Assembly: GCA_947174945.1 (NCBI GenBank) | Contig: CAMWKZ010000007.1 | Coordinates: 16,866 to 80,865 of the forward strand | Length of the DNA: 64,000 nucleotides | Source of the DNA: an uncultured Prevotellaceae bacterium | GTDB taxonomy: Bacteria > Bacteroidota > Bacteroidia > Bacteroidales > Bacteroidaceae | Reading direction: 5' to 3' | In this document: piece after piece, positions 1-64,000 of the stretch | Position numbering within the stretch: the first letter of the stretch is position 1 | Layout: each line of letters begins with the position of its first letter | Made by a program: the position numbers and the translations under genes | The notes under the pieces: generated by a model | Databases searched by the model: none | Told to the model about the DNA's origin: nothing | What the model saw: only the letters and a program-made list of their open reading frames with translations

Positions 1-662
1 TTAGTTGGAACATCTCCCGTTACCTCCTTGATAACGGCAACACCTCTGCTATAGTCCACCTTGCAAACGGTGTACACCTTCGTGTCAGTTGCTGAAGGCT
101 TGAAAGGGAAACCAGCATACATTGTCGACCAATACGAACCATCAGCAGAAGCCATTATGTCAGGTTTCACACCAAAATACTGCGTATTACTCTGGTCAAT
201 AGGCAAGAACCACCAGTTTCGGTAGCCTCCTCCGCCTCCCTGCATCGTCATTGGACTTGAACTTCTTGTATTATCTACCAAATAAAGAGAAACACCGGCA
301 GTAGAGCCATACATACGATAAGTATTATTAGGCGTAATAATCACATTCAGGCAATAGCCATAGTCACTCAGATTAAGGCCCTGTCCTATCAGATTACAGG
401 AATTGCTACTAAGCTGTTCAATATAGCAGATAGTGGCAGGATTACAAGCAACCTTATCTTCAAAGTCATCAGCCGACAACATACGCATCGCCTTCAAGTC
501 AACATCAGTACCCACGCGATAGACACGTGTATCAACAATCGAGATGTAACGTTTGGTGTCTGCATTCTGCACACGATAATAGTTAGTACCATTCAGCTGA
601 CCGCCCTGCGCAAAAGCAGCCAGCGGAGCTATTGCCAATAGATAAAGTAAAACTCTCTTCAT
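1..662 (-). CDS. hypothetical secreted protein, partial (C-terminus runs off the window)
   Basis: Open frame on minus strand from ATG at 660-662 with signal-peptide-like start MKRVLLYLLAIAPLAAFAQ; no in-frame stop before position 1. Confidence 0.6.
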   Translation of the reverse strand, partial: MKRVLLYLLAIAPLAAFAQGGQLNGTNYYRVQNADTKRYISIVDTRVYRVGTDVDLKAMRMLSADDFEDKVACNPATICYIEQLSSNSCNLIGQGLNLSDYGYCLNVIITPNNTYRMYGSTAGVSLYLVDNTRSSSPMTMQGGGGGYRNWWFLPIDQSNTQYFGVKPDIMASADGSYWSTMYAGFPFKPSATDTKVYTVCKVDYSRGVAVIKEVTGDVPT

Positions 663-697
663 ATCCTTTATATACCTATTGTATTATTAATGAAAAA

Positions 698-731
698 GAG
701 CCCGGCCTACATCAACCGTAAGGCCGGACTC
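698..731. terminator. bidirectional hairpin terminator
   Basis: ccggcct (702-708) / aggccgg (721-727) extended by gag..ctc, between two minus-strand genes. Confidence 0.6.
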
Positions 732-753
732 CAATTTATCGTTTCACTTATGA

Positions 754-1911
754 TTACTCAGCGATGCAGATAGCTACGCGGTTCTCAATAGCCTTAGCGA
801 AAGGCTGAACAGTGTCGCCTTTAGCCTCAACCTTAATACGAGAAGCAGCAATCTTGTACTGATTGGTCAGTGCCTTAGCAACTGTCTGAGCACGGCTCAG
901 AGACAGACGCTTGTTAATCTTAGCATTACCAGTACCCTTATCAGCATAACCTGTTATCTCTACGGTAGCGTTGGGGTTAGCGTTCAGGTAGTCAGCAACC
1001 TCCTTCACCTTAGCTCGCTCACTCTTAGCAATAGTATAGCAGTTGATAGTGAAGAATACGTCACGACGGAACGGTTCCTTCTTTGCCTCAACAGCCTGAG
1101 TAGCTACAACAGGAGGACAGGGCTTCTCAACAACGCGCTCAATAACCTTCTCAATAACACGCTCAACGGGCTTCGGAGCCTCGATGGTGCGAGTGCTATA
1201 GGTCTTACCGAGGTTAACCTTTACACCAGCCAGTGCGTTGAAGTACCAGTCCCAGTCGCTGGCCTTCTTACCATTATAGCGGTCGCTCAGTGTATTAGCA
1301 TTCACCTCAACACCCAGACTAACAGCATTGCTTACCTTGAAGTCTGCAGCAACACCGGCACGGCCGTAAGCACGTACCTTTGTGCCATCCCAGAGGTAAG
1401 AGATGTTCTCAGGATTGCCATGCTTGTAGTAAGCACCCAGCTCATTCTCGATTCCATCTTTATCCATATCCCAACCAATGTTAGCACCAGCACCAGCAAA
1501 TACGCTGAAATTGAAGATACGGTTAGGATTGTAGCCACAGAACAGGTTTGACAGATTGAAAGTCAAGTCAATGCCAGGAGCAACGTACATCCACTTCCAG
1601 TCTATAGTACCACTTGGTCGAACATCGTCGCCCACGCTAAACGGATTAAGTTCAATACCAGCACGGCTCTGCCAAGCATTAACAGCCAGACGCATACCAA
1701 ATACTGGGGTGAACTGACGACCAACAGCAACCTGTACGTTAGGAGAAATCAAGTCACTAAAATCGATTTCACCAAGTGTGTACTGGGCACCGCCCTGCAA
1801 CTGAATGTACCAATACGGATTGTGTACATACTCTGTCTTTGCCTCCTGAGCAGATGCAGTCAGCACACCACCCAGCATCAGGCAAGACAACAATACTTTC
1901 TTGATATTCAT
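754..1911 (-). CDS. OmpA family outer-membrane protein
   Basis: Signal peptide, beta-barrel-like N-terminus, C-terminal OmpA-like domain (ATVEITGYADKGTGNAKINKRLSLSRAQTVAKAL). Confidence 0.85.
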   Translation of the reverse strand: MNIKKVLLSCLMLGGVLTASAQEAKTEYVHNPYWYIQLQGGAQYTLGEIDFSDLISPNVQVAVGRQFTPVFGMRLAVNAWQSRAGIELNPFSVGDDVRPSGTIDWKWMYVAPGIDLTFNLSNLFCGYNPNRIFNFSVFAGAGANIGWDMDKDGIENELGAYYKHGNPENISYLWDGTKVRAYGRAGVAADFKVSNAVSLGVEVNANTLSDRYNGKKASDWDWYFNALAGVKVNLGKTYSTRTIEAPKPVERVIEKVIERVVEKPCPPVVATQAVEAKKEPFRRDVFFTINCYTIAKSERAKVKEVADYLNANPNATVEITGYADKGTGNAKINKRLSLSRAQTVAKALTNQYKIAASRIKVEAKGDTVQPFAKAIENRVAICIAE

Positions 1912-1948
1912 AGTCTTATCTTATTTTTTACGTTTCTAAATGTGAATA

Positions 1949-4504
1949 TTAGTAAACCTTGATGTAATACTTCTTGGCAGCAATCTTACCATTGTAGCCC
2001 AAGCACTCGTAGATGATTTCAAGAACAGTTCCAACAGGAGCATCAACTGTGTACTCGAAAGGCTTCTGGAGGTTATATTCAGAACCATCAAATACAGCGT
2101 TCATGGCAGTACCATCAGTATTGAACTTCTTAGGATTAACAGTCTTGTTCATGTCTTTTGCATCCCAAGCACCGCAAACAGCAACATACTTCTTAAATGC
2201 AGGGATAACAGTCTCACCAGTCAGTGTGGTGGGATACAGCTTCAGCTTAGTACCCTTCTTCACCGATGTAGGAGCAACATACATACGGCTGGGATAGAAA
2301 TAACCAGCATCAGACTGAGCAATCAGAGCAGGCTGCAAGAAACGGTTAGGATTCTTTGCAACAGAAGTAACCTTACCGAAGAGCTTATTCTGAACATTAA
2401 TAACCTTATTCAGAACCTGCTCTATTTTACCACCAATTCCATCAACACCACTAAGTGCGCCTTCAAGACCGTTCTTAATAGAATCAAACAAAGAAGTAAT
2501 GTCTATGCGCTGCTCAGGTGCAGAACCAGAACCCTTTATTGACTCGATTGTCAAAGTTTGAGTGGTTTCAGGAATCTTTGTACCATCAAACTCACCGAAT
2601 TTACCAGCCTCAATAGTAACTGTAGACTTCTCTGTTTCAAAACCAACAGAAAGACCACTGATAACCAGTTCCACTTTACCGTCAGGAGAGGTCACAATAT
2701 TACCAGAGTTAGCGGGCAAGCCAATCTCTACGTTAATTGCGCCAGCAATCATATTAATCAGCTCCTGAGAGAATGCTTTTTCTTTAGCAGTCAGTTTGTT
2801 CTGCAACTTAATGATACCCTCAGAGTAATCTGCATTATGAAGGAAGTCGAAACCAAGAGACTTCACGCTGAATGCAGCGAGGTCGTACTTAGAAACGTAG
2901 TTCTTCCAGTCACCTGTAGTAGCATCCTGCCACTGAGCCTGAACACCCAGACGGGGAACATCAGCCTTCATGCCAGAAACAACAGTGAGAGCCAGCTTAG
3001 CTACATCAGCCACACCAGTCTTCGACCAGTCAGACATGATATTCTTAACATCATTCTTAATCTGAGAGGTCTTCATATCGAAGCACAGAGTTACATCCTT
3101 AACATCGTCCTTCTTAATCTCAGCGTTAGCAACATAGAAACCGTTGGCAGAAGCACGCTGTGAACCCCACTTGAGCTGCTCAGTGCAAGGCTCGAGAGAC
3201 GACAGAGTAACCTTAGAAACCTGATTGTCAGAAGTGCGCAGGGTAAAGAACTTGCCATCGAAATCAACGTTAGAAGGATTAACCGTTACATACAGTTTAC
3301 CAGCATTGCCAGCACCCTCGTTCATCAAGATACCATCCTCAACATGATATACATTCTGTGGATTAATCTCAGCCAACTCACTGCGGAGAATAGCAGGAGT
3401 ACCACTTGCCCAAACATCGGCATACTCATCACCAGCGGGGAAGTCATAGCCCATTTCACCAGCATTGATTACTTCACCATAGTAAGCAGCGAGAACATTG
3501 CTCTGAACATCAATAGGATATGCGAATGAACCGAAGATGGGATTAACAGCAGCCTGAACGGTGATGCCTGTAATCTCAGTACGGAGAGCCTTCAGTATTT
3601 TCTCAACATCAGCCTTCAGGTCGTCAATCTGCTCCTGCAGAGCCTCGTCAGCAGCCTTATAAGCATCAATCAGCTCCTGCAGGTTCTTGAACTCACCCTT
3701 GTAGTTATTGTGGATGAAATTATAAGCACTGTCTGCAACTTCAACGGCACGATTCCACTCCTTAGAACGCTTTGCGATAGAATCGTAAGCCTCGTTCCAC
3801 TTTTCCTGATTTGCCAATACATAGTCACGGACATCATTCCAACTCTGAGCATTCTTAGCAATAGAGTCGTATGCCTCGTTCCACTTTGCACTGTCCTGAG
3901 CAACAGTAACCAGCACCTCTGCCGCTTTCTCTACAGCAGCATTAAGGTCGTCACCCCAGTATGCAACCAGCTTTGCCCACAAAGCATCCATACCGTCAAG
4001 TCGTACAGAATCTGCTTTAGCCAGGTCACTTGCATACTGAGCCAAGCCCTTTGCCTGAGCGATGACCAAATTATTTTTAGCGATACGCTCAGCCAAAGAA
4101 GCAGTATCCTTCTCCAGTTCCTCCAAACGCTTTGCTATCGTACCTTTAGAAGCATCATAACCATTTATACCCCACGCCTGCATATAGGCCGCAAATTCAG
4201 GACTCTTAACAAAGTCTTCCACTGACACGATTCCGCCCCCAGACCCAGGCTCATAACCATTAGCCTTAAGATAACTCTCCACCAACTTGTCGAATTCGTT
4301 TTTCTTAAAATTGTCAAAAACTGAGCTTCGAAGATAGTTCTCCATTTCCTGCACTTGAGTATTATAAACTTCCTCAAGTGTGGCATACTTCTCCTGAAGT
4401 TCAGCATAGTTGTCACCTTCGTAGTCCTTACAAGACACGAAAGAACTCGTAGCAGCTACCAAAGCAACTGCAAAGAGCAAACCATTAATGATTTTCTTTT
4501 TCAT
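1949..4504 (-). CDS. large lipoprotein-like protein with coiled-coil and internal repeats
   Basis: Lipobox-like LVAATSSFVSC; repeated WNEAYDSIAK segments; no recognised enzymatic domain. Confidence 0.7.
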   Translation of the reverse strand: MKKKIINGLLFAVALVAATSSFVSCKDYEGDNYAELQEKYATLEEVYNTQVQEMENYLRSSVFDNFKKNEFDKLVESYLKANGYEPGSGGGIVSVEDFVKSPEFAAYMQAWGINGYDASKGTIAKRLEELEKDTASLAERIAKNNLVIAQAKGLAQYASDLAKADSVRLDGMDALWAKLVAYWGDDLNAAVEKAAEVLVTVAQDSAKWNEAYDSIAKNAQSWNDVRDYVLANQEKWNEAYDSIAKRSKEWNRAVEVADSAYNFIHNNYKGEFKNLQELIDAYKAADEALQEQIDDLKADVEKILKALRTEITGITVQAAVNPIFGSFAYPIDVQSNVLAAYYGEVINAGEMGYDFPAGDEYADVWASGTPAILRSELAEINPQNVYHVEDGILMNEGAGNAGKLYVTVNPSNVDFDGKFFTLRTSDNQVSKVTLSSLEPCTEQLKWGSQRASANGFYVANAEIKKDDVKDVTLCFDMKTSQIKNDVKNIMSDWSKTGVADVAKLALTVVSGMKADVPRLGVQAQWQDATTGDWKNYVSKYDLAAFSVKSLGFDFLHNADYSEGIIKLQNKLTAKEKAFSQELINMIAGAINVEIGLPANSGNIVTSPDGKVELVISGLSVGFETEKSTVTIEAGKFGEFDGTKIPETTQTLTIESIKGSGSAPEQRIDITSLFDSIKNGLEGALSGVDGIGGKIEQVLNKVINVQNKLFGKVTSVAKNPNRFLQPALIAQSDAGYFYPSRMYVAPTSVKKGTKLKLYPTTLTGETVIPAFKKYVAVCGAWDAKDMNKTVNPKKFNTDGTAMNAVFDGSEYNLQKPFEYTVDAPVGTVLEIIYECLGYNGKIAAKKYYIKVY

Positions 4505-4693
4505 GAACTTTTAAAATTAAATTAATATTATAAAACCTTATTGATTCTCTTATTTTTCCTATTATTATCGATACACACTGCGAGGCAAGCCCTACAAATC
4601 GCGACAAAATTAGACATTTTTTTTCAATTAAGCAAAAAAACAATCATTTTTCTTAATAAAAAATGTAAAATTCTTGATTACCCTCTATCCAAA

Positions 4694-6499
4694 CTATCCC
4701 AATAGATGTTCTATATCTTGCTGTGGAAGGATGCAAAGCACGGCTCGCCCATCAGGAGTATAGTTTACATTATCGCAGGCAAAAAGGTCATTGACTAATA
4801 TATCCATCTCTTCATTCGTCAACAACTGGCCATAAGGAATAGCCGCATGACGAGCCAGCGTAAGGGCGAGGGTCGAGTTAGCCGTAACAGAAGCACGACT
4901 TTCCGAACCTGGTGTCGCAAGCAATTCCTGTACCAAAGCAACAGGTTGCAACCCCTCAATGCCAGCAGGCACACCATTGACAGCATAGCTCGCTGGCCCC
5001 AATGGAGTCAGTTCAAAGCCAAGAGCAGTAAGCGAGGGCAACAAATCATTGAGCAAAACGGCCTCGGAAGGCGACAGTTCCATCACTTCAGGAAAGAGTA
5101 ATCTCTGGCTCTTGGCTGGTGCCTCGGCCAATTGGTGGAGATAACGCTCATAGCGTACTCGGATATCGGCGCGATGCTGGTCAATTATCATTAACCCCGA
5201 CTTAACAGCGGTCATCACATAACGCCCCTTATACTGATAGTGAACAGGGGCAATGTCGGTAATGATGGGAGAGGCTGACATTGTTTCCGACTGAGGAACA
5301 GGCTCGTCAAAAAGGGCTGGTTGTTCAACGGGCTGCTCTTGGGGCAAGCCTTCGTAGAGACGCTGCCAGTCTTGTGAGGGCTTTTGGCGAAAAGGGTTAT
5401 ACTGAGGATTGGAAAGCACCTTGGGGGCTGCAATTCCATCCTGTTTTACTGAAGTGAATGCCGGAATGTCGGGTTTACCTTCTGTGTCAAAGTCAATCTG
5501 GGGTATCTCGCAAAACTGGCCGATTGCATCCTTAACGGCTGCCGCCAAAATCTGCCAGATAGCTTGTTCGTTCTCAAACTTAATCTCTGTCTTGGTAGGA
5601 TGGATATTCACATCAATATCGGCAGGATTAACTTCGAAATATATAAAATAAGGTACGTGCGTACCTAATTGTATTAATCGGTCGTAGGCTTGTTGTACCG
5701 CTTTGTGGAAATAAGCATGTTTCATAAAGCGCCCATTAACAAAGAAATGCTCATGAGCCCCTTTCTTGCGAGCCGTTTCTGGCTTACCCGTAAAACCTGT
5801 AATACGGCACATAGCCGTATCAACATTAACAGACAATAAGTCCTGTCCATAGCGACGGCCATAAACATCGGTAATACGCTGGCGAAGCGAACCGCTGCGC
5901 AGATTCATGAGTTCCTGTCCGTTAGAATGTAAAGTGAAATGGATGGAAGGATAAACCAAAACGATGCGTTCAAAGGCTGTCAGAATATTGTTCAACTCCG
6001 TCGCATTAGACTTTAGGAACTTACGCCGGGCGGGCACATTAAAAAACAGATTGTTAACCGTAAAGCTGCTGCCGACCGAGCACGAACAAGGCTCCTGACT
6101 CTCAACACGAGAGCCTGAGAGTTGCAAACAAGTTCCCACCTCAGCAGAGGCTTGCCGAGTGCGTAGCTCCACTTGCGACACGGCAGAAATAGAAGGCAGT
6201 GCCTCACCACGAAATCCCATCGTATGGAGCGCAAACAGGTCATCAGCCTTGCGTATCTTAGAAGTAGCATGACGCTCAAAGGCCAGACGAGCATCAGTTT
6301 CTGACATACCACATCCGTCGTCAATAACCTGAATAGATGTACGTCCAGCATCAACCACTAACACGTTGATAGTGGTGGCACCAGCATCCACCGCATTCTC
6401 AACCAGCTCCTTGATAACAGAAGCCGGCCGCTGTATCACCTCACCAGCAGCTATCTGGTTAGCAACACTATCGGGAAGTAGCTGTATGATATCTGCCAT
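4694..6499 (-). CDS. mutL: DNA mismatch repair protein MutL
   Basis: [51 protein letters not shown] motifs. Confidence 0.97.
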
Positions 6500-8117
6500 C
6501 GTTCGTTGTACGTTTAGGAATCTCTAAGCGTTTCTGCTCCTTCAGTTCAGTGCCGGCTTTCTTGGGCCGCCAGTTGAAAATGTCCTGCTTATTAAGCGGA
6601 CGGATATAATCAAACCATGCATACTGAGGCAAGAAATACTTATCGGGGGGTATTTGCGTCATGGGATAGAGCACGCCAGACGGTTTCTCTAACCATATTT
6701 TCTTCATCTGACGGTTCTCAAGAAACATCTTCAGGAGTGGTGTTTCTGTATAGTTCAAACCTATAAGCGTACTATCTGAATCGTCAATAGGATAATAGAC
6801 CAGCAACACATTGTCAATGGCATGACTCTCTCGAATCTCTCCTTTTTGGAAGAAAGCCTTCATTTCCTTAGAGGACACCTGATTAAAATGCACCGAGTCA
6901 GCCATTTGTTCAGCAGAAAAAGCCTGCCCAATGACATGGGCATGGTCAATGGCAGAGTCCTTCATATAAACACGTATCTCCTCGCCAAAGAGTTGCTGGT
7001 TTTGGTTCCACACAATGGGGTCTTGATACATAGTCACACAAGAGTCCTGCGAGTTATACACCAACGAGTCACAAACCGCCTGCACATCAACGCGATAGGC
7101 TCGTACATGATGATAGGCATGGATTTTGCGATAAACGGAATCGGTACGGATGTTAAAAGTAAATATCTTAAAGGTGTCAGCATGCATAAAGAGTGAATCA
7201 CGCTGAGAATAATCAATAGTAACGGCCCGTTGAGTAGCCATAGCATAGCCCGTGGAGTCATTATATTCGCAGTAGTCGCCCATAAGCATATTTTTGTTGA
7301 CCGTGTCGTTATAGATAACGTTGCGATAAGCATAGTTTGTCCCATCAGCAGCGTTGTGATAGACACTATCGCCAATAAGAGTCTTACCACCATCCTTGAT
7401 AATGGAACGGCTAAAGAGCTGCGACTGCTCGGTGCGAGTATTATAATAGCCATTCTCACTATAAATATGGCTACCACCCGACGTGATGTTCGATGGGCCA
7501 ACAATGTGAGCCTGCGAAGTACGGGTATCGTAATAGAGAGAGTCAGTAGTCAGAAAAAGCTTCTTATCCTTCAGCTGTACGTCATAATAGAATATAGCGA
7601 GTTTCGTGTCAGTGTGATACTCGCCCCAGTCAGATGTCAGCACGGAAGAACCGTCAACCAACTTCCCCCCTTCAAAGAAGTTGCCGAAGTTGTAAAGCCG
7701 GTCGTAATCAAGCGAATCTGTATAAAGCGTAGACTTACGATGCTTAAGCACAACATTATAACGAGCTTGCGCCAGCTGGTCATTACCATCATAATAGGCA
7801 TAGTCGCTGGTCAATCGGAGTGTGTCGCCTTGTATCATCTTCACATGACCAAAAGCCTCAAAAGAGTTGGATGCTTCATAAAAATGAGCACTATCACAAT
7901 ACAAATTAGCTCCGTTATGCCGAAAATGTACATGACCGTTGAGCACCTGTGCATCGCCATTACGATACTGGTCATAGTGCAAGTTGTCGGCGTGAATAAG
8001 ATAGACACGCTTATCCTCCACTTTCTTCTGGCGAGGTGTACGCTTCTTCACAGGCTGCATGGCAAACACCACTGCCAGCACCAGCACAGAAAGAACAAAG
8101 ACTACAAACCGCCTCAT
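6468..8117 (-). CDS. OstA/LptA-like organic solvent tolerance protein
   Basis: Repeated OstA-like beta-strand segments ([40 protein letters not shown]). Confidence 0.8.
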
Positions 8118-8124
8118 CTCTCAA

Positions 8125-9505
8125 CTACCTCACCCACCCTTCGTATTCAAACTGACAGTCGCGGTAACGGTCGTTGATACGGACATAGGTAGACTTGATG
8201 CGCTTCACCACCCAGTCGTGTAACACCTGATTGCGACGCTTGTTCAGCACCAAGTTCTTCATAACCTGAAAATCCTCCGTAACCGTAGCTTTATGACCTT
8301 CGACACGACTTTTCAGTTTAGCAATGGCACATACCGTCTTGCCACGCTCATTGAACATAGTAAAAGGCTTAGAGACTGCTCCAACCGCCAATGTGTCAAC
8401 AGCCTTAGCTACCTCAGGCGGCAACTCAGCCAACTTGAAGCGCGAAGTACGACCTTCCTGAGTGATGTTAGCCATCAAACCATGATTGTTGCGTGTGTCC
8501 TTGTCGTCGGAAATAACAGACGCACCAGCCTCAAAAGAGAACTTACCGTCGACAATGTCCATACGGATAGAATCCAGACGAGCCAACGCCCTGTCAACAG
8601 CCTCGTCACTGACAATAGGCTTACGCAAAATATGGCGCACCTTAATTTTATCACCACGCTTGTCAATGAGCTGAATGATATGGAAACCAAACTCCGACTC
8701 TACTATTTTAGAAACACGTTTGGGGTCAGTCAAGCTAAAGGCTACATTCGCAAAGGCTGGGTCAAGCATTCCACGACCCATATAATCAAGTTCTCCACCA
8801 CGGCGACCTTCCGGGGCTTCTGAATACAGACGAGCCAGTGTCTGGAACGACGATTCACCCTTATTAATACGGTCAGTATAATCACGCAGTTCCTCTTTCA
8901 CACGGTTGATTTCCTCCTGTTCAATCTTTGGCTGCTGGGTAATGAGCTGCACCTCAACCTCGGTAGGCACGAAAGGCAAACTATCAGGAGGCAGTTCCTT
9001 GAAATAGCGACGCACTTCAGCAGGCGACACCGTAATATCCTGTACCAGCTTCTGCTGCATACCCTGCACCAACTTTCGTTCCCTGCACGATTCGCGCAAG
9101 TCAGCTCGTATTTGGCTGATAGTTTTCTTATGATACTCTTCCAGTTTTTCACGAGAGCCAATCGTGGAAATCATATCCTCCAGATATAGCTCGACATCCT
9201 GTGCTATTTCCGAATCCGTAACCTCAATACTATCAATAATAGCCTGATTAAGATAGAGTTTCTGCACAGCAATCTGCTCAGGAATAGAACAGTCTGGGTC
9301 GCCAGACCAGTGCAATCCACTCTGTTGCCCCTGAATGCGCATGGCTTCCACGTCAGATTTAAGGATAGCTTCATCGCCAACTACCCAAATGACTTCGTCA
9401 ACAACGGTTCCCGTAGGAGTCGTTGCCACAACACTGTCAGCCTGTTGTTGTGCTTTTGTCAGCGAGACCAACGAGAATAGTATGCTCAGTATGAGTAGTT
9501 TTCTT

Positions 9506-9513
<8 letters not shown>
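8125..9513 (-). CDS. SurA-type peptidylprolyl isomerase
   Basis: Parvulin domain (ARLYSEAPEGRRGGELDYMGRGMLDPAF) and SurA-like N-terminus. Confidence 0.85.
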
Positions 9514-12428
<2,915 letters not shown>

Positions 12429-12445
12429 TTAAATTTTATTGCGTG

Positions 12446-12453
12446 CAAAATTA
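12446..12453 (-). promoter_or_regulatory. Bacteroidota -7 box (TAATTTTG) upstream of guaB
   Basis: TAnnTTTG match on minus strand about 30 nt upstream of ATG. Confidence 0.5.
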
Positions 12454-12514
12454 CTGCTTTTTTCCGAGATAGCAGCCATTTGCACGCAATATTAACACGA
12501 TTTAATGTGAAATA

Positions 12515-14698
12515 TCAGTTAGCCATTTCCGAGATAAACTTAATACGCACCAGCCGTATCTCATCCTCGGAGCACTCGCTGCCCAGTTCGTCAAGAGCTG
12601 CTTCCAGCGAATCGGTCTCGCTGTCGGCAAAATAATCATAGATGTCGTCAACGTGGTCTTCGTCCATGACTTCCTCCAAGAAATAGTCGATGTTCAACTT
12701 CGTACCGCTATAAACGATAGCCTCAACCTCATTGAGCAACTCCTCAAACTCCAGCCCCTGAGCCTTTGCAATGTCGTCAAGCGCTATCTGGCGGTCGATG
12801 GCCTGAATAATCTTCACCTTCAGTATTGACTTCTTAGCCACCGTGCGAACACGGAGGTCAGCCTGACGCACAATATCGTTCTCATCACAATAGCGCTTGA
12901 TAAGGTCGACAAACTCCTTGGCGTATGACTGCTTCACCTTTCCCTCTCCCACTCCCTGGATATTCTTCAGTTCCTCCAGCGTCACGGGATAGTCAGTGGC
13001 CATCTGTTCGATGGACACATCCTGAAAGATAACATACGGCGGACGCTCCATGCGCTTGCTTACCTTCTTACGCAGGTCTTTCAGCATAGCACTCAGCGTA
13101 GGGTCAAGCGCACCGGTCCCGCCATCGTGCTCAGCCGCCACTTCATAGTCCTCAGAAAACTCTTTGTCTTCCACTATCAGGAACGAGCAGGGCTTCTTCA
13201 GAAACTTTTTGCCTGCCGCCGTCAGTTTCAGCAAACCATAGTTCTCAACGTCCTTTTTCAGATAGCCCGCTATCAGTGCCTGACGGATGACAGGGTTCCA
13301 ATGCTTCTCCTCAAAGTCGGCACCAGCACCAAACAGTTCGTGCTCATGATGCTTATGAGCCAGTACCTCCTCCGTCTCGCGACCTACCACAAAGTCGATG
13401 GTATAGTCAGAGCGGAAATTCTCCTTCAGGGCTAATATTGCATTCAGCACGATAACCAATTGCTCCTCGGCCTCGAGTTTTTTCTTGGGATGCAGGCAAT
13501 TATCACAATTATGGCAATTATCCTGCGTGTACTCCTCGCCGAAGTAATGGAGCAGCATCTTACGACGGCACACCGAAGTCTCCGCATAGGCAGCGGTCTC
13601 GGTCAGCAACTGCCTGCCAATATCCTGCTCCGCCACGGGCTTACCCTCCATGAACTTATCCAACTTCTGCAAGTCCTTCTGGGCATAGAAAGTAATACAC
13701 AGTCCCTCACCACCATCACGACCGGCACGCCCCGTCTCCTGATAATAGCCTTCCAGCGACTTGGGGATGTCGTAATGAATCACAAAGCGCACATCAGGCT
13801 TATCGATACCCATGCCAAAGGCGATGGTAGCAACAATGACATCAATGCGCTCCATCAGAAAGTCATCCTGTGTCTGCGAGCGTAAAGCCGACTCAAGACC
13901 AGCGTGATAAGCAGCCGCCTTGATGTCGTTAGCCTTCAGTATCTCAGCCAGTTCCTCTACTTTCTTACGCGATAGGCAATAGATGATGCCACTCTTGCCC
14001 TGATGCTGTTTGATAAACTTAATGATGTCCTTGTCAACCTCCTTCGTCTTCGGACGCACCTCATAATACAGGTTCGGTCGGTTAAACGAACTCTTGAACT
14101 CGTCGGCATCCAAAATGCCTAAGTTCTTCTTGATGTCCGTGCGCACCTTGTCGGTGGCCGTAGCCGTCAGCGCTATGACAGGCGCATTGCCTATCTCGTT
14201 AATAATCGGACGGATGCGACGGTACTCTGGACGGAAGTCATGCCCCCACTCCGAGATGCAATGCGCCTCGTCGACGGCATAGAACGAAATCTTGGCTTGT
14301 TTCAGAAACTCCACGTTATCCTCCTTCGTCAGTGACTCGGGAGCCACATACAGCAACTTGGTGCGCCCAGCCAGAATGTCGGCCTTCACCTGGTCAATAG
14401 CCGCCTTGTTCAGCGACGAGTTCAGATAGTGGGCCGTGCCCTCTTCGCTCATCGAGCTGATGATGTCGACCTGATTCTTCATCAGGGCTATCAGCGGTGA
14501 AATGACAATGGCCGTTCCGTCCATCAGCAGCGAAGGCAACTGATAGCACAGCGACTTGCCACCGCCCGTAGGCATCAGCACGAAGGTGTCCTTCCCGTCA
14601 AGCACATTCTGCACTATTGCTTCCTGGTCGCCCTTGAACGTATCAAAGCCGAAATACTTCTTCAGGGCTTCCGTGAGGTTCTGTTTCTGTTTTGCCAT
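12515..14698 (-). CDS. recQ: ATP-dependent DNA helicase RecQ
   Basis: DEAH helicase motifs, RecQ zinc region (CRRKMLLHYFGEEYTQDNCHNCDNC), HRDC-like C-terminus. Confidence 0.95.
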   Translation of the reverse strand: MAKQKQNLTEALKKYFGFDTFKGDQEAIVQNVLDGKDTFVLMPTGGGKSLCYQLPSLLMDGTAIVISPLIALMKNQVDIISSMSEEGTAHYLNSSLNKAAIDQVKADILAGRTKLLYVAPESLTKEDNVEFLKQAKISFYAVDEAHCISEWGHDFRPEYRRIRPIINEIGNAPVIALTATATDKVRTDIKKNLGILDADEFKSSFNRPNLYYEVRPKTKEVDKDIIKFIKQHQGKSGIIYCLSRKKVEELAEILKANDIKAAAYHAGLESALRSQTQDDFLMERIDVIVATIAFGMGIDKPDVRFVIHYDIPKSLEGYYQETGRAGRDGGEGLCITFYAQKDLQKLDKFMEGKPVAEQDIGRQLLTETAAYAETSVCRRKMLLHYFGEEYTQDNCHNCDNCLHPKKKLEAEEQLVIVLNAILALKENFRSDYTIDFVVGRETEEVLAHKHHEHELFGAGADFEEKHWNPVIRQALIAGYLKKDVENYGLLKLTAAGKKFLKKPCSFLIVEDKEFSEDYEVAAEHDGGTGALDPTLSAMLKDLRKKVSKRMERPPYVIFQDVSIEQMATDYPVTLEELKNIQGVGEGKVKQSYAKEFVDLIKRYCDENDIVRQADLRVRTVAKKSILKVKIIQAIDRQIALDDIAKAQGLEFEELLNEVEAIVYSGTKLNIDYFLEEVMDEDHVDDIYDYFADSETDSLEAALDELGSECSEDEIRLVRIKFISEMAN

Positions 14699-14719
14699 AG
14701 ACTTAGTTATATTAATTGG

Positions 14720-15937
14720 CTATTGCAGATGCGACTTGTTAAGCTGTTCCTGCGCATACTCTGCCGTCACTTCAAAGGACTTTGCCCGCTTGGACGGAAC
14801 TTCAAACATAGCGTCCATCATGATGCTCTCAACGATAGAGCGCAGACCACGGGCACCCAGCTTATACTCCACAGCCTTGTCAACGATGAGCTGCAGCGCC
14901 TCTGGCGTGAAGGTCAGCTTGATGCCGTCCATCTCGAACAGTTTCTCATACTGCTTGACGATGGAGTTCTTCGGCTCGGTGAGGATTTTGGCCAGTGCAT
15001 CACGGTCCAGCGGGGTCAGATAAGTCAGCACAGGCAGACGGCCTATAATCTCAGGTATCAGTCCAAACGACTTCAAGTCCTGAGGCAGGATGTACTGCAT
15101 CAGCTCGTTCTTGTCAATCTTGCGGACGTTCTGCACAGAGTTGTAGCCCACGACATGCGTGTTCAAGCGCTGGGCTATCTTGCGCTCAATGCCATCGAAG
15201 GCACCGCCGCATATAAACAATATGTTATGTGTATCCACATGGATATACTCTTGGTCGGGATGCTTACGGCCTCCCTGCGGCGGCACGTTGACCATCGTGC
15301 CCTCCAGCAGTTTGAGCAATCCCTGCTGCACACCCTCGCCACTCACGTCGCGGGTGATACTGGGGTTGTCGGACTTGCGGGCAATCTTGTCAATCTCGTC
15401 AATGAAAACGATACCGCGCTGGGCCGCCTCCACGTTGTAGTCGGCCACCTGCAGCAGGCGAGAGAGAATGCTCTCCACATCCTCACCCACATAGCCAGCC
15501 TCGGTAAACACGGTGGCATCGACAATGGTGAACGGCACCTCCAGCATCTTGGCAATGGTGCGGGCCAGCAGTGTCTTGCCCGTTCCCGTGGAGCCCACCA
15601 TGATGATGTTCGATTTCTCTATCTCCACCCCATTCTCGTCCTGCGGCTGCTGCAACCGCTTATAGTGGTTATAGACTGCCACCGACAGGAAACGCTTGGC
15701 CTCGTCCTGCCCAATCACATACTGGTCAAGATGAGCCTTGATTTCCTTGGGCTTGGGCACACGCTTCAGCGCGAAGCCCTTCTCGTTGTTCTTCTTGGCA
15801 TCAGGCCCATAGCCGTTGGCCACGGCTACCTGATAAGCCTGCGCGGCACAGTCTTCGCAGATGCAGCCCTCCACGCCGGAAATGAGGAGCCTCACCTCCT
15901 TTTCCGTCCGTCCGCAGAAATTACACCGTTTCTTCAT
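14720..15937 (-). CDS. clpX: ATP-dependent Clp protease ATP-binding subunit ClpX
   Basis: N-terminal zinc finger [26 protein letters not shown], adjacent to clpP. Confidence 0.97.
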
Positions 15938-16653
15938 GCCTTCTTAGCCAACACGTTATCAATCATGCCATATTCCCGAGCCTCCTCAGCCGTCATCCAG
16001 TAGTTACGGTCTGAGTCGTTCCACACCTTGTCATACGGGGTGTGCGAGTGCTCTGATATGATGGTATACAGCTCCTTCTTGAACTTCATAATCTCCTTGG
16101 CCTCGATTTCAATGTCGGAAGCCTGTCCCTGCACGCCACCTAACGGCTGGTGAATCATGACACGGCTGTGGGGCAGTGCCGAACGCTTGCCCTCCGCACC
16201 AGCCACCAGCAGGACGGCGGCCATTGAGGCGGCCATGCCCGTACAGATGGTAGCCACGTCGCTCGATATGAACTGCATGGTGTCGTAGATGCCAAGTCCA
16301 GCCGTCACGCTGCCACCGGGCGAGTTCAGGTAGATGCTGATGTCCTTGCCAGAGTCCACTGAGTCCAGATACAGCAGCTGTGCCTGCAGTGTGTTGGCCG
16401 TATAGTCGTCAATCTGCGTGCCAAGGAAGATGATGCGGTCCATCATCAGTCGTGAGAACACATCCATCTGTGTCACGTTCAGCTGACGCTCTTCGAGGAT
16501 GTAGGGATTCAGATACTGAGCCTGCGCGCTCACCACTTCGTCGAGCACGAGACCGTTAATACCAAGATGCTTGGTAGCATATTTTCTAAAGTCGTTGTTC
16601 ATATTCATGCGTAATAGTAGATACAAAATTACACAAAAAAGTCGGAACGCCAT
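15934..16653 (-). CDS. clpP: ATP-dependent Clp protease proteolytic subunit (true start may be internal)
   Basis: [37 protein letters not shown]. Confidence 0.96.
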
Positions 16654-16664
16654 ACATTCCGACT
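16640..16664 (-). terminator. hairpin terminator between tig and clpP
   Basis: agtcggaa / ttccgact stem flanked by A/T tracts. Confidence 0.6.
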
Positions 16665-16698
16665 TTATTTTTTGGTTAAAGAACTTTAATTCCCGTTT

Positions 16699-18063
16699 TT
16701 ACTTCTCGCTGAGTAGCTTCTGGAAGTCCTCCAGTGTGATGTCCTTCTCGTCGAGTTTAACCACATTCTTGAGTGCGGCGGACAGCTTCACGTCAACGGC
16801 GCGGTCGACGAGCCCGTCAACATTCTCACGCTTCTTGAGCATCTCTGCGGCGTAGTTGTCAAGGTATTCCTCGGGCACGTTTGACATACCGTACTGGGCA
16901 AACTGGGCACGGGCAGCCTCCTTGGCCACGTTCTTCAGGTCGTCGTCCTCGACCTTGATGCCCTGAGCGGCAACGAGCTGCTCCTTTATCATGTGCCATC
17001 CAAGCTCCTTGATGCTGGCCTCGAAGTTCTTCTCCACGAAGTCCTCACCCTTGTCCTTGTTGTTGTTCAGCATGATGCGCTTCAGCAGGGCCTCGGGGAA
17101 CTCCAGCTTGCCAACCTTCTTCTCCATGTGGGCACGCACGTCGAGCAGGAACTTATAGTCTGAGTCGGCCTTGAACTGCTGGCTAATCTGGTCGGCAATC
17201 TTCTGGCGGAACTCCTTCTCGTCCTTCACGGCATCCTTGCCGAGAGCCATATCGAACAGCTCCTGATTGACCTCAGCCTTCATGAAGCGGCTGATTTCCG
17301 TCACTTGGAACGTGAAGTCGCCCTCGTGGTCCTTCACCTCTTCCTTCTGTATCTTCAGCAGCGAGCTAACCTCTACGTCGCTCTCGGGATATGCCTTGCG
17401 GGGGTTCCATGTAATGATGTCGCCCAGCTTGGCACCGTCGAACAGCTTCTTCTGGTCGTCGGCCTTGATGTACTGAGGCATCAGCACGGCATCGGCCACC
17501 GTAATGCCACCCTCCTTCACGTTGCCTTCGGCATCCAGCTCACGCAGGTCGCCCTTCAGCATATCGCGCTGCTCGGCATCGTACTGCTCTACCTTGTCGT
17601 AGTGGCCGGCACGGCTCTGGTACATCTCCACCTGCTGGTCAACCAGCTTGTCGTCGACGGTGATGTTGTAATAGGGCACGTGGTCCTTGCCGCTGAGCTT
17701 GGCCTCGAACTCGGGGGCCACGGCAATGTCGAACTTAAAGGTCAGTGGCTGGTCGCTCTCGAAGTCGAGCTGCTCCTGCTGCTCGCTTGGAAGGGGCTCG
17801 CCCAGCATCTGAATCTTATTCTCACGGACATACTCGTACAGCTTCTCGCCCAGCATCTTGTTAACGGCGTCAACCTTGACGGAGGGGCCAAACTGACGCT
17901 TAATCATGCCCATCGGAGCCTGACCGGGACGGAATCCGGGGATGTTAGCGCGCTTACGATAGTCTTTCAAAGTCTTATCAACCTCGGGCTGGTAGTCAGC
18001 CGTCTCCAGTGTAATGGTCATCAGACCATTAATCTTGTCGGGAGCTTCAAATGAAATATTCAT
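16699..18063 (-). CDS. tig: trigger factor
   Basis: RANIPGFRPGQAPMGMIKRQFG; upstream of clpPX. Confidence 0.95.
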   Translation of the reverse strand: MNISFEAPDKINGLMTITLETADYQPEVDKTLKDYRKRANIPGFRPGQAPMGMIKRQFGPSVKVDAVNKMLGEKLYEYVRENKIQMLGEPLPSEQQEQLDFESDQPLTFKFDIAVAPEFEAKLSGKDHVPYYNITVDDKLVDQQVEMYQSRAGHYDKVEQYDAEQRDMLKGDLRELDAEGNVKEGGITVADAVLMPQYIKADDQKKLFDGAKLGDIITWNPRKAYPESDVEVSSLLKIQKEEVKDHEGDFTFQVTEISRFMKAEVNQELFDMALGKDAVKDEKEFRQKIADQISQQFKADSDYKFLLDVRAHMEKKVGKLEFPEALLKRIMLNNNKDKGEDFVEKNFEASIKELGWHMIKEQLVAAQGIKVEDDDLKNVAKEAARAQFAQYGMSNVPEEYLDNYAAEMLKKRENVDGLVDRAVDVKLSAALKNVVKLDEKDITLEDFQKLLSEK

Positions 18064-18164
18064 CTCTTCTTATACCTTATTTATATTATATATTCAGTTT
18101 TGAGCGTGCAAAGTTACGAAAATTCTGCGTAAACACCTAATATTAGCGTTGAAAATTAGCTTTT

Positions 18165-19004
18165 TTAACGAGAAAGCCCCTGCCCCTCTTCTTCTTCGCG
18201 CCGGCGCTGCTCCTCGATGAAGGTAAAGTCTTTCTGCCTCAGCACGAAGGACTCGGTGAGGTAGTTCTTGCGCACCAGCGAATTGGCCGCCAGCTCCTCG
18301 GGCGAGCCGTGAAACAGGATGCGACCCTCGAACAGCAGGTAGGCACGGTCGGTGATGCAGAGCGTGTCCTCCACGTTATGGTCGGTAATGAGGATGCCGA
18401 TGTTCTTGTCCTTCAGCTTCCACACGATGTACTGGATGTCCTCGACGGCAATGGGGTCGACACCGGCAAAGGGCTCGTCGAGCATGATGAACTTGGGCTC
18501 GATGGCCAGACAGCGGGCAATCTCCGTGCGCCGGCGCTCGCCACCCGACAGCTGGTCGCCCTTGTTCTTGCGCACCTTCTGCAGTCGGAACTCGGCAATC
18601 AGGCTCTCCAGTTTCTCCAACTGGTATTCGCGGGGCTTGCCCGTCATTTCCAGCACGGAGAGGATGTTGTCCTCGACCGACATCTTGCGGAACACGGATG
18701 CCTCCTGAGCCAGATAGCCGATGCCGGCACGGGCGCGCTTGTAGACGGGATAGTCGGTCACCTCCTGCTCGCCCAGATAGATATGCCCTTCGTTGGGCAC
18801 TATCAGACCGGTTGTCATATAGAAAGAGGTGGTCTTGCCAGCACCGTTAGGGCCCAGCAGTCCCACTATCTCGCCCTGCTTCACGTCGAAGCTCACGTCG
18901 TTCACCACCGTGCGCTTGCCATAGCGCTTGACGAGTCCTTCCGTCCGCAGCACCAGCCGTTCAGGGGCTGCCGTCGGTATGTTCTGAGTGTTCGTTTCGT
19001 CCAT
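18165..19004 (-). CDS. lptB: LPS export ABC transporter ATP-binding protein LptB
   Basis: [40 protein letters not shown]; start refined to MDETNTQ. Confidence 0.93.
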
Positions 19005-19090
19005 AACGTCGGCAAAGGTACGAATAAGTGAGAACAAAACAAAATAAAACCTGTCTTAATTTTGATTTTGACAAACGACATCCTTGCACG

Positions 19091-19266
19091 GCACACGATG
19101 CGGAGTGCGTTGGCACATGATGCGGAGCGCATCGGCACATGATGCGGACGCGGTCGGCACATGATGCGGACGCGGTCGGCACACGATGCGGACGCGGTCG
19201 GCACATGATGCGGACGCGGTCGGCGCATGGTGCGGACGCAGTCGGCACACAGCGCGGAGCATGGGA
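19091..19266. repeat. 22-bp tandem repeat array, family A, about 8 units (gcacatgatgcggacgcggtcg)
   Basis: Units read directly at 19091, 19113, 19135, 19157, 19179, 19201, 19223, 19245; no spacers. Confidence 0.95.
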
Positions 19267-19321
19267 AGAAAAAACACCCCCTATATTTAACCTTTTCCAG
19301 TTTGCTGCATCAAAGATATGT

Positions 19322-19876
19322 ATGAAGATTGAAATGCAACAAGCAGAGCTGCTGGCCATGCTCAAAGACCCACTACAGCGCGACAGGGGGTTCCGCCTGC
19401 TGATGAAGCAACACGGCGAGGCACTGTACTGGCACATACGCCGCATCGTGGTGGGACACGACGACGCAGAGGATGCGCTGCAGGAGACGTGCATCAAGAT
19501 ATTCAGCGGCATCGGGTCGTTCCGTGGCGACGGCAAACTGACCACATGGCTCTACAGCATAGCTACTCGCGAGGCGCTGACACTGTTGCGACGGCAGGCG
19601 CACCCCTTCCAGAGCATCGACGCACTGGGCAGCACGCTGACGAACAGGCTGGAGGCCGAGACACCCTTGGACAGCAATGCCACCGAGGTTGTGTTCCAGA
19701 AGGCACTGCTCACCCTGCCCACCCAGCAGCGCGTGGCTTTCAACCTGCGATACTACGACGACATGAGCTACGACGAGATAGCCCGCATCACGGGCAAGAA
19801 CGTCAACACCCTGAAGACGAACTACCACTTTGCACAAGAAAAGATAAAGAAATACATCAAAGCACATACCGCATGA
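19322..19876 (+). CDS. RNA polymerase sigma factor, ECF subfamily
   Basis: Sigma70 region 2 (DAEDALQETCIKIFSGIGSFRGDGKLTTWLYSIATREALTLLRR) and region 4 (LPTQQRVAFNLRYYDDMSYDEIARITGKNVNTLKTNYHFAQEKIKKYIK); start refined to MKIEMQQ. Confidence 0.93.
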   Translation: MKIEMQQAELLAMLKDPLQRDRGFRLLMKQHGEALYWHIRRIVVGHDDAEDALQETCIKIFSGIGSFRGDGKLTTWLYSIATREALTLLRRQAHPFQSIDALGSTLTNRLEAETPLDSNATEVVFQKALLTLPTQQRVAFNLRYYDDMSYDEIARITGKNVNTLKTNYHFAQEKIKKYIKAHTA

Positions 19877-20199
19877 AAGAGTTTCAGAACATCGGCAAGC
19901 GAATGCCATACGCTGAGAGCGACGAATACCTGAGCCAGCTCCTCAGTCGGGCAACCGAGCAGGCCATCAGCCAGCCCACGACATCCACCAGTCGCACCAC
20001 GCGCACATGGCTTGCAGCAGCAGCCGTCGCCACCCTGTTGGCAGGTGCAGGCATCAGCTATTTCCAGCGCCAGCCCACCACCGACCAGCTGGCAGTCAGT
20101 CAGGAGGAAAGCCCCATCGAGCAGTTCCTGAACGAGCTGAGCGACGACGACGTGCAGTTCCTTGCCTGCTACGACATTGAAGAGATACCCGAGTATTAA
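19873..20199 (+). CDS. small single-TM protein, probable anti-sigma partner
   Basis: Overlaps sigma-factor stop (ATGA); one TM segment TWLAAAAVATLLAGAGISYF. Confidence 0.7.
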   Translation: MKEFQNIGKRMPYAESDEYLSQLLSRATEQAISQPTTSTSRTTRTWLAAAAVATLLAGAGISYFQRQPTTDQLAVSQEESPIEQFLNELSDDDVQFLACYDIEEIPEY

Positions 20200-20225
20200 C
20201 AAACCATATATTAACAACAAGCAAG

Positions 20226-20711
20226 ATGAAACACATTATCATGAGCATCGTGCTGATGCTGGTCGCACTGACCGCCACGGCACAGGACAACCAGAGGGCA
20301 GCCCTCAACGAAAAGTACTTTAACGCCAAGGTCAGCGAGCTGGTCTACCGCCTCGACATGACCGATGGGCAGAAGGCCAAGTTCGTACCCATCTACCGCC
20401 GATACACCGAGGAGATGAGGGCTACGATGGGGCAGCGCACCCGGCAGTCGAAGCCTACTACCGACGAGGAGCGACTGGCACGCACCAAGCAACGCATGGA
20501 GCGCCAGCAGCAGGCACAGGCCGTCCGTCTGAAGTACGTGGACGAGTTCTCCACCGCACTCACTGCCCAGCAGGTCAGCAAGTTCTTTGAAGTGGAGAAC
20601 AACATGCAGAAGAAACTGATGGAGCGCCGAATGCACCACCGCAAAGGCATGAAAGCCAGACGGCCCATGAAGGGAAGAAAGCCCATGCAAGCCCCAAAGG
20701 ACAAGAAGTAA
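20226..20711 (+). CDS. periplasmic Spy/CpxP-like protein
   Basis: Signal peptide, helical, LDMTDGQKAKFVPIYRRYTEEMR, basic tail; downstream of ECF sigma. Confidence 0.6.
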   Translation: MKHIIMSIVLMLVALTATAQDNQRAALNEKYFNAKVSELVYRLDMTDGQKAKFVPIYRRYTEEMRATMGQRTRQSKPTTDEERLARTKQRMERQQQAQAVRLKYVDEFSTALTAQQVSKFFEVENNMQKKLMERRMHHRKGMKARRPMKGRKPMQAPKDKK

Positions 20712-20716
20712 AAAGC

Positions 20717-20752
20717 AAAAATCGAGCCGACCTCTTGGTTGGCTCGATTTTT
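20717..20752 (+). terminator. rho-independent terminator
   Basis: aaaaatcgagccgacc tctt ggttggctcgattttt, about 16-bp stem. Confidence 0.85.
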
Positions 20753-20773
20753 ATTCGTACCTTCGCACCCGAT

Positions 20774-21526
20774 ATGATTAAGTTGCTACACAATAGCCTG
20801 ACGACATTCGGCAAGTTCATCATGCTGATGGGGCGCACATTCTCCGTGCCCGAGCGGTTCCGTATGTTCTGGAAGCAGTACGTCAAGGAAATGGCCCAGC
20901 TGGGCATCAACTCCATCGGCATCGTGCTGCTAATATCTTTCTTCATCGGAGCCGTCATCTGCATACAGATGAAGCTCAACATCCAGAGCCCGTGGATGCC
21001 GCGGTGGGTCAGCGGATACACCACTCGCGAGATTATGCTGCTCGAGTTCTCCAGCTCCATCATGTGCCTCATACTGGCGGGCAAGGTGGGTTCGAACATC
21101 GCCTCGGAGATAGGCACCATGCGCGTCACACAGCAGATTGACGCACTCGACATCATGGGTGTCAACTCGGCGTGCTACCTCATACTGCCCAAGATACTGG
21201 GTATGCTCACCATCATGCCCCTGCTCGTCATCTTCTCATCCGCGATGGGCATCGTGGGAGCCTACGGCACGGCCTACATCGGACACATCATCGTGCCCGA
21301 CGACCTCACGCTCGGACTGCAGCACGACTTCCAGCCGTGGTTCGTGTGGATGAGCATCATCAAGAGCCTCTTCTTCGCCTTCATCATATCCGCCGTGCCT
21401 TCCTACTTCGGCTACACCGTCGAGGGCGGTTCGGTCAACGTGGGCAAGGCATCGACGGAGGCCGTTGTGTCGTCGAGCGTACTCATACTTTGTTCTGACG
21501 TATTCCTAACCCAGCTGTTGTCATGA
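20774..21526 (+). CDS. MlaE-type ABC transporter permease
   Basis: MlaE family sequence (GSNIASEIGTMRVTQQIDALDIMGVNSACYLILPK); start refined to MIKLLHNS. Confidence 0.92.
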   Translation: MIKLLHNSLTTFGKFIMLMGRTFSVPERFRMFWKQYVKEMAQLGINSIGIVLLISFFIGAVICIQMKLNIQSPWMPRWVSGYTTREIMLLEFSSSIMCLILAGKVGSNIASEIGTMRVTQQIDALDIMGVNSACYLILPKILGMLTIMPLLVIFSSAMGIVGAYGTAYIGHIIVPDDLTLGLQHDFQPWFVWMSIIKSLFFAFIISAVPSYFGYTVEGGSVNVGKASTEAVVSSSVLILCSDVFLTQLLS

Positions 21527-22293
21527 TTGAAGTTAAGAACCTATACAAGAGCTTTGCCGACAAGGAGGTGTTGAAGGACATCAGCACCGTGTTTGAGGAC
21601 GGCAAGACCAATCTCATCATCGGACAGAGCGGCAGTGGCAAGACCGTGCTGATAAAGAACCTCGTGGGACTGCTGGAACCCACCAGCGGACACATTCTCT
21701 ACGACGGTCGCGACTTCGTGAGAATGTCGAAGCAAGAGAAGGTACTCATGCGTCGCGAGATGGGCATGATATTCCAGTCGGCTGCCCTCTTCGACTCGCT
21801 GACGGTGCTCGAGAACGTGATGTTCCCGCTGGATATGTTCTCCAGTATGAACTTGCGCGAGCGACAGCAACAGGCCATGCACTGCCTTGACCGCGTCAAC
21901 CTGATAGGAGCGGAGGGAAAGTACCCGGGCGAAATCAGCGGCGGTATGCAGAAGCGCGTGGCCATAGCCCGTGCCATCGCACTGAATCCCAAGTACCTGT
22001 TCTGTGACGAGCCGAACTCTGGCCTCGACCCCAAGACTTCGCTGGTCATCGACGAGCTGTTGCACTCCATCACGCAGGACTATAACATGACGACTATCAT
22101 CAATACCCACGACATGAACTCCGTGATGGGTATTGGCGAGAACATTCTGTTCATCTACGAAGGGCATAAGGAATGGCAGGGCGTAAGCAGCCAGATAATG
22201 AACTCAACCAACAAGCGCCTGACCGACTTCATCTTTGCCAGCGACCTGCTCAAGGAGATGCGCGAGGCTGTTACCCGCCAGCAACCGCAATAG
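21523..22293 (+). CDS. MlaF-type ABC transporter ATP-binding protein
   Basis: Walker A GQSGSGKTVL, signature ISGGMQKRVAIARAIA. Confidence 0.92.
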   Translation: MIEVKNLYKSFADKEVLKDISTVFEDGKTNLIIGQSGSGKTVLIKNLVGLLEPTSGHILYDGRDFVRMSKQEKVLMRREMGMIFQSAALFDSLTVLENVMFPLDMFSSMNLRERQQQAMHCLDRVNLIGAEGKYPGEISGGMQKRVAIARAIALNPKYLFCDEPNSGLDPKTSLVIDELLHSITQDYNMTTIINTHDMNSVMGIGENILFIYEGHKEWQGVSSQIMNSTNKRLTDFIFASDLLKEMREAVTRQQPQ

Positions 22294-22314
22294 CGATATG
22301 CTCCGCACCGTGGG

Positions 22315-22710
22315 CTACCTCATCTTCCACACACCTTCCACCTCAACCATCGGCACCGTGATTTCCTCACGTGTCGAGTCGTTGAAGCATAACAGCAGAA
22401 AGGCGTAGGTCAGGTGCTGCGCCGTGTCACGGCGACCGACATTCTCCGAAACGCATACTTCACGCACTCCCTTGTGCTGGGCATCGAGCTTAGCCATATA
22501 TTGCTCGCACGCTTTCAGCAGTTGGGCACGATAGTCGGCGGGCATACTGTCAGCCCCCACCTTGCCACTGACAAAGTCATTCGGGCTACCTTCAGCCAGC
22601 CGCATATAATAAGCTCTTGCAGCCTTGGCGGCCTCCTCCTCAGGGGTTGTCCCCTGCGAACAGGCTGCCAAGGCTGCAAGAGCCACAAATATCACTAACA
22701 GGTGCTTCAC
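22315..22710 (-). CDS. DUF4878-like small lipoprotein
   Basis: Lipobox [31 protein letters not shown]. Confidence 0.55.
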
Positions 22711-24020
22711 TTCTGGCGGATAAACACATTGATGGGAGTGCCCGTCAGCGTCCAGTTGTCGCGGAGCTTGTTCTCCAAGAAACGGCGGTAGGGCTCCTTC
22801 ACATACTGGGGCAGATTGGCATAGAACACGAAGGTCGGTATCTGCGTATCAGGCACCTGCGACACGTACTTTATCTTGATGTACTTTCCTTTGATAGAGG
22901 GCGGCGGCGTTGCCTCGATAATAGGCAGCATCACCTCGTTCAGCTTCGACGTGCCAATCTTGATTTTTCGGTTCAGATATACTTGCTTGGCGGTCTCCAG
23001 CACCTTGAAGATGCGCTGCTTCGTAACTGCCGAGGCAAAGATGATGGGGAAGTCGACAAACGGGGCCATACGATTGCGGATGGCCGTCTCAAAGGTCTTG
23101 ATGGCTATCGGTGACTTATCTTCCACCAAGTCCCACTTATTGACAACAACCACCAGCGACTTGTTGTTCTTCTGAATCAGCTGGAAGATGTTCATGTCCT
23201 GTGCCTCAATGCCCCGGGTGGCATCAATCATGAGAATGCATACGTCCGAGTTTTCGATGGCACGAATGGAGCGCATCACGCTGTAGAACTCAAGGTCTTC
23301 AGTCACCTTGTTCTTTCGGCGAATACCAGCCGTGTCGACCAGATAGAAGTCGAAGCCAAACTTGTCGTATTTGGTATAGATACTGTCGCGCGTCGTACCA
23401 GCAATGTCGGTCACGATGTTGCGGTCTTCACCGATAAACGCATTGATGATGCTCGACTTGCCGGCATTGGGTCGGCCCACCACGGCAAAGCGCGGCGTAC
23501 CGTCTATCATGTCGTCTACGTCATCGGCCTTCAGCTTCGTCAGCACGTGGTCCAGCAGGTCGCCAGTGCCTGAGCCCGTGGCAGCACTGATGCAATACGG
23601 GTCGCCCAGTCCTAACTTATAGAACTCGTACTGTCCGTAAAGGTCTTTGCCGTCGTCAGCCTTGTTGGCTACGAGCACGACGGGCAGCTTCGAGCGGCGC
23701 AGGATAAGCGCCACGTCTTGGTCAAGGTCGGTCAGCCCGTTCTTAATATCCACCAAGAACAGCACCAAGTCGGCCTCCTCAGTGGCCACCACGACCTGCT
23801 TGCGTATCTCTCCTTCAAAGACATCGTCGCTATTGACAACCCATCCGCCCGTATCCACTACCGAGAACTCACGGCCACACCATTCGCACTTGCCGTACTG
23901 GCGGTCGCGGGTGGTGCCTGCCTCGTCACTCACGATGGCCTGGCGCGAGTTGGTCAATCTGTTAAATAAGGTGGACTTGCCGACGTTAGGCCGTCCTACT
24001 ATCGCCACTAAGTTTCCCAT
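22707..24020 (-). CDS. der: ribosome biogenesis GTPase Der
   Basis: Two GTPase domains ([31 protein letters not shown]); start refined to MGNLVAIVG. Confidence 0.97.
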
Positions 24021-24117
24021 AGTCGTATCTGTTTTGAGTGCAAAGGTACGAAAAATCCCCCACATTCTTTCCGATTCCAAGGAAAAAAACGTGTTGTTTC
24101 CTAATTTACGGACAATC

Positions 24118-24303
24118 CTATTTCCCAAATAGAATCTTCAATATCCAAGGATACATCGCAACTATCATTATAAGAATGGCAATAAACTCTGGATAGAACA
24201 TTATCAGCAACACAAGACCAAACCAAATGAGTAACTGCATTATCCCACTCTTCACGCTGACTCTAGCCTGTTCCTTTTGATTGTTTTTTCTTTTGCTTCC
24301 CAT
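24118..24303 (-). CDS. small (61 aa) membrane protein
   Basis: [61 protein letters not shown]. Confidence 0.5.
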
Positions 24304-24430
24304 AAACTATCATCCAAATATTTATCCCCCAAAAATTATGTTTCTGATTCATTGAGCCTGCGTGACACGTTCCTATTAATAAAAGTGACGTGCCCTAACC
24401 GCCCCCAAATGCAGCATCATCTTTAAACAA

Positions 24431-25054
24431 TTATGGGTTTATATCGGTTGAACATTCACATTGGCAGCACTTACTATAGTGCGATGGATAGACAAGGCCT
24501 GAAACAAGTTGTTCAAGTTGAAAACCTTCTTTGTTTAGCGTTGTTGCAAGTTGCTTTCTTACAGTCATTTCAAGGATGCCTCTATTTGCAATTATCTCGT
24601 CAGTTGTCAGATTGTTAATTTGGCTTCTAAAGGCTTCTTTTGTATAGTCGAACACAGAAATATCGATAATATCACTTAACTCACTCCTGTATTTCCTAAA
24701 AATACGAGTTGCCTGGCCCTCAATCATTTTCACAGAGACAGTTGGATAAACAGTAAACTCCAGACCATCCTTTGCATAAGCGCTGAATGCAGGATAATCA
24801 ACCTTTTGCACGAAGGTAGGGTATTCATATACCACCTGAGTAAATGGATTGTACCATACAAAACCTATAACAGGAGACACATCATTCCCTCCCTCCTCTG
24901 AGCCATACAGATTAACTAAGATACCTTCTTGACCAGACTCTATTCTCACACAGCATACAGATACCAACTTTGCCATTGATACCACTATCAATGCCATCAA
25001 TGCAATTGCGGATATTATGATATACTTCTTCATTGCAGTTATAGTAATTACCAA
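24431..25054 (-). CDS. SPFH/band-7 (prohibitin-like) protein, apparently C-terminally truncated
   Basis: One N-terminal TM, SGQEGILVNLYG..., VKMIEGQATRIFRKYRSELSDII, ...ANRGILEMTVRKQLATTLNKEGFQLEQLVSGLVYP. Confidence 0.6.
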   Translation of the reverse strand: MVITITAMKKYIIISAIALMALIVVSMAKLVSVCCVRIESGQEGILVNLYGSEEGGNDVSPVIGFVWYNPFTQVVYEYPTFVQKVDYPAFSAYAKDGLEFTVYPTVSVKMIEGQATRIFRKYRSELSDIIDISVFDYTKEAFRSQINNLTTDEIIANRGILEMTVRKQLATTLNKEGFQLEQLVSGLVYPSHYSKCCQCECSTDINP

Positions 25055-25707
25055 AGGTGCCGATTGTTTTGCATCGGCAAAATTTGCGTGATTATACCAA
25101 ACTTTTCAAGGTCTCTATTGTTATCGTTAATATTATACATCTCAATAACAGTATCTCCATACTTAATCCATTCTTCTTCGCTGATATGAAAATAAGCCAA
25201 TGCTTCTTTCAATGTTAATACATTGTCTTTTAATCCTTTATAATTAGCCCAATTGTCTATAATATGTTGACGGATATATTCTGGTGTCTTTTTAGAATAG
25301 TCCGAGTGTTCACGAGACATCACTTTAATAACACCAACGTAAAACAAATGAAGCCCAATCTTTTTCCAGCATTCCTCAGATAAACCTAAAATACCTAATG
25401 ACTTTTTAAAATTATCATCTACAGTCAGCAATCGCTCTCTGTAATCTTTGTCGGAATAATTGTCAAATCTGTATAAACTTCCATTGCGGATTGCAAGAGC
25501 CTCTCTTGCAAGTCTTATCTGTTTTTTTTCAGTTGGTTCAGTTATTTTATATACAAACCCTGAAATTGAGTCAGCAGCAGAGTATGCTAATGCCTCAGCT
25601 GCTTCTGCATATCTTTCTCGTTTTGTTTCTTTCTTTGAATCTTGAGCCATCAAATAGATAAATAATAAAACGATGATTACAAATGCAATGATAGTTTCCA
25701 TAATCAA
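25048..25707 (-). CDS. hypothetical protein with one N-terminal TM
   Basis: Clean ORF overlapping the next gene; no recognised domain. Confidence 0.55.
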   Translation of the reverse strand: MIMETIIAFVIIVLLFIYLMAQDSKKETKRERYAEAAEALAYSAADSISGFVYKITEPTEKKQIRLAREALAIRNGSLYRFDNYSDKDYRERLLTVDDNFKKSLGILGLSEECWKKIGLHLFYVGVIKVMSREHSDYSKKTPEYIRQHIIDNWANYKGLKDNVLTLKEALAYFHISEEEWIKYGDTVIEMYNINDNNRDLEKFGIITQILPMQNNRHLW

Positions 25708-25729
25708 GTCTATAATTAATTCTCCAAAT

Positions 25730-26152
25730 TTATTTATATTTAGGTAAATAATCGTATGAAATCAATGCAGAATTATCATACGATGAATACATAATATGCA
25801 CTTGGAAATACGAATAGAAGAAAATAATAGACTTTTCGTCTCCAATTTTGTGTATATAATTGGTTTTGAGAAAAGATTTTACCATAGCTAAAAACCAGTT
25901 GTACGGATAACTGTCGTCACCTTCTACATACATGGTTTCGCATACCAGACGATTATCTTTGACGATAAAAGCTATTTCATTACCATATTTATACATTGTC
26001 CCCTCGGCCGTCTCTGTCCAATATTTCAATTCTGGGAACTTAACTCTAAGTTGTTCCAAGCTTATACCCAAGTTGTTTTGTGGCTCTTGGGCCATAATTG
26101 GTAAAACAAGGCAAAATAGAGATACTAAAATTACAATTTTTGTTTTCATCAT
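25730..26152 (-). CDS. hypothetical secreted protein
   Basis: Signal peptide MMKTKIVILVSLFCLVLPIMAQ. Confidence 0.55.
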   Translation of the reverse strand: MMKTKIVILVSLFCLVLPIMAQEPQNNLGISLEQLRVKFPELKYWTETAEGTMYKYGNEIAFIVKDNRLVCETMYVEGDDSYPYNWFLAMVKSFLKTNYIHKIGDEKSIIFFYSYFQVHIMYSSYDNSALISYDYLPKYK

Positions 26153-26967
26153 TTTATTTGTATTGATTTTAATATTTCACTGATTACTTTCATTTGTTCT
26201 TTATGCTTTCTGTTGTCTGTTGTTGCAGTAATAATGAGGGTTGTGTTATCAGCCTTTTTAACTATGTATTGGCTACTATGTAATGTGTAGCCTTGCAATT
26301 CAATGGAACTTTCCAACAGGCAACCTTTACAACCGCTAATTTGTGTGTTGCTTATCCCCAACTGTTTGTAATTGGAAACCAGCTGCTTATTGTTTTGGGA
26401 AGTTTGACGAGCGAGATACAAAGCACTTTCTTCCCATTTCTTGTTTGACACAATAATATTTATATTAGGGCGAAAATCTACATCATTTTTTGGCTTTTCC
26501 ATAATCTGTACAGCAATAGATGTGTTTGCCGTTACCTGATTATCATCTTGAACAATCTGCCATGATGAAGGATAACACAGGCTGAAATGTCCATTAGAAT
26601 AGCGATTGTCAAGTTTTGTATTTATTTCGGTTTCTATAGCGGTAATATTTTCTTTTGGCGATGTTGTAGGCGCTTCTGCCAATTTTGTATCCTTTATAGT
26701 AGCTGCTTTATTCAAAATATTATGTACTCTTTCTATGTCTGCATAAGTGTTTTGATGTGTAGAAGTACATTCCAACAAATCACAAGAATGCTCCTCCATG
26801 TAACCATGTTTTATTAAGTCTCTATGAAGAGCTTCTACCCCACTATGAAACTCGTATTCACTTGCCAAATCACTATCAATATAATCCCATACGGTTTTTT
26901 CTCTTGGGTCTTTACAACTTATGACGACAGCAAACCCAAATAAGCCAAATAAAAGCCTTTTATTCAT
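26149..26967 (-). CDS. hypothetical lipoprotein with PsbP/DUF1795-like C-terminal half
   Basis: Lipobox FAVVISC; NGHFSLCYPSSWQIVQDDN motif. Confidence 0.5.
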   Translation of the reverse strand: MNKRLLFGLFGFAVVISCKDPREKTVWDYIDSDLASEYEFHSGVEALHRDLIKHGYMEEHSCDLLECTSTHQNTYADIERVHNILNKAATIKDTKLAEAPTTSPKENITAIETEINTKLDNRYSNGHFSLCYPSSWQIVQDDNQVTANTSIAVQIMEKPKNDVDFRPNINIIVSNKKWEESALYLARQTSQNNKQLVSNYKQLGISNTQISGCKGCLLESSIELQGYTLHSSQYIVKKADNTTLIITATTDNRKHKEQMKVISEILKSIQIK

Positions 26968-26973
26968 AATACC

Positions 26974-27096
26974 TTAACGTCTTGATAATTCTTTACACAT
27001 ACGGAATAAGAACAATGCGATGAACAAGGCTATCCACCAAGCATTTTTCTCTATCCATGACTTTTGTTTTTTCTCGTTGTTTTCATTTGTTTCCAT
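26974..27096 (-). CDS. micro-ORF, 40 aa single-TM protein
   Basis: METNENNEKKQKSWIEKNAWWIALFIALFLFRMCKELSRR translated by hand; below ORF-track cutoff. Confidence 0.4.
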   Translation of the reverse strand: METNENNEKKQKSWIEKNAWWIALFIALFLFRMCKELSRR

Positions 27097-27173
27097 TGCT
27101 CAAATTAATTAAAAGTTTTATAATTCCATAAATAATCACTGTGATTAAAAGTATTGTTATCATTGTAAGCCCT

Positions 27174-27551
27174 CTATTTGCTTTTCGCCATAAAAAATCC
27201 TATCACTACTACAATTATAAATAGTACAAAACCTATGGATATAAGTACATTTGCTATGGCGCAAAGCCATGCTAATAATGGCAAGAGGGAAATAATGCCG
27301 CCCCCAATAAAAAGAAGACCGAGACATCCAACAAACATATTGTCCTCTCCATTATTGGATTCTGACATATTGATAATCAAATAGCCAATAGGTATAGCTA
27401 TAAGGGCTATCACTAATCCAATGCCTACCTCATTTCCATTTGGCAAGCCAATATCAGCATCGCCGTAATACCTATGGCCAGAGTAATCCCTTGCAAAAGC
27501 AGTAAAGGATGTAAGCAAAGACAATAGTAATATAGAGATACGCTTTATCAT
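27174..27551 (-). CDS. small multi-TM protein
   Basis: Signal peptide plus three hydrophobic segments. Confidence 0.5.
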   Translation of the reverse strand: MIKRISILLLSLLTSFTAFARDYSGHRYYGDADIGLPNGNEVGIGLVIALIAIPIGYLIINMSESNNGEDNMFVGCLGLLFIGGGIISLLPLLAWLCAIANVLISIGFVLFIIVVVIGFFMAKSK

Positions 27552-27566
27552 TGTTGTATCATTCTT

Positions 27567-27728
27567 TTATATTTTTTTCTTTGGTCTCAAAAGGAAATAA
27601 GCAGGTAAGAAAGTTACAAGACTAACACCAATCAAGCCGCCAATAGTTGTAGCAACATTTGGTGCGATGGCTTGTGGCAGACATATTAAGCCTACCACAA
27701 TCAGAAAAATTCCAAACACTTTTTTCAT
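27567..27728 (-). CDS. micro-ORF, 53 aa two-TM protein
   Basis: MKKVFGIFLIVVGLICLPQAIAPNVATTIGGLIGVSLVTFLPAYFLLRPKKKI translated by hand. Confidence 0.45.
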   Translation of the reverse strand: MKKVFGIFLIVVGLICLPQAIAPNVATTIGGLIGVSLVTFLPAYFLLRPKKKI

Positions 27729-27943
27729 AGTTATAATAATTTTGCTTTTTCTTCTACTTCAACTACCTCACTATAATATACTGATGAATACTGAAGGCAG
27801 CAATTATAAGACTGCAAACCCAGAGCACCCAAAGTAGAATGATAATGTTTTTGCGTTTCATTTGTATATAACCATTATATAACCCTTATCAACACCCCAG
27901 ATTCGGCTTGTTTAGTTTTTCGTTTCACTTTTGCTTATAATAC

Positions 27944-28216
27944 AAAAAGGCGTAGGTGTCTGCTCTTCTGCCCATCCTGGAACTGTAGGCCTTCGCATTG
28001 CCCCTCTACACAGGATAGACAACGCTGTTAGCCCACGCCAGTACGAACTATATACGACGAAGGTATAATAGAGACGCACCACGTAGACGTTTCGGTTGCC
28101 ATCTGCCTGTTGTAGAGTTGGAGTTTGCGAAGTTCACAGTTCACAACGACAGACGTTTGAAAACGTCTTTCTTAATATATAAGACCGCCCGCTCACCCAT
28201 TATGGACTAACGAACG
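27944..28216 (-). ncRNA. candidate structured ncRNA/attenuated leader
   Basis: Nested complementary segments 27949-27956/28032-28039, 27957-27961/28017-28021, 27974-27979/28011-28016, 27984-27988/28006-28010, followed in transcript sense by TTTTT; upstream hairpin 28151-28168. Confidence 0.6.
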
Positions 28217-28222
28217 ATGATG

Positions 28223-28253
28223 CAAAGATAAACATAAATTCTGAAAACGCAAA
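28223..28253 (-). promoter_or_regulatory. Bacteroidota promoter: TTTG (28250-28253), 19-nt gap, TATCTTTG (28223-28230)
   Basis: Matches the -33 TTTG / -7 TAnnTTTG consensus on the minus strand. Confidence 0.65.
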
Positions 28254-28355
28254 GAGTTTTCGGAAGAAAAGCAAAGGCAGAAGACTGAATAGCACAAAAA
28301 CAGAAACTTTGTGCATGTTACTGAAGTTTTGTGGTAAAAGCAAAGGTAACAATTG

Positions 28356-28388
28356 GGGCTGAATCCACAAAATAGAATCAGCCCTTTC
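28356..28388 (+). terminator. hairpin terminator candidate
   Basis: gggctga / tcagccc then ttt. Confidence 0.4.
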
Positions 28389-28617
28389 TTATTTTGCTCA
28401 AAGTTTTAGCGGACACTAATAGAATAAAATTCGGGAAAACTCAAGCCTTTGGGAAAAATCTTTTGTATGGAGCAATTTGAATCCCTTCCCTCAGCACCGT
28501 GCACCATTTGGAGCCTCCATCCACTCAGAAAACGACATCAACGCGACATAAAATGGGGCTCAGTAGCATATTGTGGGGATTTAATTTGTAGAGTATAGAA
28601 AATTGTCAACTTTTGAA

Positions 28618-28697
28618 ATGAATATCGTAATGCTTGAACACTTAGCCAAGATAGTACTTCCCAAGGAGATACCGGATTTTTTCTTCTCTCGGGGGAT
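28618..28697 (+). pseudogene. possible N-terminal remnant of an IS transposase accessory ORF (ISAon1-like)
   Basis: MNIVMLEHLAKIVLPKEIPDFFFSRGIH then stop; resembles (L)xxILPKEIxDYF starts of that family. Confidence 0.35.
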
Positions 28698-28807
28698 ACA
28701 TTAAGGAATTTCGATATACAGATACGAGAGAGGGAAATAGAAGGATATATATAATAATATACTTTCTACTCTCATTTTTTTTCGTATGTATGGAAATTCC
28801 TTAATGT
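28698..28807. repeat. 110-bp near-palindromic element with perfect 15-bp terminal inverted repeats
   Basis: acattaaggaatttc (28698-28712) / gaaattccttaatgt (28793-28807); inner sequence also imperfectly self-complementary. Confidence 0.8.
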
Positions 28808-28942
28808 AGCAATGTGACATTTCCCCTCTTCGCAGAGCGAATGAGGCACTTGCTGAGTGTAAGTCTCGCGGATGCCCTGTGTGAATGGCGATTTACTTTT
28901 TTAAAGTTGTGAAAGAGGCGACAATGAGAAGGACGAAGCGGT

Positions 28943-29833
28943 CTACTCAGGATTATATCCGAAGTTGTTCAGCGCCCTTTCTGATGAGCGCCACTCTTTG
29001 TTGACCTTGACGAATATCTCCAAGAAAATGTGCTTGTCGAAGAAACGCTCCAATGCTTTGCGGGCCTCGGTGCTCACTTTCTTCAGCGCTACGCCCTGAT
29101 GACCGATGATGATGCCTTTTTGCGAGTCGCGTTCTACGTAGATAACAGCGTTGATGTGTATCTTCTGGTCGTCTTCCTTGAAACGCTCCACCACGACTTC
29201 GACGGAGTATGGTACTTCCTTGTCGTAGAAGAGGAGTATTTTCTCGCGAATGATTTCCGACACGAAAAAGCGAGCGGGCTTGTCGGTCAACTGCTCTTTG
29301 TCGAAGTAGGCGGGGCTCTCGGGCAGTAGTTTCTGGATGCGCTTCAACAGTATGTCTATTCCGAATTTGTTCTTGGCCGAGATGGGGAGTATCTCAGCGT
29401 TGGGCAGCAGGGTGTGCCAACGGGTGACGATGTTTCCAAGTGCTTCGTTGGACTTCTCTTTCAACTCGTCTATCTTGTTGATGAGCAGGATGACGGGTAT
29501 CTGCATCTTCTGCACCTTCTGCAGGAAGTCCATGTTCTTCTCGGGGTTCTCCACCACATCGGTCACGTAGAGCAGCACGTCAGCGTCCTGCAGGGCCGAC
29601 TCCGAAAAGGCCAGCATCGACTCTTGCAACTTGTAGTTGGGCTTCAGCACGCCCGGCGTGTCGGAGAACACTATCTGCATATCGTCGGTGTTAACGATGC
29701 CCATGATACGGTGGCGAGTGGTCTGCGCCTTGAACGTCGCAATCGAAATACGCTCACCAACCAACTGGTTCATGAGCGTACTTTTACCTACGTTGGGGTT
29801 TCCAACGATATTCACGAATCCTGCTTTATGCAT
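28943..29833 (-). CDS. era: GTPase Era
   Basis: [38 protein letters not shown] domain; start refined to [11 protein letters not shown]. Confidence 0.96.
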
Positions 29834-30836
29834 CTTTCTTCCCGTCATAAGCCCACTTGTAGTAGCTTGCTCCGTGGACGAAGCCGGCTCCGAAGGCCGT
29901 CATGATGACGTTGTCACCTTTCTTGAGCAGGTGCTCATTCTCCCAGAGTGCCAGTGGAATGGTGGCTGCAGAGGTGTTGCCATAGTGCTCGATGTTGACC
30001 ATCACTCGCTCCATAGGCAGTTCCAACCGCTTGGCCACGGCCTCAATGATGCGCATATTGGCCTGATGGGGCACCACCCACTGGATGCTGTCCTTGGTCA
30101 GTCCGTTGCGCTCGGCTATCAAGGCGCAGTCGTCGCTCATGTTGGTCACGGCGTAGCGGAACACGGTGCGCCCCTCCTGATAGAGGTAGTGCAACCGATG
30201 GTCTACCGTGAAGTGGCTGGGCGGGCATACGGAGCCGCCGGCCTTCAGGTGTAGGAAAGGTAGTCCCTTGCCGTCAGCGCGAAAATAGGAGTCGAGCACA
30301 CCGATGTTCTCCTCCTCTGTACCTTCTACCAGCACGGCTGCTGCACCGTCGCCGAACAGCGGACAGGTGGCACGGTCTTTATAGTCGACCACCGACGACA
30401 TCTTGTCGGCACCTATCACGATGATTTTCTTGTAGCGACCGCACTGTATCATGGAGGCGGCCACGTCGAGCGTATAGAGGAATCCACAGCAGGCGGCCCA
30501 GAAGTCGAAGGCAAAGGCATTCTTCAGTCCGAGCTTGCCCAGCACGATGCTGGCCGTGGACGGGAACTTATAATCAGCCGTCGAGGTGGTGACGATAACG
30601 GCATCAATGGTGTCGGGGTCTACGCCCGTCTTCTGCAGCAGCTGCTTGGCGGCCTTGCGGGCCATGTAGCTGGTGCCGAGCCCCTCTTCGGTCAGGACAC
30701 GGCGCTCCTTGATGCCTATGCGCGTCATAATCCACTCGTCATTGGTGTCTACCATCCGCGACAACTCGTCGTTGTTCAGGACGTAGTCGGGCACGTAGCC
30801 ACCAATGCCGGTGATTATCGCATTGATTTTACTCAT
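29826..30836 (-). CDS. fabH: beta-ketoacyl-ACP synthase III
   Basis: [40 protein letters not shown]. Confidence 0.95.
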
Positions 30837-31024
30837 TATTCAGCGGTTTCGTCCATTACGATGGCTATCTTGCCACGATAGTAGCCACACGTGGGGCATA
30901 CGGTGTGATACACGTGATAGGCGCCACAGTTGGGGCATACTGCCAGTGTGGGGGCTACTGCCTTGTCATGGGTACGACGCTTTGCGGTACGAGTGTTCGA
31001 TTGTCTTCTTTTAGGATGTGCCAT
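30836..31024 (-). CDS. rpmF: 50S ribosomal protein L32
   Basis: [22 protein letters not shown]...[22 protein letters not shown]. Confidence 0.97.
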
Positions 31025-31046
31025 AATTTACTTACTATTTTAAGAT

Positions 31047-31580
31047 TTACATTTTACTTGTTTCCTTCAATTTCAGCAGTGCGCCCCAGCGCGGGTCTAC
31101 CGCTTCTGCCTCCTCTTCGCTGCTTCGGGCAGCGCCGCTCAGCTCTTCCAGCTTCTGCGTCATCGCTTGATTGCATTTTCCAGGTGCATGAACGTGCTTG
31201 ATGGGTATGGCCAGCATGATAAACTCGTAGACGAACCACGACGCGTCGAGCACTCCTTCGTCCTCGGCTATGGTCACGGTGTCGTCGTCCTCACTGTACG
31301 TGTCGCCCAGCTTCACCAGCAGGCGGTTCTCCGTGTCTATCGGCTGCTCCATGTCGTCCAGACAGCGGTCGCAGCTAACCGTCACGGTGCCTACGGTGTG
31401 GAACAGGAGTTCAAAGAAGCCGGTCATCTTGCGTATAGACACCGACACGTGCAACGCCCCATGCTCCAGTTGTGAGCCGTCAAGGGCTGCAAAGAAATCA
31501 TCGCTTAGGTCGAATGCAAGGCTGGTGGCCTCGTCCTTCAACGCTTTCAGGTCAATCTTATATAGCTCCTGACTACACAT
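31047..31580 (-). CDS. YceD/DUF177 family protein
   Basis: VSCDRCLDDMEQPID; adjacent to rpmF; start refined to MCSQELYKIDL. Confidence 0.85.
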   Translation of the reverse strand: MCSQELYKIDLKALKDEATSLAFDLSDDFFAALDGSQLEHGALHVSVSIRKMTGFFELLFHTVGTVTVSCDRCLDDMEQPIDTENRLLVKLGDTYSEDDDTVTIAEDEGVLDASWFVYEFIMLAIPIKHVHAPGKCNQAMTQKLEELSGAARSSEEEAEAVDPRWGALLKLKETSKM

Positions 31581-31646
31581 AACGTCACTTTCTGAGAATT
31601 TGGCTGCAAAGGTACGAAGATTTAGGGAAATAGCCAAAAAAAACGT

Positions 31647-32762
31647 CTACTTTTTCAGCTCGATGCGGAATGTAGTGCCTTTGCCCACCTCCGACTGCTT
31701 CACGAAGATGCGCCCGTGGTGGTACTCCTCCACGATGCGGCGCGCCAGCGACAGCCCCAGCCCCCAGCCACGCTTCTTGGTGGTGAACCCGGGGGTGAAC
31801 ACGCTGCCGATGTCTTTCTTGCGAATGCCCTTGCCCGTGTCCTGCACTTCGATGGCCACGTCGTGAGGCTCGTCCGTCAGTGTCAGCGTGATGGTCCCGC
31901 GACCCTCCATCGCGTCGACGGCATTTTTGCACAGGTTCTCGACGACCCACTCAAACAGCGACGCGTTCATCTTGACGATGACGGTATGGTCGGGCATACG
32001 GCTGATGAGCTGCACCTGACTTGACGTGCGGCGGTCCATATAGCCGACCACGTGCTCCAGCACTTCGTTCATCGAGCACTCCACAGGCTCTGGCAGCGAC
32101 CCAATCTTCGAGAATCGCTCGGCTATCAGTTGCAGCCGCTTGACGTCCTTGTCCATCTCGGGCAGCAGCTCGTCCTGCGGATATTGCTCCTTCAGCATTT
32201 CCACCCACGCCATCAAGCTGCTGACGGGTGTTCCCAGCTGGTGGGCCGTCTCCTTCGACAGTCCCACCCACACCTTGTTCTGCTCGGCACGCTTCGACGA
32301 GAGCAGGGCGAAGATGGCCACCACGACGAATATCAGCACGATGCCCAGTTGCACGTAGGGCCATGCCGACAGGCGTTTCAGCATCACCGACTCGTCGTAG
32401 CACACTATCTGCCCGTCCACCCGTATCGTGTCGCCAGCCTGCACCATGCGGCGGGCATAGCCAGCCATGCCCGTCGTGTCGGCTATGTTGCGATAGTCGG
32501 TCACCTCGCCCTCTTCGTTCAGCACGATAACGGGAATGGTGTTGTTGCCCTCCATCACGCTCAGCACCAGCGTCAGGTCGGTCTCGTTGTCGGCAGCGTT
32601 CAGGGCGTGCAGTGCCTGTGCCCATACCTCCATGCGGTTGCGCTCCTCCTTCGACAGGTCGCGCACCAGAAAGTGGGATATCAGCAGCGACGCTACGGCG
32701 ATAATCACCGCAGCCGCCATGAGCACTATCTTGATACGTCTTATCTGGTCAGTCCACTGCAT
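31647..32762 (-). CDS. membrane sensor histidine kinase
   Basis: H-box KETAHQLGTPVSSLMAWVEMLK, N-box ENLCKNAVDAMEG, G-box DTGKGIRKKDIGSVFTPGFTTKKRGWGLGLSLARRIVEEYHHG. Confidence 0.92.
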   Translation of the reverse strand: MQWTDQIRRIKIVLMAAAVIIAVASLLISHFLVRDLSKEERNRMEVWAQALHALNAADNETDLTLVLSVMEGNNTIPVIVLNEEGEVTDYRNIADTTGMAGYARRMVQAGDTIRVDGQIVCYDESVMLKRLSAWPYVQLGIVLIFVVVAIFALLSSKRAEQNKVWVGLSKETAHQLGTPVSSLMAWVEMLKEQYPQDELLPEMDKDVKRLQLIAERFSKIGSLPEPVECSMNEVLEHVVGYMDRRTSSQVQLISRMPDHTVIVKMNASLFEWVVENLCKNAVDAMEGRGTITLTLTDEPHDVAIEVQDTGKGIRKKDIGSVFTPGFTTKKRGWGLGLSLARRIVEEYHHGRIFVKQSEVGKGTTFRIELKK

Positions 32763-32815
32763 ACACTATATAAACGGGCACACAGCCGGATTATTATCCA
32801 CGGCAACAGGAAAAC

Positions 32816-33481
32816 TCACCGCAGCAGACGGGCCAACTGCTGTTCGGTGGCGGTAGGCAGCGTGCGTCGCAGGTGCGACATCATCCGCCCGTATGATGCC
32901 TCTGCCGAGCGACCGGGCTGGCAGGCATCGCGACCGTAGAGCTGCTCGGGCGTGGTCAGCAGCGACCATCCCCAGCCATACGCCTTGCCGTGCTTGTCGT
33001 GCGGATACACAAAATCACCCGTCACTATGCGGCAGTCCATCTGCAGGCGCGTCACATAGCCGTCAAACCTGCCGCGCATCTTCGGCCCCGTAAAGCCACA
33101 TGCCGCCCGCAGCTTACGGGTAATCATGCTACCCTGCTCACGCAGCGTGAAGAGTATCGCCTCCTCTACCGACCCCTCGGCAGGCTCCGCACTCTTGCTA
33201 CGACGGTAGTTACAGAAGTCGGGCCACCACTCGTGGCTGACAAACCCAGCCTTCCCGGCAAAGAACTTGCCATACGCACAGTTGCCCTCGGCAATTATCT
33301 GCTCCTTCCATTTCCACATCGGCCAGTCCCATCCCCCATCAGGCAGAATCACATAGCGGCAGTCGTCGTCCACCATCTCGTCAGCCGAGAAACCGTCTAT
33401 CCCCACCCCCATCAAGGGCAGGAACCCCACCTGCTGGATTCGCTCCATCAACTGCGCCGCCGTATATATTGCCGTCTCCAT
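32816..33481 (-). CDS. AlkZ-related / winged-helix-like protein
   Basis: EEAILFTLREQGSMITRKLRAACGFTGPKMRGRFDGYVTRLQMDCRIV; start refined to METAIYTAAQL. Confidence 0.5.
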   Translation of the reverse strand: METAIYTAAQLMERIQQVGFLPLMGVGIDGFSADEMVDDDCRYVILPDGGWDWPMWKWKEQIIAEGNCAYGKFFAGKAGFVSHEWWPDFCNYRRSKSAEPAEGSVEEAILFTLREQGSMITRKLRAACGFTGPKMRGRFDGYVTRLQMDCRIVTGDFVYPHDKHGKAYGWGWSLLTTPEQLYGRDACQPGRSAEASYGRMMSHLRRTLPTATEQQLARLLR

Positions 33482-33689
33482 ATCCGAGTATTTCCAAAAC
33501 GAGAGCACCGAAATGCGTAGTGCAAAGATACAAAAAAACAGAGCCAAATGCAAGCTTTTCGCCATATTTCTGCGTAGCAATCTTTACGACAGCAGCCCCC
33601 CCTCTGAAGCCCCCACGATACCAATGAGCTATGAAACACCCATGCCGCTCATACCGCCGCCCCAAAACGAAGCCTCTATGACGGCATGA

Positions 33690-33767
33690 GCTAAATCACC
33701 CTGTCAGCAGGAACAACGGCACGGACTGGGGTTGCATCATGTGCCGACGCGTTTCGCATCACGTCCC
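33690..33767. repeat. intergenic repeat element homologous to 63279-63370, including about 1.5 family-A 22-bp units
   Basis: atgacggca.gagc...ggaacaacggcacggactggggttgcatcatgtgccgacgcgtttcgcatcacgt aligns with 63279 onwards. Confidence 0.65.
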
Positions 33768-33778
33768 AACAAAAACAG

Positions 33779-33802
33779 GAGCGGTTCCGTACAGAACCGC
33801 CC
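33779..33802 (-). terminator. terminator of LRR gene
   Basis: gcggttc/gaaccgc perfect stem; minus-strand U-tract CTCCTGTTTTTG. Confidence 0.6.
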
Positions 33803-33818
33803 CGCTAAGTTTGTGTCC

Positions 33819-35501
33819 TTATTTCACGAACACTTTGCGACCACTAATGATGTTGATGCCCTTCTGCGGAGCTGCCAGACGCTGGCCTCGCAAGTTATAG
33901 ACGGGTGCATTCTTACTACTTTCCGTCCTGATGTCGTCTATGACTGAAGGCGTGTCATCGCTGCCTTCATATTCTTGCCACCAATCAGGAGCATACTCAT
34001 ATAAAGCTATCCATCCTTTTTCTTTTGCAGCCTTAACCTGTTCTTTAGTACATACATTTTTTTCATCCGATGACAAAAGAGAATAGACCCGAAATTCACA
34101 GCCCCAACGTATTGGTAAAGATTTGATGAGATTATCCATAGAAATCCCTTTTATTTGGTTACTATAACAATATAGTAGATTCAATGATGTACACCCAGAA
34201 ATATTTATAGTCGTCAGTTGATTGTAACTACAAAATAAATGTTGCAACACAGCATTATCTGATACATCTAATGTTGTCAACTGATTATCGTGACAATACA
34301 AGACTTCTAATGCGTTTGAAACATGCAAAGCAGTCAACTGATTATTGTTACATCTCAAATCCCACAAACTAGTACACCCCGAAACATCTAAAGTAGTCAA
34401 CTGGTTGTTGTAGCAATTCAGCCTAAGCAATACGCTCTTCTTTGGAACATCCAAAGTTGTCAGCTGGTTGTTGCAACAATCCAGAAATCCCAATGCTATA
34501 TTCTTTGAAACGTCTAATACTTTCAGCTGGTTATTGTAACAGTCCACCCACCACAATGCTGTATTCTTTGAAATATCCAAAGACATTAGTTGATTACCTT
34601 GACAAAACAACACAGCCAATGCAATATTCTTTGAAACATCCAATGCTGTCAGCTGGTTGTAGGCACAACTCAGATAGGCCAATGCGGTGTTCTTTGAAAC
34701 ATCCAATGCTGTCAGGTGGTTGCTGCTACAATCCAGTTCTGTCAATGCAATACACCCTGAAACATCCAAAGTCGTCAACTGGTTGCTATTACAATCCAAT
34801 TTAGTCAATGCTGTACACCAAGAAACATCCAAAGTTGTCAGCTGAATGCCATTAACCTGCAATATTGTCAATGCAGTACACCTTGAAGCATCTAAAATTA
34901 TCAATGGATTGTCGCGACACTCCAGCTCAATCAATGCAATATTTTTTGAAACATCCAGAGCTGTTAATTGGTTATGGTCACAATATAGTGTTTCCAATAA
35001 GATATTTTTTGAAACATCCAAAGCTGTCAATTGGTTGCTACTACAATCCAATTTAGTCAATGCAATATTCTTTGAAACATCCAAAGTCGTCAGCTGGTTA
35101 CTCCAACAATCCAGCGTAGTCAATTTGGTGTTCCCCGAAACATCCAAAGATGTCAGGTTATTACCGCGACACTCCAACCAAGTCAATGCAATATTCTTTG
35201 AAATATTCAATACCGTCAGTTGGTTGTAGCTACAATATAGCTCAACTAATGCAACAAAATATTCTATTCCTTGAAGTGAACCAATCTCTCTGTATTCTAC
35301 ATTCAATGTTGTAATATTCTTGATTTCATCCTCAGTCAACTTCCCATCTTCACCATAATCCTGCTCGAATAGGTAGTTGCGGAAGTTCTCATCAGGGAAG
35401 TTTTTGGCGTTGATTACTACGTCACCGGCTGCACGGGCTACCTGTGGCAGGAAAGCCACTGCCATACACACAAATAATACTTTAAATAATCGTTGTTTCA
35501 T
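33819..35501 (-). CDS. secreted leucine-rich repeat protein with Prevotella-type C-terminal motif
   Basis: About 17 x 21-aa repeats LTTLDVSKNIALTKLDCSSNQ; C-term VYNLRGQRLAAPQKGINIISGRKVFVK; start refined to MKQRLF. Confidence 0.85.
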   Translation of the reverse strand: MKQRLFKVLFVCMAVAFLPQVARAAGDVVINAKNFPDENFRNYLFEQDYGEDGKLTEDEIKNITTLNVEYREIGSLQGIEYFVALVELYCSYNQLTVLNISKNIALTWLECRGNNLTSLDVSGNTKLTTLDCWSNQLTTLDVSKNIALTKLDCSSNQLTALDVSKNILLETLYCDHNQLTALDVSKNIALIELECRDNPLIILDASRCTALTILQVNGIQLTTLDVSWCTALTKLDCNSNQLTTLDVSGCIALTELDCSSNHLTALDVSKNTALAYLSCAYNQLTALDVSKNIALAVLFCQGNQLMSLDISKNTALWWVDCYNNQLKVLDVSKNIALGFLDCCNNQLTTLDVPKKSVLLRLNCYNNQLTTLDVSGCTSLWDLRCNNNQLTALHVSNALEVLYCHDNQLTTLDVSDNAVLQHLFCSYNQLTTINISGCTSLNLLYCYSNQIKGISMDNLIKSLPIRWGCEFRVYSLLSSDEKNVCTKEQVKAAKEKGWIALYEYAPDWWQEYEGSDDTPSVIDDIRTESSKNAPVYNLRGQRLAAPQKGINIISGRKVFVK

Positions 35502-35521
35502 CGTTCTAATGATTTGAAACG

Positions 35522-35690
35522 AAAAAGGCGCCAACCATTCGATTGCTTATTCTCATTCTTAGGTTACCGGCAAGTGACCATGCACGTAAACAAGCAAGAA
35601 CAGTTCACGCCCAACGGACGTGAACCTTCTAAACTGCTTGCTCTCAGCTACGAATATTGGCGGTATTCAAGAATGAGAGAACAAGAGCAG
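35522..35690 (-). ncRNA. candidate structured RNA (6S-like architecture or LRR-gene leader)
   Basis: Nested perfect helices 35552-35560/35669-35677, 35565-35569/35661-35665, 35591-35596/35635-35640, 35603-35609/35619-35625; 21/20-nt central bubble; minus-strand CGCCTTTTTCG tail. Confidence 0.55.
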
Positions 35691-35993
35691 AAAGCTCAAG
35701 TTATATTAAGTAAGTACGAGTGGAGGGTACGACGCACAATTCCATTGTCGTTAATTGTTTAGTTTGTCTCTTTTCCCTCTTGGGAGTGCCTCGCTGAGCG
35801 ACGGCTACGCCTCCCTATTGTCATTGCGTACTGTCTGTTTCTTACTTTTTACTTTTAGGGGTTATACATGATGTGAATTATCTTATTCTGCTTGCAAAAG
35901 TAAGCATAATCTTCGTAACAGCCAAATGTTCCTACTGAATTTTCTTGGCCCTTGCGTATGGGCGATATGTGGGTTACGATTGGTTTACAGGAA

Positions 35994-36081
35994 GAAACCA
36001 GTGGTTTCTCCGTAGGAAACCATCGGTTTCTCGCGCGGCAACCAATGGTTTCTGCCGAGGAACCCAATGGTTTCTTTTGGG
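35994..36081. repeat. 22-bp tandem array, family C, 4 units (GAAACCAnnGGTTTCT + 6-7 nt)
   Basis: Units at 35994, 36016, 36038, 36060; each carries palindrome GAAACCA..TGGTTTC. Confidence 0.9.
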
Positions 36082-36151
36082 GAAACGTTTATGTTGGCTG
36101 TATGGGGGATGTTTTTCGGGGGAATTGGCGTTCTGTATGCCCTATAAAAAA

Positions 36152-36184
36152 GTGGGGACGGAACCTGCACAGAACCGTCCCCAC
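36152..36184 (-). terminator. rho-independent terminator of tRNA-Arg
   Basis: gtggggacgg / ccgtccccac perfect 10-bp stem; minus-strand TTTTTT follows. Confidence 0.8.
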
Positions 36185-36199
36185 TGAGCTTGTAGCTGG

Positions 36200-36276
36200 T
36201 GGTGATTCCGTCGGGATTCGAACCCGAGACCCACAGCTTAGAAGGCTGTTGCTCTATCCAGCTGAGCTACGGAACC
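36200..36276 (-). tRNA. tRNA-Arg(TCT), CCA encoded
   Basis: GGTTCCGTAGCTCAGCTGGATAGAGCAACAGCCTTCTAAGCTGTGGGTCTCGGGTTCGAATCCCGACGGAATCACCA. Confidence 0.95.
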
Positions 36277-36373
36277 TGACCATTATCGGGGTGCAAAGGT
36301 ACGAAATAAAATAGGAAATAAGAAAGAAAAAAGAAAAAATATAAGAATTATTTGCTAATTTTGCAGGCTGAAT

Positions 36374-37174
36374 ATGGCTATTATTGAGATTACGACACTG
36401 GAGCAAAGGGGTGTGGAGGTGTTTAGCACCCTGACGGAGGCGCAGTTGCGCATGGAGCTGGAGCCGCGGAAGGGACTGTTTATTGCAGAAAGCCCGAAGG
36501 TTATCCGTGTGGCACTGGATGCCGGATGGGAGCCTACCGCCCTACTCTGCGAACAGCGGCATATTGAGGGCGATGCCCGCGACATCATTGAGCGGGCGGG
36601 CGACATTCCCGTCTATACGGGCAGTCGCGAGCTGTTGGCTCAACTGACGGGCTACACGCTGACACGCGGTGTGCTGTGCGCCATGCGCCGCAAGCCTGCG
36701 CCCCTGCTGGAGGACGTGGTGAGGAATGCCCGCCGCATTGTGGTGATTGAGGCTGTGACGGACACGACCAACATTGGAGCCATATTCCGCTCGGCAGCGG
36801 CCCTTGGCATTGATGCCGTGGTGCTGACCCGCGACTCGTGCGACCCGCTGAATCGTCGGGCCGTGCGCGTATCGATGGGCAGCGTGTTCCTTGTCCCTTG
36901 GACGTGGCTCGACGGCCCCGTCAATGCGTCGTTGCAGCAACTTGGTTTCAAGACGGCGGCTATGGCACTGAGCGATAATTCCATCCCACTCGACGACCCG
37001 CAGTTGGGTCAAGAGCCCCGACTGGCCATCATCATGGGGACAGAAGGAGACGGACTGCCCCAGCGCACCATCAGCGAGGCCGACTATACGGTGCGCATTC
37101 CGATGGCGCACGGGGTCGATTCGCTCAATGTGGCGGCTGCCGCTGCCGTGGCCTTCTGGCAATTACGAAAGTGA
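36374..37174 (+). CDS. SpoU/TrmH family RNA 2'-O-methyltransferase
   Basis: DTTNIGAIFRSAAALGIDAVVLT; IIMGTEGDGL; VRIPMAHGVDSLNVAAAAAVAFW. Confidence 0.93.
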   Translation: MAIIEITTLEQRGVEVFSTLTEAQLRMELEPRKGLFIAESPKVIRVALDAGWEPTALLCEQRHIEGDARDIIERAGDIPVYTGSRELLAQLTGYTLTRGVLCAMRRKPAPLLEDVVRNARRIVVIEAVTDTTNIGAIFRSAAALGIDAVVLTRDSCDPLNRRAVRVSMGSVFLVPWTWLDGPVNASLQQLGFKTAAMALSDNSIPLDDPQLGQEPRLAIIMGTEGDGLPQRTISEADYTVRIPMAHGVDSLNVAAAAAVAFWQLRK

Positions 37175-38596
37175 TGGCTGCTTTCTTACAATCTTCCACC
37201 CTATGGCAGCCATCAAGATGCTCATCAGGGGACTTAGCAGGTTAAAGAAACAATAGGGCAGATAGGTCAGCGTGGGCACTCCCAACACCGTGGCCTGCGT
37301 CATGCCGCACGTGTTCCACGGAATCAGCACGGAGGTGACGGTGGCCGAATCTTCGCAAGTACGGCTCAACAGGCGCGACTCATAGCCCTGTGCGCCATAC
37401 ACCTCTTTATATACGTCAGCCGTCAGCACGATGGAGATAAACTGGTCGCCCGTGGCAATGTTCAGGAAGATACCCGTGCCTACCGTCGATGTCACCAGTG
37501 ACACCCGGTTGCGCACCCAGCGTACAATGACCTGCGTCAGGCTCTCAATCATGCCACTGGCCACCATTGCAGCGCCAAAGCACATGGCGCACAGGATGAG
37601 CCAGATGGTGTTCAGCATACCAGCCATGCCGCCCGTAGATATGAGTTCGTTGAGCGAAGCATCGCCCGTATCGACAGCCGTCGGCCCATAGTAGGTCATG
37701 GCCAGCCCACGGGTCAGCGAGGCGTTGCCTGCTATTTCGCACAGCACATGAGGCTGCAACACGAGTGCCACCAGTCCGGCCATCAGCGAAGAGACGAACA
37801 GCACGATGAGCGACGAGACGCGGCGGGCTATCAGCATGCCCGTCAGCACGGGCACCAGCAGTGTCCACAGGGATATATGAAACGTGCGGGAAAGTCCGTC
37901 GATGTATTGTTGCACATCCACCTTAACGCCACCGCTACCGCCAATCCCTGCCACAAAGAAAATGACAAGGGTAATCAGGAAGGTGGGTATCGTGGTGAAC
38001 ATCATATAGCGGATGTGCTCAAAAAGGTCGGTTCCCGTCGACGAGGAGGCAAGGATGGTGGTATCGCTCAGCGGCGACATCTTGTCGCCAAAGTAAGCAC
38101 CTGAGACAATGGCACCTGCCGTCCATGCTTCGGAAATGCCCAGCGCATGACCAATACCCAGCAGGGCTACGCCTATGGTTGCTATCGTGGTCCACGAACT
38201 GCCCGACAGCAGCGACACCAGCGCACAGATGACACAGGTGGAAACCAAGAAGAACTGAGGTGACATAATCTGCACCCCGTAGTAAATCAGCGTAGGCACA
38301 ATGCCGCTAATCATCCACGAGCCCGACAGCATACCCACGCACAGCAGAATCAACAACGTGACGGACACTTCGCCTATCGTCGCCTTCATCTGTTCCTCGA
38401 AGGTGCGCCAAGGCACCCGATAGATGCCCATCGAGATTGCCACACAGACGGCAGTGCCCATCAGCAAAGCCATCTGACTGCCTCCGCTGAGTGAGTCGCT
38501 GCCAAACAGCGTGATAACAATGGCCAAGAAGACAATCAGTACCACGACGGGTATGACTGCGATAAGAGGATGCGGGTTAAGTCTTGTCTGTTTCAT
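37163..38596 (-). CDS. nhaC: NhaC-type Na+/H+ antiporter
   Basis: SGAYFGDKMSPLSDTTILA, GSSWTTIATIGVALLGIG; start refined to MKQTRLNPHP. Confidence 0.9.
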   Translation of the reverse strand: MKQTRLNPHPLIAVIPVVVLIVFLAIVITLFGSDSLSGGSQMALLMGTAVCVAISMGIYRVPWRTFEEQMKATIGEVSVTLLILLCVGMLSGSWMISGIVPTLIYYGVQIMSPQFFLVSTCVICALVSLLSGSSWTTIATIGVALLGIGHALGISEAWTAGAIVSGAYFGDKMSPLSDTTILASSSTGTDLFEHIRYMMFTTIPTFLITLVIFFVAGIGGSGGVKVDVQQYIDGLSRTFHISLWTLLVPVLTGMLIARRVSSLIVLFVSSLMAGLVALVLQPHVLCEIAGNASLTRGLAMTYYGPTAVDTGDASLNELISTGGMAGMLNTIWLILCAMCFGAAMVASGMIESLTQVIVRWVRNRVSLVTSTVGTGIFLNIATGDQFISIVLTADVYKEVYGAQGYESRLLSRTCEDSATVTSVLIPWNTCGMTQATVLGVPTLTYLPYCFFNLLSPLMSILMAAIGWKIVRKQPSLS

Positions 38597-38620
38597 GGTG
38601 GCGAAGATACAAAGAAAAAA

Positions 38621-38644
38621 TGGAACTGCCAAGCGACAGTTCCA
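38621..38644 (-). terminator. terminator downstream of rnfA
   Basis: tggaactg / cagttcca stem flanked by A and T runs. Confidence 0.65.
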
Positions 38645-38669
38645 CTTTTCTATGATTAGCGGTGTATTC

Positions 38670-39272
38670 TTAATCCAAGCCAAAGAGGACGCGCAGACCG
38701 CCGTCTACACCCGAGAAGCCCATGAAGGCCAGTGAGAGCAAACCGGCAGAGAGCAAGACGATGGCCATGCCCTGCATTCCCTTAGGTATCTTGACCAGCT
38801 CCAGCTGCTCGCGCATACCGGCAAAGACGGTCAAAGCCAGTCCGAAGCCAAGGGCTGTAGAGAAGGCATAGACCACGCTCTGCAGCAGGTCAAAGTCTTT
38901 CTGAATGACCAAGATGGCAACACCCAGCACGGCACAGTTGGTAGTAATCAGCGGCAGGAAGATGCCGAGAGCCTGATACAGGGCGGGCGACACTTTCTTC
39001 AGGATGATTTCAACCATCTGCACCAAAGCGGCGATAACCAAGATGAACGCAATGGTCTGCAGATACTGAAGCCCAAAGGCATTGAGCACATAGGTCTGAA
39101 CCAGCCACGTAACGATGGTGGCCAGGGTGAGCACGAAAGCTACTGCTGCCGACATACCCAGCGAGGTGTCAATCTTCTTCGAGACACCGAGGAAGGGACA
39201 GATGCCGAGGAACTGTGACAGAATGATATTATTGACGAATATCGCACTGATGAAAATCAATATATACTCCAT
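38670..39272 (-). CDS. rnfA: Rnf complex subunit RnfA
   Basis: MEYILIFISAIFVNNIILSQFLGICPFLGVSKK. Confidence 0.95.
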   Translation of the reverse strand: MEYILIFISAIFVNNIILSQFLGICPFLGVSKKIDTSLGMSAAVAFVLTLATIVTWLVQTYVLNAFGLQYLQTIAFILVIAALVQMVEIILKKVSPALYQALGIFLPLITTNCAVLGVAILVIQKDFDLLQSVVYAFSTALGFGLALTVFAGMREQLELVKIPKGMQGMAIVLLSAGLLSLAFMGFSGVDGGLRVLFGLD

Positions 39273-39277
39273 AACGC

Positions 39278-39859
39278 TTAACCTCTAATTTTATTTACGA
39301 TAGCAATCAGGAATCCCAGCATGATGAAAGCACCCGGAGGGAGCACAAAGAGCAGGATGTTGTAAGTCTCGGGCAACAGAGTGAAGCCGAAGACACTGCC
39401 TGAGCCTAACAGCTCGCGGCAGATGCCGAGCAGGGTCAGTCCGAGGGTAAAGCCCAGTCCGATACCAATACCGTCGACAAGCGAGGCTACGGGCGAGTTC
39501 TTGGCAGCAAAAGCCTCAGCACGGCCAAGAATGATACAGTTGACCACAATCAGAGGGATAAACAGGCCAAGGGCTGCGTCAATATCGGGCAGATAGGCCT
39601 TAATAACGAGCTGAAGGATAGTCACGAAGGCGGCAATCACAACGATGAACACGGGGATGCGCACCTTGTCGGGGGTGACTGACTTCAGGCATGAAATCAC
39701 AAAGTTGGTGCAGATGAGCACGGCCATCGTGGCCAGTCCCATCGACATACCGTTGATGGCAGAGGTGGTAGTGGCCAGCGTAGGACACATACCAAGCATC
39801 AGGACAAACGTGGGGTTCTCCTTGACGATGCCATTTTTGATTATATCTACGTAATTCAT
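39278..39859 (-). CDS. rnfE: Rnf complex subunit RnfE
   Basis: NPTFVLMLGMCPTLATTTSAINGMSMGLA. Confidence 0.95.
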   Translation of the reverse strand: MNYVDIIKNGIVKENPTFVLMLGMCPTLATTTSAINGMSMGLATMAVLICTNFVISCLKSVTPDKVRIPVFIVVIAAFVTILQLVIKAYLPDIDAALGLFIPLIVVNCIILGRAEAFAAKNSPVASLVDGIGIGLGFTLGLTLLGICRELLGSGSVFGFTLLPETYNILLFVLPPGAFIMLGFLIAIVNKIRG

Positions 39860-39863
39860 AAAC

Positions 39864-40457
39864 TTATTCTTCTACAGGGGTTGCTTGATATGCTTTGTAC
39901 GCATTGTTGACAGCTAAGAGGAAAGCGCGGCTGGTAATGGTCGAGGCCGTAATGGCATCCACCTGACCACCGTCCTTCGACACAACAAGCGGCTCAGCAG
40001 GATTCTTGCCGATAATGTCGCCCTTCTGGCCTTTCTGGAACCACTTGTCAGCCTTGGCACCCAGACCCGGGGTCTCGGCGTGCTCCAACAGGGTATAGCC
40101 CAAGATATTGCCTTCGGGGTCGAAACCTACGAGTATCTTCAGGTCGCCACCAAAACCGCCGGTAGTCGACTCAACGGCTGCGCCGAGTTCCTGTCCCTGA
40201 GCATCCTGAATCTGATAGATGGTGAACACCATCTCCTTGCCCTTGGCATCGTTCTGGCGCACCTCGTCGGTACTGGCCACCTTCAGGTCTTGCACGCACA
40301 TAACGGTCTTGATACCGTCAGCCAGTGCCTTCTCTTTCTGTTCGTTAATGGGGCCCTCGGTCAGATAGTTGACGTAAGCGAGGACACCGCCCATGATAAC
40401 TGCTACTAAGGTAAGTACCAGCACCATATTGGTCAGTGATGATTCTAACTTCTTCAT
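39864..40457 (-). CDS. rnfG: Rnf complex subunit RnfG
   Basis: ETPGLGAKADKWFQKGQ...DAITASTITSRAF (FMN-attachment-type motif). Confidence 0.93.
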   Translation of the reverse strand: MKKLESSLTNMVLVLTLVAVIMGGVLAYVNYLTEGPINEQKEKALADGIKTVMCVQDLKVASTDEVRQNDAKGKEMVFTIYQIQDAQGQELGAAVESTTGGFGGDLKILVGFDPEGNILGYTLLEHAETPGLGAKADKWFQKGQKGDIIGKNPAEPLVVSKDGGQVDAITASTITSRAFLLAVNNAYKAYQATPVEE

Positions 40458-40463
40458 AGCATC

Positions 40464-41471
40464 TTACTTGTTTGCTGGCACTTCACCGAAGCGCTTGGGT
40501 TTTACATAATTATTAATAAGAGGTGTAAACGCATTCATAATCAGAATAGCGAATGACATTCCCTCGGGATAGGCACCCCAGTTACGGATGACGATGGTCA
40601 GCACACCGATGGCCACACCATAGATAAGCTGTCCCTTGGCGGTCATAGGTGAGGTAACATAGTCGGTAGCCATGAAGATGGCACCCAACATCAAGCCACC
40701 CGAGAAGATAACGCTCACGGGGTCGGCATAGACGGGGTTAGCCACGTGCATGATGGTAGCGAGGACGAACACCGTACCGATGATGCTAACGGGGATGTGC
40801 CATGTGATAATCTTCTTCCACAGCATATAGGCCAGACCTAACAACAGAGCCAAGGCGCAGACCTCACCCAGTGAACCAGCTCCGTAGCCACTATTAGTAG
40901 AAAAGCCAATTAGCATGTGCAAGCTCTGAGGAAGTTCCTCCAATACTGACGCATCACCGTTCTTAATGGCCTGCTTCATAATGGCCAGCGGTGTAGCACC
41001 CGTTTCAGCATCCAGATATGACATCCATTGTCCAGCTTGTGGCCATGATGTCATCTGTGCAGGGAAGGCAACCAGCAGGGCTGCACGACCTACCAGTGCG
41101 GGGTTGAAAAGGTTATTGCCCAGACCGCCATAGGTCATCTTGCCCACGCCGATAGCGAAAAGGGCACCGATAATGATAATCCAGATAGGCAGGTTGGACG
41201 GCAGGTTAAAACCGAGCAGCAAGCCCGTCAGCACGGCAGAGCCGTCGCAGATGGTGGTGCGCTCGTTACGAAGCATAAACTTATTGATGGCCCACTCAAA
41301 CAGGACGCAGGCCGCAACGCTCGTTGCACAGACAATGGCCGAGCCAATGCCGAAGTAGAAAAACGACACGAGCAGAGCGGGCATCAAGGCTATGATGACG
41401 CCGTACATATTGCGCTCAACGGTGTCGGTCCCATGTGCATGAGGCGATAATGATACTATTAATTTTCCCAT
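40464..41471 (-). CDS. rnfD: Rnf complex subunit RnfD
   Basis: RnfD-type membrane protein; GATPLAIMKQ motif; operon context. Confidence 0.95.
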   Translation of the reverse strand: MGKLIVSLSPHAHGTDTVERNMYGVIIALMPALLVSFFYFGIGSAIVCATSVAACVLFEWAINKFMLRNERTTICDGSAVLTGLLLGFNLPSNLPIWIIIIGALFAIGVGKMTYGGLGNNLFNPALVGRAALLVAFPAQMTSWPQAGQWMSYLDAETGATPLAIMKQAIKNGDASVLEELPQSLHMLIGFSTNSGYGAGSLGEVCALALLLGLAYMLWKKIITWHIPVSIIGTVFVLATIMHVANPVYADPVSVIFSGGLMLGAIFMATDYVTSPMTAKGQLIYGVAIGVLTIVIRNWGAYPEGMSFAILIMNAFTPLINNYVKPKRFGEVPANK

Positions 41472-41508
41472 TTTAGTTATTATTTATTTAACGCAGCCAA
41501 AGCTGTTT

Positions 41509-42876
41509 TTACTTTTTAGCCGCTCTTGCGCGGATGATTCCCATGACGGTGGACTTAGCCTGACGGATGTTGTCAAGCAACGGGCGATGGGCTGGACACG
41601 TGAACTGGCACGAGCCACACTCGATACAGCTGACAACCTCTTCCTTCTCGGCGCGCTCCCAGTTCTGCACACCAGCAAGTCTGGCCAGCAGGTAGGGTTC
41701 CAAGCCCATCGGGCAGGCAGATACGCACTTGGCACAACGGATGCACGGGTTAGGCTCCTTACGGAAAGCCTCCTCGCCAGAGATGATAGTCACCGAGTTA
41801 GTACCCTTGCAGATAGGCACGTCAATAGACATCAGGGCCTTACCCATCATCGGGCCACCAGCCAACAGCTTGTTGTCACCCTCGGGCATTCCACCACAAG
41901 CGTCAATCAAGTCCCTCATCGGCGTACCCATACGCACCAAGAAATTGCCAGGGTTAGCCAGACGCTTACCCGTAACGGTTGTATAGCGTTCAAACAACGG
42001 CTTGCGCTTCATCACAGCCTCATACACTGCGAATGCCGTACCTACATTCTGGACAATAGCACCCACATTGACGGGAATAGCAGGAGGAGCAGGAACCTGA
42101 CGACGGATAACAGCATCAACCAGTTGCTTCTCACCACCCTGTGGATAGCGTTGCTTCAAAGGTACTACCTCAACATGATACGACGAGGCACCAAACTTCT
42201 CAGCGACCTTCTGTGACAGCAGTTCGATGGCTGGCATCTTGTTGGTCTCGATACCAATGTAACCCGTAGTCACCTTGGCACCCTTCATGAGTAGCTCCAG
42301 TCCGACAAGTATTTCGTCAGCGTGCTCCATCATCAGACGGAAGTCTGCCGTGATGTAAGGTTCGCACTCAACAGCGTTGATAATAACACACTCGGCCTTA
42401 GCCGTAGGCGGCGGGCAGAGCTTGATGAAGGTGGGGAAACAAGCACCACCCATACCAACGACACCTGCCGTCTTAATACGCTCCACGATTTCCTCGGGAG
42501 TCAGTTCGGGGTGAGCCTCTACGGTTTCCAGCTTGTCTGAACGGTCGATGGTTTCTTCCCACTCGTCGCCCTCTACATTAATAATAATAACTGGCTTACG
42601 ATAGCCCGTAGCGTCAATGACGGTGTCAATCTTGAACACCGTGCCGCTGACACTGCTATAGATAGGAGCCGATACGAAACCGCCAGCCTCAGCAATCATC
42701 GTACCAACCTTCACCTTGTCGCCTTTGGCAACAACGGGCTTGGCAGGAGCACCAATATGCTGAGAAAGCGGGAAGATGGCCTGCTTTGGCAGGGCTGCCA
42801 CCTTCGTAGCCACCTCGTGGGTCAGCTTATTTTCTTCGGGGTGTACCCCTCCGATGCGGAATGTTCTTACGTTCAT
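41509..42876 (-). CDS. rnfC: Rnf complex subunit RnfC
   Basis: GGVHPEENKLT; two 4Fe-4S motifs CIRCAKCVSACPMGLEP, CIECGSCQFTCPAHRP. Confidence 0.95.
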   Translation of the reverse strand: MNVRTFRIGGVHPEENKLTHEVATKVAALPKQAIFPLSQHIGAPAKPVVAKGDKVKVGTMIAEAGGFVSAPIYSSVSGTVFKIDTVIDATGYRKPVIIINVEGDEWEETIDRSDKLETVEAHPELTPEEIVERIKTAGVVGMGGACFPTFIKLCPPPTAKAECVIINAVECEPYITADFRLMMEHADEILVGLELLMKGAKVTTGYIGIETNKMPAIELLSQKVAEKFGASSYHVEVVPLKQRYPQGGEKQLVDAVIRRQVPAPPAIPVNVGAIVQNVGTAFAVYEAVMKRKPLFERYTTVTGKRLANPGNFLVRMGTPMRDLIDACGGMPEGDNKLLAGGPMMGKALMSIDVPICKGTNSVTIISGEEAFRKEPNPCIRCAKCVSACPMGLEPYLLARLAGVQNWERAEKEEVVSCIECGSCQFTCPAHRPLLDNIRQAKSTVMGIIRARAAKK

Positions 42877-43781
42877 GCTTGTTCCTCCTTCTTCACTTCA
42901 GGTTCTACATTAGCAGGCTTCTCGGCTGCCTCAGCAGCTTCAGGCTTCGGCTTGGGTGCAGGGAAGTTGACTGCGTGGATGGCCTTCGTCGGGCAAACAG
43001 CTACGCACTTACGGCACAGACGGCACTTGTTGAAGTCAATGTAAGAAACGTTGTTCTCGATAGTGATAGCACCAAAGGCACATTCTTTCTCACACTTGCC
43101 GCAGCCGATACAGGCAGCCTTGCAAGCCTTCATGGCAACAGGGCCTTTATCTTTGTTGACGCAGGACACGAATACCTTGCGACCCTTCGGCCCTTTCTTG
43201 CGAAGCTCGATGATGTGACGCGGACAGGCCTTGACACAGGCACCACACGACGTACACTTGTCTTCATCCACCTCGGGCAGACCCGTCTCTGGGTTCATGT
43301 GAATAGCATCAAACTGGCAAGCGGCCACACAGTCGCCACACCCCAGACAACCGAATCCGCAGGCCGTCTCACCAGCACCGCAGGCATTCATGGCTGCACA
43401 GGTGCGCAGACCGCTATACTCAGCAATCTTCGGACGCATCTCGCACGTTCCGTTACAACGTACCACGGCGACCATCGCTTCACCATTGGCAATGGCCATT
43501 CCCAGCAAGTCAGCCACCTTACCCATCACTTCCTGTCCGCCGACGGGACACATCAGCCCGTCAAGGCTGCCTGCATCTGCACCCTTGACAAGTGCATCAG
43601 CCAAGCCAGCACATCCAGCAAATCCGCAACCACCGCAGTTGGCACCGGGCAACAACTCTGTTACCTGAGCAATGCGTGGGTCTTCATAGACTGCGAATTT
43701 CTTGGAGCAGACATACAGCACAAGGGCGGCTATCAGTCCGATAGCACCCAACACTGCTACTGCAATCAAAATGAAATCCAT
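42873..43781 (-). CDS. rnfB: Rnf complex subunit RnfB
   Basis: LLPGANCGGCGFAGCAGLADALVKG; multiple ferredoxin motifs. Confidence 0.95.
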   Translation of the reverse strand: MDFILIAVAVLGAIGLIAALVLYVCSKKFAVYEDPRIAQVTELLPGANCGGCGFAGCAGLADALVKGADAGSLDGLMCPVGGQEVMGKVADLLGMAIANGEAMVAVVRCNGTCEMRPKIAEYSGLRTCAAMNACGAGETACGFGCLGCGDCVAACQFDAIHMNPETGLPEVDEDKCTSCGACVKACPRHIIELRKKGPKGRKVFVSCVNKDKGPVAMKACKAACIGCGKCEKECAFGAITIENNVSYIDFNKCRLCRKCVAVCPTKAIHAVNFPAPKPKPEAAEAAEKPANVEPEVKKEEQA

Positions 43782-43828
43782 AAATTAACTTTTTATTTGT
43801 TTTAGTTTAATATGATTTGAATCCTTGG

Positions 43829-44239
43829 TTATTCTATCGCAAAAGAGAGCCTGTCACGAATACGGTTGCGCAACAGGTGTAGCACGCCATAGTAGGGAAA
43901 CAGGGCGGCCAGCCCGCTCAAGGCAGCATAACCCTCGTTACCCGTCAGTTGCAGCACCACCACCAACACGACAACCAGCACCACGAAAGGCAACCCAAAA
44001 CCGAACAACAAGGCGTGGGCAGCCACCTGCGTAGAGGCCGTCACCGTCACGACATCGCCAACATTCAGCCCTCGCGTGTCAGTATGGAATACATCTACCA
44101 GTTTTTCTTTCGATTCCGAGGCATTACAATAACCCGCTACCTTACAAGAAGCACAAGCAGAAGTCTGGACGATGCGCACCTGCACGCTATCGTCCATTAC
44201 TTTTTCAATAACCCCCGAATGCTTTATTTTATTACTCAT
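43829..44239 (-). CDS. rseC: RseC/MucC family protein
   Basis: SACASCKVAGYCNASESKEK plus two TMs; upstream of rnfB. Confidence 0.85.
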   Translation of the reverse strand: MSNKIKHSGVIEKVMDDSVQVRIVQTSACASCKVAGYCNASESKEKLVDVFHTDTRGLNVGDVVTVTASTQVAAHALLFGFGLPFVVLVVVLVVVLQLTGNEGYAALSGLAALFPYYGVLHLLRNRIRDRLSFAIE

Positions 44240-44379
44240 TAGTATCTCAAGTAGTCGTAATCAACGGCAAAGGTACTATAAAAATATGAAATACGAATGC
44301 GCCGATAAAGTTTTTTTTGAAAAAAGGCCGTAATCGTTTGCGATTATCCCGCCTATTTTCTTACCCTTTATCACTACGA

Positions 44380-45282
44380 CTACCTCACTCTCAACCTGTC
44401 GCCCGTGCGAATGACATAGTTGGGTGACAAGTTATTCATCTTGTATAGACTTTTCAGCTGTATACCATAACGTTGCGAGATAGTGTACATAGACTCGCCA
44501 GCCTCTACACGATGCGGACGGTTCTTAAACTCCTTCGGAGCCTTACGGCGTTTCTTTTGCAACCATATTATCTCACCTTCTTCCAGCAAGTCGTTCTTCT
44601 TACGCTCATTATAGCTGGCCAGCTTTCGATATGACACATCCAGTTCATCGGCAATCCTCCTGAACGTATCGCCCCTACGAGCCCGTACATAATAGTTTTT
44701 ATTGAAGGCATAGACATGGCGCAGCTCGCCCTGTAGCACCGACGAGCTTCCCCCTTTGTCAAACTCCTTACCCGTATCATAGCGGTGCAGCTTGTAGGTT
44801 TCAATGATTTCTATCAGTCGCGTGGCATAAGTCGGGCTGGTAGCATAGCCACAGGCTTTCAGGCCATGCGCCCAACCCTTGTAGTCAGTACGCTTTAAGT
44901 CGAACAGCCGGCGATAGCGCTGGCTGGTGGTTAAGAACACGGAATGGTCGACATAACTCTGATAGGCATTGTCGTAGGCACGGAAACATTCGCCCCGCTC
45001 GTCATCGTCGTGATACGACTTACGCCCCGTCCAACCGTTACACTTGATGCCAAAGTGGTTGTTAGCCTTGCGAGCCAGTTCGCTCCTGCCAGCCCCGGAC
45101 TCCAATACCCCCTGCGCCAGCGTGATGCTGGCCGGTATGCGATATTGCACCATCTGCTGTACGGCCACCTCGCCCCATTTGTCAAAGTAGTCGCTGTAAA
45201 CCTTGTTCCATGTTACCCGCTGTGCAAAGGCCGTTAAGCATACCGTCAACAGCAAAATGAAAAGAATTATAGGCCGTTTCAT
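44380..45282 (-). CDS. glucosaminidase-domain protein with LysM motifs
   Basis: PASITLAQGVLESGAGRSELARKANNHFGIKC; C-terminal LysM HRVEAGESMYTISQRYGIQLKSLYKMNNL. Confidence 0.9.
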   Translation of the reverse strand: MKRPIILFILLLTVCLTAFAQRVTWNKVYSDYFDKWGEVAVQQMVQYRIPASITLAQGVLESGAGRSELARKANNHFGIKCNGWTGRKSYHDDDERGECFRAYDNAYQSYVDHSVFLTTSQRYRRLFDLKRTDYKGWAHGLKACGYATSPTYATRLIEIIETYKLHRYDTGKEFDKGGSSSVLQGELRHVYAFNKNYYVRARRGDTFRRIADELDVSYRKLASYNERKKNDLLEEGEIIWLQKKRRKAPKEFKNRPHRVEAGESMYTISQRYGIQLKSLYKMNNLSPNYVIRTGDRLRVR

Positions 45283-45351
45283 GATTTTCTTTCGTATTTT
45301 GATGCAAAAGTAAAGAAAAAGAATTATATTTGCAACAAAAACCGTAATATT

Positions 45352-45825
45352 ATGGAAGAGATGACGCTAAAAACCGAAATACAAGTAGCCCAGCTATCGG
45401 AACTGACAGACACAGACCGCCAGCTGATTGAGATGGCTATCGAGGCAACCAACCGCTCGTATGCCCCCTACTCCCACTTCCACGTAGGGGCAGCCCTGAT
45501 GTTAGAGAATGGCAAGACGTTCATCGGCTGTAATCAGGAGAACGCAGCCTTCCCGGCAGGCATCTGCGCAGAGCGCTCGGCCATCTTTGCCGCTGGTGCA
45601 TTGTACCCCGACCAGCCGGTGGTGGCACTGGCCATAACGGCACGCAACGCAAAGGGTGAACTGATTGATGAGCCAGCCAGCCCGTGCGGCACCTGCCGTC
45701 AGGTCATCATTGAGACGGAGACACGATTCAAGCATCCCGTGCGCATCCTGCTCTACGGTCGTAAGCACACCTATGTCATCAACGGCATCAAGCAGCTAAT
45801 GCCCCTCGCATTTACTGAATTTTAG
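45352..45825 (+). CDS. cdd: cytidine deaminase
   Basis: YSHFHVGAALMLENG, NAAFPAGICAERSAI, PCGTCRQV. Confidence 0.93.
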   Translation: MEEMTLKTEIQVAQLSELTDTDRQLIEMAIEATNRSYAPYSHFHVGAALMLENGKTFIGCNQENAAFPAGICAERSAIFAAGALYPDQPVVALAITARNAKGELIDEPASPCGTCRQVIIETETRFKHPVRILLYGRKHTYVINGIKQLMPLAFTEF

Positions 45826-46441
45826 CCATCGCTGCATCAAGTGTCTTCACGCCTTGCTCCGTGCAGATGCCACGGAGTGAGACTAAGAAGAAGTTGGCAA
45901 ACAACTGCTCGACGGAATAGCGCCTCAGCAATTGGTTGCTCATGACATATTCGCCGATAGCATCCAGCAGGTGGGATATTATCGTATAGTCAATATCTGG
46001 GCGCAGCAGTCCTTCCTTGACACCTTGCTGCATAAAGTCGTAGAAGTCGCTACGTGTCTTCTCGTGCGCCTCCATAATATATTGCTCCACCTTTGGATAT
46101 TTCATAATGTCCTCATAGAACAAGGGGTTTACCATGTGCACTTCCTTCACCCTACGACGGTAAGCCTCGATAATGATATCTATCACGTGATGGCCCTCGG
46201 CAGCATAATGGGCCAGATAGGCCGCCCGCTGCTGGTCGTACTTCCTGATGCTCTGGTAGAGCAACTCTTCCTTATCCCCATAAATCTCGTAGAGAGTGCG
46301 CTTCGAAATGGCCAGTTGCTGGGCTATATCGTCCATCTTGACCGCACGGATGCCGTGCTGCATGAATGACGACATCGCCATGTCCAGAATCTTGTCCCTC
46401 AAAGCAATGCGATAGCTGCTCGTTTCTTTAATATCTTGCAT
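45812..46441 (-). CDS. TetR family transcriptional regulator
   Basis: ILDMAMSSFMQHGIRAVKMDDIAQQLAISKRTLYEIYGDKEELL. Confidence 0.9.
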   Translation of the reverse strand: MQDIKETSSYRIALRDKILDMAMSSFMQHGIRAVKMDDIAQQLAISKRTLYEIYGDKEELLYQSIRKYDQQRAAYLAHYAAEGHHVIDIIIEAYRRRVKEVHMVNPLFYEDIMKYPKVEQYIMEAHEKTRSDFYDFMQQGVKEGLLRPDIDYTIISHLLDAIGEYVMSNQLLRRYSVEQLFANFFLVSLRGICTEQGVKTLDAAMAKIQ

Positions 46442-46555
46442 AAATATCTACTTTTGAGGGCAAAGTTACTAAAAAATCGAAAAAACGGCACGTTTTACCC
46501 GAGTTTTTTGTATTTTTGCCCTCGGAAAAGAACTCATTTCAATATTAATACACTT

Positions 46556-48856
46556 ATGGTAAAGATTTCTAAAGAGGCCGCTCTCGCCTATCATGAGGCT
46601 GGCCGCCCTGGTAAAATCGAAGTGAAGCCCACCAAGGCTTATCGTACTCAAACCGACCTGTCGCTGGCTTATTCGCCCGGCGTAGCCTATCCGTGTCTGG
46701 AGATTCAGCAGAATCCCGACAACGCCTACAAGTACACGGACAAGGGCAATCTGGTGGCTGTCATTTCCAACGGCACGGCTGTGCTCGGTCTGGGCGACAT
46801 CGGTGCCATAAGCGGCAAGCCCGTGATGGAGGGAAAAGGTCTGCTATTCAAGATATACGGCGGTATTGACGTGTTCGACATCGAGGTCAACGAGAAAGAC
46901 CCCGAGAAGTTCTGCGAGGCCGTGGAGCGCATCGCCCCCACCTTTGGCGGCATTAACTTAGAGGACATCAAGGCCCCTGAGTGTTTCTACATCGAGGAAC
47001 GCCTGAAGCGCACGCTCGACATCCCCGTGATGCACGACGACCAGCACGGCACGGCGATTATCTCGGCTGCCGGTCTGAAGAATGCGCTGGAGGTGAACGG
47101 CAAGGACATTAGCAAGGTGAAGATTGTGGTGAACGGTGCCGGTGCTGCGGCTATCTCGTGTACCAAGCTGTATATGGCGATTGGCGCCAACAAGGACAAC
47201 ATCGTCATGCTCGACTCGAAGGGTGTCATCTCGACCAGCCGTACCGACCTGAACGAGCAGAAGAAGTTCTTTGCCACCAGCCGTACCGACATCCATACGC
47301 TGGCCGAGGCCGTCAACGGGGCTGATGTCTTCGTAGGACTGTCGAAGGGCAACGTGCTGACCAAGGACATGGTTCGCTCGATGGCCAACGACCCCGTCAT
47401 CTTTGCCCTTGCCAACCCCGTGCCGGAAATCAGTTACGAAGACGCTATGGAGGCTCGCCCTGACACACTCATGTCGACGGGACGCACCGACTATCCCAAC
47501 CAGATTAACAACGTCATCGGCTTCCCCTACATCTTCCGCGGAGCACTCGACGTTCACGCTACGGCCATCAACGAGGAGATGAAACTGGCTGCCGTTCACG
47601 CCATTGCCGACTTGGCCAAGCAGCCCGTGCCCGACGTGGTGAACGATGTGTACAAGGTGAACAACCTGACCTTCGGGCGCAACTACTTCATTCCGAAGCC
47701 CGTCGACCCACGACTGATTACTGAGGTCAGTGCCGCCGTGGCCAAGGCTGCCATTGAGAGCGGTGTGGCTCGCCGCACCATCACCGACTGGGACGAATAC
47801 AAGCGCTCGCTCTCCATACTGCTCGGTCAGGAGACAAAGCTGACGCAGAAGCTCTACGCCACCGCTGCTGCCCATCCGCAGCGCGTCGTCTTTGCCGAGG
47901 CTGTCCACCCCACCATGCTGAAGGCTGCCGTACAGGCCAAGGCCGAGAACATCTGCGAACCGATTCTGCTGGGCAACGACGAGGTTATCCAGAAGATGGC
48001 CGACAAGCTCGACCTTAACATCGAGGGCATCGAGATTGTCAACCTGCGCCACCCCTCTGAGCAGGAGCGCCGCGAGCGTTACGCCCATATCCTGACGGAA
48101 AAGCGCCAGCGCGAGGGCTACACGTTCCAAGAGGCTAACGACAAGATGTTCGAGCGCAACTACTTTGGCATGATGATGGTCGAGACGGGCGAGGCCGATG
48201 CCTTCCTGACGGGCCTGTACACCAAGTATTCTAACACCATCAAGGTAATTAACGAGGTGATTGGCATCCGTCCTGAGTTTAAGCACTTCGGAGCCATGCA
48301 CATCATCAACTCTGCCCACGGCACACTCTACATTGCCGACACACTGGTCAACGAGAACCCCGACACCGACACGCTGATTGACATTGCCAAGCTGGCATCG
48401 ACGAGTGTCAAGTTCTTCAACGAGAAGCCTGTGATTGGCATGATTAGCCACTCTAACTTCGGCAGTAACCAGACGGAGGGGGCACAGAAGGTAAAGCACG
48501 CCGTGGAGTATATGCAGGAGCACCATCCTGAACTGCCCATCGACGGCGAGTTGCAGATTGGTTTCGCCCTCAACCGTGAGCTGCGCGACGAGCAGTACCC
48601 CTTCACCCGTCTTAAAGGCAAGGATGTTAACACGCTCGTGTTCCCCAACCTCACCTCTGCCCGCTCCAGCTACAAGATGCTGCAGATGCTCCATGCCGAC
48701 GTGGAGATTATCGGCCCCATCCAAATGGGTCTGAACAAGCCCATCCATTTCGTCGATTTTGGAGCCTCCGTGCGCGACATCGTGAACATCGTGGCCGTGG
48801 CTGCTATCGATGCCTACGTGGACAAAGTGAAGAAAAGCATTGAGACGGCAGAATAA
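46556..48856 (+). CDS. maeB: NADP-dependent malic enzyme (malic + phosphotransacetylase-like domains)
   Basis: LAYSPGVAYPCLEIQQ, VMHDDQHGTAIISAAGLKNAL; C-terminal PTA-like domain; start refined to MVKISKEAAL. Confidence 0.92.
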   Translation: MVKISKEAALAYHEAGRPGKIEVKPTKAYRTQTDLSLAYSPGVAYPCLEIQQNPDNAYKYTDKGNLVAVISNGTAVLGLGDIGAISGKPVMEGKGLLFKIYGGIDVFDIEVNEKDPEKFCEAVERIAPTFGGINLEDIKAPECFYIEERLKRTLDIPVMHDDQHGTAIISAAGLKNALEVNGKDISKVKIVVNGAGAAAISCTKLYMAIGANKDNIVMLDSKGVISTSRTDLNEQKKFFATSRTDIHTLAEAVNGADVFVGLSKGNVLTKDMVRSMANDPVIFALANPVPEISYEDAMEARPDTLMSTGRTDYPNQINNVIGFPYIFRGALDVHATAINEEMKLAAVHAIADLAKQPVPDVVNDVYKVNNLTFGRNYFIPKPVDPRLITEVSAAVAKAAIESGVARRTITDWDEYKRSLSILLGQETKLTQKLYATAAAHPQRVVFAEAVHPTMLKAAVQAKAENICEPILLGNDEVIQKMADKLDLNIEGIEIVNLRHPSEQERRERYAHILTEKRQREGYTFQEANDKMFERNYFGMMMVETGEADAFLTGLYTKYSNTIKVINEVIGIRPEFKHFGAMHIINSAHGTLYIADTLVNENPDTDTLIDIAKLASTSVKFFNEKPVIGMISHSNFGSNQTEGAQKVKHAVEYMQEHHPELPIDGELQIGFALNRELRDEQYPFTRLKGKDVNTLVFPNLTSARSSYKMLQMLHADVEIIGPIQMGLNKPIHFVDFGASVRDIVNIVAVAAIDAYVDKVKKSIETAE

Positions 48857-48876
48857 GCCATCCGACAGCAACGTTT

Positions 48877-48964
48877 GAAAGAACGGCTCTTACCGCGAGT
48901 AAGAACCGTTCTTTCCACCAGAAAGAGCCGTCCTTTCCAAGAGAAAGAACGGCTCTTTCGTTAA
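48877..48964. repeat. 22-bp tandem array, family B, 4 units (GAAAGAACCGTTCTTTCC + 4 nt)
   Basis: Units at 48877, 48899, 48921, 48943 immediately 3' of maeB. Confidence 0.93.
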
Positions 48965-49074
48965 GACCGATACGCAACGACTACGAAACCTTCAGGCTCG
49001 GTGCCCTGCCTGCCACTATCTCGCAGAACACACATTTGCTTTTCGTTGCCTCGTCCATCAGCTCCAATTTACTT

Positions 49075-49419
49075 TTACCGCCGTTTCATAACCATCAGTC
49101 CCCGCCTTGTCATTTCCTCAGCAAAAGCCTGTTCTCCGTTCTCACGAATGTAGCGAATGCAGGCAGGACGGTCGCTGCGGAACACAAAGGCAAACACTTT
49201 GCCTATAAAGTTGTTGTACAGTCGGCATTCCTGCACGTCCTTGTCACATTCGGCGCACGTATGGAAGCCACGCTCCATACAGCACTGTCTTATCTTGCAC
49301 CACGATGCCTTCTCGTTCTTGTGGCACCCCGGACACTTGCCGTTGCAATACTTTCTGCATCCTCCACAGTACAGCCCACACGCGGCTATGGTCTGTTTGT
49401 CCACTTTGATTTCGTTCAT
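49075..49419 (-). CDS. DUF3795-like cysteine-rich protein
   Basis: CGLYCGGCRKYCNGKCPGCHKNEKASWCKIRQCCMERGFHTCAEC. Confidence 0.75.
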   Translation of the reverse strand: MNEIKVDKQTIAACGLYCGGCRKYCNGKCPGCHKNEKASWCKIRQCCMERGFHTCAECDKDVQECRLYNNFIGKVFAFVFRSDRPACIRYIRENGEQAFAEEMTRRGLMVMKRR

Positions 49420-49583
49420 TACAATTCTGCTCCTAAAGATTACTGGTGCAAAGATAGTCAGTTTTATTCAATCAGCCAAGGGCAACCAACCAAAACGATG
49501 CAAATATTCCGATAATCCTTTTCCATGTCGGAAATAATTACTACCTTTGTACACAAACTACAAAGCAAATAAATCAAAGAGAA

Positions 49584-51686
49584 ATGAGAACTACTAAAAC
49601 AAATGTATTAGCAACTTTGGCATTGCTATTTACGTTGACAGCAAGCGCGCAGAGCGGACTTGTGGGGTTTGCCAACTACAGCGACATGGGGCTGCATGGC
49701 ACCACGGGCGGAAAGGGAGGAAAGATTGTACACGTGACAACACGCGAAGAGTTTACGCGATATGCGGGGGCAGACGAGCCTTACATTATCATACTCGACG
49801 CTGACCTGAAGGGACACTACGACTACAGTGCCAATCCCAAGCAGAAGCACGACGTGATAAGCGTGAAAAGCAACAAGACGATTATCGGCGGTGGCAAAGG
49901 CGCACACCTTGACAGCTTGGGGCTGGACATAAACGGGCAGCAGAACATCATCATACGCAACCTGAGGATAACAAAGGCCGACCCTGATGCCATAGCGTTC
50001 AGGGACACACACCACGTGTGGGTGGACCACTGCGACCTGTCAAGCCAAAAGGAAGCGAGGGACGAGAACGACGGACTGCTGGACTTCACCTACGGGTCAA
50101 GTTATCTTACCGTGTCGTGGTGCAGGTTCCATGACCACGACAAGACATCGATATGCAGCTCTGGCACACGCAACATCAGCGACTACGGGCGGCAGCGCGT
50201 CACCTACCACCACAACGCGTTCATAAACTGCACACAGCGCAACCCAAGAATTGGCTACGGGCTGGGGCATATCTTCAACGACTACAATCAGGATAACTCT
50301 TCGTATGCCATAGGCATGTTTGCCCGTGCTGTGGTGAACGTAGAGAACTGCTACTTCAAGAACGTAAAGGAGGCTTTCAACCAGATGTACGCTACAAGCG
50401 CCGACGATGCCTATTGGGGATTCGTAAGGAGCACGGGCAACCAGTTTGACAACACTAACAACGGGACGAAGGGCAACAGCGACGAAGGTTTCGATGTAAG
50501 CCGCTACTACATGTACGATTTCGCCCTTGACAAGGCTGCCGACGTGCCGGGACTGGTGTCAGCAATGGGTTGCACCGAGGGGATTGAGGGCGACATCATC
50601 CCGTTCCCCGGCGACGGTGCCATAGGCATTCAGGCGGACATCCGCCCCAGTTGCAGCGACATCGAGGGAGCTACGGACTATATATATACAATAGGTGTAA
50701 CGCCAGAGAGTATGCAAGAATGTCGTCCGGAGGAAATGACGCTCGCGCCGTCAACGACGTATTACTGGCAGGTGCGCGTTGTGGGTGGCAAGTACGACGG
50801 TAAGACTTCAGCCATATTCCGCTTTGCCACAGCTGGCACAAAGGCTCACACCCCATCGCCGGCGGACGGCGACCGCCATACTGAGTTGCGCGAGATTGTG
50901 GGCGAGAGCGTGCCGTGCGCACCGCTGACACTGCGCTGGCGCGAGAGCTTCGATGCCGAAGGGTACACCGTAAGCGTAGGACAGCAAAGCGACATGACCG
51001 ACGCTGTGAGCATCGACGTAGACCAGCCAGCATACAGGCCCGACAACCTGCGCCACGGCGAGACCTACTACTGGCGCGTAGACACGAAGCGACAAGACGG
51101 CACAGTGGCCGAGGGCGACGTATGGAGCTTTAGTTCAGACATAAGCCTTGCCCACACAGGGCGCAACGAAGTTGAGCACGCCGTGCGTGGTGGCCTGTGC
51201 TTCCCCGAGCGCGATGTCACGGCAAACTGGATAATAGCCTCTAACGACTCGTGCAACGTAGGCGACCAAGGCCCCGGCTACATGAGCTTCGTATGGGACG
51301 GCGACCCCGGAGCATACAACCTCGGCACAGCCTACTTCGACGAAAGCTCAGGCCAAGGATGGTTCAGCATATATGTCAACGAGGAACAGCACGACGAATG
51401 GACCGCCTCAGCCAATAACAACAAGATGGCCATACGCCAGACAAAGAACGTAGCATTAGCACATGGCGACGAGATACGCATAGAGTTTTACACACAAAAG
51501 AATATGCGGTGCCGCACAGACTACCTCGACATCACCCCCGACCCAACCGGCATTCATGACATCACCACAGCCACCACAACCAGCCAAGACACGGAACCAA
51601 TCTACAACCTTGCCGGCCAGCGCATAACCACCCCCGTCAAAGGACAGATATACATCAAGGGCAACAAGAAGTTCATCCAGAGATAA
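49584..51686 (+). CDS. secreted pectate lyase (PL1-like) with C-terminal accessory domains
   Basis: Parallel beta-helix VISVKSNKTIIGGGKGAHL...HVWVDHCDLS; C-term YNLAGQRITTPVKGQIYIKGNKKFIQR. Confidence 0.88.
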   Translation: MRTTKTNVLATLALLFTLTASAQSGLVGFANYSDMGLHGTTGGKGGKIVHVTTREEFTRYAGADEPYIIILDADLKGHYDYSANPKQKHDVISVKSNKTIIGGGKGAHLDSLGLDINGQQNIIIRNLRITKADPDAIAFRDTHHVWVDHCDLSSQKEARDENDGLLDFTYGSSYLTVSWCRFHDHDKTSICSSGTRNISDYGRQRVTYHHNAFINCTQRNPRIGYGLGHIFNDYNQDNSSYAIGMFARAVVNVENCYFKNVKEAFNQMYATSADDAYWGFVRSTGNQFDNTNNGTKGNSDEGFDVSRYYMYDFALDKAADVPGLVSAMGCTEGIEGDIIPFPGDGAIGIQADIRPSCSDIEGATDYIYTIGVTPESMQECRPEEMTLAPSTTYYWQVRVVGGKYDGKTSAIFRFATAGTKAHTPSPADGDRHTELREIVGESVPCAPLTLRWRESFDAEGYTVSVGQQSDMTDAVSIDVDQPAYRPDNLRHGETYYWRVDTKRQDGTVAEGDVWSFSSDISLAHTGRNEVEHAVRGGLCFPERDVTANWIIASNDSCNVGDQGPGYMSFVWDGDPGAYNLGTAYFDESSGQGWFSIYVNEEQHDEWTASANNNKMAIRQTKNVALAHGDEIRIEFYTQKNMRCRTDYLDITPDPTGIHDITTATTTSQDTEPIYNLAGQRITTPVKGQIYIKGNKKFIQR

Positions 51687-51698
51687 CCCGTCTCATCA

Positions 51699-51739
51699 CC
51701 GCCATATAGAGAGCACTATATAGACTGCTTCGCGGTGTT
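51699..51739 (+). terminator. hairpin downstream of pectate lyase
   Basis: caccgc/gcggtg with internal tatag/ctata pairing. Confidence 0.4.
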
Positions 51740-51801
51740 TATTCTTGGGAAAGGCTTACAAAAACGTTAGCGCGATGGGTGAGAGTCTCGAAAATAATTT
51801 G

Positions 51802-51809
51802 TATTTTTG
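51802..51809 (+). promoter_or_regulatory. -7 box TATTTTTG 8 nt upstream of radA ATG
   Basis: Direct TAnnTTTG match. Confidence 0.5.
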
Positions 51810-51817
51810 CAGGCGTT

Positions 51818-53212
51818 ATGGCAAAGGAGAAAATCATGTACGTCTGCTCGAACTGCGGACAAGAGTCGGCCAAGTGGATAGGCAAGTGCCCTGCCTGCGG
51901 TCAGTGGAATACGTTTAAGGAGTTCAGGAGCCTGCCTACTACCTCTTCCAAAGGGAGGGGGAGCTTTGGCGACGGAGGGGGTGTCTCGAGCAGGGGGCGC
52001 GACGCAGCCAAGGTGCTCAGGTTGCGCGACATATCGTCGCACGACGACCCACGTATTGACATGCACGACCAAGAGCTGAATCGGGTGCTGGGGGGCGGAC
52101 TGGTGCCGGGCTCCATTGTGCTGTTAGGCGGTGAGCCGGGCATTGGCAAGTCGACACTATCGCTACAAACCATGCTCAGCTTGCCTGACATGCGGGTGCT
52201 CTACGTCAGTGGTGAGGAGAGTGCTCACCAGCTGAAGATGAGGGCTGGGCGTATCAGCCATCAGGAGAACGACAACTTCATGATACTTTGCGAGAACTCG
52301 CTGGAGGCCATCTTCGAGCACATTAAGGAGGTGCAGCCCGAGCTGGTGGTTATCGACTCCATTCAGACCATATCGACCGAGGATGTGGAGTCCAGTGCCG
52401 GCTCAATCGCCCAAGTGCGCGAGTGCGCCTCTGCCCTGCTCCGCTTTGCCAAGACCAGCGGCGTGCCCGTCATTCTGATAGGCCACATCACCAAGGAGGG
52501 AACGCTGGCTGGGCCGAAGATTCTGGAACACATCGTAGACACGGTTATCCAGTTTGAGGGCGACCAGCACTATATGTACCGCATCCTGCGCTCTATCAAG
52601 AACCGATTTGGCTCTACTTCAGAACTGGGTATCTACGAGATGCAGCAGACGGGACTTCGACAGGTCAGCAACCCGTCGGAGCTGTTGCTGACCGAAGACC
52701 ACGACGGGCTTTCGGGCGTAGCCATCTCAAGTGCCATTGAGGGTGTGCGCCCCTTCTTGGTAGAGACGCAGGCACTCGTCAGCAGTGCGGCCTATGGTAC
52801 ACCGCAACGCTCGGCTACGGGCTTCGACCAGCGGCGACTGAATATGCTGTTAGCCGTGCTCGAAAAGCGCGTCGGCTTCAAACTGATGCAGAAAGACGTG
52901 TTCCTGAATATTGCCGGTGGATTGCGAGTAACGGACATGGCGATGGACTTGTCCGTGATTGCCGCCGTGCTATCCAGCAACGTAGACACGCCGATAGAGA
53001 GCGGTTGGTGCATGGCTGGCGAGGTAGGACTGAGCGGCGAGGTGCGCCCCATAGCCCGCATCGAGCAGCGCATTGCCGAAGCCGAGAAGTTAGGCTTCCA
53101 GCATATCATCATACCTAAGTATAATATGAGTGCCCTGAACCGCAAAAAGTTCCAGATAGAACTGGTGCCCGTCCGCAAGGTAGAAGAGGCACTGCGTGCC
53201 CTCTTCGGCTAA
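51818..53212 (+). CDS. radA: DNA repair protein RadA
   Basis: YVCSNCGQESAKWIGKCPACGQWNTF, GGEPGIGKSTL, KNRFGS; start refined to MAKEKIM. Confidence 0.96.
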   Translation: MAKEKIMYVCSNCGQESAKWIGKCPACGQWNTFKEFRSLPTTSSKGRGSFGDGGGVSSRGRDAAKVLRLRDISSHDDPRIDMHDQELNRVLGGGLVPGSIVLLGGEPGIGKSTLSLQTMLSLPDMRVLYVSGEESAHQLKMRAGRISHQENDNFMILCENSLEAIFEHIKEVQPELVVIDSIQTISTEDVESSAGSIAQVRECASALLRFAKTSGVPVILIGHITKEGTLAGPKILEHIVDTVIQFEGDQHYMYRILRSIKNRFGSTSELGIYEMQQTGLRQVSNPSELLLTEDHDGLSGVAISSAIEGVRPFLVETQALVSSAAYGTPQRSATGFDQRRLNMLLAVLEKRVGFKLMQKDVFLNIAGGLRVTDMAMDLSVIAAVLSSNVDTPIESGWCMAGEVGLSGEVRPIARIEQRIAEAEKLGFQHIIIPKYNMSALNRKKFQIELVPVRKVEEALRALFG

Positions 53213-53862
53213 TCCTCGTACACCGTTTTGTCGTCAATGCCCGCCTCGGCCAGAGCCTCACGGCGCTCCACGCACGTGCCGCAACGGCCACAATGCTTTT
53301 CGCCACCCTTGTAGCACGACCATGTGTCGGCATAGTCAATGCCCAATGCCTTGCCCCGTCGGGCAATGTCCGCCTTCGTCATATTGGTGTATGGCGAGCG
53401 CAGCCTGACAGTGACAAACGTGCCAGCCTGAGCCGCTTGGTCGAAAGCATCGACAAACTCAGGGCGGCAGTCGGGATAGACGGTGTGGTCGCCACCGTGG
53501 TTAGCCATCATCACATATTTCAGTCTGTTGCTCTCCGCAATGCCCACGGCGATGCTCAGCATGATGCCGTTGCGGAAAGGCACCACCGTCGACCGCATAT
53601 TCTCGTCAGCGTAGTGTCCTTCAGGAATTTCCTCACCACCCTCCAACAGCGAACTCTTAAAGTAGCGCGTCATAAAGTCCAAGGGTATTACCACGTGACG
53701 AATGCCCAGCCGCTCGCAATGCAGGCGGGCACAGGGGATTTCGCGCGCATTATGCTTCGAGCCATAGTCAAACGAGATGGCCAGCGCAATGCGCTCCTGC
53801 TCATCATATAATAAGGTAGTGGAGTCAAGCCCACCGCTCAAAATCAATACAGAATCTTTCAT
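53209..53862 (-). CDS. queC: 7-cyano-7-deazaguanine synthase
   Basis: LILSGGLDSTTLLYD, CYKGGEKHCGRCGTCVERREAL; start refined to MKDSVLIL. Confidence 0.95.
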   Translation of the reverse strand: MKDSVLILSGGLDSTTLLYDEQERIALAISFDYGSKHNAREIPCARLHCERLGIRHVVIPLDFMTRYFKSSLLEGGEEIPEGHYADENMRSTVVPFRNGIMLSIAVGIAESNRLKYVMMANHGGDHTVYPDCRPEFVDAFDQAAQAGTFVTVRLRSPYTNMTKADIARRGKALGIDYADTWSCYKGGEKHCGRCGTCVERREALAEAGIDDKTVYED

Positions 53863-53868
53863 ATCCGA

Positions 53869-53911
53869 GTGCAAAGGTACGATTTTTTAGATATATTTCG
53901 TACCTTTGCAC
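53869..53911. promoter_or_regulatory. divergent promoter pair forming a perfect 14-bp inverted repeat
   Basis: gtgcaaaggtacga (53869-53882) / tcgtacctttgcac (53898-53911); both contain TACCTTTG -7 boxes. Confidence 0.7.
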
Positions 53912-53930
53912 CGCTTTTTAGTTATCACAC

Positions 53931-55958
53931 ATGTACAAACCACTTTACAACCAGCGCAAAGCCTTCCGCTTCCGCCAGTTTTCGCGGAAGGGATATGCCC
54001 TGTTTGCCTGTCTGGGACGTGTCGTTACCATCGGCGTGCTGAGTGTGGCCACCCTGCAGTCGGCCAGTGCCGCCACCGATGACGTCAACACAAAGACGGA
54101 GACCACCGACGACGGACAAACGACCGACAAGGAGGCCATGCTCGACGATGTCGAGGTGACGGGCTCACGCGCACCGCTTGCACTTGGGCAAGCAGCGAGA
54201 ATGGTCACTGTACTGACGCGCGACGAGATTCAGGCGGCGCCAGTACAAAGTATTAACGATTTGCTGAAATACGCCGTTGGCGTGGATGTTCGTCAGCGTG
54301 GCCCGATTGGTGCCCAGACGGACATTGGCATCCGTGGCGGCACGAGCGAGCAGCTGACGATTTTGCTAAACGGCATTAACATCTGCGACCCACAGACGGG
54401 GCACAACGCTTTCGACTTCCCCTGCGACCTGAGCGACATCGAGCGCATTGAGGTGCTGGAGGGGCCAGCAGGCCGGGTCTACGGCACGTCGTCGCTGATG
54501 GGGGCGATAAACATCGTCACCAAGCAGGCCGCCCAGAGCAGTGCCGACATTCATGCCGAGGGGGGCAGCTTCGGCTACCTGTCGGCAGGGGCACGCATCA
54601 ACGGGAACAACGGGGCATGGAACAACCAGCTATCGGCCAGCTATACGCGCAGCGACGGCTACCTGCGCGCCAAGTCGGGTGCGCTCAACAGCGACTACTC
54701 GGGTGGCAAGGCGTTCTATCAGGGCAGCTATCAGGCAGCCGATTTTCGCCTGAACTGGCACGCAGGCATGAGCACCAAGGGGTTCGGTTCCAACACGTTC
54801 TACAGTGCCAAGTTCGATGAGCAGTATGAGCGCACCACCAAGCTCTATACGGCTGTCAAGGGCGAGACCAGCGGACGGCTCCACTTCAGCCCTGCCATCT
54901 ACTGGAACCGCTCCTACGACCGCTTTGAACTGATACGCGATTCGGAGGTCACGGTGCCTTTCAACCACCACCGCACCGATGTCTTTGGCATCAACCTGAA
55001 CAACTACTTCGACTGGCAGTTAGGGCGCACGGCCTTCGGTGCCGAGTTTCGCAACGAGGACATCGTTAGCAGCAACTTAGGCGAGCCGCTGAACGCCCCA
55101 TACGGCCAGTACAAGTACGGGCTGAACCGCTCGAACCTGAGCCTGCACTTGGAGCACAACATCCTGCTGCGCCGCTTCACGTTGTCGGCAGGCTTCATCG
55201 CCGTTAAGAACACGTGGAACGAGATGCCCTTCACCGTCTATCCCGGCATTGATGCCAGCTACCGCATTGGCGAGTGCTGGAAGGTGTATGCCTCCTACAA
55301 CTCATCGCTGCGTATGCCGTCGGTCACCGAGCTGTATTACAGCGTGGGCGGCCATCAGGCTGACAAGTATCTGAAGCCCGAGGAGCTGCGGGCAGTAGAG
55401 GGAGGCGTGAAATGGCTAACCCCAGTCGTCAGCTGGCAGGCCAGCGTGTTCCACCACCACTGCCGCAACATGATTGACTGGATTCTTGACCCAGCGGCCA
55501 GCGAACCCGTCTGGCAGAGCGTGAACCATACCAAGGTGAACACACTCGGCTTTGAGACCTCGGCCACGCTGCGCCTGAAGCAGGGCACCGTGACCGTGGC
55601 GTACAGCTACATAGACGAGGACAAGCAGGGCAAGGACAATATCCAGACGCAATCGACACTGGAATACTTGCGCCATAAGCTGGTGGGCCAGCTACTGCTG
55701 CACCTAACGGAGCGGCTGAACTGGAACGTGAAATACCGACTGCAAAAGCGGGCTGGCAGCTACACGACCAACGAGGGTGCGGTAATGCCCTATCACACTT
55801 ACGACATCGTAGACACCCGACTGACATGGAACGCCGACAGCTACTCGCTGTACGTGGAGGCCAACAACCTACTGGGCCGCCGTTATGTCGACTACGGCAA
55901 CGTGCAACAGCCCGGCACGTGGCTGATGGTGGGTGCCAAATATCACTTGAATTTCTAA
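53931..55958 (+). CDS. TonB-dependent outer-membrane receptor (BtuB/CirA-like)
   Basis: Plug domain IGIRGGTSEQLTILLNGINICDPQTGHNAFDFPCDLSDIERIEVLEGPAGRVYGTSSLMGAINIVTK; terminal aromatic residue. Confidence 0.93.
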   Translation: MYKPLYNQRKAFRFRQFSRKGYALFACLGRVVTIGVLSVATLQSASAATDDVNTKTETTDDGQTTDKEAMLDDVEVTGSRAPLALGQAARMVTVLTRDEIQAAPVQSINDLLKYAVGVDVRQRGPIGAQTDIGIRGGTSEQLTILLNGINICDPQTGHNAFDFPCDLSDIERIEVLEGPAGRVYGTSSLMGAINIVTKQAAQSSADIHAEGGSFGYLSAGARINGNNGAWNNQLSASYTRSDGYLRAKSGALNSDYSGGKAFYQGSYQAADFRLNWHAGMSTKGFGSNTFYSAKFDEQYERTTKLYTAVKGETSGRLHFSPAIYWNRSYDRFELIRDSEVTVPFNHHRTDVFGINLNNYFDWQLGRTAFGAEFRNEDIVSSNLGEPLNAPYGQYKYGLNRSNLSLHLEHNILLRRFTLSAGFIAVKNTWNEMPFTVYPGIDASYRIGECWKVYASYNSSLRMPSVTELYYSVGGHQADKYLKPEELRAVEGGVKWLTPVVSWQASVFHHHCRNMIDWILDPAASEPVWQSVNHTKVNTLGFETSATLRLKQGTVTVAYSYIDEDKQGKDNIQTQSTLEYLRHKLVGQLLLHLTERLNWNVKYRLQKRAGSYTTNEGAVMPYHTYDIVDTRLTWNADSYSLYVEANNLLGRRYVDYGNVQQPGTWLMVGAKYHLNF

Positions 55959-55959
55959 C

Positions 55960-56538
55960 ATGAAGACCCTTAAACACACGCTGACCGCCATGCTGATGCT
56001 GCCAAGCATCGGCATGGCGGCCCAGCGCCTAAAACCCTGCGACCTGCTGTTCCACGTAGCAGCACAGCCCAACGCCATTACCACCGTCACACCGGGCATG
56101 ATTGACCACGTGGCGATGGTGCTGTCTGAAGACAGCGTTATCGAGGCCACGCACCGCGGTGTGGTGACGACCCCGCTCGACTCACTGCGCCGTCAGGACG
56201 GCTATTATATAATAGGTAGGGTGAGGCGTGCCGACCCCGTCCGCTCGCTGATGAATGCCCGTCGCTATCTGGGGCGTCGCTACGACTTTGTCTTTCTGCC
56301 CGACAACGACGACATCTATTGCTCGGAACTGGTACAGCTGTCGCTGGTCGACAAAAAAGGACGGCTGCTGTTGGCAACCATCCCTATGTCGTTTCACGAT
56401 GCCTCGGGGCGCATTACTGACTACTGGAGCCAGTTCTATGCCCGCCGCGGCATGGCCGTGCCCGAAGGACAGCCTGGCACCAATCCCGCAGAGCTGTCGC
56501 AGCGCAAGTGCGTCAGGCTCGTCGGTCGGCTACGCTAA
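55960..56538 (+). CDS. YiiX-like permuted papain-fold (NlpC/P60 superfamily) protein
   Basis: LKPCDLLFHVA...IDHVAMVLSEDSVIEATHRGVV...YDFVFLPDNDDIYCSELVQ. Confidence 0.75.
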   Translation: MKTLKHTLTAMLMLPSIGMAAQRLKPCDLLFHVAAQPNAITTVTPGMIDHVAMVLSEDSVIEATHRGVVTTPLDSLRRQDGYYIIGRVRRADPVRSLMNARRYLGRRYDFVFLPDNDDIYCSELVQLSLVDKKGRLLLATIPMSFHDASGRITDYWSQFYARRGMAVPEGQPGTNPAELSQRKCVRLVGRLR

Positions 56539-57726
56539 GCAGAAGTCGAGGTCGGCGGCAATTTGCTCTTTGTCCAGATGCTGCCCGATGAACACCAGCT
56601 TCTGCATACGGTCGCCATACTGGTCGTCCCAGTCGCGACGCAGCTGCTCGTTCTGCGCCATCATCATGTCCAGCTCGTCCTTCGGCATCGTGGCATACCA
56701 CTGACCGGCATTGCTGAGCGACACCTGACGGCCAGCCTGCTCGAAGACGTAGCAGATGTCCTCCTCGCCCTTGAAATAGCAGATGCCCTTGGCGCGGATG
56801 ATGCTCTTAGGCCACTTGCGCGCCACAAACTCGTCGAACAGCCCGAGGTTAAACGGGCGGCGGGCGTAGTAGACAAACGTGCCGATGCCATACTCCTCGG
56901 CCTCGCCCTCGTCGTGGTGATGGTGGTGGTGCTCATGGTCATGATGATGGTGATGCTCGTGGTCGTGGTCATCATCATCGTCATCATCGTGGTCGCCCTC
57001 CAGTTCCTGAACCCATGCTGCCGAGGTTGCCACCTCTTCAAAGTTGAACTTCCCCGTGTTGATAAGTTCATTCAAATCCACATTGCCATAGTCGCACTCG
57101 ATGATGTCGGCCTTGGGCTGCAGGGCGCGGATTATCTGCTTTACCTGCGCCAGCTCGTCCTTCGACACCTCCGAGGCCTTGTTCAGCAGGATGATGTTGC
57201 AGAACTCTATCTGCTGAATCACCAAGTTCTCAATATCCTCCTCGTCAATGTTCTTGCGCAGCAGGTCGTTGCCACCCGAGAACTCGTCGCGCATCCGCAG
57301 CGCATCCACCACGGTGACGATGCAGTCCAGCTGCAAGTATCCGTCCTTCACATACTCGGGGCCCAGCGAAGGGATGTTGACCACGGTCTGGGCAATGGGA
57401 GCCGGCTCGCAGATGCCGCTGGCCTCAATCACTACGTAGTCGAAACGCCGCATACGGGTGATGTCGCGCAGTTGCTCCACCAAGTCCATTTTCAGCGTAC
57501 AGCAGATGCAACCATTCTGCAGGGCCACCAGCGAGTCGTCCTTCTGGCCCACTACTCCACCCTTCTCTATCAGGTCGGCGTCAATGTTCACCTCGCCGAT
57601 GTCGTTCACGATGACGGCAAACTTGACGCCCTGCTTGTTCTGCAATATGCGGTTCAGCAGTGTTGTCTTGCCGCTGCCCAGATAGCCCGTCAGCAGCAAT
57701 ACGGGAATGTTCTTAATCTTCTCCAT
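56530..57726 (-). CDS. CobW/COG0523 family GTPase with His/Asp-rich loop
   Basis: GYLGSGKTTLLNRIL, CICCTLKMDL, DHDDDDDDDHDHEHHHHHDHEHHHHHHDEGE. Confidence 0.92.
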   Translation of the reverse strand: MEKIKNIPVLLLTGYLGSGKTTLLNRILQNKQGVKFAVIVNDIGEVNIDADLIEKGGVVGQKDDSLVALQNGCICCTLKMDLVEQLRDITRMRRFDYVVIEASGICEPAPIAQTVVNIPSLGPEYVKDGYLQLDCIVTVVDALRMRDEFSGGNDLLRKNIDEEDIENLVIQQIEFCNIILLNKASEVSKDELAQVKQIIRALQPKADIIECDYGNVDLNELINTGKFNFEEVATSAAWVQELEGDHDDDDDDDHDHEHHHHHDHEHHHHHHDEGEAEEYGIGTFVYYARRPFNLGLFDEFVARKWPKSIIRAKGICYFKGEEDICYVFEQAGRQVSLSNAGQWYATMPKDELDMMMAQNEQLRRDWDDQYGDRMQKLVFIGQHLDKEQIAADLDFCLA

Positions 57727-57852
57727 GACTATATTACGATTTATCGACAGTTATGTTATTGCTCAATTTTGGGTACAAAGATAAGTCTTTTCTCCGACTT
57801 CTGCAAGCTCCGCCTTACATTATTAAAAGCCGGTCATCCGTTGGCCGGGGTT

Positions 57853-57940
57853 GAAAGAGCCGTTCTTACCCGGAGTAAGACCCGTTCTTTCCACGAGTAA
57901 GAGCCGTTCTTTCCGGCAGAAGGAACCGTTCTTTCCCACC
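57853..57940. repeat. 22-bp tandem array, family B, 4 units
   Basis: Units at 57853, 57875, 57897, 57919. Confidence 0.93.
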
Positions 57941-58013
57941 GACCCAACCGATGCACTTCGCAAAAAAACTCTAAATATTTAATTATCAGTCACCGTTTAT
58001 CAATTAATTGTTG

Positions 58014-58021
58014 TATCTTTG
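58014..58021 (+). promoter_or_regulatory. -7 box TATCTTTG upstream of pgk
   Basis: TAnnTTTG match. Confidence 0.55.
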
Positions 58022-58072
58022 CGTCCAATTAGGATAAATTGTAAATCATTAATAGTTAAATTGTAAACCATC

Positions 58073-59344
58073 ATGACAATCAATGAGATGAACTTTGCCG
58101 GTAAGAAGGCAATTGTACGTGTAGACTTCAACGTACCCCTGGACGAGAATGGTAAGATTACGGACGACACCCGCATCCGCGGTGCGCTGCCCACGCTGAA
58201 GAAGATTCTGGCCGACGGCGGTGCCGTCATCATCATGTCGCACATGGGCAAGCCCAAAGGAAAGGTGGACATGAAGAAGTCGCTGGGTCAGATTCGCGAG
58301 GCCGTAGAGCAGGCACTGGGCGTTCCCGTTGCCTTTGCTCCCGACTGCGCCAAGGCTCAGGAGCAGGCTGCTGCCCTGAAGATGGGCGAGGCTCTGTTGC
58401 TCGAGAACCTGCGCTTCTATCCCGAGGAGGAGGGCAAGCCCGTAGGCGTTGAGAAGGGTACTCCCGAATACGACGAGGCTAAGAAGACCATGAAGCAGAG
58501 CCAGAAGGAGTTTGCCAAGACGCTGGCCAGCTATGCCGACTGCTACGTGATGGATGCCTTCGGCACCGCTCACCGCAAGCACGCCTCTACCGCTGTCATC
58601 GCCGACTACTTCGACGCCGACTCAAAGATGCTGGGTCTGCTGATGGAGAAAGAGGTACAGGCCGTTGACAACGTGCTGTCTAACATCAAGCGCCCCTTCG
58701 TAGCCATCATGGGCGGTTCGAAGGTCAGCTCAAAGATTGGCATCATCGAGAACCTGCTGGGCAAGGTTGACAAGCTCATCCTCTGCGGTGGCATGACCTA
58801 CACCTTCTCTAAGGCTCACGGCGGCGAGATTGGCGAGTCTATCGTTGAGCTGGACAAGCTGGACGTAGCACTGGGCGTTGAGGAGCTGGCCAAGAAGAAC
58901 AACGTGGAGCTGGTGCTGGGCACCGACTGCACCGCCACCAACGGACTGGACTTCGACACCATGAGCGTCAAGGCTGGTGCCGAGATTATCACCTGCCCCG
59001 CCAACAAGGTTCCTGCCGGATTCGAGGGCGTTGACGCTGGTCCTGAGAGCCAGAAGGCATTCGCCGAGGCTATCAAGGGTGCCAAGACCATTCTGTGGAA
59101 CGGCCCCGCTGGTGTATTCGAGTGCGACGACTTCACAGCTGGTAGCCGTGCCATTGGCGACGCTATTGCCAGCGCTACTGCCGAGGGTGCATTCTCGCTG
59201 ATTGGCGGTGGCGACTCTGTAGCCTGCGTCAACAAGTTCGGCCTGGCCGACCAAGTCAGCTACATCTCTACTGGCGGTGGTGCGCTGCTCGAGGCTATCG
59301 AGGGCAAGGTGCTCCCCGGTGTGGCAGCTATCAAAGGTGAATAA
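58073..59344 (+). CDS. pgk: phosphoglycerate kinase
   Basis: [44 protein letters not shown]. Confidence 0.97.
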
Positions 59345-59347
59345 GCT

Positions 59348-60241
59348 ATGAAAAGAACATTTCTTTATATCATTATGGCCGCACTGCTCACAGCGTGCGG
59401 CCATCGTGCTTCTCAGCAGGAGCAAGACACCGAGGCCACCGAGAGCGCAGAGCTCAAGGTAGATAGCATTGGGCTGGAGCGTGAGGACTCAATGGCCAGC
59501 GTGAAAGTCAGCGTCGCATGGCCCACGGAGGGCAACGACTCGCTGGTAAAGGCCATACGCCGCTATATCTGTGAGGAACTGGGTGCGCGTCCCTACCAAG
59601 AGGGCACCCCGACGACGATGCAGTATGAAGATGGAGAAAAAGCCGTCAAGGCCACGGTTGAGGAAGTGTATAAAGAGTTGCAGGCCATGTGGCAGGAAGT
59701 CCATGACAATGGCTATAACGCGGATATGGCTTACAACAATTACATCAACGTCATACTGCTGGAGGACAACGACCGCTACGTCACCTACCTCAGCAACGTT
59801 GAAGGATTTATAGGCGGTGCCCACGGCTATGCCTCGTCGAAGGGCCGCACCTTCTTCAAAGGCAACGGCAGACAGTTTGGCTACCAGTTGGAATACCATC
59901 CGAAGACAAACACTTTCGACATCAAGGAGCAGACGCTGTTCAAAGACCCCGCCTCGCCCAAGCTGGCCGCTCTTATCAAGGAGGGTGTGCGCGGCTACAT
60001 CAAGCAGCTCAACGAGGCTCCTGTCAGTGACGAAGAGCTGCAGACCATGCTGCTCGGAGTGGACGATGTTAACCGCATCCCGTTGCCCAGCGTAGCCCCC
60101 TACTTCACCAAAAACGGGCTGGCCTTCGTCTATCAGCAGTACGAGATAGCCCCCTACTCGGCAGGCATGGTCAACTTTAACATCCCCTACGACGAGGTGC
60201 GCCCCCTGCTCACCCCAGAGGCTGCCGCCCTGCTTCCGTAG
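59348..60241 (+). CDS. DUF3298/RsiV-like lipoprotein
   Basis: Lipobox LLTAC; GGAHGYASSKGRTFFKGNGRQ; IAPYSAGMVNFNIPYDEVRPLL. Confidence 0.75.
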   Translation: MKRTFLYIIMAALLTACGHRASQQEQDTEATESAELKVDSIGLEREDSMASVKVSVAWPTEGNDSLVKAIRRYICEELGARPYQEGTPTTMQYEDGEKAVKATVEEVYKELQAMWQEVHDNGYNADMAYNNYINVILLEDNDRYVTYLSNVEGFIGGAHGYASSKGRTFFKGNGRQFGYQLEYHPKTNTFDIKEQTLFKDPASPKLAALIKEGVRGYIKQLNEAPVSDEELQTMLLGVDDVNRIPLPSVAPYFTKNGLAFVYQQYEIAPYSAGMVNFNIPYDEVRPLLTPEAAALLP

Positions 60242-60286
60242 CCACCCGTTTTCTGTGCTAACGTATAATCATCAAAAGAAGTAATT

Positions 60287-61234
60287 ATGGAATATCGCGA
60301 ATTAGGAAATACTGGAATGAAGGTGTCGGAACTGGGCTTCGGCGCCTCTTCTTTGGGCGGTGTGTTCCACGCTTTCGACGAACACCGCGGCATTGATGCC
60401 GTGTTTGCCGCCGTCGATGCTGGCATCAACATCATCGACGTATCGCCATACTACGGCCACTACAAGGCTGAGACCGTGCTGGGCAAGGCGCTGAAGGACA
60501 TCCCCCGCAACCGTTTCTACCTGTCGACCAAGGTGGGTCGCTACGGTAAGGACGGCGTTAATACATGGGACTATTCGGCCCGTCGTGCCAAGGAGAGTGT
60601 CTACGAGAGCTTGGAGCGCCTGCACATCGACTACATCGACATCATCAACGTTCACGACATCGAGTTTCAAGGACGCATGGAGGGTGGATTGCAGAAGGTG
60701 GTCGACGAGACGCTGCCAGCACTGCACGAACTAAAGGCCGAGGGCGTGGTCAAGCACGTAGGCATCACCGACCTGCAGCTGGAGAACCTGCGCTGGGTCA
60801 TTGAGCACTCAGAGCCGGGCACCGTGGAGAGTGTCATGAACTTCTGCCACTACTGTCTGTGCGACGACAAGCTGGTTGACTTCCTCGACTTCTTCGAGCA
60901 GCACGGCGTGGGCGTGCTCTCTGCGTCGCCTTTCTCAATGGGTCTGCTCACCGAGCGTGGCGTGCCCGACTGGCATCCTGCCCCCAAGCCGCTAGTGGCC
61001 GTCTGCGAACAGGCTGCCGAGCACTGCAAGGCCAAGGGCTACCCCATCGAGAAGCTGGCCATGCAGTTCTCTTGCTCCAACAAGCGCATTGCCTCCACCG
61101 TGTTCAGCACCACCCGCCCCGAGGCTATCAAGCGCAACCTTGAGTACCTCAGCGAGCCTATGGACGAGCAGTTAGTAAACGAGGTGCGCAGCATTATTGG
61201 CGACCAACAACGGGTATCATGGGCGAACACATGA
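60287..61234 (+). CDS. aldo/keto reductase (L-galactose/L-fucose dehydrogenase-like)
   Basis: MEYRELGNTGMKVSELGFGASSLGG; INIIDVSPYYGHYKAETVLGKALK. Confidence 0.85.
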   Translation: MEYRELGNTGMKVSELGFGASSLGGVFHAFDEHRGIDAVFAAVDAGINIIDVSPYYGHYKAETVLGKALKDIPRNRFYLSTKVGRYGKDGVNTWDYSARRAKESVYESLERLHIDYIDIINVHDIEFQGRMEGGLQKVVDETLPALHELKAEGVVKHVGITDLQLENLRWVIEHSEPGTVESVMNFCHYCLCDDKLVDFLDFFEQHGVGVLSASPFSMGLLTERGVPDWHPAPKPLVAVCEQAAEHCKAKGYPIEKLAMQFSCSNKRIASTVFSTTRPEAIKRNLEYLSEPMDEQLVNEVRSIIGDQQRVSWANT

Positions 61235-62139
61235 CAATCATCGACGCACACGCCCACTTGTGGCTCCATCAGGACACCGTGGTGAATGGCTTGCCCATCT
61301 ACCAGCTGGAGCCTAACCGCAGCCGCTCGATGTTCTTCGGCGAGGAGCGGCAGATGTTGCCGCCCTACATGACCGACGGGCAGAACACGGCAGAGCGGTT
61401 TCTGTCGAACATGGACTATGCCCAAGTGTCGGCAGCCGTCATCACGCAGGAGTTTATCGACGGACTGCAGAACAGCTACTTGCAGCAGGTGCAGCGCTGC
61501 TATCCTGACCGCTTCTTCACGTTTGGCATGGCCGACTGGCGGCAGCCCGGCTTCCTGACAAGCGCACAGGCACTTATCAAGCAAGGCTTCCGCGGCCTGA
61601 AGATTCCTGCCGCCCGGCTGGACGTGCAGTTCCTGAACGACGAGTTCATGCAGCTGTTCCGACTGATGGAGCAGCAGGGCATCATCCTCGGCATCGAATT
61701 GGCCGACGGCGACGTGCAGGTGGGGCAGATGGAGGAAATTATCAGCGAGTGCCCACGGCTGAAGATAGCCATCGGCCACTTTGGCATGGTGACGCGCCCC
61801 GACTGGTTGGCCCAGATACGGCTGGCCCGCCACGAGAACGTCTACGTGGAGAGCGGCGGCATCACGTGGCTCTTCAACGACGAGTTCTATCCCTTCCCCT
61901 CGGCTGTCCGCGCCATCAAGGAGGCTGCCAACGAGGTAGGCATGGAGAAGCTGATGTGGGGCTCCGACTATCCGCGCACCATCACGGCCATCACCTACCG
62001 TATGTCGTATGACTTCGTTACCAAGTCAGCTGAGCTGACCGACACCGAGAAGCGGCTGTTCCTGGCCGACAACGCCCGCCGTTTCTTCGGCTTCGGCGAA
62101 CTAAAAGAATTACCGTACATCAAAAACATGAGCGAATGA
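61219..62139 (+). CDS. amidohydrolase-2 family (lactonase-like)
   Basis: MTIIDAHAHLWLHQD; KIAIGHFGM; LMWGSDYPRTI. Confidence 0.85.
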   Translation: MGEHMTIIDAHAHLWLHQDTVVNGLPIYQLEPNRSRSMFFGEERQMLPPYMTDGQNTAERFLSNMDYAQVSAAVITQEFIDGLQNSYLQQVQRCYPDRFFTFGMADWRQPGFLTSAQALIKQGFRGLKIPAARLDVQFLNDEFMQLFRLMEQQGIILGIELADGDVQVGQMEEIISECPRLKIAIGHFGMVTRPDWLAQIRLARHENVYVESGGITWLFNDEFYPFPSAVRAIKEAANEVGMEKLMWGSDYPRTITAITYRMSYDFVTKSAELTDTEKRLFLADNARRFFGFGELKELPYIKNMSE

Positions 62140-63155
62140 AAGCAATACAGATTACACAGCCACAGGTCATGAAAGTGGTTGACATTGACAAGCCCCAGTG
62201 TGGCAGCGACGAAGTGCTGCTCAAGATACACTACGTAGGATTCTGCGGCAGCGACCTGAACACCTACCGCGGACTGAACCCGATGGTGACCATGCCCGTC
62301 ATACCGGGTCATGAGATAGGTGCCGAGATAGCCGAGGTGGGTGCCAACGTGCCCAGCCATCTGACCAAGGGCATGGCCGTCACGGTCAATCCCTACACCA
62401 ACTGCGGACATTGCCCCTCATGCCGCAACCGCCGCTACAACGCCTGCCAGCACAACGAGACGCTGGGCGTGCAGCGCAACGGTGCCATGAGCGAGTACAT
62501 CGCCATTCCTTGGCAGAAGGTGATTCCCATTGGCAACATCACCGTTGAGCACGCAGCCCTCATCGAGCCGATGAGCGTCGGTTTCCATGCCGTCAGCCGT
62601 GGGCAGGTGGTCGACACCGACACCGTCATGGTCATCGGCTGTGGCATGGTGGGCGTAGGTGCCGTGGTGCGTGCCATCATGCGCGGAGCCAAAGTCATTG
62701 CCTGCGACATGGACGACGAGAAGCTGGCCATTGTCCGCAGCTTAGGAGCCGAGTACACCATCAACTCAGCCAAGGAGGACGTACACGCCCGACTGCAGGA
62801 AATCACCGGCGGTGCCGGTCCCGACGTAGTCATCGAGGCTGTCGGTGCCCCCGTCACCTATCAAATGGCCGTCAACGAGGTAGCCTTCACAGGCTGCGTC
62901 GTCTGCATCGGCTACGCCAAGCAGGACGTGCAGTTCACCACCAAGCTCTTCGTCCAGAAGGAGCTTGACATCCGTGGCTCACGCAACGCCCAGCCCGAGG
63001 ACTTCGACGGAGTTATCCGCTATCTGGAGCGCAACAACCCACCCTACGACATCCTGATTAGCAACGAGGTGACACCCGAGCACGCCGAGGAAGCCATGCA
63101 GCAGTGGCTCGAAGCCCCCGCCAAGGTGTTCCGCATCCTCGTCAAGTTTGCATAG
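62136..63155 (+). CDS. zinc-dependent alcohol dehydrogenase (MDR family)
   Basis: GFCGSDLNTYRG, PVIPGHEIGAEIAEVG, NCGHCPSCRNRRYNAC, GCGMVGVGAV. Confidence 0.92.
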   Translation: MKAIQITQPQVMKVVDIDKPQCGSDEVLLKIHYVGFCGSDLNTYRGLNPMVTMPVIPGHEIGAEIAEVGANVPSHLTKGMAVTVNPYTNCGHCPSCRNRRYNACQHNETLGVQRNGAMSEYIAIPWQKVIPIGNITVEHAALIEPMSVGFHAVSRGQVVDTDTVMVIGCGMVGVGAVVRAIMRGAKVIACDMDDEKLAIVRSLGAEYTINSAKEDVHARLQEITGGAGPDVVIEAVGAPVTYQMAVNEVAFTGCVVCIGYAKQDVQFTTKLFVQKELDIRGSRNAQPEDFDGVIRYLERNNPPYDILISNEVTPEHAEEAMQQWLEAPAKVFRILVKFA

Positions 63156-63194
63156 CAGGGGGCGGTAGCACCTACGCGCGCCTCTGACGAAGCC

Positions 63195-63265
63195 CCTCCC
63201 CCTTTATATACTGTCCTCCCTTTTGGGGGTAGTTCATTATAAGAGGACTACAATATAGGGGGAGG
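63195..63265 (+). terminator. long imperfect hairpin downstream of the AKR/ADH operon
   Basis: cctccccct (63195-63203) / agggggagg (63257-63265), inner gtcct/aggac. Confidence 0.5.
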
Positions 63266-63278
63266 TGTCATCACCCCC

Positions 63279-63414
63279 ATGACGGCAGGAGCCGAAACCG
63301 CACCGCCCAAGGGGAGCAACAGCATGGACATGGGTTACACCATGCACTGACCGCATCCGCATTATGCACAGATGCACTTCGCATCGTGTGCTGGTACGCT
63401 CCGCACACCACGCA
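63279..63414. repeat. intergenic repeat element with about 3.5 family-A 22-bp units
   Basis: Units at 63349, 63371, 63393 (inverted relative to 19.1 kb array); upstream part about 75% matched by eye over 32 nt to the 33.7-kb copy. Confidence 0.75.
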
Positions 63415-63880
63415 CCAACCCGCTTCCCACCACCAAAGAAAGGAAAACAGAGCAGGAATAACGAGCATTATCAGGAATTATCGTACCTTATCGCACCCGA
63501 AACTGACAGAAATTGACATCGCGCTTCTAGAATGTCACACCTGTCGACCCTGGTCGCATCGCCCATGGAAGAAGCCGGCCCGGCGTGAGTTTGCAGATAC
63601 AAAGATACAACATTTTCCCCAGACACAGCATACATCAGGCAAAAAAGTTTCCCATAAAAACCGTTTTTCCGGAAAACGGGCCATGCACCAATAGTACGAA
63701 TGCAACTGGCACCACATCAATAGTGACAGTAAGGACACAGATATATGGGAAAGACTTCCTTTCCCCCATAACGTTACAAGCCATCACCGCCCCATCAGCA
63801 GCACCGCACCCAAAACCAAAGTGGCCATCACGCACCGACACACTCCCCCATCACCGCACCCTCCGACACAATACAATAGG

Positions 63881-63912
63881 TGGAAGCCATCTTCACAGAC
63901 AACTTCCACCCT
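63881..63912. terminator. hairpin
   Basis: ggtggaag / cttccacc perfect 8-bp stem. Confidence 0.35.
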
Positions 63913-64000
63913 GAGGAAAATGATAAATATAACGTGAGTTCGATGTAAGAAAGTATCTGAAAAAGTTGTGGGAGTGAAATATTCTTTGTACCTTTATATG

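Follow-up and report, generated by a model that had tools for sequence, protein, structure and literature searches.

A modular, pseudoknotted leader RNA family of Bacteroidales with a probable role in transcription attenuation

To our knowledge, few regulatory RNAs are known in gut and rumen Bacteroidales. The closest described systems to the RNA reported here are riboswitches with a terminator expression platform (orphan riboswitch candidates). These share with it a covarying complex fold in a 5' leader, an intrinsic terminator before the gene and many copies per genome. Our RNA lies in a 64,000-nucleotide stretch of DNA from an uncultured Prevotellaceae bacterium (the whole stretch is called the window below). 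It differs from such riboswitches in that its targets are without a common pathway, it falls outside Rfam 15, and a conserved element past the terminator covaries with the terminator. The HMP-PP (thiS) riboswitch, as presented in PMC6478431, has a terminator-embedded aptamer and, like our RNA, carries its structured core within the terminator-stem loop. The RNA family is much larger, triple-pseudoknotted, confined to Bacteroidales and placed before unrelated genes, and it gave no sequence match to this riboswitch in the Rfam scan. T-box leaders are likewise long leader RNAs (200-300 nt) with a terminator, but no Rfam T-box match was found for the family and its targets are not amino-acid genes. 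Bacteroidales-1 (6S-like, RF01693) and 6S-flavo (RF01685) are also structured Bacteroidetes RNAs but are not leaders; RF01693 was found elsewhere (L090:1052-1228), with no match at the RNA family. PMC8040213 describes the Bacteroidetes candidate RNAs HMP2_4205 and HMP2_1881 close to genes for TPR and radical SAM proteins, two types that are also found downstream of our leaders. These are predictions of only 132 and 108 bp, compared here by description, and they might be fragments of the leader RNA family. Literature searches returned no description of the family, which may have been predicted earlier under another name. Among orphan riboswitch-like leaders the family is set apart by its after-terminator partner, its modular spread and its 16-17 copies per genome.

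A preliminary description of the window had proposed a new structured non-coding RNA here, to be checked by an Rfam scan and a search for covariation. No Rfam 15 covariance model matched the RNA family at the gathering score, and relaxed scans (E up to 5 or 1) gave nothing relevant there, only chance matches. Together with the strong covariation and exact promoter described below, this upholds the proposal, and the window copy proved to be one member of a large, multi-copy and apparently undescribed family of structured RNAs in Bacteroidales, a multi-copy nature that was not visible from the window itself.

Promoter, predicted transcript and fold of the window copy

The predicted transcription unit comprises two features.

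28223-28253, minus strand: Bacteroidetes-type promoter, -33 TTTG and -7 TATCTTTG with 19 nt spacing, an exact match
27944-28220, minus strand: structured leader RNA of about 275 nt, based on full-length homologues, folding z and covariation, with a predicted start site

The promoter TTTG-19-TATCTTTG at 28253-28223, like all sequences quoted in the preliminary description, was found on the minus strand where it had been reported. The pattern TTTG-N19-TANNTTTG has 3 exact matches across the 64 kb window, this promoter among them, against 0.13 expected by chance. Across the family, the -7 box TAnnTTTG was present in 100 of 106 copies, and 84 of those 100 carried TTTG/TTG about 19 nt upstream; a standard sigma-70 scan is uninformative for the Bacteroidetes phylum. 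A further exact promoter match, TTTG-19-TACCTTTG, was observed at 28341-28371 on the minus strand; it precedes the promoter of the RNA itself by about 120 nt and could possibly yield a longer transcript. The third exact TTTG-19-TAnnTTTG promoter match in the window lies at 19013-19043, also on the minus strand.

The RNA region folded better than 200 of 200 shuffles (z = -4.0). The region had been described as holding no good ORF. Short ORFs are present, as a protein-coding or spurious repeat would have, but an open forward frame across the RNA was found in 0 of 28 homologues and the spacing between conserved anchors was not a multiple of 3. The RNA is therefore non-coding; the protein-coding reading was ruled out on these grounds and we assign a negligible probability to a coding or spurious repeat.

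The helices, their partners and the terminator of the window copy are as follows.

28204-28211, minus strand: H0 5' arm GTTAGTCC, partner 28034-28027
28170-28184, minus strand: H2 hairpin TCTTA/TAAGA, 95% of cells paired, 1 pair with double-sided change
28151-28168, minus strand: local hairpin AGACGTTTTCAAACGTCT; 28168-28161 doubles as the H3 5' arm, partner 28092-28085
28142-28153, minus strand: H4 5' arm, partner 28114-28102, 99.7% paired, 2 pairs double-sided
28127-28141, minus strand: H5 5' arm AACTGTgaaCTTCGC, long-range pseudoknot with 27996-27981
28041-28079, minus strand: H6 stem GTGCG...CGTAC, 100% paired, 1 pair with double-sided changes
28032-28039, minus strand: P1 5' arm GGCGTGGG, terminator stem, nearly invariant family-wide, 98.2% paired in 64 diverse copies
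28011-28025, minus strand: PKa GCGTTG and PKb TCTATCCTG, 5' arms of the crossing pseudoknot, from pairing in 64 diverse copies
27968-28000, minus strand: 3' arms of PKa (CAATGC), H5 (GCGAAGgccTACAGTT) and PKb (CAGGATGGGC), from coupling and pairing
27949-27956, minus strand: P1 3' arm CCTACGCC, whose 5' edge ACACC (27959-27955) also pairs with the post-terminator motif
27944-27948, minus strand: intrinsic terminator U tract, from sequence

Covariation, the second proposed check, was strong. For the 28 homologues that belong to the sequence class of the window copy, an explicit 61-pair structure had 99.0% of cells paired, with 100 double-sided changes as compared to 24.8 when shuffled and 8-16 when the partner was slid, and 99.1% pairing was found among 64 diverse tails. 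The fold that the compared sequences predict is pseudoknotted and not the four nested helices first described. Two of those four, GGCGTGGG:CCTACGCC and ATCCTG:CAGGAT, are kept in 98-100% of homologue cells and stand. TGTCT:AGACA and TGTAG:CTACA did no better than shuffled and compete with supported helices, and both were rejected. The hairpin at 28151-28168, also described earlier, is real, and its 5' arm pairs equally with 28092-28085, which is the family-wide pairing; this H3 helix was 98.6% paired in the 28 homologues but mostly invariant and so counts as weak evidence.

The strongest coupled columns (top APC signals) of a 121-sequence alignment fell in H5. This helix was 100% paired in the 28 homologues, all 6 of its hypervariable pairs were compensatory, and past these six pairs some homologues carry CTTCG/CGAAG and others TCTCG/CGAGA. 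PKa and PKb, which cross each other within the terminator stem P1, were 99.2% and 100% paired in the 64 diverse copies, and 4 PKb pairs showed double-sided changes. Through H0 the 5' segment pairs with the bases directly past the P1 5' arm, and the GTCC end of its 5' arm also pairs with a downstream GGG to form a local hairpin, H1.

Copies across genomes and position before genes

The family, its structure, the cis covariation on both sides of the terminator, the gene position and the modularity are all shown by computation. A nucleotide search identified paralogues in the RNA's own genome and full-length homologues of about 80% identity in the genus, and at least 117 stretches in GTDB genomes matched a composite motif, among them Prevotella, Bacteroides, Phocaeicola, Parabacteroides and Muribaculaceae records. 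A covariance model was then built from the 3' domain; its calibrated E-values are rough, and at E up to 0.01 it gave 17 matches in the own genome, 16 of which held at 1e-5. Matches were found in 22 of 39 same-genus genomes, and 66 of 392 Bacteroidales genomes had at least one. The genus is probably Prevotella, since a close homologue from it, L012 (genome G001), matches L059, a Prevotella sp. record, without a difference over 1592 nt. None was found in the 296 other genomes of the phylum sample, and searches of phage, plasmid and viral collections gave no member at the sensitivities used.

The window copy lies in a 4.8 kb accessory insertion (24129-28942) between der and era, which holds the RNA and about 8 small genes. 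Most relatives in the genus have just 16-308 bp between era and der and lack the small-gene cluster at this junction, consistent with the preliminary description of the RNA as lying upstream of an accessory cassette, which it heads. Downstream of the RNA are:

27763-27861, minus strand: first downstream ORF, a 32-aa membrane-type peptide MKRKNIIILLWVLWVCSLIIAAFSIHQYIIVR, AUG 157 nt from GCGTTG, the usual family distance
24431-27728, minus strand: rest of the accessory cluster, ORFs of 53, 125, 40, 272 (DcrB-like lipoprotein), 140, 219 and 207 aa (Band 7)

The distance from the GCGTTG block to the first AUG, taken over 103 copies, had a median of 156 nt and lay within 130-185 nt in 83% of them as compared to 22% at random points. 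The RNA thus combines two features looked for in a riboswitch, a position as a 5' leader directly upstream of ORFs and an aptamer-like structure with covariation. The preliminary description had left two options, a standalone sRNA or an attenuator of the leftward small-protein cluster. Because 83% of copies keep an almost constant spacing to the AUG, these sequence comparisons favour a leader, and with it the attenuator option, over a lone sRNA gene. A free-standing family of trans-acting sRNAs would consist of fully terminated copies whose 3' ACUCCC/ACACC pairs with GGGAGU/GGUGU loops of mRNAs, the neighbouring gene being one target. The RNA's own promoter and strong terminator fit such a family, and a released RNA of about 275 nt is plausible as an sRNA; the nearly fixed distance to the gene does not fit, and inspection by eye found no second promoter between the U tract and the AUG.

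The genes behind the leaders are diverse. Downstream proteins fell into 55 unrelated groups among 109 leaders and included Cys-rich radical-SAM target peptides (13/91), BspA-type LRR proteins (7/91), FHA and LytTR products and many lipoproteins; those encoded behind the own genome's copies comprise, among others, an AbiH protein, a C10 peptidase, Sel1-repeat proteins and a LytTR regulator. They have no common pathway that names a ligand. Pairs of leaders 80-90% identical preceded related downstream proteins in only 24 of 479 cases, and the similarity of leaders of unrelated genes ran from the promoter to the U tract or just past the post-terminator motif. As near-identical leaders precede unrelated genes, promoter, RNA and terminator form a reused module, and the limits of the similarity indicate that this module moves independently of the genes it serves.

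A non-autonomous, MITE-like mobile element with incidental transcription would also be multi-copy, modular, patchy and located before unrelated genes. Mobility does not, however, explain the compensatory base pairs or the fixed layout of promoter, RNA and AUG, no member was seen in the phage, plasmid and viral collections and no flanking repeat family was found around the cassette, making this explanation very improbable. The same gene diversity bears on a protein-dependent or RNA-polymerase-modifying antitermination leader (a put-like RNA, or a UpxY/LoaP-type NusG-paralogue loading site) with one regulator for all copies. A very large conserved RNA with an identical fold before unrelated genes suits this idea, and patchy presence (22 of 39 Prevotella genomes) would be expected if a trans factor were needed; no recurrent regulator gene was found beside the copies, where the recurring clusters are the targets themselves. 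We consider it unlikely but plausible.

One copy on the same contig, L157 (G000:C7:1523-1623), lies ahead of a gene of the AbiH family (Pfam E 1.5e-34), so that at least one phage-defence-type gene is under the leader. A Tat-type Cys-rich peptide gene (TIGR04117-like) was repeatedly found behind the leader (L046, L047, L051, L058, L065, L068-L070, and also L078, L082, L093, L137, L146 and L149), often with partner genes of about 400 and about 316 aa.

Terminator stem, post-terminator motif and proposed mechanism

The features of an intrinsic terminator were found across the family, namely the P1 stem of 8 bp, paired in 98.2% of 64 copies, followed by a U tract in 99 of 106 copies. One further conserved element follows it.

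27883-27907, minus strand: post-terminator motif GCCGAATCTGGGGTGTTGATAAGGG, in which GGTGT (27896-27892) complements ACACC at 27959-27955

We compared the complementarity of each copy to its own segments with that of mismatched pairs in 91 copies, with kinship not modelled. Cis complementarity was 13.5 as compared to 11.2 for H0 and 15.8 as compared to 12.4 for the post-terminator motif with the P1 3' edge; none of 60 permutations reached the observed value in either case, and both controls were negative. The post-terminator pairing is invariant within one sequence class, where it gave no covariation signal; the signal arises only across classes. Copies of the same genome with different seeds match their own motif (ACACC/GGTGT in the window copy, CTCCCAC/GTGGGAG in L007). 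In the window copy, the stem that flanks the motif is imperfect.

These results also bear on the trans-acting sRNA family. The RNA does expose short complementarity to 5' UTR motifs, as that reading needs, but the pairing covaries, copy by copy, with the motif behind the leader itself and not with a common target. This cis covariation makes a trans role less likely as the main one, and we regard the sRNA family as quite unlikely.

The RNA probably acts in cis as a riboswitch-like leader that attenuates transcription, and it belongs to a large Bacteroidales family. For this leader we infer how transcription, termination and switching proceed, which way the switch works and where any ligand would come in, as follows. 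RNA polymerase would initiate at the TTTG/TAnnTTTG promoter, and a pseudoknotted core would form from the long-range H5, the crossing PKa and PKb and the 5' helix H0. The terminator stem P1 would then close round this core, in which case transcription would halt at the U tract and free a short RNA of about 275 nt. If P1 were blocked or delayed, either by the core or by the binding of a ligand, an ion, an RNA or a protein, the polymerase would read through. The post-terminator motif may then pair with the freed 3' edge of P1, holding P1 open and preparing the gene about 60-80 nt downstream for translation. Promoter, RNA and terminator would act as a single module placed before many accessory and surface-protein genes that are unrelated to one another.

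The post-terminator pairing uses the same 3' arm as P1. The motif is transcribed only after the U tract and so cannot itself decide termination, and since H0 is compatible with P1, no conserved P1-competing antiterminator strand is proven before the U tract. A covarying element past the terminator is an unusual arrangement.

More tentatively, the leaders could constitute an unrecognised, widespread riboswitch-like class with up to 16-17 copies per genome, one shared cue and a regulon of unrelated surface, peptide and regulator genes, in which a terminator-embedded pseudoknot core is joined to a post-terminator partner and spreads as a plug-in promoter-leader module. Leaders before adhesin-like BspA proteins, Cys-rich radical-SAM peptides, AbiH and small LytTR/XRE regulators imply a signal or factor that coordinates accessory genes. 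With its own promoter and terminator the module is directly testable in laboratory commensals, and it is a potential genetic control part.

Three observations concern the terminator arms. The P1 5' arm GGCGTGGGC is almost invariant family-wide, yet its 3' partner drifts via G-U pairs; this near-invariance suggests a second constraint, such as an additional binding partner. In the copy L158 (G000:C10), a variable region about 60 nt upstream of P1 contains AAGCCCACGCC, the exact complement of the invariant GGCGTGGGCTT and possibly a built-in antiterminator. In L041 (about 6300-6400) the terminator 3' arm (GAATGAAAGAAACTCCCTCG) is tandemly duplicated ahead of the U tract.
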